Virus record (IMG/VR): IMGVR_UViG_3300042456_000571
Coordinates: 1 to 35,556 of that record
DNA from: a virus
Direction: 5' to 3' (one strand)
Length of the DNA stretch: 35,556 bases
Of the stretch, positions 1 to 35,556 are shown in pieces. The first letter of the stretch is position 1, and the number at the start of each line of letters is the position of its first letter. A model generated the notes under the pieces. It was not told the DNA's origin. It saw only the letters and a list, made by a program, of their open reading frames with translations, and made no database searches. The translations under genes and the position numbers were made by a program.

Positions 1-144
1 AGAACCAGTTAGTCCACCTACAAGATAGTACATACTCTTACGAATACCTACATATCTAGTAAGTCTATCAAATCCCATAGGAATTCCTCTGTTCAGATCA
101 TTGAGACCTTTCTCAACTTCTGCATTTAATAGTTCAAAACTCAT
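1..144 (-). CDS. DnaB/RecA-type replicative helicase, N-terminal fragment
   Basis: This reading frame starts at 144 and runs off the left edge after 48 residues. The last residues seen are GGLTGS, the first part of a Walker A loop (GxxxxGK[ST]) that would be completed outside the window. The stretch IPMGFDRLTRYVGIRKSMYY before it fits the lead-in to the P-loop of DnaB/RecA-fold (SF4) ATPases, where a phrase of the form 'G...LD...G' precedes the loop. Its start overlaps the stop of the next upstream gene as ATGA, so it looks translationally coupled. With a DNA polymerase in the same operon, a role as replicative helicase or primase-helicase is likely. The catalytic core cannot be seen, so a RecA-like recombinase or other P-loop ATPase is possible. 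Confidence 0.7.
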   Translation of the reverse strand, partial: MSFELLNAEVEKGLNDLNRGIPMGFDRLTRYVGIRKSMYYLVGGLTGS

Positions 145-338
145 AATAGCTCTATTTCTTGTTTAACTTCTTGCCAATAGTATTCCTCTTCTTCATAGCA
201 ATTTAAAATAACAGTTTCAACTGCTATTAATGCACAAACTTTAGCGTCTTTATAAGCTTCTTCATCATACATTAAATTTGATCTTAAATACATTGCATAT
301 TTATCAAACAACTCTTTTGCTTGTTCTTTTGGTGTCAT
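141..338 (-). CDS. Small unknown protein (65 aa) between replication genes
   Basis: I do not recognise this protein. It is acidic and probably helical, with a C-terminal half rich in Glu and Tyr (NCYEEEEYYWQEV). It overlaps both neighbours by four bases as ATGA: its start lies in the stop of the initiator-like gene and its stop in the start of the helicase gene. This tight coupling suggests a small partner of the replication proteins, but that is inference from position only. Confidence 0.75.
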   Translation of the reverse strand: MTPKEQAKELFDKYAMYLRSNLMYDEEAYKDAKVCALIAVETVILNCYEEEEYYWQEVKQEIELL

Positions 339-964
339 ATGTCTGTACCTCCTCGTGGTTTTTGTGGTGCTATTTCTATCTTAGCTCCATCATTAATTAG
401 TTCAATGTAAGCTTCGAAAGCTCTTTGATTCAAATATGTTACACTGTTTTGCATAAAGGTCATTCTATTACTATTGGTAGAAACAGAAGATTCTTTCTTT
501 TGTAAGAGTTCATAGTTCAAAGCAGCTATAAGTTGTACAGCTGTATACTCTCCCTCTAGTAAGATTTTATCAAACTTAAGTCTACATTCATCTTTGCCTT
601 TTCTAATAGCTCTGGTGCCTGTAAACTTCTTACCTTTATACTCAAATGAATCAGTACCTGGATAAGCTTTCCACCATTCCTCAAAATCTGTTGTAGCAGG
701 CTTTCTCTTTATTAGTCTTCCTGTGCTCTTAGCATCCATGAATTCTAATAAGTCTTTACCTAATGTTGTAATCTTCTCATCATCTTTGGTTATCAATGCT
801 TTTCTTATCAAAGTTTGATAGACAGAACCAATCTTCATACTTCCCTCACATAGTGGAGAAACATCAAATTGTTCGTCTATCAACTTTAATAAGAATATTA
901 CATCTAAGTTATAACCTTTTTTGATGAGCTCTTCGAACTGTTGCGGTGTTACATTCAGCTTCAT
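335..964 (-). CDS. Putative replication initiator / helicase-loader-like protein
   Basis: This 209-residue protein has an N-terminal region (about 1-80) that looks like a winged helix, with the phrase KALITKDDEKITTLGKDLLEF typical of a recognition helix followed by a wing. The C-terminal half carries FEEWWKAYP (94-102), a basic stretch with KGKDECRLKFDKIL, an IAALNYEL helix, and MQNSVTYLNQRAFE (171-184). That order resembles the tail of many phage replisome-organiser/DnaT-like proteins, which read roughly 'FxxFWxxYP...K..A...W.K...AL...(H/N)PxTWLNxxRW'. It sits directly upstream of the helicase gene in the operon, fitting a loader or initiator role. The link rests on motif order alone and is moderate at best. 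It overlaps the preceding gene by 56 bases, and the next Met is residue 43, so I keep this start. Confidence 0.7.
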   Translation of the reverse strand: MKLNVTPQQFEELIKKGYNLDVIFLLKLIDEQFDVSPLCEGSMKIGSVYQTLIRKALITKDDEKITTLGKDLLEFMDAKSTGRLIKRKPATTDFEEWWKAYPGTDSFEYKGKKFTGTRAIRKGKDECRLKFDKILLEGEYTAVQLIAALNYELLQKKESSVSTNSNRMTFMQNSVTYLNQRAFEAYIELINDGAKIEIAPQKPRGGTDI

Positions 965-1121
965 CTTTTAATATTGGTTTTACTACTTTAATAATTGCAG
1001 GTTTCTTTTTAGATAGCTGCTCCTCTTCCCATTGTTGCCAAGAAGCTTCAATATCTTTCTGTCTTTCTATGGCATATATATGGTCATTAGGATATTCCCA
1101 ATCCTCCAATATCCAATCCAT
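909..1121 (-). CDS. Small unknown protein (70 aa), Trp/Glu-rich N-terminus
   Basis: I do not recognise this protein. The first half is acidic and aromatic (MDWILEDWEYPNDHIY, then ASWQQWEEEQ); the second half turns basic (KKKPAIIKVVKPILK) and ends in RRAHQKRL. Such a split may indicate a small adaptor that binds a partner at one end and nucleic acid at the other, but this is speculation. Its start overlaps the preceding stop by one base (TAATG) and its 3' end overlaps the next gene by 56 bases. Confidence 0.65.
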   Translation of the reverse strand: MDWILEDWEYPNDHIYAIERQKDIEASWQQWEEEQLSKKKPAIIKVVKPILKDEAECNTATVRRAHQKRL

Positions 1122-1399
1122 TATTCAGATTTTTTAGGTCTTCCAACAGGTCTTTTCTCAGTTGTCAAGGTTTGCTCGACAACTGGTTTCTTCTTTTTGT
1201 TTCTTCTTTTGTACCTTCTTTTAGGTTTTTCAACTGGATCTGTACCAACTGTTCCTTTAGAAAGATCAATTATCTTTCTAGGTTGAAACTTAGGAGAAAT
1301 AGGTGTGTCATCTACCTCTTGAGCATTCTTAATCGATACATACATGATAGCTACTGATATAATAGCTAATACTAATAAAATAATTACAAGTGTATTCAT
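1121..1399 (-). CDS. Membrane-anchored AT-hook DNA-binding protein
   Basis: The 92-residue product begins with a hydrophobic helix (residues 3-21, TLVIILLVLAIISVAIMYV) that should anchor it in the inner membrane with little on the far side. A linker follows, then a strongly basic patch (KPKRRYKRRNKKKKP, 58-72) and a near-consensus AT-hook at 82-90 (KRPVGRPKK, with the GRP core flanked by basic residues). AT-hooks insert into the minor groove of AT-rich DNA, which this genome is. The combination suggests a tether holding phage DNA or the replisome at the membrane. It lies one short gene away from the DNA polymerase. The domain reading is direct; the tether role is inference. Confidence 0.8.
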   Translation of the reverse strand: MNTLVIILLVLAIISVAIMYVSIKNAQEVDDTPISPKFQPRKIIDLSKGTVGTDPVEKPKRRYKRRNKKKKPVVEQTLTTEKRPVGRPKKSE

Positions 1400-1662
1400 A
1401 GTTCTTCTTTTTTAATGCGAAGACCAAATTGCAAATCAAACCATTGAAATGTTTGTTCAGCCTTCCCTTTGTTAAATTTAAAAATCTTTTTTAGTAGAGG
1501 AATAGCATAACGCTTGAATTCCTCGTGTTGTTCTTCTGTCATGGTATTATTACTATACCATTCTTCGTCACCCTCAACATCTAACATTGTTTTACCAACC
1601 ATGTTTAATTGGTATTCAACTAGATGCTCAGAAATGTTCGTGCGATTTACTTTAGCTTTCAT
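1396..1662 (-). CDS. Unknown protein (88 aa) co-translated with DNA polymerase
   Basis: I do not recognise this protein. It is a soluble mixed-charge protein with a helical C-terminal half (RYAIPLLKKIFKFNKGKAEQTFQWFDLQFGLRIKK). Both ends overlap neighbours by four bases as ATGA: its start lies in the stop of the polymerase gene, so it is likely made in step with the polymerase. A polymerase accessory role is plausible from position but nothing in the sequence proves it. Confidence 0.8.
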   Translation of the reverse strand: MKAKVNRTNISEHLVEYQLNMVGKTMLDVEGDEEWYSNNTMTEEQHEEFKRYAIPLLKKIFKFNKGKAEQTFQWFDLQFGLRIKKEEL

Positions 1663-3623
1663 TCAAATAAATTTAATTGATTAGGAATATACACTGTTTT
1701 GATTCTTTTGCCTTCAGTGCTAATCTTTGTGATTATTCTGTTAGCTTTTTCAATATAATAATTATAATTGATATTGTCAACCTTGCTGTTCTTTGGTAAG
1801 AAGTTACAAACTGTTGCTAACCATTCACCAGCTTCCACTTGGCTCACTGCAGCAGCTCTAGTTTGACACTCAGGGTTCTTAACCTTGAGGATCTTCTCTC
1901 CATCAGTAGATATGTAATAACGAATTAACTTATTATACACAGTAACTTCTCCTGTTATTCTGTTAGTTCCTTCATAATGGAAACTTCTAGTTGCTTTTTG
2001 TCTCAAGCAAAAATCATATAAATTAGTATGATTTCTAATAGTCTCATCAACAGGAATACCATGAACAAAATAACGCTCAAGAGCAATAGGAACAATCCTT
2101 GCACTCTTGTTCTTATGAAGTTCGAAATCTGTAAGGAAATCTCCTTTCTTCTTAATTTCACCATTAGTCATAATTGCTAAGTAATCATTCACCGTACTAA
2201 AGATAATCTTTGAGTAGTCTGTTCTCTCCAACTCATATTGTGTTAAATCACTCCATGCTTCATTGATTTCATGCATCAAAGGAATAAGAGCTTTCTTAAT
2301 CTTGATAGTTACACCATCTGTATTAGCAGAGATCACATGTATGCCATTGGTTTCATATTTTTCAATAAGCATCATTAGACTAAGCTCACCAGTTATTGTG
2401 GTGAACATAGTTAACTGCCTATCATAGATCCAATTTTGCATATCAGATGATTTACCATATACAGAGTTGACTGCAAGCTTAAGTGCTCCTACAATTCCCT
2501 TAATACGTTTATCTTTCTTAGCAAGAGGTTTTAGCTCCAATCTTTTATCAAACATCTGTTTATACCCACGCAGGAACTCTTTACCCAAGTGAGCAGGAAA
2601 CTTCCCATTGTTGATGATGATTGCTGGATAATAAGAACTAACATCCCAATCGATTATCTCGTACTCTTCATCAGCTTCAAACACTTTAGGTTTGTTCTCT
2701 GTATGAAGACCACCTTTCATAAAAGAATATACATTTTCATAGAAATCTATATGCTCTTTGAAATCATCTTGCAGACCAAGCTGCATCTTATTAATTTTCT
2801 TTAGGAACTCTTTTAGTTGAGGTGTTTCAAATGTTACATACTTAGCAATGCAATTTTTTACATCTATACTTTTTCTAAAATACCCTTTCTTTGGTAGCTC
2901 TCTATAATCTATTCCTTTCTCAGAACAGTAATACTTCTTAATCATCTCATCACCAATTTTACTATCAGAATAGTTTAAACATGGGATACCAAACTCTTCT
3001 TCGATATCCTGTCTTAGTTCTATCCTGTTATCTCCTTTGTATAATGGATGATCTGTCTCTCCTAGTGTCACTTTAAAGAATTCATATGTTGCATCAACAT
3101 CATTATAACAGTAATCAATTGTGAGTTCAACCTCTTCCTTGGTCATGTTAGTCTTGGTATGATGAATAGGCATCTCCTCAATGTTCTCTAGATCCATCTC
3201 AAACTCTAATCTCTTCAGACTTACCATACGATTTTTATTATCATAATGATGTATCTTGAATAGATCTATTTGTTTAAGTGTTAGTTCGTGCTCTCTGTAC
3301 TCAGGAAACACATCATAATTAGCATCATGGATAACATCAGCTGCTTTTTGTGCTATCTTAGAAGTGATCTCTAAGTTAGATAGCTCATGCCAATTGTCAT
3401 AGTTTCTCAAGATCCATTCAACAACTTGACTATCAAAGCGTAGGTTGTTATAACCAACCCAATAAGCATCAGCATTAGCCTCTGTGTATCTAACAAACTT
3501 ATCTAGTTCGTTTTTCCATTTAGATACTTGAAAGCTCTTACCAGCTTTACCAGGCACCATACAAACTATTAAGAATAGTTCTTGCATGGTTTCTATGTCA
3601 TATATTATTACATCTTCTTTCAT
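1659..3623 (-). CDS. Family B DNA polymerase with 3'-5' exonuclease
   Basis: This 654-residue protein replicates the phage DNA. The proofreading domain shows Exo I (YDIET, 8-12), Exo II (GYNNLRFD, 57-64) and Exo III (YCYND, 171-175). The polymerase domain shows motif A (DVSSYYP, 327-333), motif B (KLAVNSVYG, 382-390) and motif C (ANTDG, 433-437). Motif C is usually DTD; here the first Asp is Asn, while the second Asp, the one that binds the catalytic metal, is kept. At 654 residues it is short for cellular B-family enzymes and in the range of compact phage forms. Some crAss-like phages carry family B and others family A polymerases, so this type fits. Start and stop both overlap adjacent genes by four bases. 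The family assignment is secure; whether it uses a protein primer cannot be told. Confidence 0.95.
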   Translation of the reverse strand: MKEDVIIYDIETMQELFLIVCMVPGKAGKSFQVSKWKNELDKFVRYTEANADAYWVGYNNLRFDSQVVEWILRNYDNWHELSNLEITSKIAQKAADVIHDANYDVFPEYREHELTLKQIDLFKIHHYDNKNRMVSLKRLEFEMDLENIEEMPIHHTKTNMTKEEVELTIDYCYNDVDATYEFFKVTLGETDHPLYKGDNRIELRQDIEEEFGIPCLNYSDSKIGDEMIKKYYCSEKGIDYRELPKKGYFRKSIDVKNCIAKYVTFETPQLKEFLKKINKMQLGLQDDFKEHIDFYENVYSFMKGGLHTENKPKVFEADEEYEIIDWDVSSYYPAIIINNGKFPAHLGKEFLRGYKQMFDKRLELKPLAKKDKRIKGIVGALKLAVNSVYGKSSDMQNWIYDRQLTMFTTITGELSLMMLIEKYETNGIHVISANTDGVTIKIKKALIPLMHEINEAWSDLTQYELERTDYSKIIFSTVNDYLAIMTNGEIKKKGDFLTDFELHKNKSARIVPIALERYFVHGIPVDETIRNHTNLYDFCLRQKATRSFHYEGTNRITGEVTVYNKLIRYYISTDGEKILKVKNPECQTRAAAVSQVEAGEWLATVCNFLPKNSKVDNINYNYYIEKANRIITKISTEGKRIKTVYIPNQLNLFE

Positions 3624-3817
3624 TGTCTTGTTGTATTTTTATGGTCTTTCCAATCTAACCAAAAGCCTATTGCTACAATGATATTCATTCCAAACGAGGC
3701 TATTATCTCATATATGTCTTCATATATGTTAGTAGTAAGATGGATATGTCCCACCATCCAGAAAGGAATAGCGAGATTATTTGATATCCATCTTACTAAA
3801 TAATTTATAAACTTCAT
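3620..3817 (-). CDS. Small membrane protein (65 aa) upstream of polymerase
   Basis: I do not recognise this protein. It has two hydrophobic stretches (about 5-25 and 38-55, the second IIASFGMNIIVAIGFWLDW) and a polar, basic tail (KDHKNTTRQ), so it is probably an inner-membrane protein with one or two helices. Its stop overlaps the polymerase start (ATGA). It is the first gene after a near-consensus -7 element only a few bases upstream and may therefore head its own transcript. Confidence 0.7.
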   Translation of the reverse strand: MKFINYLVRWISNNLAIPFWMVGHIHLTTNIYEDIYEIIASFGMNIIVAIGFWLDWKDHKNTTRQ

Positions 3818-3823
3818 AGCCTA

Positions 3824-3831
3824 CAAAGATA
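3824..3831 (-). promoter_or_regulatory. Possible Bacteroidota-type promoter -7 box for polymerase operon
   Basis: Read leftward, these bases are TATCTTTG, a perfect match to the Bacteroidota -7 consensus TANNTTTG and identical to the box before the late operon. No clear TTG lies 19-21 bases upstream, only TTA, so the -33 element is weak. The box ends seven bases before the start codon at 3817, so the transcript would be nearly leaderless. Confidence 0.35.
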
Positions 3832-3864
3832 ATTAAAATTGTTATAATATTCTAATGATTTTAG

Positions 3865-4116
3865 TTACAACTTTTTAAGTTTTGCATCTATCACCACTCT
3901 GATTAGGTCTCTGTTCATATGTCTAGCACATCTTTCATTAAATACAGTCTCAACAATATCATTGTAACGTTGCTTTGATATAGAGAACTTAACACCATTC
4001 TTGTGGTTTGGATCATCAGATTCTAATGTAACTGAAGCATCTTTAATCTTTTCCACTGCAATGTATGCTATACATCTCTCATCTTTGTATCTCTTGGCTG
4101 TTAATACATCATCCAT
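3865..4116 (-). CDS. Unknown protein (83 aa)
   Basis: I do not recognise this protein. It reads as a compact alpha/beta protein (CIAYIAVEKIKDASVTLES, then a helix NDIVETVFNERCARHMNRDLIRVVIDAKLKKL). No catalytic motif or membrane segment is visible. It begins one base after the stop of the DNA-binding-like gene and is likely in the same operon. It is separated from the next gene by 47 bases holding a possible promoter. Confidence 0.75.
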   Translation of the reverse strand: MDDVLTAKRYKDERCIAYIAVEKIKDASVTLESDDPNHKNGVKFSISKQRYNDIVETVFNERCARHMNRDLIRVVIDAKLKKL

Positions 4117-4117
4117 A

Positions 4118-4546
4118 CTAGAAATAGATTCTAAAGTGATCAGAGTGCAACATAATCTTCTTAGGCTTACCTTCGAATGTCATACCATGTGGTACTTCTA
4201 CACCTATGTCTGCAGGTTCTTTTGATTCTGGTTCAAAGAATAACTCTTGAGTTTTGTTAATCACTTTCTTAACTTTGATGTTATCTATCTGTCTAGTCTT
4301 AGTTAGATTTAATTTTTTCTTTAAGTCATGTAACTTGAATCTAACAGCATACACACTTCTGTTATACTTTAAAGCTAGTTGTCTACTAACCTCATTGATG
4401 TTAACTCTTCCACTTTTCAAAATAGATATCATCTCTTCTGTTTGTGCTTCTGTGTAGAAATTTACTTTTACTTGCTTTGATTCAGGTTTTCTATCCCATA
4501 TAGAATGGATAGCCATACTTATTTTTGTTTGTTCTGTTTTTTTCAT
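4118..4546 (-). CDS. Probable helix-turn-helix (SANT/Myb-like) DNA-binding protein
   Basis: The 142-residue product has a central helical block, about residues 31-75, where TEEMISILKSGRVNINEVSRQLALKY precedes SVYAVRFKLHDLKKKLNL. The spacing (helix, 'N...V...LA', then 'R....V..K...L') is that of SANT/Myb-like or resolvase-type helix-turn-helix domains in phage DNA-binding proteins. The flanks are basic. It probably binds DNA, as a regulator or replication accessory factor. Its stop lies one base from the next gene. The fold is inferred from pattern, not from a search. Confidence 0.75.
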   Translation of the reverse strand: MKKTEQTKISMAIHSIWDRKPESKQVKVNFYTEAQTEEMISILKSGRVNINEVSRQLALKYNRSVYAVRFKLHDLKKKLNLTKTRQIDNIKVKKVINKTQELFFEPESKEPADIGVEVPHGMTFEGKPKKIMLHSDHFRIYF

Positions 4547-4551
4547 GATTT

Positions 4552-5097
4552 CTAAATTTTAGCAAAACAACACATAGCTGATGTGTCGAAATACTTGATA
4601 AATAAATAGTCTCCTTGTTTTGTTGTGTAAATTGTGTGAGGAATAGGTGATGAATGATCAACACTATCTAACACTTTCTCTTTTCTAGCTTTAAAGAATG
4701 TATCAATTGTTTCCTGTAATCCAATTCTATAACTAAATGTCATAATGAAATTACTCTTGAACTTAGCAATGTGATCTGTTAAGAATCTAACAGAAGCACA
4801 GAAGTCAAGATCAAATAATACATTTTGTTTATCTGGGTTTGCTTTAAGAATATCACCACATATCAATGCTATCTTAGACTTTGATCTTATCTTAGATAGT
4901 TGTTGTAATGCTACCTGTGAGTTATTCTCATAGATTTCAAATTCTTTACATCCTTTGGATTCTAGATAACCTAGATACTCATTGATGTCTGGACCTGCTA
5001 ATCCAACTACTGATTCAAATTGGAATCTTTGGATTAAGAACTCTCTAACAGCATGCTTGTTGCTTGAGTCAATGTAAGTCTTTTTTCTTTCAGCCAT
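4552..5097 (-). CDS. Rossmann-like protein, possible methyltransferase fold
   Basis: This 181-residue protein shows an alternating strand-helix pattern: ESVVGLAGPDINEYLGYL, FEIYENNSQVALQQL, IALICGDILKA, VLFDLDFCASV and NFIMTFSYR. These resemble motifs I, II and IV of SAM-dependent methyltransferases: a glycine-containing first loop, an acidic residue at the end of strand 2 (FEIYE), a 'GD' segment and a 'DLDF' strand. The first loop (GLAGPD) is not the standard GxGxG and there is no DPPY or PC catalytic motif. It may be a degenerate methyltransferase with a binding role. It lies five bases from the next gene in the leftward operon. Confidence 0.7.
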   Translation of the reverse strand: MAERKKTYIDSSNKHAVREFLIQRFQFESVVGLAGPDINEYLGYLESKGCKEFEIYENNSQVALQQLSKIRSKSKIALICGDILKANPDKQNVLFDLDFCASVRFLTDHIAKFKSNFIMTFSYRIGLQETIDTFFKARKEKVLDSVDHSSPIPHTIYTTKQGDYLFIKYFDTSAMCCFAKI

Positions 5098-5099
5098 AA

Positions 5100-5549
5100 T
5101 TAATAGTCTTCTAAACCATCATCTAATGTTTCATCCCAATCATCAAACTCTTCATCTGGTACAAGTGATAATACCACTTTACCTTCTTCAATGATAGGTG
5201 TATCATCATCGTCCACTAGTATATCAACATATCCTTCAAACTCTCGTATCAGATAGTTAACATCATCTAGTGTGATGTCTCTAAGTTCATCTACATCATC
5301 TCCTTCATCCCACCAGCCTATTTGATCATGTGTAGCAATAATGTCTACATCATTGATTAATATGCCTAGTTCTACAGGAGCACCATGCTTGGCCATAAAT
5401 GCATCAGCATCTTCTGGCAGTTCTTCTAGCTCAAATAGCTCAACATATGGTTCTATGACACCAACAGATATTTTGTTAGCGAAGAGCATACCTACCTCCA
5501 ATTCTGGAGGCAGATAACTCTTTAATGCAAATTCAGCTGGATACCACAT
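5100..5549 (-). CDS. Highly acidic unknown protein (149 aa)
   Basis: I do not recognise this protein. It is strongly acidic throughout, with runs such as ELEELPEDADAF, WDEGDDVDELRD and a C-terminus DEEFDDWDETLDDGLEDY. No Cys, membrane helix or catalytic motif stands out. Such small acidic phage proteins sometimes mimic DNA and block host DNA-binding proteins, but nothing here shows a target, so that is only a possibility. Its start touches the previous gene's stop by one base (TAATG). Confidence 0.75.
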   Translation of the reverse strand: MWYPAEFALKSYLPPELEVGMLFANKISVGVIEPYVELFELEELPEDADAFMAKHGAPVELGILINDVDIIATHDQIGWWDEGDDVDELRDITLDDVNYLIREFEGYVDILVDDDDTPIIEEGKVVLSLVPDEEFDDWDETLDDGLEDY

Positions 5550-5905
5550 TAGAATTCCTTTTTATGTGCTGGTTCAGCAATTTGATATACACAGTGAGTG
5601 CTAGCTAGTCTCAACAATATGTGAAGCTGTTCAGCCTCTAGATAGTTTAGATGTTTCTTAGTGCATGCACCAATAATTTCTATACCATCACCATTGTCTA
5701 CTAATTGCATTGCAACTTGTTTCTTGAGATGGTCTGCCCATGAATCATCATCACTAAAATACAGAGTGTGCACTTCTACATCTGGTGTAGCTTGTAGCTT
5801 GTGATAATCATATTCGTGTCTATCATTAATGTAAATCTCTTCTCTGTATAACACTTCACTAGCGTTATCAATTACTTTTTGGATTTCTTCTTTTAATTTT
5901 GCCAT
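5549..5905 (-). CDS. Unknown protein (118 aa)
   Basis: I do not recognise this protein. It is a mildly acidic soluble protein with a helical start (KLKEEIQKVIDNASEVLY), a central region containing YFSDDDSWADHLKKQVAMQLV, and a C-terminal helix (LEAEQLHILLRLAS). The leader before its start is A-rich with no Shine-Dalgarno sequence. It overlaps the acidic protein gene downstream by one base. Confidence 0.75.
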   Translation of the reverse strand: MAKLKEEIQKVIDNASEVLYREEIYINDRHEYDYHKLQATPDVEVHTLYFSDDDSWADHLKKQVAMQLVDNGDGIEIIGACTKKHLNYLEAEQLHILLRLASTHCVYQIAEPAHKKEF

Positions 5906-5923
5906 GTTTGTTTTGTTTAATGA

Positions 5924-6160
5924 TTAGAATCCTGCTAACTTAGAGAAACTAACATCATCTCTATTCAATAAATGAGCTAAGCTGTTTTCTTCTTTCTCAG
6001 ATAAATTGGTGATAGAAGAGATAAGTTCTATTCTACTAGATGTAATCTCTTCACCGTACACTGCTTTAACCTTTTGTCCTATCTCTATAAGAGTTGACAC
6101 ATTAAAATTGTCTATTGGATCACCATTGTGATCTTGCCATTTTCCGTTTACTACTTTCAT
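5924..6160 (-). CDS. Unknown protein (78 aa)
   Basis: I do not recognise this protein. It begins KVVNGKWQDHNGDPIDNFNV, a beta-rich start, and continues as helices ending in NLSEKEENSLAHLLNRDDVSFSKLAGF. It lies 13 bases from the preceding gene and 18 from the next, within the leftward operon of small genes. No motif suggests a function. Confidence 0.7.
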   Translation of the reverse strand: MKVVNGKWQDHNGDPIDNFNVSTLIEIGQKVKAVYGEEITSSRIELISSITNLSEKEENSLAHLLNRDDVSFSKLAGF

Positions 6161-6173
6161 AATCTTATTTGTT

Positions 6174-6533
6174 TTAATATAAATTTGCTATTTGTTTGTT
6201 AATACCATAATCTAATAGTATGTAATTGTTATCTTCTATTCCCCAATTTACAGAGTTATAAAGATCACAATTTGGGATGTTAAACTCAGGTATTGCTTTC
6301 TTAGTGTAAAGAACTATTCTATCAGGTATTGACTTAACTATGTTATATCTCTTCTGACAAACTACACCTAAATACATCCATTTCAATTCTGCTAATAGGT
6401 CAAGGCTGTTATACTTATCCCAAATTTTCTTCTCGTTTAGTCCTTGTAGATAACCTCTTCTTGATAATGGTATCTTAATAACTATGTTGCTTAGAAGAAT
6501 AACTAATCTTGTTGAGTATTTGAATGAAATCAT
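6174..6533 (-). CDS. Minimal protein-kinase-like protein
   Basis: The 119-residue product carries the skeleton of a kinase-like fold in very short form: VIKIP with Lys20 where the ATP-binding lysine would be, NEKKIWDKY with Glu34 as a possible helix-C glutamate, CDLYNSVNWGI (89-99) resembling the catalytic-loop phrase D..x.NWG, and YILLDYG (104-110) matching the DFG magnesium-binding motif. Small phage proteins with the phrase 'NWG...(V/I)x(L/I)DYG' share this arrangement. It is less than half the length of a normal kinase domain, so it may bind nucleotide without phosphorylating anything. The reading comes from motif order and spacing only. Confidence 0.7.
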   Translation of the reverse strand: MISFKYSTRLVILLSNIVIKIPLSRRGYLQGLNEKKIWDKYNSLDLLAELKWMYLGVVCQKRYNIVKSIPDRIVLYTKKAIPEFNIPNCDLYNSVNWGIEDNNYILLDYGINKQIANLY

Positions 6534-6534
6534 A

Positions 6535-6768
6535 TTATGATTGTTGTTCTATTACTTGTTCTATAATTTTGTTGTACACTTCGTCACTAATAATTTGACT
6601 TATTTCTATTCCTTCGAGCTCTATAGTTTCTATTTCAAACTCAGCAGCTGCTCCTGGATAACCTTCCATATTACCATCATACCAAATAGTTGGTTCTTCT
6701 GGTGTGTAATATCCACTAACATCCATTCTTACATCATAGATGTTTACTTCTGTAATTATATGTCCCAT
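6535..6768 (-). CDS. Acidic unknown protein (77 aa)
   Basis: I do not recognise this protein. It starts with a beta-rich segment (HIITEVNIYDVRMDVSGYY) and becomes acidic (EFEIETIELEGIEISQIISDEVYNKII). It lies one base from the next gene on either side, which marks it as part of the packed leftward operon. No functional motif is visible. Confidence 0.7.
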   Translation of the reverse strand: MGHIITEVNIYDVRMDVSGYYTPEEPTIWYDGNMEGYPGAAAEFEIETIELEGIEISQIISDEVYNKIIEQVIEQQS

Positions 6769-6769
6769 G

Positions 6770-7030
6770 TTAATCTGTTATTAGTTCATAGTTCTTTCTT
6801 ATCACTGTATCAACCTTGTGACACAAATCTATTAGATATGTACCATTTCTAACTTGCTCACTATCAAATGTGGCTTCTATAAATGGTTCTAATGTATCAA
6901 TGAACTCTTTAGCTTTCTTATGCATGTTTGCACCAATCTCTGCTGTTGGTTTCATTTCATCTAGTTCCATTATCAATAGATTAGTCAACGCTGCTATTTT
7001 GTGAAACAATAGTCTCTCTTTCTTTGTCAT
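6770..7030 (-). CDS. Helical unknown protein (86 aa)
   Basis: I do not recognise this protein. It is almost entirely helical (RLLFHKIAALTNLLIMELDEM, MHKKAKEFIDTLEPFIEATF, LCHKVDTVIRKNYEL), suggesting a small helical bundle. Its start lies inside the 3' part of a short upstream reading frame (6981-7139) in another frame. No motif suggests a function. Confidence 0.7.
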   Translation of the reverse strand: MTKKERLLFHKIAALTNLLIMELDEMKPTAEIGANMHKKAKEFIDTLEPFIEATFDSEQVRNGTYLIDLCHKVDTVIRKNYELITD

Positions 7031-7139
7031 GATTTTGTTTTATTTGCTTTTGATACCACTTGATTGCTTCTTTGAATGCATATACACCATTTGTGTATTC
7101 AAATTCTTCAGCTTTTTGATTTATTTCTTCTTGTGTCAT
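6981..7139 (-). CDS. Short protein (52 aa), helical
   Basis: This frame begins at an ATG at 7139, six bases after the stop of the 89-residue membrane protein gene, and encodes 52 residues starting TQEEINQKAEEFEYTNGVYA and continuing FKEAIKWYQKQIKQNH. The composition is that of a real soluble helical protein, and it fills a gap that would otherwise be 115 bases in a tightly packed operon. Its last 50 bases overlap the next gene in another frame, which makes the 3' end less certain. Confidence 0.6.
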   Translation of the reverse strand: MTQEEINQKAEEFEYTNGVYAFKEAIKWYQKQIKQNHDKERETIVSQNSSVD

Positions 7140-7145
7140 AATATT

Positions 7146-7415
7146 TTATATAAAATATGGTCTAATAGTTAATACACCTACACTAAATCCTAATGCAAAT
7201 GCAAGGGCAATGATAAATCTCCCTTTAAATGTCTTCACTTCAATAGTGTAATGATTCATGGGTAAACATAAGAATGGATTAATAAACACCATACTTATCA
7301 TACCATACCAGTTCTTGTCCATTAAGAATCTGAATCCAGCAATACTGTTAGCTTCTAAGAATATTGCAGATACAAATACTATTAACAGTTTCCACCATGT
7401 GATTTTGTCTTTCAT
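7146..7415 (-). CDS. Small inner-membrane protein (89 aa)
   Basis: The product has about three hydrophobic segments (WWKLLIVFVSAIFLEA at 7-22, WYGMISMVFINPFLCLPM at 36-53, and FIIALAFALGFSVGVLTI at 67-84). It is therefore an integral membrane protein with short loops. I do not recognise a family. It overlaps the stop of the upstream 48-residue gene by four bases (ATGA). It might act on the envelope or in superinfection immunity, but this is not shown by the sequence. Confidence 0.75.
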   Translation of the reverse strand: MKDKITWWKLLIVFVSAIFLEANSIAGFRFLMDKNWYGMISMVFINPFLCLPMNHYTIEVKTFKGRFIIALAFALGFSVGVLTIRPYFI

Positions 7416-7558
7416 TGTTCAAGATATTCTTCTAGGTCTTCTCCTTGTTCATTTTGAAAAATACAAGGACACATACCATTTGTATACCACTCTAGTACAA
7501 TTTTATGTACCTGGTCATCAGTTAATCCTAACTGTTCAATAATTGATATATCTACCAT
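7412..7558 (-). CDS. Short unknown protein (48 aa)
   Basis: The open frame extends upstream to 7618, but that extension would read through a terminator-like hairpin at 7593-7615. I therefore choose the Met codon at 7558, giving MVDISIIEQLGLTDDQVHKI and an acidic end (GEDLEEYLEQ). It looks like a small helical protein with two adjacent Cys (CPC, 30-32). No family is recognised. Confidence 0.65.
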   Translation of the reverse strand: MVDISIIEQLGLTDDQVHKIVLEWYTNGMCPCIFQNEQGEDLEEYLEQ

Positions 7559-7592
7559 AATATTATTTGTTTTTAAATTAAACATAAGAAAT

Positions 7593-7615
7593 AAGGGCTC
7601 CACTACAGAGCCCTT
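7593..7615 (-). terminator. Probable intrinsic terminator after the 48-aa gene
   Basis: Perfect 8-bp stem AAGGGCTC / GAGCCCTT with a 7-base loop. Read leftward it is followed by ATTTCTTATG, a modest T-rich tract. It lies 13 bases past the stop of the gene at 7628-7774. Confidence 0.6.
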
Positions 7616-7627
7616 CAATTTCCCTCC

Positions 7628-7774
7628 TTAATAACCCAACTGTTCAAGTTGGTCTATGTTGGCCTCTACAATATACACACCTTGTGCTATTGTACATGCA
7701 AATGCAATGCTCATTGCAAATGCTAATTGTCTGAAGTGGTAAAATTCCACTGGTTTTAATGTGATTGTTTTCAT
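7628..7774 (-). CDS. Small membrane protein (48 aa) next to tmRNA
   Basis: This short frame starts at an ATG at 7774 and encodes MKTITLKPVEFYHFRQLAFA followed by MSIAFACTIAQGVYIVEANI. The central hydrophobic stretch (about 17-36) should span the membrane once. It lies between the tmRNA terminator and another terminator hairpin, so it may be a single-gene transcript. Its leader carries TCCTTAATAA, shared with two other genes in this region. No family is recognised. Confidence 0.65.
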   Translation of the reverse strand: MKTITLKPVEFYHFRQLAFAMSIAFACTIAQGVYIVEANIDQLEQLGY

Positions 7775-7801
7775 GTTATTTATGTTATTAAGGATTTATA
7801 A

Positions 7802-7829
7802 ATAAAAAAGCCTCTTGTTACAGAGGCTT
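7802..7829 (-). terminator. Intrinsic terminator of the tmRNA gene
   Basis: Read leftward, the 8-bp stem AAGCCTCT / AGAGGCTT with a 6-base loop is followed by TTTTTATT. It starts five bases past the encoded tmRNA 3' end, in the classic position for a terminator. Confidence 0.85.
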
Positions 7830-7833
7830 ATTG

Positions 7834-8154
7834 TGGAGGTGAGGAGAGTCGAACTCCTGTCCAAACTACGTTCATTAATACAATTTATACAGCTTAAAGG
7901 GTCAAGCTAGGCTTGAGCGATTCCACCACTCTATTTAATCTAATAGAGAAATCTTTGAATGTTTAGGCTGCTACAGCAACTTCTTCTCTTAATAAAGAGA
8001 ATACTTTGTTCATGTTAGCTTCGATTTGTGCGTTGTCTCCTAGAGATACTACACGAGTAATAGATTTGCCATTTAATTAATTCACCTTAGTTTACAGTTA
8101 TCTCTCTGGCTGATTGTATTAATTATTGGTAACCTGTCAAAACCAGTCACCCCC
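7834..8154 (-). ncRNA. ssrA: tmRNA (transfer-messenger RNA), phage-encoded
   Basis: tmRNA rescues ribosomes stalled on broken mRNA and, with SmpB, tags the unfinished protein for proteolysis. The 5' end (8154) reads GGGGGTGACTGGTTTTGACA and the 3' end holds a T-arm GGAGTTCGACTCTCC followed by TCACCTCC and discriminator A. GGGGGUGA pairs with UCACCUCC over 8 bp (one G-U) as the acceptor stem. An 11-bp perfect helix P2 joins 8113-8123 to 7874-7884. The CCA end is not encoded (ACAA follows), so it must be added. The tag frame (8040-7963) opens with GGA and encodes 25 residues, GDNAQIEANM... ending EEVAVAA, then TAA; Gly-Glu/Asp-Asn openings and Ala-Ala ends are typical of Bacteroidota tags, but most are 8-15 residues. 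A 7-bp hairpin (TTCTCTT / AAGAGAA) lies inside the tag frame. Mature length is about 321 bases. Confidence 0.95.
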
Positions 8155-8159
8155 ATAAA

Positions 8160-8188
8160 AATCCCTGCAAATATAATTCACAGGGATT
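8160..8188 (-). terminator. Intrinsic terminator of the 110-aa gene, overlapping tmRNA promoter
   Basis: Read leftward, a perfect 8-bp stem AATCCCTG / CAGGGATT with a 13-base loop is followed by TTTAT. It begins 18 bases past the stop of the gene ending at 8206. The loop contains the -7 box of the tmRNA promoter. Confidence 0.75.
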
Positions 8189-8198
8189 AATAAAACAA
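8168..8198 (-). promoter_or_regulatory. Bacteroidota-type promoter of the tmRNA
   Basis: Read leftward, TTG (8198-8196) and TATATTTG (8175-8168) are separated by 20 bases, matching the Bacteroidota consensus TTG-N19/20-TANNTTTG. Initiation would fall about 8-10 bases before the mature tmRNA 5' end at 8154, leaving a short leader for RNase P to remove. Confidence 0.75.
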
Positions 8199-8205
8199 AC
8201 CAAAC

Positions 8206-8538
8206 CTAATCTTTTTGTTCGTTAGCTAATTTCTGTAGTATTTCTACTAAATCATCAGGTAAATCATTCATAGCATTCAAAATATTGTCTAATTGATCTT
8301 TTAAGAAGAATGATGCCATTAGCACCACTTCTGAATAGCTAAACTCTTTAAGACATATCTCAACCAATCCACTTGGTGACATATCTTCTCTAATTTGTTT
8401 ATCTTTATCAAAGACAAAGTTTCTTAATGCTTCATTGCATTTCTCATGCAAATCTTCCATATATTGTGGTGTAACACCAATTGCTTTATGCATTTGCCTT
8501 TTATCATGGTCAAATGTAAATATTGTACTATTTTTCAT
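8206..8538 (-). CDS. Unknown acidic protein (110 aa)
   Basis: I do not recognise this protein. It is soluble and helical, with DHDKRQMHKAIGVTPQYM near the start, an EVVLMASFFLKDQLDNIL segment around 70-88, and a C-terminus DDLVEILQKLANEQKD. Its leader carries TCCTTAATAACA just before the ATG, shared with the genes at 7774 and 9612. A terminator follows the gene, so it is the last gene of the transcript that enters from the right. Confidence 0.75.
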   Translation of the reverse strand: MKNSTIFTFDHDKRQMHKAIGVTPQYMEDLHEKCNEALRNFVFDKDKQIREDMSPSGLVEICLKEFSYSEVVLMASFFLKDQLDNILNAMNDLPDDLVEILQKLANEQKD

Positions 8539-8550
8539 TGTTATTAAGGA

Positions 8551-8706
8551 TTATTGTTCTATTGTTTGTCTTAAACTTACTGTTTTCTCTCTTACAATTC
8601 CATGTCTGAAATTATATAACACTTCAACCACCAACCTTTTAGACTTAATGTGTCTAAGAGAATTTGTTGATGCTACCAATGTACCTTTAAGAATTCTACG
8701 TCTCAT
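8551..8706 (-). CDS. Small basic protein (51 aa)
   Basis: This short frame starts at 8706 with an ATGA overlap with the stop of the 83-residue gene, which supports it as real. It encodes MRRRILKGTLVASTNSLRHI and continues with KSKRLVVEVLYNFRHGIVRE. The strong positive charge suggests RNA or DNA binding. No family is recognised. Confidence 0.7.
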   Translation of the reverse strand: MRRRILKGTLVASTNSLRHIKSKRLVVEVLYNFRHGIVREKTVSLRQTIEQ

Positions 8707-8954
8707 GGTAATAAACGTATTAAATTTAATGTAGCACTAATAACTAAAACAATACCACATATAAATAGTGCACGCTGTGAACGTACGTTTTCTTTTCTGT
8801 GTAGTTCTATTTCTAGTTCACATAGTTCAATGATTCTATTCTTACCATCAATGATTTCATTAGCTATTGTTAGCAATCTTTGTTGTCTCTCTATTAGTTC
8901 TTCTAATAGCTCTACCTTGTAGACAATCGGTTCTTTTTGTTCTTTTTGTGCCAT
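8703..8954 (-). CDS. Coiled-coil protein with C-terminal membrane anchor (83 aa)
   Basis: The first 60 residues are a charged heptad-like helix (VELLEELIERQQRLLTIANE, then RIIELCELEIELHRKE) and residues 62-81 form a hydrophobic helix (ALFICGIVLVISATLNLIRL). It is probably anchored in the inner membrane by its tail, with the coiled coil in the cytoplasm. Reversed orientation, with the coil on the outside as in an inner-membrane spanin, would need an N-terminal anchor, so this is not a typical i-spanin. Its leader is nearly identical to that of the gene at 9076. Confidence 0.75.
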   Translation of the reverse strand: MAQKEQKEPIVYKVELLEELIERQQRLLTIANEIIDGKNRIIELCELEIELHRKENVRSQRALFICGIVLVISATLNLIRLLP

Positions 8955-8974
8955 GTTAATTAGTGTTTAGTTTA

Positions 8975-9076
8975 TTATAAATGAGATTTAATTACTGCGA
9001 ACATAAATATACCCCATAATATGATTATTCCTACTTTTGCTACATTAGCTGCTTGTTGTATTTGATCTTTTTTCAT
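8975..9076 (-). CDS. Single-span mini membrane protein (33 aa)
   Basis: The frame from 9076 encodes MKKDQIQQAANVAKVGIIIL followed by WGIFMFAVIKSHL. The hydrophobic part (about 14-29) spans the membrane once. Its leader (AACTAAATACTAATCAAG before ATG) is almost the same as that of the 83-residue gene downstream. Holins and lysis regulators can be this small, but function is unknown. Confidence 0.6.
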   Translation of the reverse strand: MKKDQIQQAANVAKVGIIILWGIFMFAVIKSHL

Positions 9077-9092
9077 CTTGATTAGTATTTAG

Positions 9093-9197
9093 TTAGTCTT
9101 CATCTTTAAATATCTTCTTGCCAAAGTATAGAAATACTCTAGCAACCAGTAGCCACAAGACTATGCTTATGACTACCTTTGCTAAAAACTCTCCCAT
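9093..9197 (-). CDS. Single-span mini membrane protein (34 aa)
   Basis: The open frame runs back to 9311, but that part overlaps a better gene (9199-9360), so I choose the Met at 9197. The 34 residues read GEFLAKVVISIVLWLLVARV with a basic-acidic tail (FGKKIFKDED). The start lies one base after the upstream gene's stop, as expected for coupled genes. A small membrane protein of unknown role. Confidence 0.6.
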   Translation of the reverse strand: MGEFLAKVVISIVLWLLVARVFLYFGKKIFKDED

Positions 9198-9198
9198 A

Positions 9199-9360
9199 CT
9201 ATTTACGTTTTTCTGATATCTCCATACCAATAATGATTGGAAGAGTGATTGGACTAAGAGCCCAAATGAAATATGCTTCTGTTGGAACAGATTTATCTTT
9301 ATAAGATTCAATGATCATACCTAGTGTAACCAAGTATGAAATAATAATATATAACATCAT
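9199..9360 (-). CDS. Two-span mini membrane protein (53 aa)
   Basis: The frame from 9360 encodes two hydrophobic segments, MMLYIIISYLVTLGMIIESY and YFIWALSPITLPIIIGMEIS, with a short polar loop and a KRK end. The small size, two helices and positive tail are what small phage holins often look like, but also many other membrane peptides. It lies in a cluster of membrane genes, and no endolysin is visible beside it. Confidence 0.6.
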   Translation of the reverse strand: MMLYIIISYLVTLGMIIESYKDKSVPTEAYFIWALSPITLPIIIGMEISEKRK

Positions 9361-9372
9361 AATGTATATGTA

Positions 9373-9489
9373 TTAAAAGATTAATAATGGCACTATATAA
9401 AACATATCTAATGCTAGACATATCAATAATGCTTGAACGTGTTCTTTTCTTGTGCCTTTGAAGTTTGGCATGATGCATAATGTTATCAT
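9373..9489 (-). CDS. Mini membrane protein (38 aa)
   Basis: The frame from 9489 encodes MITLCIMPNFKGTRKEHVQA followed by the hydrophobic segment LLICLALDMFYIVPLLIF. It begins three bases after the lipoprotein gene ends. It fits the pattern of adjacent one- and two-span membrane genes. No family is recognised. Confidence 0.5.
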   Translation of the reverse strand: MITLCIMPNFKGTRKEHVQALLICLALDMFYIVPLLIF

Positions 9490-9492
9490 AAT

Positions 9493-9612
9493 CTATACAT
9501 GTCTATGAGTTGCCCAATATCTTCTTTGTTGTGCACATCTAGATGCACAGCTCTCTAATGTAAGAGCAATAAGTAATAATGCTACAAGAGCATAAGTTTT
9601 TGAATTTTTCAT
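9493..9612 (-). CDS. Small lipoprotein (39 aa)
   Basis: The open frame extends to 9720, but the good start is the Met at 9612: MKNSKTYALVALLLIALTLE then SC. This is a lipoprotein signal peptide (basic N-end, hydrophobic core 7-19, lipobox LESC with Cys22). The mature part would be only 18 residues, basic and aromatic (ASRCAQQRRYWATHRHV). Phage o-spanins (Rz1-like) are small lipoproteins, so an envelope role in lysis is possible. Lysogeny-type surface exclusion is an alternative. The leader contains TCCTTAATAA. Confidence 0.7.
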   Translation of the reverse strand: MKNSKTYALVALLLIALTLESCASRCAQQRRYWATHRHV

Positions 9613-9640
9613 GTTGTTTATTATTAAGGAGGTTAAAAAT

Positions 9641-9705
9641 ATACACACCACTAAACCATGCTTTACAGAATGTAGGTTTATAGCCTGCGAACATGTGATG
9701 TGTAT
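9641..9705 (-). ncRNA. Candidate structured RNA in a gene-free stretch
   Basis: An outer stem ATACACACCAC (9641-9651) / GTGATGTGTAT (9695-9705) pairs over 11 positions with one wobble or mismatch. Directly inside it TAAACC (9652-9657) pairs with GGTTTA (9675-9680), and TACA-GAA-TGTA forms the tip. An asymmetric 14-base strand (9681-9694) is left unpaired. It lies in the leader of the lipoprotein gene. Strand is taken from that gene; the other strand folds equally well. Confidence 0.45.
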
Positions 9706-9740
9706 TTTGGTTAAGCCCAAGAGAGCTAATAATTAATATT

Positions 9741-10005
9741 CTATATATAGATATAAACTTATAATCATACATAGAAGAAATGTTTTGCTTGTTTATGCAT
9801 TGATGTTTGTTAATGCTATATATATTTGCTTATCTGGTGATGTTTGTTGTTTGTTTATTAGCACCTTTTATGCTATGAAGGTCTACACTGCTATTCTTTT
9901 ATTCCCACAAAAAAAGTTTTTTCCTATATATAGGAGAAAGTTTTCTTTATATGTGTGTGCAGTGTTAATCGCCCACCCTATTTCTTTATCCCACCCTATA
10001 TATAG
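9741..10005. repeat. Cluster of CTATATATAG palindromes and CCCACCCTAT direct repeats
   Basis: CTATATATAG occurs at 9741-9750, 9924-9933 and 9996-10005, and a one-base variant at 9816-9825. The copy at 9924 sits inside the longer palindrome CCTATATATAGG. Two copies of CCCACCCTAT lie 18 bases apart (9972 and 9990). The stretch between the lipoprotein gene and the next gene holds no convincing gene; these repeats may be operators, protein-binding or origin elements. Confidence 0.5.
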
Positions 10006-10042
10006 ATAGAAAAAGAAAGCCTGCTCAATTAAGAACAGGCTT
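10006..10042 (-). terminator. Intrinsic terminator of the 133-aa gene
   Basis: Read leftward, a 10-bp stem AAGCCTGTTC / GAGCAGGCTT (one G-U) with a 6-base loop is followed by TCTTTTTCT. It starts about nine bases past the stop at 10051. Confidence 0.8.
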
Positions 10043-10050
10043 GTTTGGTG

Positions 10051-10452
10051 TTAGATGGCAAGTTCTAACAATGCGTTAACATTAGACTCTGTTAATCCTG
10101 CGCTACTTGCAGTAGATTTTACCGCTTGTCTTTTAAGGATTTCCAATGAGAAATCATCAGCATAGTCTTCAGCCAATGCTTGAGCACTTGTGAAGATGTC
10201 AATAACATCTTCTCTTGTGAATGTGCTGTTAGTACCGTCTGCATTGATTAATGGATTTCCATTATCATCAAGGTTGTTGTATGTGAATTCGTTCACATTG
10301 ATGTAAAGAGGAAATGTTATGTCCTCAATTTTAGACCACCCTTTTTCCGTTACTAATGATTTAGGACAAAAGTAAGCATTTCTTGCTTTGTCGATTAACA
10401 TTAGATTTCCTGCTTGGCTGAATGCGCCTCTTGTTACTTTTAAACTTTTCAT
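10051..10452 (-). CDS. Unknown protein (133 aa), first leftward gene with a strong terminator
   Basis: I do not recognise this protein. The chosen start at 10452 gives MKSLKVTRGAFSQAGNLMLI and follows an A-rich leader; a longer start at 10497 would add 15 residues. The body is mixed alpha/beta with a polar loop (NNLDDNGNPLINADGTNSTF), then a helical acidic end (QALAEDYADDFSLEILKR). It is set off from its neighbours by its own terminator and a structured leader, so it is probably transcribed alone and may be expressed at a high level early in infection. No function can be assigned. Confidence 0.75.
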   Translation of the reverse strand: MKSLKVTRGAFSQAGNLMLIDKARNAYFCPKSLVTEKGWSKIEDITFPLYINVNEFTYNNLDDNGNPLINADGTNSTFTREDVIDIFTSAQALAEDYADDFSLEILKRQAVKSTASSAGLTESNVNALLELAI

Positions 10453-10557
10453 TTGTTCTGTGTTTTTAAAGTTATTAAATGATTTTATGTTGAGCACTTT
10501 ACTCCGATTGTTGAAGGGGTTTTAGAATGGAACCCGTAATCCATTGGTTTTGAAAGA

Positions 10558-10654
10558 AAGGCTTACTCGTGTGACCTCTGTAATCATGATGTATCATTCA
10601 ACATCTTACCTTATCAAGGATTCAATTACTATTCGGATTGAAGGAGTAAGCCTT
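10558..10654 (-). ncRNA. Candidate multi-branch RNA in the leader of the 133-aa gene
   Basis: A perfect 11-bp closing stem, AAGGCTTACTC at 10558-10568 and GAGTAAGCCTT at 10644-10654, encloses three hairpins: TTCAAT / ATTGAA, CCTT-GAT-AAGG and GATGT / ACATC. Read leftward the closing stem is followed by TCTTTC, so it might also act as an attenuator. It lies between the genes at 10660-10791 and 10051-10452. Confidence 0.5.
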
Positions 10655-10659
10655 ATAGA

Positions 10660-10791
10660 CTATTCTACTTTGTATGCTACTATCTCTTGTTCATCGAACC
10701 CTACCGAAAGAATATCTTTTTTTGTTGGATAATGGTCAAAGATTTCTAAAGTTATTCCTCTAGTAAGATAGATTGTTGTGTAGTATTTCAT
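10660..10791 (-). CDS. Small protein (43 aa), first leftward gene of the block
   Basis: The frame from 10791 encodes MKYYTTIYLTRGITLEIFDH and then YPTKKDILSVGFDEQEIVAY, ending KVE. It reads like a small beta-alpha protein, and it is the first gene left of the divergent control region, where phages often put early host-takeover genes. No family is recognised. Confidence 0.65.
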   Translation of the reverse strand: MKYYTTIYLTRGITLEIFDHYPTKKDILSVGFDEQEIVAYKVE

Positions 10792-11001
10792 AATGGTTGT
10801 GTTTTTTTATTAATTGATTAATGTAGTTTCAGATTATCACTAGCAGTATTAGAAGTGTGGGGGGTACCCACAACCTCTCAAATTGTATGGGGGGTCTTGA
10901 TATGGAGTGGTCAACACTGCCACACACACAATAGGTTTTGGAGGTGGCTAAAAAATTTTTGAAAAAAAATTTGGTGGGTATATATTTTATGTACTACCTT
11001 T

Positions 11002-11015
11002 GGTGGGTGGGTGGG
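11002..11015 (+). other. G-quadruplex candidate
   Basis: The bases GGTGGGTGGGTGGG contain four G runs with single-T loops, which can form a stable two-tetrad parallel quadruplex (three tetrads if the first run is extended by a bulge). It sits about 80 bases upstream of the rightward promoter. Confidence 0.5.
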
Positions 11016-11094
11016 TTTGTCTAGATAGAAGATGTTATCTATACAGATTTCTTACATAATATAGCATAGGGATTAAATATTTTTATCTAATGTG

Positions 11095-11124
11095 TTGATT
11101 ATAAATATTTATTATCTATCTTTG
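11095..11124 (+). promoter_or_regulatory. Bacteroidota-type promoter of the rightward block
   Basis: TTG (11095-11097) and TATCTTTG (11117-11124) are separated by exactly 19 bases, a full match to TTG-N19-TANNTTTG. Transcription would start near 11130, about 20 bases before the first rightward gene. It should be recognised by the host's primary sigma factor. Confidence 0.85.
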
Positions 11125-11148
11125 TCCATAGAATGTCAAAACTAAATT

Positions 11149-11553
11149 ATGGAACCAACAAAGATTATAGTACAAAGACTGAAGAAGGAAGTAGATAGTG
11201 ATATGCAATTAGCTATGAAATACTATTCTATTCTATCTGCTATAAATTCTCTCAATCTAACTGAAAGAGAGATTCAACTCATATCCTTTACAGCTATAAA
11301 AGGTAACATTACATATGCTAATGTGAGAGAGGAGTTTTGTAAAACTTACAACAGTACGTCTCCATCTATCAATAACATCATATCCAAACTTAAGAAGGTG
11401 GGAATATTCATTAAGGAGAATGGTAAAGTGAAAGTGAACCCCATTATTGTTATTGATTTCAAGAAAGATTTAACGTTAGAAATAAAGCTAGTACATGGAG
11501 AAGCCAATATCAATGTCAGTGAAGGAGTGGATAATCAAGAGGATGTCCGTTAA
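11149..11553 (+). CDS. Winged-helix-like protein, first gene of the rightward block
   Basis: The 134-residue product has a helical core (MQLAMKYYSILSAINSLNL), then LTEREIQLISFTAI, a second helix pair with SPSINNIISKLKKVGIFIKE and a hairpin NGKVKVNPII. That is the layout of a winged helix: a recognition helix around 80-92 followed by a beta wing. It is probably a DNA-binding protein acting on rightward transcription or packaging. A similar small gene stands before the HU/IHF-like gene in crAss-like genomes. The last 59 bases overlap the next gene in another frame. Confidence 0.75.
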   Translation: MEPTKIIVQRLKKEVDSDMQLAMKYYSILSAINSLNLTEREIQLISFTAIKGNITYANVREEFCKTYNSTSPSINNIISKLKKVGIFIKENGKVKVNPIIVIDFKKDLTLEIKLVHGEANINVSEGVDNQEDVR

Positions 11554-11857
11554 CATGGTGATATCAGAGAAGACACTTGATGCTGTTGTTACACATCAGT
11601 TTGATTCTGCCAATGATGCATTAAATATAAATAAGAGTGTGGAGATTTCTGGGTTTGGTAAGTTTTATTTTAACCAGAAGAAAGCTCTTGCACAATACAA
11701 TAAGTTGTTAGCTATTAAGAAAGCATATGAGAATATGTTAGCAGATGAGAATACCTCTGACGTGAAACGAAACGCTGTAGAACTTAAATTACAAATAATA
11801 GAATCCAGTATTAAAACCTTAAAACCAAAGATAAATGAGCCTGGGACAAATTTATGA
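11495..11857 (+). CDS. HU/IHF-like DNA-bending protein
   Basis: Residues 1-60 contain the HU/IHF signature: a helical start (MSVKEWIIKRMSVN), VVTHQFDSANDAL and the strand VEISGFGKFYFNQKKA (49-64), which matches the 'V.l.GFG.F' segment before the DNA-binding arms of HU/IHF. The long beta arm with its Pro is replaced by a helical tail (66-120), so DNA binding may differ from bacterial IHF. crAss-like phages carry such IHF-like genes near their structural module. It may organise phage DNA for packaging or transcription. Its start lies inside the previous gene; an alternative Met is residue 7. Confidence 0.85.
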   Translation: MEKPISMSVKEWIIKRMSVNMVISEKTLDAVVTHQFDSANDALNINKSVEISGFGKFYFNQKKALAQYNKLLAIKKAYENMLADENTSDVKRNAVELKLQIIESSIKTLKPKINEPGTNL

Positions 11858-12107
11858 AGGATGGAAGAATCATCTTCTACCTGAGGAAAGAAATAAAGCT
11901 TTTATAGAACATGTTAGTCTTGAAAGATTAGCTATATGTCAAGCTTGTGATGAGCATTCTTCTAATAAGAAGGATTATAAATCAAGAAGGCCTGATGCAC
12001 ATTGCACAAATTGTGGATGTACATTGGCTGCAAAGACAAAATGTTTAACATGCGATTGCCCATTGAAGAAGTGGGTAGCACAATCATTACCAGATGAGAC
12101 TACGTAA
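11835..12107 (+). CDS. Cys-rich zinc-binding protein (90 aa)
   Basis: Eight cysteines occur as C35xxC38, C57xxC60xC62 and C70xxC73xC75, with His56, so two zinc sites are likely. The N-terminal third is helical (WKNHLLPEERNKAFIEHVSL) and the C-terminal third ends LKKWVAQSLPDETT. Such zinc modules usually bind nucleic acid or another protein. It overlaps the HU/IHF-like gene by 23 bases and the next gene by 14. Confidence 0.8.
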   Translation: MSLGQIYEGWKNHLLPEERNKAFIEHVSLERLAICQACDEHSSNKKDYKSRRPDAHCTNCGCTLAAKTKCLTCDCPLKKWVAQSLPDETT

Positions 12108-12369
12108 AATTCCATTGGAGAGCCTTATTAACCTACTAGCAGATCTATATGATGGAGGTGCTGATTATATCGACATTACAGCTGAGTCAACAGAGAATGA
12201 TGATCCAGACCAAATGAAGATAACAGTGAAGCCTGAATATATGTCTGAAGATCTAGATACTATCAGAAAGATAGAAATAGATTTTACAGAAGAGGATGAT
12301 GAGGATGACAATGTGAAGGGTGGTACCAATATAAGTCTTTCTGATGAGGATATAAATGATCTGATATGA
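12094..12369 (+). CDS. Acidic protein (91 aa) before the terminase genes
   Basis: I do not recognise this protein. It is strongly acidic, with DGGADYIDITAESTENDDPDQ, EIDFTEEDDEDDN and a final LSDEDINDLI. It looks like a small beta domain followed by a charged tail. Stop and start overlap neighbours by four bases or more, so it belongs to the packed head operon. Confidence 0.75.
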   Translation: MRLRKIPLESLINLLADLYDGGADYIDITAESTENDDPDQMKITVKPEYMSEDLDTIRKIEIDFTEEDDEDDNVKGGTNISLSDEDINDLI

Positions 12370-12647
12370 TACAAAAAGGACCAAATTACTATCGCCAAAT
12401 AATAAAGGCATTGGAACGCTTACAGAAAGCTCATCCCACATATAATATAGGTAGACATATAGCTACTGCATTAGATGGATATACAGATGTATGGGGAGTT
12501 ACTGATAAAGAGTTTCTTTTTGCTTTACAGAAGTATGAAATAGAATTGAACATGGATTATAGCCATGTAGATGAAGAGGAAATAGAAGACATCATTAAAG
12601 ATGGCATGAATTTGGAGAGATTATTCCTTGATGAAGAGGAAGATTAA
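12366..12647 (+). CDS. Unknown protein (93 aa)
   Basis: I do not recognise this protein. It has a helical front half (YYRQIIKALERLQKAHPTYN, then GRHIATALDGYTDVWGVTDK) and an acidic end (EEEIEDIIKDGMNLERLFLDEEED). It overlaps the preceding gene by four bases and lies 23 bases before the next. No motif suggests a role. Confidence 0.75.
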   Translation: MIQKGPNYYRQIIKALERLQKAHPTYNIGRHIATALDGYTDVWGVTDKEFLFALQKYEIELNMDYSHVDEEEIEDIIKDGMNLERLFLDEEED

Positions 12648-12670
12648 TAATAACAAAGACTAACTACATA

Positions 12671-13003
12671 ATGGCAGTAAAAAAGAACACATATGTTTCT
12701 GCAGAACTAGATTGGGCTGAAGAACAATTAGCTTCATGGAAACAATACGTTGATGCTAATCCTTTACATGAACTTAAGGATAGGATAGAATGGAAGCCTA
12801 CAGCTAAAGGAGGAATGTTACCTATGGTGATTGCAAGCATTGAATCACAAGGTAAGTTTGTACAGGAAACAATGAAGAACTATCTAGCTTTATTAGAGCA
12901 AGTAGATAAGTTACGTGAGAAAGAAGATGCTAAGAAGATTGAGACAAGAGGTGGTGCAGAGTTAGGCTCTATGGCAGAAGACTTCTTAAAAGGTAGAGGA
13001 TAA
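12671..13003 (+). CDS. Small helical protein before TerL; possible small terminase
   Basis: The 110-residue product is helical: ELDWAEEQLASWKQYVDANP, a Lys/Glu-rich coiled-coil near 75-100 (ENYLALLEQVDKLREKEDAKK-like composition), and a charged tail. It lies directly upstream of the large terminase subunit and its stop overlaps the TerL start as TAATG. Small terminase subunits are usually found there and are helical DNA-binding oligomers. crAss-like phages have no well-recognised small terminase, so this is a positional candidate only. Confidence 0.75.
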   Translation: MAVKKNTYVSAELDWAEEQLASWKQYVDANPLHELKDRIEWKPTAKGGMLPMVIASIESQGKFVQETMKNYLALLEQVDKLREKEDAKKIETRGGAELGSMAEDFLKGRG

Positions 13004-15024
13004 TGGATTTACAAACTATAGAATATAAGGATTGGTTTATCAATCAAAAGCGTATACCAGATGAAACATCTGAAGAGTATAGAGCATTCTTTAATTTTCA
13101 TAAAGAGCTTTGTATGAATGGCTGTATGATGGATGGACAATACATCAATCCATTTCTATATTGGCACTTAAACATATGGCATACAGAGGTTGATACTATA
13201 GATGAGTATGGAAGAATCAACCAGAAGTATGCAAACCCATTATTACGTGATAATGAATGGTTGGTTACAAACGAAATAGACAGGGCTCACAAGGAGAAAA
13301 AAGGCTTGGTGATACTTGGTATTAGACGTTTTGCTAAGTCTGTAATAGAGGCCTCCTATATAGGTCAAGGAGCAACGTTTGATGAGAATAGTCAGAACAT
13401 TATTGCAGGACTGAATGCTCCTGATATAAAGCTGATTACAGATAAGATTGATAAAGGTTTAAATTTCCTACCAAAAGCTTGGAGATGGCAGAGAGTTGAA
13501 GATAACTGGGCCAAACAAGTAACATTAGGTATTAAAACCAAAGCAGGAGAGAGAATACCCTTCTCTCAGATTCTTATTAGAAACTTAGATGGTGGTAACA
13601 ATGAAGAGGCTATTGCAGGATCAAAACCTCGTAGACTTATTATTGATGAGATAGGTAAGGGAAGTTTCTTACGTGGTCTTCAAGCTGCTATCCCTGGTTT
13701 TACAACACCATTTGGTTGGGGATGTTCTCCAATTCTAACTGGTACAGGTGGAGATATGAAGATGTTCATGGATGCAAAGAGCTTAATGTTCGATGTAGAA
13801 AATTTCAACTTCCTAGAATACAATAATGCAAAGGATGATAAGAGAGTGCATGGGTTATTCATATCACATAAGTATAGAATGGAAGCTAAAGAAGAAAGTT
13901 CTTTAGGTGAGTTCTTAGAAAAACCAGCAGGAAGTTCACTATACCAAGTGAAGATGATGGTGTCTAATGAAGATAAGGCTACAGAGATTACCAATTCTAA
14001 TCTAGAAAGACTTAAGAAAGCTGGAGATAGAATGGCCTATCTGAAAGAGAAGATGTACTACCCACAAGAAGTGGATGACATATTCTTGAATGAAGATACA
14101 AACATATTTGATATTGATGCAGCTAAACGTCAGAAAGCCAGACTGTTAATGCAAGAAAGAACAGGAACACCTGTTATTCTTTATGATGATGGTCAAGGAG
14201 TGAAACATGAGTTTACAGACAAGCTTCCTATATCAAACTTTCCATTAAAGAATACAGATCAAAAAGATGCTCCTGTAGTGATATATGAGTTTCCAATTGA
14301 AGCTCCTCCATATGGATTATATGTTGCAGGAATTGACCCTTATAGACAAGGTAAGTCTGCATACTCAAGTTCATTAGGATCTGTCTATATATACAAACGT
14401 ATGCATGCTATTTCTGGAGAGAAGTATCAAGATATGTTTGTAGCTAGTTATTGTGCTAGACCAGATAAGAAAGAAACATGGGAAGAACAAGCTCGTTATC
14501 TTATTAAGTATTACAATGCTAGGGCCCTATGTGAGAATGATGAAATCTCATTCATTGACTATATGATAGCTAAAGGAGATGCTCATTACTTAGAGAGACA
14601 ACCAGATTGGTTAAAAGAAATAGTTCCAAATACTACCGTAAGACGTGACTATGGGATACATAGATCTTCTGAGAAAATACGAGACTTCTTACATGGATGT
14701 CTTAAAAAGTATTCAGAAGAAGTGATACATACAGAAAAGGATGATGATGGAAACATTAAGTCTGAAACAAAAGGTATGGCTAAGATATTTGATCCTGTTC
14801 TATTAGAAGAAATGATCCAGTATAATGAGCAAGGTAACTTTGACCGTATCATTGCTGCAGAGCTTGCAATAGCTCTTGCTATGAAACTAGATCCTATAAT
14901 GGGTAAAATAGGAGGAGAGCAAGATGTAAGAATACAATCAATGTTCACTAAGAACAAAAAGAATACTCTGTTTACAGAAAGCAGATCAATGTTTAACACA
15001 CCAAAAAATAAATTGTTTAGATAA
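13003..15024 (+). CDS. terL: Large terminase subunit (TerL)
   Basis: The 673-residue product is the DNA-packaging motor: an ATPase followed by a nuclease. The ATPase shows a Walker-A-like loop GIRRFAKS (106-113, lacking the usual GK), Walker B RRLIIDEIG (210-218) and the coupling motif LTGTGGD (245-251). The nuclease starts near YVAGIDPYRQG (440-450, first catalytic Asp445), has a second acidic stretch LCENDEISFIDY (509-520) and a later acid near 630. The size matches crAss-like TerL proteins. It overlaps the portal gene by one base (TAATG) and packages into the portal encoded next. The loop form KS in place of GKS is unusual, but terminases vary here. Confidence 0.95.
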   Translation: MDLQTIEYKDWFINQKRIPDETSEEYRAFFNFHKELCMNGCMMDGQYINPFLYWHLNIWHTEVDTIDEYGRINQKYANPLLRDNEWLVTNEIDRAHKEKKGLVILGIRRFAKSVIEASYIGQGATFDENSQNIIAGLNAPDIKLITDKIDKGLNFLPKAWRWQRVEDNWAKQVTLGIKTKAGERIPFSQILIRNLDGGNNEEAIAGSKPRRLIIDEIGKGSFLRGLQAAIPGFTTPFGWGCSPILTGTGGDMKMFMDAKSLMFDVENFNFLEYNNAKDDKRVHGLFISHKYRMEAKEESSLGEFLEKPAGSSLYQVKMMVSNEDKATEITNSNLERLKKAGDRMAYLKEKMYYPQEVDDIFLNEDTNIFDIDAAKRQKARLLMQERTGTPVILYDDGQGVKHEFTDKLPISNFPLKNTDQKDAPVVIYEFPIEAPPYGLYVAGIDPYRQGKSAYSSSLGSVYIYKRMHAISGEKYQDMFVASYCARPDKKETWEEQARYLIKYYNARALCENDEISFIDYMIAKGDAHYLERQPDWLKEIVPNTTVRRDYGIHRSSEKIRDFLHGCLKKYSEEVIHTEKDDDGNIKSETKGMAKIFDPVLLEEMIQYNEQGNFDRIIAAELAIALAMKLDPIMGKIGGEQDVRIQSMFTKNKKNTLFTESRSMFNTPKNKLFR

Positions 15025-17609
15025 TGGCAATAATTAGATATACAAAAGATGCTACAATTAGATATGCATACTTAAACATCTTTCCAGATCAGTTTAAAAC
15101 TGAGAAGGAGAAGCAAGATGAAAGTTGGATCAAGAATACAATGGACTATTTTTCCAACAAAGCATATGCTGAGTATGTAAAGAATAGAGACACATTTGTT
15201 AAGAATTACGATCTTATGAAAGGAATCTTACGTATGGAAGATTTCTATCAGGAACCAGAGGTGAGAAGTTTTACAGATGTGCTTACAGCAGATCTAGAAC
15301 TTCCTGCTTATGTAAAGATGTATTCTATTATTACCACTCCTGTTAATGAGTTGGTAGGAGAAATATCTAAACGTCCTGATACTTATAGAGTTAAAGCATT
15401 TGATGATGACAGTAAGGCAGAAGAGTTACAGTTTAAAACAGACACATTACAACAATATGTAATTAGTCAAGTTAGACAACAAATTACTGAACAAGCACTT
15501 ATGGCAGGAGAAGAAATTGATCCTGAGCAAGTTGAACAAATGACAATGGAGCAAGTGAAAGAAGAGCTAGATAGCTATACATCTATTGCTGAGAAATGGG
15601 CTAACCATATCCTTACTTGTCAGAAAGCTGAATTCAACATTAAAGAAAAATCTGAAGATGCATTTAGAGATTTATTAATATCTGCTAGAGAATTTTACCA
15701 TATATATGAAGACAACTCGAAACTTGGTTTCAACATCGAAGTGGCTAACCCAAAGAACACTTGGTTTCTTACCACTCCTGATAGAAAGTGGATATCAGAT
15801 CCCACAGGAAGAGCTCAGGGTGCTTATGCAGCTGGGACAGTACAAGTTATGGAGCTTTCGGAGATCATTGAAAGCATACCAGATCTTACAAAAGAGGAAA
15901 TTGACCACTTACGTTCATCGTTGCAAGACTATGGATTAATCAATGTACGTGAATCAAACTTAGGTAATCCAGATGCTATTCCTGGACAAGACTCTGTAAT
16001 GTATGATACATTTGACCCATTAGTTCTTCAGACTCGTATGATCATTGAATCAGAGATGAAAGAAAACAATGATGGACTAAAAGACTTCTTAGGACTAACT
16101 AATAATGTTAGTTCATTTGGTTATAAATATGTTGTTGTGCGTAGCTATTGGATATCTAAAAGAAAGATAGGTAAGCTTATCTATATAGATGAGATGGGTA
16201 ATGAGCAGTCTACATTAGTTGATGAAACTTACAAATCAGGTACTATACCTACACAACAATCATTGGAGTGGGGATGGATTAATGAATGGTATCAAGGAAC
16301 TAAGATTGGTCCAGACATCTATCACATCAAACCATTTAAGTTATTAAACTATTGTCCTATTATAGGTACAACATATGAGGTGAAGAATACAGAGGCTAAA
16401 TCTCTTGTAGATCTTATGAAACCTTTCCAAGTTTTATATAATGTATGTATGAACCAATTATACAAACTTCTAGAGAAAGAGGTTGGTAAGGTTCAACTTA
16501 TGTCATTAAGACATATCCCTATTCCTAAAGATGGAGATGCACAAGATGCTCTTGATATCTGGGAAATGGAAGCACGTAACAGAGGTGTGGTGTTTGTTGA
16601 TGATTCTCCAGAGAACTTAAAATCTCCTAGTTCATTTAACCAATTCTCATCACTTGATCTTACACGTACGCAAGAGATACAATCTCGTTACACATTAGCA
16701 CAACAACTTAAATCTGAGTGTTGGGAACTTGTAGGTATGTCTAGACAACGTATGGGTGACATTTCTGCTTCTGAAAGTGCTACAGGTACTAATGCTGCTA
16801 TGCAACAAAGTTACTCTCAAACAGAGCCTTTATTTATAGCACATGAGTATGTTATGGGACAATTGTATCAAGCTATTATAGATGCTGCATTATATGTAGA
16901 GAGCTCTAAACCAGAAAGTACATTATCATATATTACATCTGAAGGAGAATCTGCATTTGTACAAGTGAATGGAACAGATCTTAAATTTAGAGATCTTAAA
17001 GTGTTCTTAACTAACAGACCTGAAGATACTCAGATGTTTAATGAACTTAGACAACTTTCTCAAGCTGTTATTCAAAATGGTGGCACACTTTATGATGTAA
17101 TAGAACTATACTCTACTAAGTCTATGAGAGAGATGAAGAAAGTATTTAAAGATCTTAGAGACAGACAAGTTTCTCAACAAGATCAACAAATGCAACTTCA
17201 ACAACAAGCACAAGAACAACAAGCTCAGCAAGCACAAGCTGCATTACAACAAGCTGCTCAACTTGCCCAAGAGCAACAAGCTAATGACAATTACCAAAAA
17301 GAACTTGATAGATTATCTAAAGAGAAGATTGCTATTATTCAAGCTACAGGATTTGGTAATGTTGCAAGTGAAGATGTTAACTCTAATACTGTCCCTGATG
17401 TACTTGAAGCTAGCAGATTAGCTAATGATCAAGAATCAGCTGCTAAAGATTATGGATTAAAGATGGCTGACATGGCATCTAAAAATAAACAAGCTGCTGA
17501 TAAAATGTCTATAGAGAAAGAGAAGATACAATTACAAAGAGAAAACATGGCTAATGATTTAGCAGTGGCTAAAGAAAATGCTAAGGGCAGAAATAACAAA
17601 AAAGGTTAA
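15024..17609 (+). CDS. Portal protein
   Basis: The 861-residue product is the dodecameric portal through which DNA enters the head and to which the tail binds. It lies between TerL and the capsid gene, and its length fits the large crAss-like portals. Features seen are a helical acidic insertion near 125-160 (QVRQQITEQALMAGEEIDPE), a clip/stem-like region rich in aromatic residues, and a C-terminal Gln/Ala-rich helix (roughly 715-770, QMQLQQQAQEQQAQQAQ) that probably forms a barrel or tail inside the head. A basic end follows. There is no single catalytic signature, so the call rests on position, size and the Gln-rich barrel. Confidence 0.88.
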   Translation: MAIIRYTKDATIRYAYLNIFPDQFKTEKEKQDESWIKNTMDYFSNKAYAEYVKNRDTFVKNYDLMKGILRMEDFYQEPEVRSFTDVLTADLELPAYVKMYSIITTPVNELVGEISKRPDTYRVKAFDDDSKAEELQFKTDTLQQYVISQVRQQITEQALMAGEEIDPEQVEQMTMEQVKEELDSYTSIAEKWANHILTCQKAEFNIKEKSEDAFRDLLISAREFYHIYEDNSKLGFNIEVANPKNTWFLTTPDRKWISDPTGRAQGAYAAGTVQVMELSEIIESIPDLTKEEIDHLRSSLQDYGLINVRESNLGNPDAIPGQDSVMYDTFDPLVLQTRMIIESEMKENNDGLKDFLGLTNNVSSFGYKYVVVRSYWISKRKIGKLIYIDEMGNEQSTLVDETYKSGTIPTQQSLEWGWINEWYQGTKIGPDIYHIKPFKLLNYCPIIGTTYEVKNTEAKSLVDLMKPFQVLYNVCMNQLYKLLEKEVGKVQLMSLRHIPIPKDGDAQDALDIWEMEARNRGVVFVDDSPENLKSPSSFNQFSSLDLTRTQEIQSRYTLAQQLKSECWELVGMSRQRMGDISASESATGTNAAMQQSYSQTEPLFIAHEYVMGQLYQAIIDAALYVESSKPESTLSYITSEGESAFVQVNGTDLKFRDLKVFLTNRPEDTQMFNELRQLSQAVIQNGGTLYDVIELYSTKSMREMKKVFKDLRDRQVSQQDQQMQLQQQAQEQQAQQAQAALQQAAQLAQEQQANDNYQKELDRLSKEKIAIIQATGFGNVASEDVNSNTVPDVLEASRLANDQESAAKDYGLKMADMASKNKQAADKMSIEKEKIQLQRENMANDLAVAKENAKGRNNKKG

Positions 17610-17616
17610 AAAACTT

Positions 17617-17632
17617 CTCCTCTTCGGAGGAG
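17617..17632. terminator. UUCG hairpin after the portal gene
   Basis: CTCCTC-TTCG-GAGGAG is a perfect 6-bp stem capped by the very stable C(UUCG)G tetraloop. Rightward it is followed by TAAAAAA, not T residues; leftward it is followed by AAGTTTTTT. It may protect or separate rightward mRNA segments, or stop antisense transcription. Confidence 0.55.
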
Positions 17633-17752
17633 TAAAAAATATTAATGCTATATTATCTAGAAAATTGGATCAGTTTGATTCATAACACTTTGATATTAAA
17701 TAGTGTTGTTATACTTTTACATAAATAAAACCAAACATAAATACAACTACAT

Positions 17753-19039
17753 ATGGCTGATAATTTAGAAACTATGGGTAACTTTAGTATCCAAGATACT
17801 ATGGAAATGGGAATGGGTAATCAAGAACTATTAAATGACTTGTTTTCCCCTGAAACATCAACTTCTTCCCCAGAAGATGTAACTCCTATTATTAAAGATG
17901 CAAATGCTCCTGCTGCTCCTGAAGCACCAGAGGTTAAAAAAGGTAAGGATATTGTTCCTCCTAAAAGCGTTGATGGTAAAACAGATGAAGAGAAACTAGA
18001 TGGACAATCAATGATCTCTGACTTCTTAAGTGATGATGAAGATGAAGATGATGATGAAGAAGATACGCCTCCAGCAAAAGCACCAGTAAAGAAAGCTACA
18101 GAAGCTGCTACTGATGATGCAGATGAGGAGGATGATAATGAAAGTAATGAAGGAACACAATTCACTGCTCTTGCAAATGATCTTTATAAATTAGGTGTAT
18201 TCACTGATGAGGATGAAGATCAAGGACCAATAACCACTGCAGAAGACTTTTTAGAAAGATTCAATGCTGAAAAGAAAAAAGGTGCTGCAGAAATAGTTGA
18301 AAATTTCATAGGGCAATTTGGTGAAGATTACCAAGAAGCTTTTGATGCCATATTTGTAAAAGGAGTTAATCCAAAAGATTACTTCGGTACATATAACCAA
18401 GTTGTAAACTTCGCTGAGATGGATCTTTCTGATGAAGGTAATCAAGTGAGAATAATGAAACAAGCTCTGGCAAATCAAGGATTTGATTCAGAAGATATAG
18501 AAACAGAAGTTGAAAGACTTAAAAACTATGGTGACTTAGAAAGCGTAGCTACTAAACATCACAAAGTGCTGGTTAAAAAAGAAGCAGCTAAATTGCAACA
18601 AATGGAAGCTAAGGCTGAACAAGAGTTACAACAAAAACAAGCTGTTAAAAATCAGTATATAAATAACGTACAATCCATCTTACAAGATAAGGTGAAATCA
18701 AAAGAGTTTGATGGGATTCCTATCAATCCAAAATTAGCAACAGAACTACAAGACTTCTTATTAGTTGACAAGTGGAAAACTCCTACAGGAGAAACCCTTA
18801 CAGACTTTGATCGTGCTATCCTGGATATGAAGAGACCAGAGAACCATGAGATGAAAGTAAAGGTTGGACTTCTTTTAAAAATGTTAGAGAAAGATCCTAC
18901 ATTATCAACTATACAAAGAACAGGTGTGACTAAAAAGTCTAACCAATTGTTCGGAGAAGTTGCAAGACAAGTAACTAAAGCTAAAACAGCTTCAGCTACT
19001 GGTAGTTCAAAAGCTAACCCTAGTTCATGGTTCTTATAA
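17753..19039 (+). CDS. Putative scaffolding protein of the capsid
   Basis: The 428-residue product is highly acidic, with a DDEDEDDDEEDT-rich segment near 98-112 and EEDDNESNEG soon after, then coiled-coil-like helices (KKEAAKLQQMEAKAEQELQQ, near 275-300). It lies between portal and major capsid genes, where tailed phages place the scaffold or scaffold-protease. Charge, helices and position all fit a scaffold. There is no serine protease signature. Homologous genes occur at this place in crAss-like genomes. Confidence 0.7.
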   Translation: MADNLETMGNFSIQDTMEMGMGNQELLNDLFSPETSTSSPEDVTPIIKDANAPAAPEAPEVKKGKDIVPPKSVDGKTDEEKLDGQSMISDFLSDDEDEDDDEEDTPPAKAPVKKATEAATDDADEEDDNESNEGTQFTALANDLYKLGVFTDEDEDQGPITTAEDFLERFNAEKKKGAAEIVENFIGQFGEDYQEAFDAIFVKGVNPKDYFGTYNQVVNFAEMDLSDEGNQVRIMKQALANQGFDSEDIETEVERLKNYGDLESVATKHHKVLVKKEAAKLQQMEAKAEQELQQKQAVKNQYINNVQSILQDKVKSKEFDGIPINPKLATELQDFLLVDKWKTPTGETLTDFDRAILDMKRPENHEMKVKVGLLLKMLEKDPTLSTIQRTGVTKKSNQLFGEVARQVTKAKTASATGSSKANPSSWFL

Positions 19040-19074
19040 CAAAAATTAATAATTAACAAAAAAAACGAATAACA

Positions 19075-20637
19075 ATGGCAATTCAAACAATCCCAGGGTT
19101 AACAGGTTTTACTTATGCTCGTGTAGCGTCTATGGACAAACGTGCTGTTGGAAAACTTACAGACTCAAATCACTTGGAAAGTTTTCACTCTACTGAGCCT
19201 GCTGATTATGACAAGAAAATCATTTCTTTATATACTCAAAGCTCATTGTACAGTAATGACTTTTTAGACATGATCAACAAAAGCACACCTTATTACATTG
19301 ATAATAATAGTGATGCATGGAAATGGCAAGTAGCTGTTCCTTACAAATTCCCAAAAATTATTGACATCCCTGCTTCTACGCAAGATTTAATCGCTGCTGG
19401 TAAAACAGGTATTGATGGTCAAGAATTTTCTTTAGTATTAGATACTAATGAATTCTCTAAAAACGCAATCGTTTCTGTAGGTACACGTCAGTATGGTCCT
19501 AGATTCTATGTAATCAAAGATCCTGTGCCTTGGAATATGGGTTACTTGTATTCATTTACATTAGTGACTGATAATCCAACAGTTGATTTCGTAAACCCTA
19601 TCTTCTTACAATATGGAGTTGAACTAGAATTAGTTGATGCTGCTATTGGTGAGTTCGATCAAGACTTATTAGGTCTTCCAAGATTAGGTGAGCAAATCAC
19701 TATGTTCGAATCTTTAGGTTCTGCATATGGATATGAGCACAAAATCACAGAATGGGCTGATGACAAAATGATGAGAGATTCTTCTGGTAAACCATTAGAT
19801 ATCTTAGTGTATGCTCCACAAAGAAGAAACCAATTACCTTTAACTCGTAATGATGTTAAATGGGAACCATTCATTGAGTTCTGGATGCGTAAGTCTATGT
19901 TAGAATTAAAAGTTAAACGTATGATCTGGGCTAAACCAGGTACAGTTAAAACTAACGGTTCTAAACAAGAATTAAAACGTACATCTGCTGGTGTTTACCA
20001 CAGAATGAGAAACAATGGTAACTTAGTACAATACAATAGAGGTGAATTCTCTGCTAACTTAATCCGTTCTGTATTTGGAGATTTATTCTACAGAAGAGTG
20101 GATGTGAAAGATAGACGAGTTAAAATGTATACTAATGAGGCTGGATTCGATGTATTCCAACAAGCTCTTAAAACAGATGCATTAAATTCTGGTCTTACTT
20201 TCATGGCTGATTCTGGAAACAGATATATGCAAGGAGAAGGACAACACATCACTTACAACTTTGCATTTGATGCAATGGTAACTCGTGAGACTGGACGTGT
20301 TGAATTGATTCACTTAAAAGAATTAGATTTACCACAAACTAACTTAGAGTTTGGACAAAACAAAAAATCTACTCCAGTATTTATGGTGTTTGATGTTTCT
20401 CCAATGTCTGATGGTTCAATGGTAAACAACATTAGAGAAGTACGTATGAAAGGTGCTCCTTCTATGACATGGGGTTATATTGATGGTACTCGTCACCACT
20501 TAGGTTTTGCTAAATCTCAAGGTATGAGTTCTGCTAACAAATTCCCAGGATACGAAATCTGGATGAAAGACAGATGTGATGTATTTATTGAAGATCTTTC
20601 TAGAACTGTGTTGATCGAGGAAATCCCACAATTCTAA
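19075..20637 (+). CDS. Major capsid protein
   Basis: The 520-residue product lies just downstream of the putative scaffold and has the size of crAss-like major capsid proteins (about 490-520). It has a long aromatic and charged N-arm, repeated beta-rich stretches (FYVIKDPVPWNMGYLYSFTL) and a C-terminal part with the phrase KSQGMSSANKFPGYEIWMKD, consistent with an HK97-type shell protein. Codons differ from neighbours in using more GTT, TTA and CGT and its start has an A-rich leader, as expected for a highly expressed gene. Fold cannot be proven by eye. Confidence 0.88.
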   Translation: MAIQTIPGLTGFTYARVASMDKRAVGKLTDSNHLESFHSTEPADYDKKIISLYTQSSLYSNDFLDMINKSTPYYIDNNSDAWKWQVAVPYKFPKIIDIPASTQDLIAAGKTGIDGQEFSLVLDTNEFSKNAIVSVGTRQYGPRFYVIKDPVPWNMGYLYSFTLVTDNPTVDFVNPIFLQYGVELELVDAAIGEFDQDLLGLPRLGEQITMFESLGSAYGYEHKITEWADDKMMRDSSGKPLDILVYAPQRRNQLPLTRNDVKWEPFIEFWMRKSMLELKVKRMIWAKPGTVKTNGSKQELKRTSAGVYHRMRNNGNLVQYNRGEFSANLIRSVFGDLFYRRVDVKDRRVKMYTNEAGFDVFQQALKTDALNSGLTFMADSGNRYMQGEGQHITYNFAFDAMVTRETGRVELIHLKELDLPQTNLEFGQNKKSTPVFMVFDVSPMSDGSMVNNIREVRMKGAPSMTWGYIDGTRHHLGFAKSQGMSSANKFPGYEIWMKDRCDVFIEDLSRTVLIEEIPQF

Positions 20638-20649
20638 TAATAAAATTCC

Positions 20650-20850
20650 GAGATGAGTCCCCTCACCTCCTCTCCCTCCCAGAGGGGATGATTCTCAACC
20701 CTAGTGCCCAACTAAGCATTTGCCTTAGCACCTGCACTTAAAAAAAAGATTCTGCTTAGTAAAGCCTCTTGCATAGCAATGTAACTAAGTGAAAGAGTGA
20801 TGGATTGGGGTGTCCCTGGTCGCATATCCCTTCAATGGGAACACTCTGCT
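20650..20850 (+). ncRNA. Candidate structured RNA after the capsid gene
   Basis: This 200-base stretch between capsid and the next gene folds into several elements. A long hairpin (20650-20696) has GAGA / TCTC, an internal region UGAG / UGAU that can form U-U, G-A, A-G and G-U pairs, and TCCCCTC / GAGGGGA. Its 17-base loop shows ACCTCCT, part of a TCACCTCCT (20663-20671) identical to the 16S rRNA 3' end. A second stem is ACTAAGCA (20711-20718) / TGCTTAGT (20753-20760). A third is AGAGTG (20794) / CACTCT (20842) or GTGTCCC / GGGAACAC. No open frame fits. Possible roles are an mRNA stabiliser, a regulatory sRNA, or a translation control element. Confidence 0.6.
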
Positions 20851-20882
20851 AATTAAACCAAACATTATTAAATAACTACATT

Positions 20883-21851
20883 ATGGGTAAAACAGGCAAA
20901 ATCTCTACGATAAAACGTGAGTATAACAGTTCTCAACTGCAAACAATGGACAGTGGACTAGCACAAAAAGGATTCACAAGAATTCCTGGAACAGGAGTAT
21001 TCAAATATCCTTATAAAGAATTAGATGGTAAATACAGAACAGGACTTGATCCAGATTCTGCATATATCAGAAGAATCCAAGATCCTACTGAAAAAGAATT
21101 AGAAATTGAAAGAGTTACAGCTCTTAAAGCAAAACTTGAAAATGAATTAGGTGATATTGATTTAGGACCTCGTTCTTCATTTTGGAACTATGGACTTTCT
21201 ACTTCTACAGATGATCAAACACACGTACAACCAGTTAAGTTATTAGATGGTGATAATTACTTTGACCTATCAATTCCTTTTCAAGAGATAGCCTTTTCAT
21301 GGTTAAGAGTACATCCAACTATTGCATCTTCTCACCAAGCATGGGAAAGAGGAGAATATCCAGCAGAAACACAATTTTATGTTGTTGATGATGAGATTGA
21401 AAATGCAGTGATCTACAAGAAAAAACAATTGATTAACAAAGCTATTGTTAAGTTTGATAGTATGACTCCTGAGAAGAAACGTAAAGTTGCAAGACTTTTA
21501 GGACTTCCAGTTACAGAAGATACTAAAGAGGAAGTTGTTTATAATCAAGTAGATAACACTTTAAAACAAACAGAATTCAAGAATGGTAAATATTCAGGAT
21601 TGAATCCAGTTGAAGTGTTCAATAGATTTGCTGACATGAAAGAAGATTTACTCCATATACAAGATTTAATTAAACAAGCGATTGCACATTCAGTTTACCG
21701 AATTAAAGGAAATGGTAAAATTTACGAAGGTGAATTTGAAATAGCTAAAGATGAACAAGATTTAATTAAATTCCTTGCTGATGATGATAACCAAGATGAG
21801 TTATTAGTATTAGAAGGCAAATTGAAAACTAAAAAACTAGCTTCTATTTAA
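20883..21851 (+). CDS. Conserved crAss-type virion protein after the capsid gene
   Basis: The 322-residue product has a basic, flexible N-terminus (MGKTGKISTIKREYNSS), a middle with aromatic beta-like segments (SFWNYGLSTSTDDQTH and NYFDLSIPFQEIAFSWL), a helical basic segment near 195-215 (EKKRKVARLLGLPVTEDTKE), and a C-terminal helical part. The same kind of gene follows the capsid gene in crAss-like phages and is presumed structural, perhaps an auxiliary capsid protein or ejected cargo. No domain name can be supported. Its last codons form one arm of a terminator hairpin. Confidence 0.75.
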   Translation: MGKTGKISTIKREYNSSQLQTMDSGLAQKGFTRIPGTGVFKYPYKELDGKYRTGLDPDSAYIRRIQDPTEKELEIERVTALKAKLENELGDIDLGPRSSFWNYGLSTSTDDQTHVQPVKLLDGDNYFDLSIPFQEIAFSWLRVHPTIASSHQAWERGEYPAETQFYVVDDEIENAVIYKKKQLINKAIVKFDSMTPEKKRKVARLLGLPVTEDTKEEVVYNQVDNTLKQTEFKNGKYSGLNPVEVFNRFADMKEDLLHIQDLIKQAIAHSVYRIKGNGKIYEGEFEIAKDEQDLIKFLADDDNQDELLVLEGKLKTKKLASI

Positions 21852-21864
21852 GGGGCTAGTTTTT
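21832..21864 (+). terminator. Terminator-like hairpin overlapping the stop codon
   Basis: A perfect 10-bp stem AAAAACTAGC / GCTAGTTTTT with a 13-base loop contains the stop codon of the preceding gene in the loop. The 3' arm ends in T5. It probably reduces read-through into the next gene. Confidence 0.65.
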
Positions 21865-21880
21865 AAAAATATAAAAGAAT

Positions 21881-22612
21881 ATGATACCAGTAGATAGTTT
21901 ATTATACAAGATCGATCAGAAACTAAATAAACTATCAACTAATGAGCACCAACAGATTCAACTAGAAGACAAAATCTTAGCTCTGAATGAAGCTCAGATT
22001 AAGTTGATAAAACAAAAGATTGATGGCATTAGTGTTGCTAGTCAATTAGGGCAAGATTCATTTAAGAAACGTTATGAAGACTTACAAAGTCTTATAATGA
22101 ATTATAATCATCAGCCTTTAGATCTTACGTTAAAGAATGTTGAATTGAATCAATGGTGTACATATGTACATCAACTGACTCCAAAATATATGTTCTATAT
22201 AGATTCATATTTATTGGCAGATAAAGGTAGATGTAAAGATAGAAAGATTTGGATTAATAGAGATCTTGCAAAACATGGTGATCTACAGTTTATATTAAAC
22301 AATGATCATTACAGACCAAGTTTTGAATATCAAGAAACATTCAACTCTTTGTCATCAGATGAGATAAGTTACTTTACAGATGGTACCTTTACTCCAACAA
22401 AAGTTTACATGATGTACATGAGATATCCTCAATATATAAATAAAGCAGGATACATAATGTTAGATGGGCAACCATCATTTGATCAAGATTGTGAACTTGA
22501 ATTATATTTAGAAGATGAATTGTTAGATTTAACAGTACAAAATCTAGCAATGTATACTGAAAACTCTGCAGCAGTTCAAAGTGCTCAGTTCAGAATACAA
22601 ACAAACGAATAA
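21881..22612 (+). CDS. Probable virion protein, ring/adaptor-like (243 aa)
   Basis: Residues 1-60 form a charged helix (LYKIDQKLNKLSTNEHQQIQ, then LEDKILALNEAQIKLIKQKI), followed by a beta-rich core (about 85-180, with YVHQLTPKYMFYIDSYLLAD) and a C-terminal helix (CELELYLEDELLDLTVQNLA, MYTENSAAVQ). A central beta core with a final 'LxLxxEL..L.V.....Y.E' helix resembles adaptor or ring proteins under the portal in crAss-like and other podoviruses. It is inferred from layout and the neighbouring genes. Confidence 0.7.
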   Translation: MIPVDSLLYKIDQKLNKLSTNEHQQIQLEDKILALNEAQIKLIKQKIDGISVASQLGQDSFKKRYEDLQSLIMNYNHQPLDLTLKNVELNQWCTYVHQLTPKYMFYIDSYLLADKGRCKDRKIWINRDLAKHGDLQFILNNDHYRPSFEYQETFNSLSSDEISYFTDGTFTPTKVYMMYMRYPQYINKAGYIMLDGQPSFDQDCELELYLEDELLDLTVQNLAMYTENSAAVQSAQFRIQTNE

Positions 22613-22640
22613 ACTTTATTAACATTTAAAATAAATAAAA

Positions 22641-23816
22641 ATGGCTGATTTTTCATTAACCACGTTATTCGTGGTTCCAGTAGGGCAAACCTCTGTCCCT
22701 AGCTCTGGCTCAATTTCTACCCAAGACTTAGATCCTGGTCAAGTAGGTATTTTTGGTAGCAACTACGCAGCAGTAGATGCTACTGACATTGCTTCTTCTC
22801 CTTACTTCTATGTAGCTCAAGGTAGAACAAATACTTATTTACAAGGATCTAAAAGATCTGACAAAATTTCTGGATGCCCTTCAGGATCTTCTTGTAAATC
22901 TAACGTAACAGAATGGTACAAAGTTTCTGCTTGTCCAACTGCTGCTAACCAAATTACTGATGTAACTAATTTCACTGTACAATGTGGAGAAAGCATCACG
23001 TTAACTTTACGTGCTCACTCTTCTTACATTGATACATTGTATTTCAATGGTTTCACTCGTTCAGTAACTATTCAAGCTCCATGTTGTAATTGTGATGACA
23101 ATCCATGTGCTGATGTAAGTGATAACATTATCATCGACTTATTGATTGCTAAATTAAGACAACAAGCTCCAGGTAACAACCCTGATAACATTAGCTTCAA
23201 TACATTCTTTACATTTGAAAATGTAGGTGGAACTATCTTACGTATTACAGGAAAACCATTAACTAAATATGGTCAACCTTGTGATATCGCAGCGTTCCCA
23301 TTTGAATATGATAGATTGTGGTTCCGTACATTTGTATACGCTGGTCCAGCTACTACTGCTGACTTTATCGTTGCAGATGCTTGTAACTATGTTGCTACTC
23401 CTGTTGTTCAACAACGTGCTTCTTATCCTACTGGTACATCTGCAGAGATTGCTCAATTAGAGAAAAACTTCTACAGCTACCAAGCAGGTTACTTGAAACA
23501 TTTATATAGAATGAATGGATACAACGAGAACTTCGAATCTTGGGTATCTGATGGTGCAACTTACAACACATTCTATATCAGATTCAACGAGTATAACAAA
23601 TCTGAATACCAATGGGGTGATTATATCATGGAAGATTCTACAGTGATTCTTGCTGTTCCTAATGGTGGTTCTGCTCTTACTGCTGGATTTGAAGCAATCT
23701 TAGTTGCTGGTTTAGGTGCTGTTGTAGATCAAGGAATTCCTTGTATTACTACCACTTCTACTACAACTGGTGTCCCTGCATCAACAACAACTACTACTTC
23801 TACTCAAATCCCTTAA
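22641..23816 (+). CDS. Virion protein with C-terminal Thr-rich end (391 aa)
   Basis: The product is rich in Ser, Thr, Gly and aromatic residues, has Cys clusters (CPSGSSCK, APCCNCDDNPCAD) and ends in CITTTSTTTGVPASTTTTTS. The C-terminal Thr-rich segment is the same linker found in the fibre genes downstream, here without an attached module. It is probably a surface protein such as a head fibre or decoration. Codon use resembles the capsid gene, suggesting high expression. Confidence 0.75.
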   Translation: MADFSLTTLFVVPVGQTSVPSSGSISTQDLDPGQVGIFGSNYAAVDATDIASSPYFYVAQGRTNTYLQGSKRSDKISGCPSGSSCKSNVTEWYKVSACPTAANQITDVTNFTVQCGESITLTLRAHSSYIDTLYFNGFTRSVTIQAPCCNCDDNPCADVSDNIIIDLLIAKLRQQAPGNNPDNISFNTFFTFENVGGTILRITGKPLTKYGQPCDIAAFPFEYDRLWFRTFVYAGPATTADFIVADACNYVATPVVQQRASYPTGTSAEIAQLEKNFYSYQAGYLKHLYRMNGYNENFESWVSDGATYNTFYIRFNEYNKSEYQWGDYIMEDSTVILAVPNGGSALTAGFEAILVAGLGAVVDQGIPCITTTSTTTGVPASTTTTTSTQIP

Positions 23817-23846
23817 GGATAAAGAATAGTAAAATTAATAATAACC

Positions 23847-23893
23847 TATGCCAGGGGAAAGAGGATAACTCATATTCCTCTGGCATATTTATT
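23847..23893 (+). terminator. Intrinsic terminator
   Basis: The 11-bp stem TATGCCAGGGG / CCTCTGGCATA (one G-U) has a 19-base loop and is followed by TTTATTT. It ends just before the start at 23904, so the next gene either has its own promoter or depends on read-through. Confidence 0.75.
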
Positions 23894-23903
23894 TAAAAAC
23901 AAC

Positions 23904-24467
23904 ATGGCAAACTTACAATTAGATATACTAGTAGTACCTACTTACGATGTTAATACTCTTGGTGTTGCAGACGCTTCTGTATATCCTACCAATCCTCCAG
24001 TGGTCTCAGCACCATCTATTGAGATTGAAATACCAGGATTCGGAACCAAGATAGTACCTTTTGTTCCTGACCAATTAAATGTATTTACATCATCTAATTT
24101 AGGGATAACAGATCCTGGTTGTAATCAACCACTTCCAGATGGAGTGTACAGATTAAGATATTCTGTTGCTCCTGCATATCAAAATTATGTTGAGAAAACA
24201 ATATTACGTGTTGACAAGCTTCAAGAGAAGTTTGACAATGCGTTTTTGCAATTAAATATGATGGAGTGCGATAGAGCACTTAAAACACAATCTAGTGTGC
24301 AATTAAACACGATTAACTTCTTTATTCAAGGAGCGATTGCAGCAGCTAATAACTGTGCAGAATATGAATCAAACACATTATATGCTCAAGCAGATAATAT
24401 GTTAGATAACTTTTTAAGAACCAACTGTGGTTGTTCTGGTAACAACTACTTATTAAACTTTTATTAA
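23904..24467 (+). CDS. Conserved virion protein, possible tail/neck (187 aa)
   Basis: The first half is beta-rich (MANLQLDILVVPTYDVNTLG, then IEIEIPGFGTKIVPFVPDQL) with a 'NLGITD.GC..PLPDGVYRLRYSVAP' part, and the second half helical, with Cys in MMECDRAL, AANNCAEYES and RTNCGCSGN. A beta domain followed by a helical C-terminal region is the layout of small tail or baseplate-type proteins in this phage group. Function is not visible. Confidence 0.7.
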   Translation: MANLQLDILVVPTYDVNTLGVADASVYPTNPPVVSAPSIEIEIPGFGTKIVPFVPDQLNVFTSSNLGITDPGCNQPLPDGVYRLRYSVAPAYQNYVEKTILRVDKLQEKFDNAFLQLNMMECDRALKTQSSVQLNTINFFIQGAIAAANNCAEYESNTLYAQADNMLDNFLRTNCGCSGNNYLLNFY

Positions 24468-24469
24468 TT

Positions 24470-24565
24470 ATGGCACAATGTAATTCATGTGGAGCTAAAG
24501 TGGGATGTGGATGTCAATTAACCAATGGGTTATGTGGCACATGCGCTGCTAAAGTAAATAAATAA
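24470..24565 (+). CDS. Cys-rich mini protein (31 aa), zinc-ribbon-like
   Basis: The frame starts at 24470, two bases after the previous stop, and encodes MAQCNSCGAKVGCGCQLTNG followed by LCGTCAAKVNK. C4xxC7, C13xC15 and C22xxC25 give a zinc ribbon-like arrangement. It is too regular to be chance and fills the gap before the fibre genes. Similar small zinc peptides occur near tail genes of related phages as I recall, but no function is known. Confidence 0.75.
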   Translation: MAQCNSCGAKVGCGCQLTNGLCGTCAAKVNK

Positions 24566-24576
24566 AAATCGCTATT

Positions 24577-26499
24577 ATGTTATCACCAAGATTAACAAAT
24601 TGCCCAGAATGTGCTGACATTCCTTCTTTGCTTAAAAAAATAGATTGCAAGTTAGCAGAACTTGGTAATAATTTGTACAACAATATTTCATATATGTTGA
24701 ACAAACCTATACCTGCTGGTGACATTCTTCAGTTAATAGGCTATAGAAGAATACTAACTTATAAGTATTGTAATCCTAACTATGTACATAAATACTCTGT
24801 GCAAATGATTGCTAGTAGAGTGATACGTTTAACAGTAGGATGTGTTAGTAGATGTAATGAACCTGAGCGTTGTTTAGAAGATCCTTGTGATATTACAATT
24901 GTAGCAAATCCTACAACTACTAGTACAAGTACAATTGCACCTAGCACAACAACAACTAGTACAAGTTCTAGTAGCACTACAACTACTAGTACAACTGTAC
25001 AACCAACCACTACCACAACTACAACACAAGAACCAACCACAACCACTACAAGTTCTAGTTCTACTAGCACAACTACTAGTACTAGTTCTTCAACAACTAC
25101 TACTACAAGTTCTAGTTCTACTAGTACAACAAGTACAACTACAGGAATACCATTTTGTGTACCAGAATGTTTTCCTTTATTTAGTAAAGGAACTGGAATA
25201 TTTATATATAAAAACTTTAGTATAACTGATTTAACATCACAAATCACAGGACCTATTCCTGTAACTGGTGATGTTGCAAACACATCAAATAAACTATGGT
25301 TGTATGGTCAAACAGATATATCTGAATATGATATAAATGGTTTCTGTCCATTCTCAGCTACATACAATAAAAATATAAATCTAGCTTCTGGATTATTTGG
25401 TTCAGGCATGACAGCAATTGATGATGTAACATTAGTTAGTTCAATAGGAACTAACATTGTTGAGGTTGATGTATCCACTACAACTGCAGGAATAACTGTT
25501 AAGTTCCCAATGCCTACAAATAGAGATATATCAGGAGACTTAATCTACACTACATCAAATCAATTAGTTTGTTCTTACGTAGATAATATAACAAGTAATA
25601 CGTACATCACTATACATGATTATTCTACAGGAGCAATACTTGTAGATATTAATATCTCATCTATAACTTATCCTTGGGGATTATATATAGATGCAGGAGT
25701 AATACAAGTTTGTGATAACAATGGTCAAATATTCAGTCTTGATTTAGATACAGAAGTGTTAACTCTTGTTGCAAATGTAGGACAAAGCTTAAACGGAGCA
25801 TCACAAGCTCCAGAATGTGCCATATTAAATCCTATTACAACAACAACGACTACTACTGTAGAACCTACAACAACTACAACTATAGCACCAACTACAACTA
25901 CTACCACTACTGTAGATCCATGTTTAGATTGCGTAGCACATGATTTAACAATTGGAACACAAACTTGGACAGGTTGTAATTTAGATGTTACTACTTTTAG
26001 AAATGGAGATCCTATTCCAGAAGTAACTGACCCATCAGCTTGGATAGGATTAACAACTCCTGCTTGGTGTTATTATAATAACGATTCTGTAAATGGACCA
26101 ACCTATGGTAAATTATATAACTGGTATGCTGTAAATGATCCAAGAGGTTTAGCTCCAGTAGGTTACCATATTCCTAGTGATACAGAATGGACCACTTTAA
26201 CTACCTTTTTAGGTGGTTCCACTGTTGCAGGAGGTGCATTAAAACAACAAGGATTTTGTCACTGGTTAACTCAAAATACTGCTACTAACAGTAGTGGATT
26301 CTCAGGTCTTCCTGGAGGATATCGTGGTACTGGTGGAGGATTTTTTGGAAGTCTTGGTACCTATGGTAGTTTTTGGAGTACTTCACAATACGATCCTACA
26401 GCTAGTTATTTCCTTAGTTTGTTCGTTGCAGATAATACAGCAACCATACAAGTTGCCAACAATATAGATGGTCAGTCAGTACGTTTAATAAAAGATTAA
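24577..26499 (+). CDS. Modular fibre protein with FISUMP domain (640 aa)
   Basis: Four parts are visible. Residues 1-110 form a virion-anchor region with paired Cys (NCPECADI, CKLAELGNNLYNNISYMLNK). Residues 112-190 are a Thr/Ser linker. Residues about 193-423 are beta-rich repeats (DISEYDINGFC, TSNQLVCSYVDN, GLYIDAGVIQVCDN) suggesting a propeller-like domain. A second linker (about 425-448) precedes a FISUMP domain (about 452-640), recognised by IGTQTWTGCNLDV, GKLYNWYAVNDPRGLAPVGY, HIPSDTEWTTL and a final SVRLIKD. FISUMP is typical of Bacteroidota surface proteins and C-type-lectin-like folds. It probably binds a host surface sugar or protein. Confidence 0.85.
   Translation: MLSPRLTNCPECADIPSLLKKIDCKLAELGNNLYNNISYMLNKPIPAGDILQLIGYRRILTYKYCNPNYVHKYSVQMIASRVIRLTVGCVSRCNEPERCLEDPCDITIVANPTTTSTSTIAPSTTTTSTSSSSTTTTSTTVQPTTTTTTTQEPTTTTTSSSSTSTTTSTSSSTTTTTSSSSTSTTSTTTGIPFCVPECFPLFSKGTGIFIYKNFSITDLTSQITGPIPVTGDVANTSNKLWLYGQTDISEYDINGFCPFSATYNKNINLASGLFGSGMTAIDDVTLVSSIGTNIVEVDVSTTTAGITVKFPMPTNRDISGDLIYTTSNQLVCSYVDNITSNTYITIHDYSTGAILVDINISSITYPWGLYIDAGVIQVCDNNGQIFSLDLDTEVLTLVANVGQSLNGASQAPECAILNPITTTTTTTVEPTTTTTIAPTTTTTTTVDPCLDCVAHDLTIGTQTWTGCNLDVTTFRNGDPIPEVTDPSAWIGLTTPAWCYYNNDSVNGPTYGKLYNWYAVNDPRGLAPVGYHIPSDTEWTTLTTFLGGSTVAGGALKQQGFCHWLTQNTATNSSGFSGLPGGYRGTGGGFFGSLGTYGSFWSTSQYDPTASYFLSLFVADNTATIQVANNIDGQSVRLIKD
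24910..25143 (+). repeat. Thr/Ser linker DNA, (ACN/AGT)n low-complexity tract
   Basis: This 230-base tract encodes almost only Thr and Ser and is a degenerate repeat of acn and agt/tct codons, including several ACTAGT hexamers. Similar tracts occur at 25836-25915, 28002-28020, 28218-28270, 28761-28815, 29129-29238, 29950-30063, 30733-30849, 31488-31710 and 31924-31962. They give sequence homology between fibre genes and could drive module exchange. Confidence 0.8.
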
Positions 26500-26525
26500 T
26501 AATAAACACTTAAAAAATAAATAAT

Positions 26526-27629
26526 ATGTCCAATTGTTCAAATTGTTATAACGGATGTACAGAGATTGTCTCTGACAGATGTGTTAAATATACAGGAATA
26601 GATGTTCCTGTTCTAGGAATCCAAACAGGTGATTCATTATCATTTGTTGAACAATCATTGATTACATTCCTTACAGCTGCATTAAATGGTACAGGAATTA
26701 CACCAATTATAAATGATACAATCATTTGTGATCTTGTAAAACAGTATTTACCAACATGTGGAGATCTTTCATTGAATGATGTGTTAACAGCTGTTATAAA
26801 AGCTGCTTGTGATCTTCAAGAACAAGTAGATGCTATAGTTGCAGACATAGTAGTAATTAATAATGAAATAGATACAATTGAAGCTGATTACACTGTAAGA
26901 TGTCTTGTAGATGGAACACCTTCTATAACACCTTCTTCAGGAACACATGCTGTTCTTCAAGCTACAATAGATACATTATGTGCATTAGCTTTAGATCTTA
27001 GTACAAATTATGTAAGTATAGCTAACATTGATACTTATATATCAAATTATATTAATAATAATCCTGCAGCTTCATTAGTAAGTACTAAAATGATTCCTTA
27101 TGTAGCAGTTCCTTATTTCAATCCAGATCTTTCAAACTTTGATGCTACAGGAGCTGGTATAGGAAACTGGGTTAAGATTTATTTATGTAATGGTGCTAAT
27201 CCAGGTGTACCTGATTTAAGAGGAAGAGTGTTAGTAGGAACTACTACAGGAATGAACGGTGGAACACTTAACGCTGCTGTTGATCCAGCTGTACCAGGTA
27301 ACCCTGCTTACTCATTAGGAACTACTACAGGTTTAAATCAAGTTACACTTGGACCTACACAAATTCCTTCACATACACATACTATTACAAATGTTGTAAG
27401 TGTGACTGATCCTGGACATACACATAATTTAAAAGTTAATACTAATGCTGCTGGTTCAGGAAATCCAGCTTTTGAAGCTGCAAGTACACAAGGTAATTTT
27501 GCTACAGACTCTGCTCAAACAGGAGTTACTGTTAACGTAGCTTCCACAGCATCTAGTTTTGGTGGAGGACTTCCTCATCAAAATAATCAACCTGCAATTG
27601 GTTGTTACTATATTATATACATACCTTAA
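26526..27629 (+). CDS. Tail-fibre protein with collar domain (367 aa)
   Basis: The N-terminus is Cys-rich (MSNCSNCYNGCTEIVSDRCV) and followed by helical segments that may form a trimeric stalk (about 85-125, LTAVIKAACDLQEQVDAIVA). The C-terminal half is a phage tail collar domain: the phrase VPDLRGRVLVG (228-238), a central Gly-rich loop, IPSHTHTI (280-287) with a second HTHNL, and the closing HQNNQPAIGCYYIIYIP. The His residues and the 'RG.V.VG' start are the family's hallmarks. These domains sit at the tip of tail fibres. The N-terminus resembles those of the next two genes, so they may attach to the same site. Confidence 0.9.
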   Translation: MSNCSNCYNGCTEIVSDRCVKYTGIDVPVLGIQTGDSLSFVEQSLITFLTAALNGTGITPIINDTIICDLVKQYLPTCGDLSLNDVLTAVIKAACDLQEQVDAIVADIVVINNEIDTIEADYTVRCLVDGTPSITPSSGTHAVLQATIDTLCALALDLSTNYVSIANIDTYISNYINNNPAASLVSTKMIPYVAVPYFNPDLSNFDATGAGIGNWVKIYLCNGANPGVPDLRGRVLVGTTTGMNGGTLNAAVDPAVPGNPAYSLGTTTGLNQVTLGPTQIPSHTHTITNVVSVTDPGHTHNLKVNTNAAGSGNPAFEAASTQGNFATDSAQTGVTVNVASTASSFGGGLPHQNNQPAIGCYYIIYIP

Positions 27630-27641
27630 TAAATCATCAAG

Positions 27642-29555
27642 ATGGCATATCCTTTTTTACCTGTTAACCCTTGCTGCACAGATGTAGTTTTAAATACTCC
27701 TTGTGGATGTAGTTCTACAATCACCAATAGTGGTTGTAATAACAATGATCCATGTAGTACTCATTTAACTGCATCTAGCACTATTGTATATGATGGTCCT
27801 GTACTACCATGTATAGTAGCTGAACCATGTGATACACTTAATGTAATCTTACAAAAGATAGATGAGATTATTTGTAATTTATTAACACAAATAAATTATT
27901 TGAATAATCAAGTTACTAACATTACTAATCAAGTGATTGCTATTAATGGTGATATAATTAATATATATAATACATTAGGTGAGTGTTGTTCTGCAACTAC
28001 TACAACCACTACTACTACAATAGCAACTCCTTGTGAAAGCTTCTCATTAGATAATACTGGAGATGCTCCTGTAGCTATCATTATTACTGATTGTATTACA
28101 GGAGAACAAGAAGCAATTGTATTATTACCAGGAGAAACAAATATTTGTGTTGAAACAGATAGTCCTCTAACTGTTCCAGGTACAGTGATTGTTACACCAA
28201 ACGGTCCTTGTGGTCCTACAACAACAACTACCACTACTATTGTACCAACCACAACCACTACAACAACAGCTAGTGCTTGTGAGTGTTTAACTTTCCATAA
28301 TGGAGATGTTAACATTCATACTATAACTTATACAGATTGTGATGGTTCTATCAGTAGACCTATAAATATTGATCCAGATCAAACTATTCAAGTTTGCGGA
28401 TCTAATGGATTTGGTAGTGACCCTCTTGTAACTATTACTATTGGTGCAAATTGTATTGATGGAGCATGTCCAGCAGAACCAACTACTACTACAACTACTA
28501 CAATATCTTTATGTGATTGTTATGATACTGAAATTACTATATTATCAGAAACATTAGCTACTACAGATGATGGACAAATTACAGTGCTATATAATGATTG
28601 TGTAACTAATCCATTCATTAATACATATGACACTCCTGGAGTTTATTCATTAGGTTGTGTGAATTATCTTGTGGGTGTAGTTGCACTAGGAATGATTGAT
28701 TTTACAGAACAACCTATATATGTTCCAATTTCAACAGGAGCTCCTTGTTGTGATGTAGAACCAACGACAACCACTACAACTACAATAGCACCAACAACTA
28801 CAACAACTACTACTATATCAGGTTGTAATTGTGTAGATATAGTTATTAGTCAAGATGATATTGATGATGCTACAGGAAACACTCTATCATTCTTTGATGG
28901 TACAGTTGTTTTATGGCCAGAGAAAGGTGCTAGTTGTGAAGGACAATCATCTGGAGAAGATCCTCCTGCTTATTTTACAGTTGCAGGAACTTATACATAT
29001 TGCTTAAAAGCAAGTGTAATTCCTACTCTTGAATTAACATATTTAAAAGATAATGAGACAGTAACTAGTATACAAAGTGAAGTTGTTAATTTAGGAACTC
29101 CTTGTTTAGTTAATGGTGAGTGTATTCCAACCACTACCACAACTACAACAGCTGAGCCTACAACTACTACTACTAGTACAAGTAGCACAACTACAACAAC
29201 TACTACATTGGAACCAACTACAACTACTACAACAACATTTGCTGGACCTTGTACATGTTTCCAAGTTGCCATAAATCAAGCAGATATAGATGATGCTACA
29301 GGTAATACAGATCCTGGACGTGATGGTAAAGTGTATTTACAAACTGCTAAAGATTCAGCTTGTGAAGGTGGTGATATATCTGCAGAATACTCAACTTTCA
29401 CTTCAGATGGTTTCTGTATTCTAACAAGTGCAGTAAGTTCGATACAGTTATTCTATTATAAAAATAATGTTCCAATTTACTATCCAGCTACAGTTAGTGC
29501 ATATAATGTACTATATACTGCTTGTTCAGTGAATGGAGAATGTGTACCTGTATAA
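27642..29555 (+). CDS. Multi-module adhesin with five DC-type modules (637 aa)
   Basis: Residues 1-125 form the anchor: Cys pairs (PCCTDVVLNTPCGC), YDGPVLPCIVAEPCDTLNVI then LQKIDEIICNLL and a coiled-coil rich in Asn/Ile. Five modules follow, separated by runs of Thr: each begins with one or two Cys (CESFSLDN, CECLTFHN, CDCYDTEI, CNCVDIVI, CTCFQVAI), has a 'DC...G' or 'DG' turn and ends near Cys-x or GPC. Modules 4 and 5 share IDDATGN. This is an extended bead-on-string fibre, probably binding host surface. The modules look duplicated and diverged; I know of no named family. Confidence 0.8.
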   Translation: MAYPFLPVNPCCTDVVLNTPCGCSSTITNSGCNNNDPCSTHLTASSTIVYDGPVLPCIVAEPCDTLNVILQKIDEIICNLLTQINYLNNQVTNITNQVIAINGDIINIYNTLGECCSATTTTTTTTIATPCESFSLDNTGDAPVAIIITDCITGEQEAIVLLPGETNICVETDSPLTVPGTVIVTPNGPCGPTTTTTTTIVPTTTTTTTASACECLTFHNGDVNIHTITYTDCDGSISRPINIDPDQTIQVCGSNGFGSDPLVTITIGANCIDGACPAEPTTTTTTTISLCDCYDTEITILSETLATTDDGQITVLYNDCVTNPFINTYDTPGVYSLGCVNYLVGVVALGMIDFTEQPIYVPISTGAPCCDVEPTTTTTTTIAPTTTTTTTISGCNCVDIVISQDDIDDATGNTLSFFDGTVVLWPEKGASCEGQSSGEDPPAYFTVAGTYTYCLKASVIPTLELTYLKDNETVTSIQSEVVNLGTPCLVNGECIPTTTTTTTAEPTTTTTSTSSTTTTTTTLEPTTTTTTTFAGPCTCFQVAINQADIDDATGNTDPGRDGKVYLQTAKDSACEGGDISAEYSTFTSDGFCILTSAVSSIQLFYYKNNVPIYYPATVSAYNVLYTACSVNGECVPV

Positions 29556-29575
29556 ATATTAAATAAAATTATATA

Positions 29576-30484
29576 ATGGCTAATTGCTCAAACATAAATA
29601 ATACAACAATAAAAGGAACAAGTGCTGTCACATACGATAGCACTCCACTTCCTTGTACAGATGTAAATACATGTGATGGACTAAATACTATCCTTGCTAA
29701 ATTTGATGCTGTTATATGTAATGTAAAAGCTAATGTTGATTCTATTACAGAAGATGTAATGAATCTTACAGAAGATGTAATGGTTATAACAGAAGATATA
29801 ACCAATATTCAAAATCAATTGAATATATGTTGTCCTATATGTGATTTTACTGGAGTTGCAGATGAGTTACCAACTTGTGATTTTACTGGAGAAGCTGACG
29901 AATTACCATTATGTAGTTTTAGTGGAGAAACTCATCAAGTTCCAGGTCCTACAACTACAACAACAAGTTCAAGTAGCACAAGTACATCTACAAGTACTAG
30001 CACATCAACTTCTACTAGTACTAGCACAAGTACTTCTACATCAACTACTACAAGTACTACTACAGAACGTCCTATAACATTATGTGTAACTTATGAGGCA
30101 ACTGGTGGATTAGGATTTATTAATTGGACTGATTGTGATGGAAATCCTGCAACTTATGAATATGCTGGTGGTCCAGCTTACACTTTCTGTGCATTAGAAG
30201 GTTCAGTTACTACAGACCCAGGTATTACTATAACTCTTATTAGTTTAAGTTGTGGTGAACCAACTACTACTACAACCACCACTATTGCGTGTGCACAATA
30301 CACTGTAGCTACTACTTCAGGATCAGGACAAACTTATACTTATACTGATTGTAATGGAGATCCTCAGTCAGGTACTATAGGTGGGGTATCAGGATTTGAT
30401 TCTCAAACATTTTGTGCTGAATTAAACTCAGTAGTAGGTACAGGAGAAACTACAACAACATATGATGGACCTTGCACACCTTAA
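29576..30484 (+). CDS. Fibre with shared anchor and two DC-type modules (302 aa)
   Basis: The N-terminal anchor (1-90; YDSTPLPCTDVNTCDGLNTI then LAKFDAVICNV) is clearly related to that of the previous gene. A heptad-like stretch DSITEDVMNLTEDVMVITED repeats with period 7 and should form a coiled-coil. A short repeat (FTGVADELPTCDFTGEADEL) is followed by a Thr/Ser linker (about 126-162). Two modules follow, each with TDCDG or TDCNG, FCA and a terminal GPC-like Cys. It is a paralogue of its neighbour with fewer modules. Confidence 0.8.
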   Translation: MANCSNINNTTIKGTSAVTYDSTPLPCTDVNTCDGLNTILAKFDAVICNVKANVDSITEDVMNLTEDVMVITEDITNIQNQLNICCPICDFTGVADELPTCDFTGEADELPLCSFSGETHQVPGPTTTTTSSSSTSTSTSTSTSTSTSTSTSTSTSTTTSTTTERPITLCVTYEATGGLGFINWTDCDGNPATYEYAGGPAYTFCALEGSVTTDPGITITLISLSCGEPTTTTTTTIACAQYTVATTSGSGQTYTYTDCNGDPQSGTIGGVSGFDSQTFCAELNSVVGTGETTTTYDGPCTP

Positions 30485-30511
30485 TTTAAAATCAATTAAT
30501 AATAAATCAGT

Positions 30512-31252
30512 ATGATAATAGTAACAACATTAGTTATTCCTCCTGGAGGTGATGCAGGACCATTTGATCTTTATTCAAATGTAGATGGATATACAGTTCC
30601 GTTTGCAACAGGTGTATCTGCATTACAATTAGAGGCTGGTTATAGCTCAACTGTTCCTGACAATGCAACAAGTATTAAAGTAGTATCTGTTGGAATATGT
30701 ACAAACTTTATTATTCTAGATATAGATTTAATCACTACAACTACCACTACTAGTAGTTCTAGTACTAGCACATCTACAAGTACAAGTACTTCAACAAGTA
30801 CAACAAGTACAACTAGTAGTACAAGTTCAACAACTACCAGTACTACTACACCTGTACCAACAAATCCTTTATCAGGAACTTGGGATCTTGATAGTGTAAA
30901 TGCAAATGTTAGAATAACAAGTATTAATAACTTAAATGGAGAACCTGTAAGTTGCACAGGTGCAACAACTTGCGTATTTCCAATAGTTTCTGGTGGTGGA
31001 CAATATGTGGCTACACCTCCAACTTCTGATGGAACTACAGCAATTGATTCTCCATACACTGCAACATTAGTTTTGAATCTTTCTTGGATAACAGTTATAC
31101 CAGGTGCAACATATTATTTTACAATAGATGTAACTGGTCAAACTGGAGTGATTCAATATGTAACTTATGGAACACCTTTTATAACATTAAACATTGCAGG
31201 AATAGTAACAGGATCAGAAGACGTAACTATTCTATTTACTGGAACTTATTAA
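30512..31252 (+). CDS. Fibre paralogue A with N-terminal GGDAGPF domain (246 aa)
   Basis: Residues 1-74 form a domain shared with the next two genes, with GGDAGPFDLYSNVDGYTVPF, ALQLEAGYSSTVP and SIKVVSVGICTNFIILDIDL. A Thr/Ser linker (75-116) follows, then a beta-sandwich-like C-terminal domain (about 119-246) with repeated strands (YYFTIDVTGQTGVIQYVTYG). The shared front part is presumably the attachment domain, and the variable tip binds the host. It differs from the other two genes only after the linker. Confidence 0.8.
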   Translation: MIIVTTLVIPPGGDAGPFDLYSNVDGYTVPFATGVSALQLEAGYSSTVPDNATSIKVVSVGICTNFIILDIDLITTTTTTSSSSTSTSTSTSTSTSTTSTTSSTSSTTTSTTTPVPTNPLSGTWDLDSVNANVRITSINNLNGEPVSCTGATTCVFPIVSGGGQYVATPPTSDGTTAIDSPYTATLVLNLSWITVIPGATYYFTIDVTGQTGVIQYVTYGTPFITLNIAGIVTGSEDVTILFTGTY

Positions 31253-31264
31253 AATCAAATAATT

Positions 31265-32386
31265 ATGATAGCATTAATAACATTAACTATACCAACTGGC
31301 GGAGATGCTGGTCCATTTAATCTATATTCAAATACAGATGGATATGTAACACCATTTGCAACAGGTATATCTGCAGCTGCTTTAACAGCTGGTTATACAT
31401 CAACTGTTGTTCCTGAAGGGACAACTATAATCAGAGTAGTATCTACAGGATGGTGTACAAATTACATTGATATAAATATCAATTTAATTCCAACAACAAC
31501 AACCACTAGTAGTTCTAGTACAAGTACAACAACTTCTACTAGCACAACAGCTGTTCCTACAACTACTACAACTAGTAGTTCAACAAGTACATCAACCAGT
31601 ACAAGTACTTCTACTAGTACCAGTACAAGTACCAGTACATCAAGTAGTACTTCAACCAGCACTAGTACAAGCACAAGTACATCAACTAGCACAACAACAT
31701 CAACTACCACTGTATGTCCATGTGTTGAGTATGTAAGCATTGGTATGACTGCAGCTGGTACATTTAACTATCAAGATTGTTTTGGTACACCTAAATCAAT
31801 ATTTCTAAATGAAGGTCCAAATTTATTTGTTGGTCTTGGAGAACCTGAATGTGTGGATAGAAATTCATTATCATCAAGTGTATCCTTTGAGGTAATAAGT
31901 TATGGCCCATGCTGTACACCAACTCCTACAACTACAACTACAACTACTACAGTAGCACCAAATTGTTATGCTTATAATGTTACTGTAGAAGAATCTGATC
32001 TTATTGCGTCAGATGATGGAAATGTTTATTTTGTATATGAAGATTGTAATGGAATTACACAAACAAATGTTCAAAGTAATTCAGGTACATACATTAATGC
32101 ATTTTGTGCAATAAGCTATACAGGTGCATATTACCTAGATGGTGGAATAGAAACTAATGCTAGTAGTAGTGCAAATGTAACAACAGCACCTTGTACAGGT
32201 GAATGTACTGAATTCTCTGCAGATGGTACAGGTGCTGGTGGAACAGTTTATTATATTGATTGTAATGGTAATCCTCAATCATTTGTAGTAGCTCTTGGTG
32301 AGATTAGTGCTCCTTTCTGTGGAATATTCGGTTCAGTAACATCAATTGGTCCAGTAGTAAGTATATTGGGTCCTTGTACACTTTAA
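31265..32386 (+). CDS. Fibre paralogue B with GGDAGPF domain and DC modules (373 aa)
   Basis: The N-terminal domain (1-75; TGGDAGPFNLYSNTDGYVTP, then TTIIRVVSTGWCTNYIDINI) matches paralogues A and C. A long Thr/Ser linker (76-152) follows and three modules then have DCFGTP, DCNGIT and DCNGNPQS turns with FCA or FCG and a terminal GPC motif. The same module type appears in the two anchored genes upstream. A fibre made of a shared attachment domain with exchangeable tips is the simplest reading. Confidence 0.8.
   Translation: MIALITLTIPTGGDAGPFNLYSNTDGYVTPFATGISAAALTAGYTSTVVPEGTTIIRVVSTGWCTNYIDININLIPTTTTTSSSSTSTTTSTSTTAVPTTTTTSSSTSTSTSTSTSTSTSTSTSTSSSTSTSTSTSTSTSTSTTTSTTTVCPCVEYVSIGMTAAGTFNYQDCFGTPKSIFLNEGPNLFVGLGEPECVDRNSLSSSVSFEVISYGPCCTPTPTTTTTTTTVAPNCYAYNVTVEESDLIASDDGNVYFVYEDCNGITQTNVQSNSGTYINAFCAISYTGAYYLDGGIETNASSSANVTTAPCTGECTEFSADGTGAGGTVYYIDCNGNPQSFVVALGEISAPFCGIFGSVTSIGPVVSILGPCTL
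31488..31710 (+). repeat. Longest Thr/Ser linker tract
   Basis: About 220 bases of nearly perfect alternating aca/agt/act/tct codons encode STSTSTST-type sequence in paralogue B. The repeat unit is close to ACAAGTACT (9 bases). Such a tract can change length by slippage and recombine with similar tracts in neighbouring genes. Confidence 0.75.
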
Positions 32387-32404
32387 TTTAAAAATCAATA
32401 ATGT

Positions 32405-32941
32405 ATGACAGTATTAATAACATTAACAGTTGCTGGGACTGATTCAGGTCCCTTCAACTTGTATTCAAATATAGATGGATTTACATCAGCATTTGAAACA
32501 GGAGTCTCTAAAGCTTCTTTATTAGCAGGATATTCTTCTGCTTTAGTTCCTGATTACACAACAGTGATTAGAGTGCTATCAACAGGAGACTGTACTAACT
32601 ATATAGATATAACGTTAGATGCAACACCAACATCATCAACAACATCAACTAGTACTACCTTACCTGTTCCTGTTGCAATAACAATGACATTATTTGGTAG
32701 TAGTACTGACTTAGCAGCTTGTGCATCAATTGTTGCTGGACTTGATCCGATAGCTACAAGATATTCTACAAGTTCTTATCTTAATCCTGGTGACACAATA
32801 TACAATGGACCAGGATTAACTAATCCTGCCACATGGCCTGTTCCTACATACTATGGTTATACTATTACTCCAGGTCCAATATATGCTTGGGCATATGTTG
32901 CTACAAATGGAGTTGTGATAAATTCAGGGTATTGTTCATAA
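32405..32941 (+). CDS. Fibre paralogue C with short linker (178 aa)
   Basis: Residues 1-75 repeat the N-terminal domain of the two preceding genes (GTDSGPFNLYSNIDGFTSAF, then TTVIRVLSTGDCTNYIDITL). The linker is only about 14 residues (PTSSTTSTSTTLPVP). The C-terminal 90 residues include CASIVAGLDPIATRYSTSS, NPGDTIYNGPGLTNP and a repeated Tyr-rich end. It is a third copy of the attachment domain with a short, unrelated tip. It is the last gene before the terminator. Confidence 0.8.
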   Translation: MTVLITLTVAGTDSGPFNLYSNIDGFTSAFETGVSKASLLAGYSSALVPDYTTVIRVLSTGDCTNYIDITLDATPTSSTTSTSTTLPVPVAITMTLFGSSTDLAACASIVAGLDPIATRYSTSSYLNPGDTIYNGPGLTNPATWPVPTYYGYTITPGPIYAWAYVATNGVVINSGYCS

Positions 32942-32983
32942 GATAAATAAAAAACTCTTGTTTTGTTGGTTTTACAAGGTTTT

Positions 32984-33017
32984 CTCCCTAGGCATTTGTC
33001 TAGGGAGTTTTTGTTTT
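32984..33017 (+). terminator. Strong intrinsic terminator after the fibre cassette
   Basis: A perfect 8-bp stem CTCCCTAG / CTAGGGAG with an 8-base loop is followed by TTTTTGTTTT. It is the clearest rightward terminator in the window and closes the fibre operon. Confidence 0.9.
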
Positions 33018-33062
33018 ATAACTATTTTAGTTATAAATAATTACAACTCTAACTAAAATTAT

Positions 33063-33094
33063 TTGGAATATATAAAAACTATTCTTTATCTTTA
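33063..33094 (+). promoter_or_regulatory. Probable promoter of the phosphoesterase and neck operon
   Basis: TTG (33063-33065) and TATCTTTA (33087-33094) are 21 bases apart, a near match to the Bacteroidota form TTG-N19/21-TANNTTTG. It lies between the terminator and the start codon at 33123. A start near 33100 would give a leader of about 23 bases. Confidence 0.5.
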
Positions 33095-33122
33095 CAATAT
33101 TTTTTAACTAATATGAGTACAT

Positions 33123-34337
33123 ATGTCTGAAAATCAAAGCTTGTTACACCGATTAGAAGAGTTATTAAGTCAGAAGAAAAGTAAAAAATTCTACGCTGAG
33201 AAACTAGGGATAAGTGAATTTGAGGTCAATGAGCTCATGAAGGAACTTAGAGAAAAAGATACAGAAACTGTATTAACAAACTACACAGGAGAACGCAAAG
33301 TAAATGTTGAAAGAGGTACAATAGAAAGTACAATAGTCACAGACTTTGAACCTAAAGATGATATTGAACTAGCTAAGCTACATAAGATAAACTTAGATAA
33401 GTATGTTATAACAAACTACTGGTCTAAGATGTTACCAAGTGGGAAGTTTACTTCCTCAGTCTTCTCCAAGAAGAAAGAAGCAAAAGATTACTCACCTGAA
33501 GACTTTGCTAAGTTTTTAGAAAACTACAAACCAAATAATATATCAATCACCAAAGTAGATCGTAGTAATAGTAAAGACTACGTAGATGTAGAAATATCTA
33601 TATCTGATTATCACTTAGCTAAAAGAACTGTAGATGGTGATAATGATGTAACCACAAGAGCTTTAAGATATGTTACTGTGGCTCAGTCTTTGATTGATAA
33701 AGTAGAAGCTTGTTACAATATAAACACTATTGTTCTTCCTATATCGAATGATTATTTCCATACTGATAACTATCAACATCAAACCACAAACGGTACTCCA
33801 CAAGATACTATAATGGATTATGCTGATGAGTATGAAATAGGATTTGCTATTCTTGTAGATACAATCAATATGTTGAGAAAACATTCTAGCACTGTACAAG
33901 TAGTGTTGGTACAAGGAAATCATGACAGAACTAAATCTTTTTATCTAGCACATGCACTAGATGTATTTTTTAAAGATGCATTGGATGTAGAGTTTATCAG
34001 AGAGCACAGTGTTGTTAAAGGTTTGACATTAGGGAATACATTTATTGGATGGCACCATGGTAACTGTAAGATAGAAGATCTTCCATTATTATTTGCAACA
34101 CATCCAAAATATAGTCATCAGTTTGGTAATGCTGTTTATAGAGAGGTTCATACAGGTGATAAACATCACTATATGGCTAAAGAGGTTAAGGGAGTAAGAA
34201 TACAACAAATGCCTAGCTTGTCAGGAACTGACAGATGGCACTTAGATAACAATTACGTACATTCAGTTAGAGCTGCCTTAGCATTAGTCTATGATCTTAA
34301 TCTAGGTAAGATAGCTGAATTCGAAACAAGAATATAA
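33123..34337 (+). CDS. Metallophosphoesterase with N-terminal HTH
   Basis: The 404-residue product has a short helix-turn-helix front (KKFYAEKLGISEFEVNELMK, 21-40) followed by a calcineurin-like phosphoesterase domain. Metal-binding motifs in order are SDYHLAK (161-167), NDYFHTDN (209-216), GNHD (265-268), WHHG (310-313) and HTGDKHH (343-349). These enzymes cut phosphodiesters in DNA, RNA or nucleotides with two metal ions. It begins its own transcript after a terminator, upstream of neck genes, an uncommon place for such an enzyme. A DNA or nucleotide-processing role in late infection is likely, but its substrate is unknown. A five-codon frame at 33113 overlaps its start. Confidence 0.88.
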   Translation: MSENQSLLHRLEELLSQKKSKKFYAEKLGISEFEVNELMKELREKDTETVLTNYTGERKVNVERGTIESTIVTDFEPKDDIELAKLHKINLDKYVITNYWSKMLPSGKFTSSVFSKKKEAKDYSPEDFAKFLENYKPNNISITKVDRSNSKDYVDVEISISDYHLAKRTVDGDNDVTTRALRYVTVAQSLIDKVEACYNINTIVLPISNDYFHTDNYQHQTTNGTPQDTIMDYADEYEIGFAILVDTINMLRKHSSTVQVVLVQGNHDRTKSFYLAHALDVFFKDALDVEFIREHSVVKGLTLGNTFIGWHHGNCKIEDLPLLFATHPKYSHQFGNAVYREVHTGDKHHYMAKEVKGVRIQQMPSLSGTDRWHLDNNYVHSVRAALALVYDLNLGKIAEFETRI

Positions 34338-34339
34338 TT

Positions 34340-35068
34340 ATGGCAACATTAAGAAAATTAGTATCAGATGTTAGAAGTGTCCACAAGATACTTTCTACTG
34401 ATAGTCTTATTACAGATAGAGCTATTGCTTCTGAGATTAGAAACAATGCTCTATTACTTATAAAGAGAGAAACCAATTTAAGAAAACTTTGGGCAACTGA
34501 TACATTATTTACTACTATCCCTTGTTTAGAAATGATAGAGGTATCTATTTCTGAATGTTGTAATTATGTAGATGAATGTAGCATAGCTAGAACTAAGTTT
34601 AAACTTCCACGTATATCAGAAGGTAATTATCAATATGTGATACAAGGGGTTTATTCTATCAATGCTATGAGCGGCCAAGGAAAGAAATTAAAAGAAATAA
34701 CTATTAACAGATATTTGAATCTTTTAAAACTTCCTATAATTAAAAAAGAAGAATACTATTGGATATCTAATGGATATCTATATGTAAATAATCCTTTACT
34801 TAAAGCAATTAGATTTGTTGCATTATTTGAAGAAGATGTAGAGAATGAAATCATGTATCCAGAATGCGGATGTGGAACTCCAGAATACACTACTGAAGAA
34901 ATCTGTAAGAATCCTTTGGACAAAGAGTTTCCCCTTCCTGGATACTTAGAACAACAAACATTACAACTTACATCTCAAAAACTACTATCTACATATTTCA
35001 ATCTTAAAACTGATACTAGTCAAGAAGGAATAGATGGACAAGCACCAAATTCAAAATCAACTAATTAA
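34340..35068 (+). CDS. Probable head-tail connector (ring) protein (242 aa)
   Basis: The first half is helical and charged (RKLVSDVRSVHKILSTDSLI, then SEIRNNALLLIKRETNLRKLW), the middle is beta-rich and contains ECCNYVDEC and SIARTKFKLPRISEG, and the C-terminal end is acidic with ECGCGTPEYT and a helical PGYLEQQTLQLTSQKLLS tail. A helical start and 'CxYxxxC' strand pattern fits ring proteins beneath the portal in crAss-like podoviruses. It overlaps the next gene by one base. The assignment is from pattern and position only. Confidence 0.75.
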   Translation: MATLRKLVSDVRSVHKILSTDSLITDRAIASEIRNNALLLIKRETNLRKLWATDTLFTTIPCLEMIEVSISECCNYVDECSIARTKFKLPRISEGNYQYVIQGVYSINAMSGQGKKLKEITINRYLNLLKLPIIKKEEYYWISNGYLYVNNPLLKAIRFVALFEEDVENEIMYPECGCGTPEYTTEEICKNPLDKEFPLPGYLEQQTLQLTSQKLLSTYFNLKTDTSQEGIDGQAPNSKSTN

Positions 35069-35544
35069 TGAGAACAAAAATTGATTGGAGAAGCTCTAGC
35101 AAAGACAACTATAATCAGTTTTGCAAAAAACATTCCTCTATAAAACTTACATACGATGAATGGAGAAATATCATTTACACTTATAATGAATTCTTCAAAG
35201 AGTATATATTAGAGACAGGTGATAAAGCAAAACTGCCTTATGGATTTGGAGAGTTCTCAATCAATAAAAAGAAAAGAAGAAAGGTAAAATTAGCTGATGG
35301 AAAAGAATTTGTTAATTTACCAATCGACTGGCAAAAAACTAAAGAGAAAGGAAAAGTTATTTATAACTTTAATTATCATACGGAAGGTTATTTTTTTGGT
35401 TGGATGTGGTTTAAACAAACTGCACGTTTTAAAAATTCTGACTTATGGTATTTTAAACCTTCTAGATTAACCTCACGATTATTATCACACTATTTAAAAA
35501 CCAGCGACAAGTACCAAAATATTTACCGAGAATGGAAAAAATAA
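35068..35544 (+). CDS. Conserved basic neck/virion protein (158 aa)
   Basis: The product is strongly basic. A helical start (SKDNYNQFCKKHSSIKLTYD, then EWRNIIYTYNEFFKEYILET) leads to KAKLPYGFGEFSINKKKRRK, whose 'GFGEF' phrase recalls HU-like strands, then WMWFKQTARFKNSDLWYFKP and a basic end. The start overlaps the previous stop (TAATG). It occurs among late crAss-like genes. Whether it is a connector component or a DNA-binding protein cannot be decided; the HU-like phrase is short. Confidence 0.75.
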   Translation: MRTKIDWRSSSKDNYNQFCKKHSSIKLTYDEWRNIIYTYNEFFKEYILETGDKAKLPYGFGEFSINKKKRRKVKLADGKEFVNLPIDWQKTKEKGKVIYNFNYHTEGYFFGWMWFKQTARFKNSDLWYFKPSRLTSRLLSHYLKTSDKYQNIYREWKK

Positions 35545-35556
35545 TGAACTATGTCA
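35544..35556 (+). CDS. Start of the next late gene (partial)
   Basis: The stop of the previous gene overlaps an ATG (TAATG), followed by AACTATGTC (Met-Asn-Tyr-Val) to the window edge. The overlap pattern is the same as at other coupled starts here, so a gene probably begins. Only four codons are seen. Confidence 0.45.

Follow-up and report, generated by a model that had tools for sequence, protein, structure and literature searches.

The tmRNA (ssrA) gene in the window, the whole 35,556-base IMG/VR record analysed here, encodes a long tag, and sequence comparison indicates that this long tag is the hallmark of a phage tmRNA lineage and not a peculiarity of one phage. We consider it rather probable that the gene yields a working phage tmRNA, which would carry out ordinary trans-translation with host SmpB and attach a two-part tag. 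Phage tmRNAs as such are known; as far as we have searched, the conserved, long, phage-specific tag and the RNA architecture are new.

ARAGORN called one tmRNA gene in the window, on the minus strand (7833-8154), and the only above-threshold Rfam match in the window lies at this site: RF00023 at 7831-8154 (-), scoring 81.7 bits (gathering score 47; E 2.1e-30), with model positions 1-374 matched end to end. The original prediction of a full tmRNA gene at 7834-8154 proved right to the base, 7834 being the discriminator A; the strand, which it had left unstated, is minus, and the covariance search that it had proposed as a check gave this match above the cut-off. The acceptor stem, T-arm, 11-bp P2 helix, tag frame and terminator that it had listed are all present in the sequence and its fold. 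The gene is complete and of the one-piece type; a two-piece (permuted) tmRNA is ruled out, the whole RF00023 model being matched in order and in one piece. CCA is not encoded. The features of the gene and its flanks, from 5' to 3', are as follows.

8168 to 8199, minus strand: candidate promoter, TTTG-N20-TATATTTG (pattern match; ends 13 bases before the gene)
7834 to 8154, minus strand: tmRNA (ssrA) gene, 5' end at 8154 and discriminator A at 7834 (ARAGORN and RF00023)
8148 to 8154, minus strand: 5' arm of the acceptor stem, GGGGGTG, with the G3 of the G3-U70 alanine identity pair (G3-U70 in phage copies)
8109 to 8123, minus strand: 5' arm of P2, ATTAATACAAT, and CAGC (covarying pairs in relatives)
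8081 to 8108, minus strand: phage-specific segment at the PK1 position, CAGAGAGATAACTGTAAACTAAGGTGAA (alignment of phage and host tmRNAs)
7963 to 8037, minus strand: tag frame, DNAQIEANMNKVFSLLREEVAVAA, and stop (ARAGORN coding part 118-192; core conservation; pN/pS)
7984 to 8001, minus strand: hairpin TTCTCTT-TATT-AAGAGAA within the tag frame (fold -8.3 kcal/mol, z -2.1)
7922 to 7953, minus strand: hairpin module GATTTCTCTATTAGATTAAATAGAGTGGTGGA after the tag, at the position of the hosts' PK2-PK4 (near-identical in other phage tmRNAs)
7874 to 7893, minus strand: 3' side of P2, with GCTG, linker TATAA and arm ATTGTATTAAT (covarying pairs in relatives)
7834 to 7859, minus strand: T-arm AGGAG-TTCGACT-CTCCT, 3' arm of the acceptor stem CACCTCC, and discriminator A (sequence; pairs in relatives)
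7808 to 7829, minus strand: intrinsic terminator after the gene (scan and fold; T-run on to about 7799)

The acceptor stem reads GGGGGUG/CACCUCC, G3-U70 included, and P2 pairs 8123-8113 with 7884-7874. Folding the whole tmRNA as a single sequence gave no useful signal (z -1.1). For PK1-PK4, alignment shows the phage-specific segment at the PK1 place and a region after the tag that is unlike that of the hosts. The terminator begins 5 bases past the discriminator base, and its hairpin and T-run (7829-7808) fold with a z of -4.9. Upstream of the gene, TTTG-N20-TATATTTG is a suggestive candidate for the tmRNA promoter. The pattern that it matches, TTTG-N20-TAnnTTTG, which we take to be the Bacteroidota promoter type, recurs ahead of the gene in the window's clade, in four distinct sequences. 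We call it suggestive because about one chance match per window is expected (three matches were found, against 1.1 by chance). A promoter common to all relatives was rejected, since only four of 32 upstream sequences have the pattern. A very stable hairpin with a T-run (8188-8155, minus strand; fold z -5.6) abuts the 5' end of the tmRNA and shares bases with the candidate promoter; it may end an upstream transcript, with the tmRNA start lying within the hairpin.

As called by ARAGORN, which starts at Asp, the tag of the window has 24 residues; it has the 25 originally predicted when the preceding Gly is counted, whose codon GGA lies at 8040-8038 if the frame begins one codon earlier. The resume codon may be that of Gly, of Asp or of the A-N-M motif, which would give 25, 24 or 18 residues. 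ARAGORN starts the tags of three relatives at A-N-M, and resumption there would leave part of the core untranslated and a tag of 18 residues, still about twice host length. For comparison, 296 Bacteroidota genomes and three more gave 93 tmRNAs, 90 of them with ARAGORN calls, and nearly all of these 90 have tags of 8-12 residues. The window tag is two to four times as long as these sampled tags. The predicted excess in length thus stood, but the GENNYALAA type against which it had been set does not stand for the sampled bacteria as a whole: tag types in the sample include GEYNYALAA, DNNYSYRLAA and ANDYSYAMAA, the latter two being as common.

At the PK1 place, phage tmRNAs share the segment CAGAGAGATAACTG..AAACTAAGGTGAA (alignment of phage and host tmRNAs), which occurs in at least 119 viral stretches and in none of 395 Bacteroidota genomes. 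When sequences were picked by this RNA segment, which lies outside the tag, and the tag was ignored, 93 of the 94 distinct ones had the tag core Q-(I/V)-x-A-N-M (92 by the pattern Q-x-x-x-N-M and one, L353, by eye). Stretch L310 has the phage PK1 segment and no core; a different, apparently longer open frame there ends in GTRQVAIAA. The tags of the lineage are 24-40 residues long and have three parts, a core, a variable linker and an end. Among 66 distinct peptides, 61 close with Ala-Ala and five with another kind of end (AMVA, QLVA, AVGV). The degenerate pattern for the tag start NAQIEANM was found in 54 stretches of IMG/VR, all of which encode a tag-like peptide between the same flanking sequences, and gave 12 matches in 84,980 species genomes, none of them in a tmRNA. 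In a tree, a branch with support of 100/97 sets the 36 phage sequences together apart from the hosts; given that it was built on only 110 columns and that the phage sequences are A+T-rich, we take it as agreeing evidence only.

Tag searches of public phage records gave matches only in Flavobacterium and Cellulophaga phages, and the isolated phages that carry a tmRNA of this lineage infect these genera. The Flavobacterium psychrophilum phages FpV4, Fpv1-3, Fpv20 and FPSV (Fipvunavirus) have an unannotated tmRNA, 76% identical over the first 198 bases, in a gene of about 412 bases that is extended in the part following the tag; the FpV4 tag is DNAQVEANMNMAFSLIREDVAVAA. The Cellulophaga phages Calle, phi38:1 and phi40:1 (Pervagoviridae) and phi14:2 (Crassvirales, Steigviridae) have the same PK1 segment and core as the window. 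The tag of phi38:1 and Calle is VNAQIEANMEAVNAILNLEVAVGV, the Callevirus tag ending in AVGV; that of phi14:2 is much longer, ends in LAMVA and has a frame that reads DNTQLKANMTVVHNILNGSDALIGSSVQKLAMVA, where ARAGORN gives only GSSVQKLAMVA (L005 2501-2970). The RNA predicted for phi38:1 measures about 359 bases and that for phi14:2 about 469. The Calle tmRNA has been annotated and counted (PMC8776804), and among the annotated phage records listed only those of Calle have the gene annotated, the records of phi38:1, phi40:1 and phi14:2 being without it. ARAGORN truncated the tag in L040 and L170, as in phi14:2, and passed over some intact copies (L095 and L015 among them), so that automatic annotation under-reports the lineage; 12 of 13 missed stretches that we tested are tmRNAs by Rfam, and the thirteenth (L098) is split by an intron. 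Group I introns apparently split phage tmRNA genes near the T-loop in L098 (2766-2989, minus strand), L347 (near 1441-1464) and L006 (4099-4368), judging from Rfam RF00028 matches in L098 and the gut crAss-like phage cr128_1 and from the same intron start, seen by eye, in L347; such copies are hidden from Rfam-type searches.

tmRNAs have been reported in ten phages (PMC4131195) and in 402 of 18,146 phage genomes, or about 2% (PMC9004378), and it was proposed that they maintain host machinery or degrade host proteins (PMC9004378). We found no description of this tag or tmRNA lineage in the open-access literature that we searched. The phage RNA shares with the bacterial one-piece tmRNA of the Bacteroidota type the acceptor stem and T-arm, G3-U70, P2, the tag frame with its stop and the Ala-Ala end, but its tag has 24-40 residues and not 8-12, its core is absent from host tags, PK1 is replaced by CAGAGAGATAACTG..AAACTAAGGTGAA, and the later portion of the molecule likewise differs from its host counterpart. 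Mycobacteriophages Bxz1, Wildcat and DS6A, Bacillus phage G and the marine phage Melnitz are alike in that their RNAs are of the phage-encoded tmRNA kind (PMC4131195, PMC9004378). Unlike that of the window, the Melnitz tmRNA is two-piece and riboswitch-linked, and the tag-less RNA described from DS6A (PMC11915505) consists of the tRNA-like domain only; the window gene is not of this DS6A type, a tag frame being present and conserved. The apparent tmRNA of cr128_1 has the module GATTTCTCTATTAGATTAAATAGAGTGGTGGA after the tag in common with the window, a short tag, GNTYRAAA by eye, and a group I intron ahead of the 3' end of the gene. This module was seen at window 7953-7922 (minus strand), L006 4001-4056, L367 606-637 and L371 6683-6706, and it is near-unchanged within several phage tmRNAs. 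In Lactococcus phages it is found not within the tmRNA but in the stretch that separates a tRNA-Arg from the tmRNA gene, where no Rfam family matches, and it may be a mobile RNA module.

The assignment of the window to a crAss-like phage was borne out: its TerL is about 25-31% identical to those of Crassvirales and the Cellulophaga phages phi4:1 and phi17:2, a late gene at 34340-35068 matches Pfam CrAss_Ring_2, and matches to PHROG head-and-packaging families were obtained for TerL, portal and head proteins. Among named phages, Leptolyngbya phage Lbo-JY46 (L271, PP438436.1) has the nearest TerL, at 39.6% identity, and it also gave the sole head-protein match; this phage, recorded on a cyanobacterium, carries numerous tRNA genes, and no tmRNA in it exceeds the cut-off. 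Searching IMG/VR with TerL gave 483 relatives, and since a number of them are on contigs of 110-119 kb, the window is probably a fragment of a larger genome. The tmRNA of ten relatives is placed like that of the window, on the same side of TerL at a distance of 5-12 kb and on the other strand. A search of 30 related phage records gave some tmRNA match in 21 and a match over the cut-off in 18; some related genomes are without the gene, which is thus not essential to the group. As a trait of all crAss-like phages the tmRNA was rejected, eight other crAss-like or related phages having none over the cut-off.

The RNA helices are under selection in relatives. In 22 diverse sequences from relatives, 98.7% of the pairs in the acceptor, P2 and T stems are standard, 16 of 24 pairs are changed on both sides, and sliding the partner strand leaves 37-47% paired; the count excludes three sequences whose P2 linker is longer, and the acceptor and T stems were partly picked by pairing. 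The register of P2 was anchored on CAGC/GCTG without use of pairing, and in these alignments P2 covaries. The helices that the original prediction had expected to find in related phages are therefore kept. Every one of the 80 full-length phage copies has G3-U70, with the neighbouring acceptor pairs varying by compensatory changes.

If the phage makes a working tmRNA, as we suspect, host alanyl-tRNA synthetase would charge it, and host SmpB and EF-Tu would bring it to ribosomes stalled on broken mRNAs, which are likely frequent in infection. We found no SmpB in the 30 related phage records, so the tagging step would depend on the SmpB of the host. The phage tag would be added to the stalled protein, and the ribosome would go back to the pool. 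The Ala-Ala end of ssrA tags is read by proteases such as ClpXP, and the hydrophobic-Ala-Ala end of the phage tag would let such a host protease remove the product. The tag may owe its length to a frame that passes through a structured region of the RNA ahead of the stop. More speculatively, Q-(I/V)-x-A-N-M-x-x-V, which is absent from host tags, could serve a phage or host factor as a recognition handle. The phage tag may redirect rescue or degradation, as had been suggested from the window sequence. Only tentatively do we go further, to a separate Bacteroidota-phage tmRNA lineage in which this segment would steer proteins from stalled ribosomes to a phage-controlled fate, via a phage-encoded or captured host adaptor, and not to the default disposal of the host.

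It is fairly unlikely, in our judgement, that trans-translation works but the long tag is without peptide function, an RNA helix and inserted hairpin having grown in frame so that the conservation is that of RNA structure. The 66 distinct tags do fold more stably than their synonymous recodings (in the median, 6.7% of recodings are as stable, and 45% of tags fall under 5%). The A-N codons are able to pair with the tag end, and the weak covariation there (6 of 300 shuffles as high) is suggestive only; within the window's own clade, there is hardly any nucleotide variation in the first part of the tag. In the wider set, however, the amino acids of the core are kept while synonymous sites vary. 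Over 67 distinct core sequences, pS is 0.67 and pN 0.27 (pN/pS 0.40); V is kept in 66 of 67 with three codons, the two L/I positions are kept through many codons, N is encoded by AAC in 37 and AAT in 30, and A has four codons. Because sequences entered this set through a Q..AN(M/L) filter, the four positions concerned look more invariant than they otherwise would, and the 93 of 94 given above is the less biased figure. Even between tag classes whose paired regions differ, hydrophobic positions are kept. By these codon patterns the tag core is under purifying selection, and RNA structure may add to the conservation of the tag.

The hairpin predicted within the tag is present (8001-7995 with 7990-7984), only five of 200 shuffles of the stretch folding as well, and relatives have a hairpin at that tag position, in some of them with the register shifted. 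As a strong RNA element of the window tag it was rejected, 14% of synonymous recodings being as stable. A strong amphipathic helix in the core was also sought, and the signal is weak (in the median, 15% of shuffles are as high).

That the tag protects or relocates proteins rather than marking them for degradation seems to us improbable. Such a role would suit a conserved segment unlike every sampled host tag and the five of 66 peptides that are without an Ala-Ala end, but the other 61 keep the end that proteases read. We think it very unlikely that the RNA is a decoy, occupying host SmpB and blocking trans-translation in the host, in the manner of the DS6A RNA with its tRNA-like domain only. 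A DS6A-like RNA expressed in E. coli does inhibit tmRNA (PMC4131195, PMC11915505), and the 30 related records gave no SmpB. A tag would be superfluous in a decoy, yet selection acts on the tag frame with its stop and Ala-Ala end, and on the alanine identity pair; competition with the host tmRNA for SmpB, which the original prediction had offered as an alternative, may occur but leaves the selected reading frame unexplained. Hardly credible is a remnant or copy of host ssrA retained as an integration site: tmRNA genes commonly serve phages in this way (discussed in PMC11590407 and PMC9004378), but no tyrosine integrase (PF00589) was found in 22 related records in a search that detected its control, the gene is full length and phage-specific with a signature in none of the 395 Bacteroidota genomes, its tag start is in no cellular tmRNA of the 84,980 species genomes, and a single branch of the tree separates phage from host sequences (100/97; few columns). 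An attachment-site copy was rejected on the lack of an integrase and the phage-specific sequence.

We found no demonstrated reason for phages to carry a tmRNA. The conservation of this tag across several phage groups, unlike the sampled host tags, suggests that the phage gains from what is attached and not only from the release of ribosomes. Cultured phages with the same RNA, namely Flavobacterium psychrophilum FpV4 and Cellulophaga baltica phi38:1 and phi14:2, make the question testable, and the phage tag would provide a unique mass-spectrometry signature.
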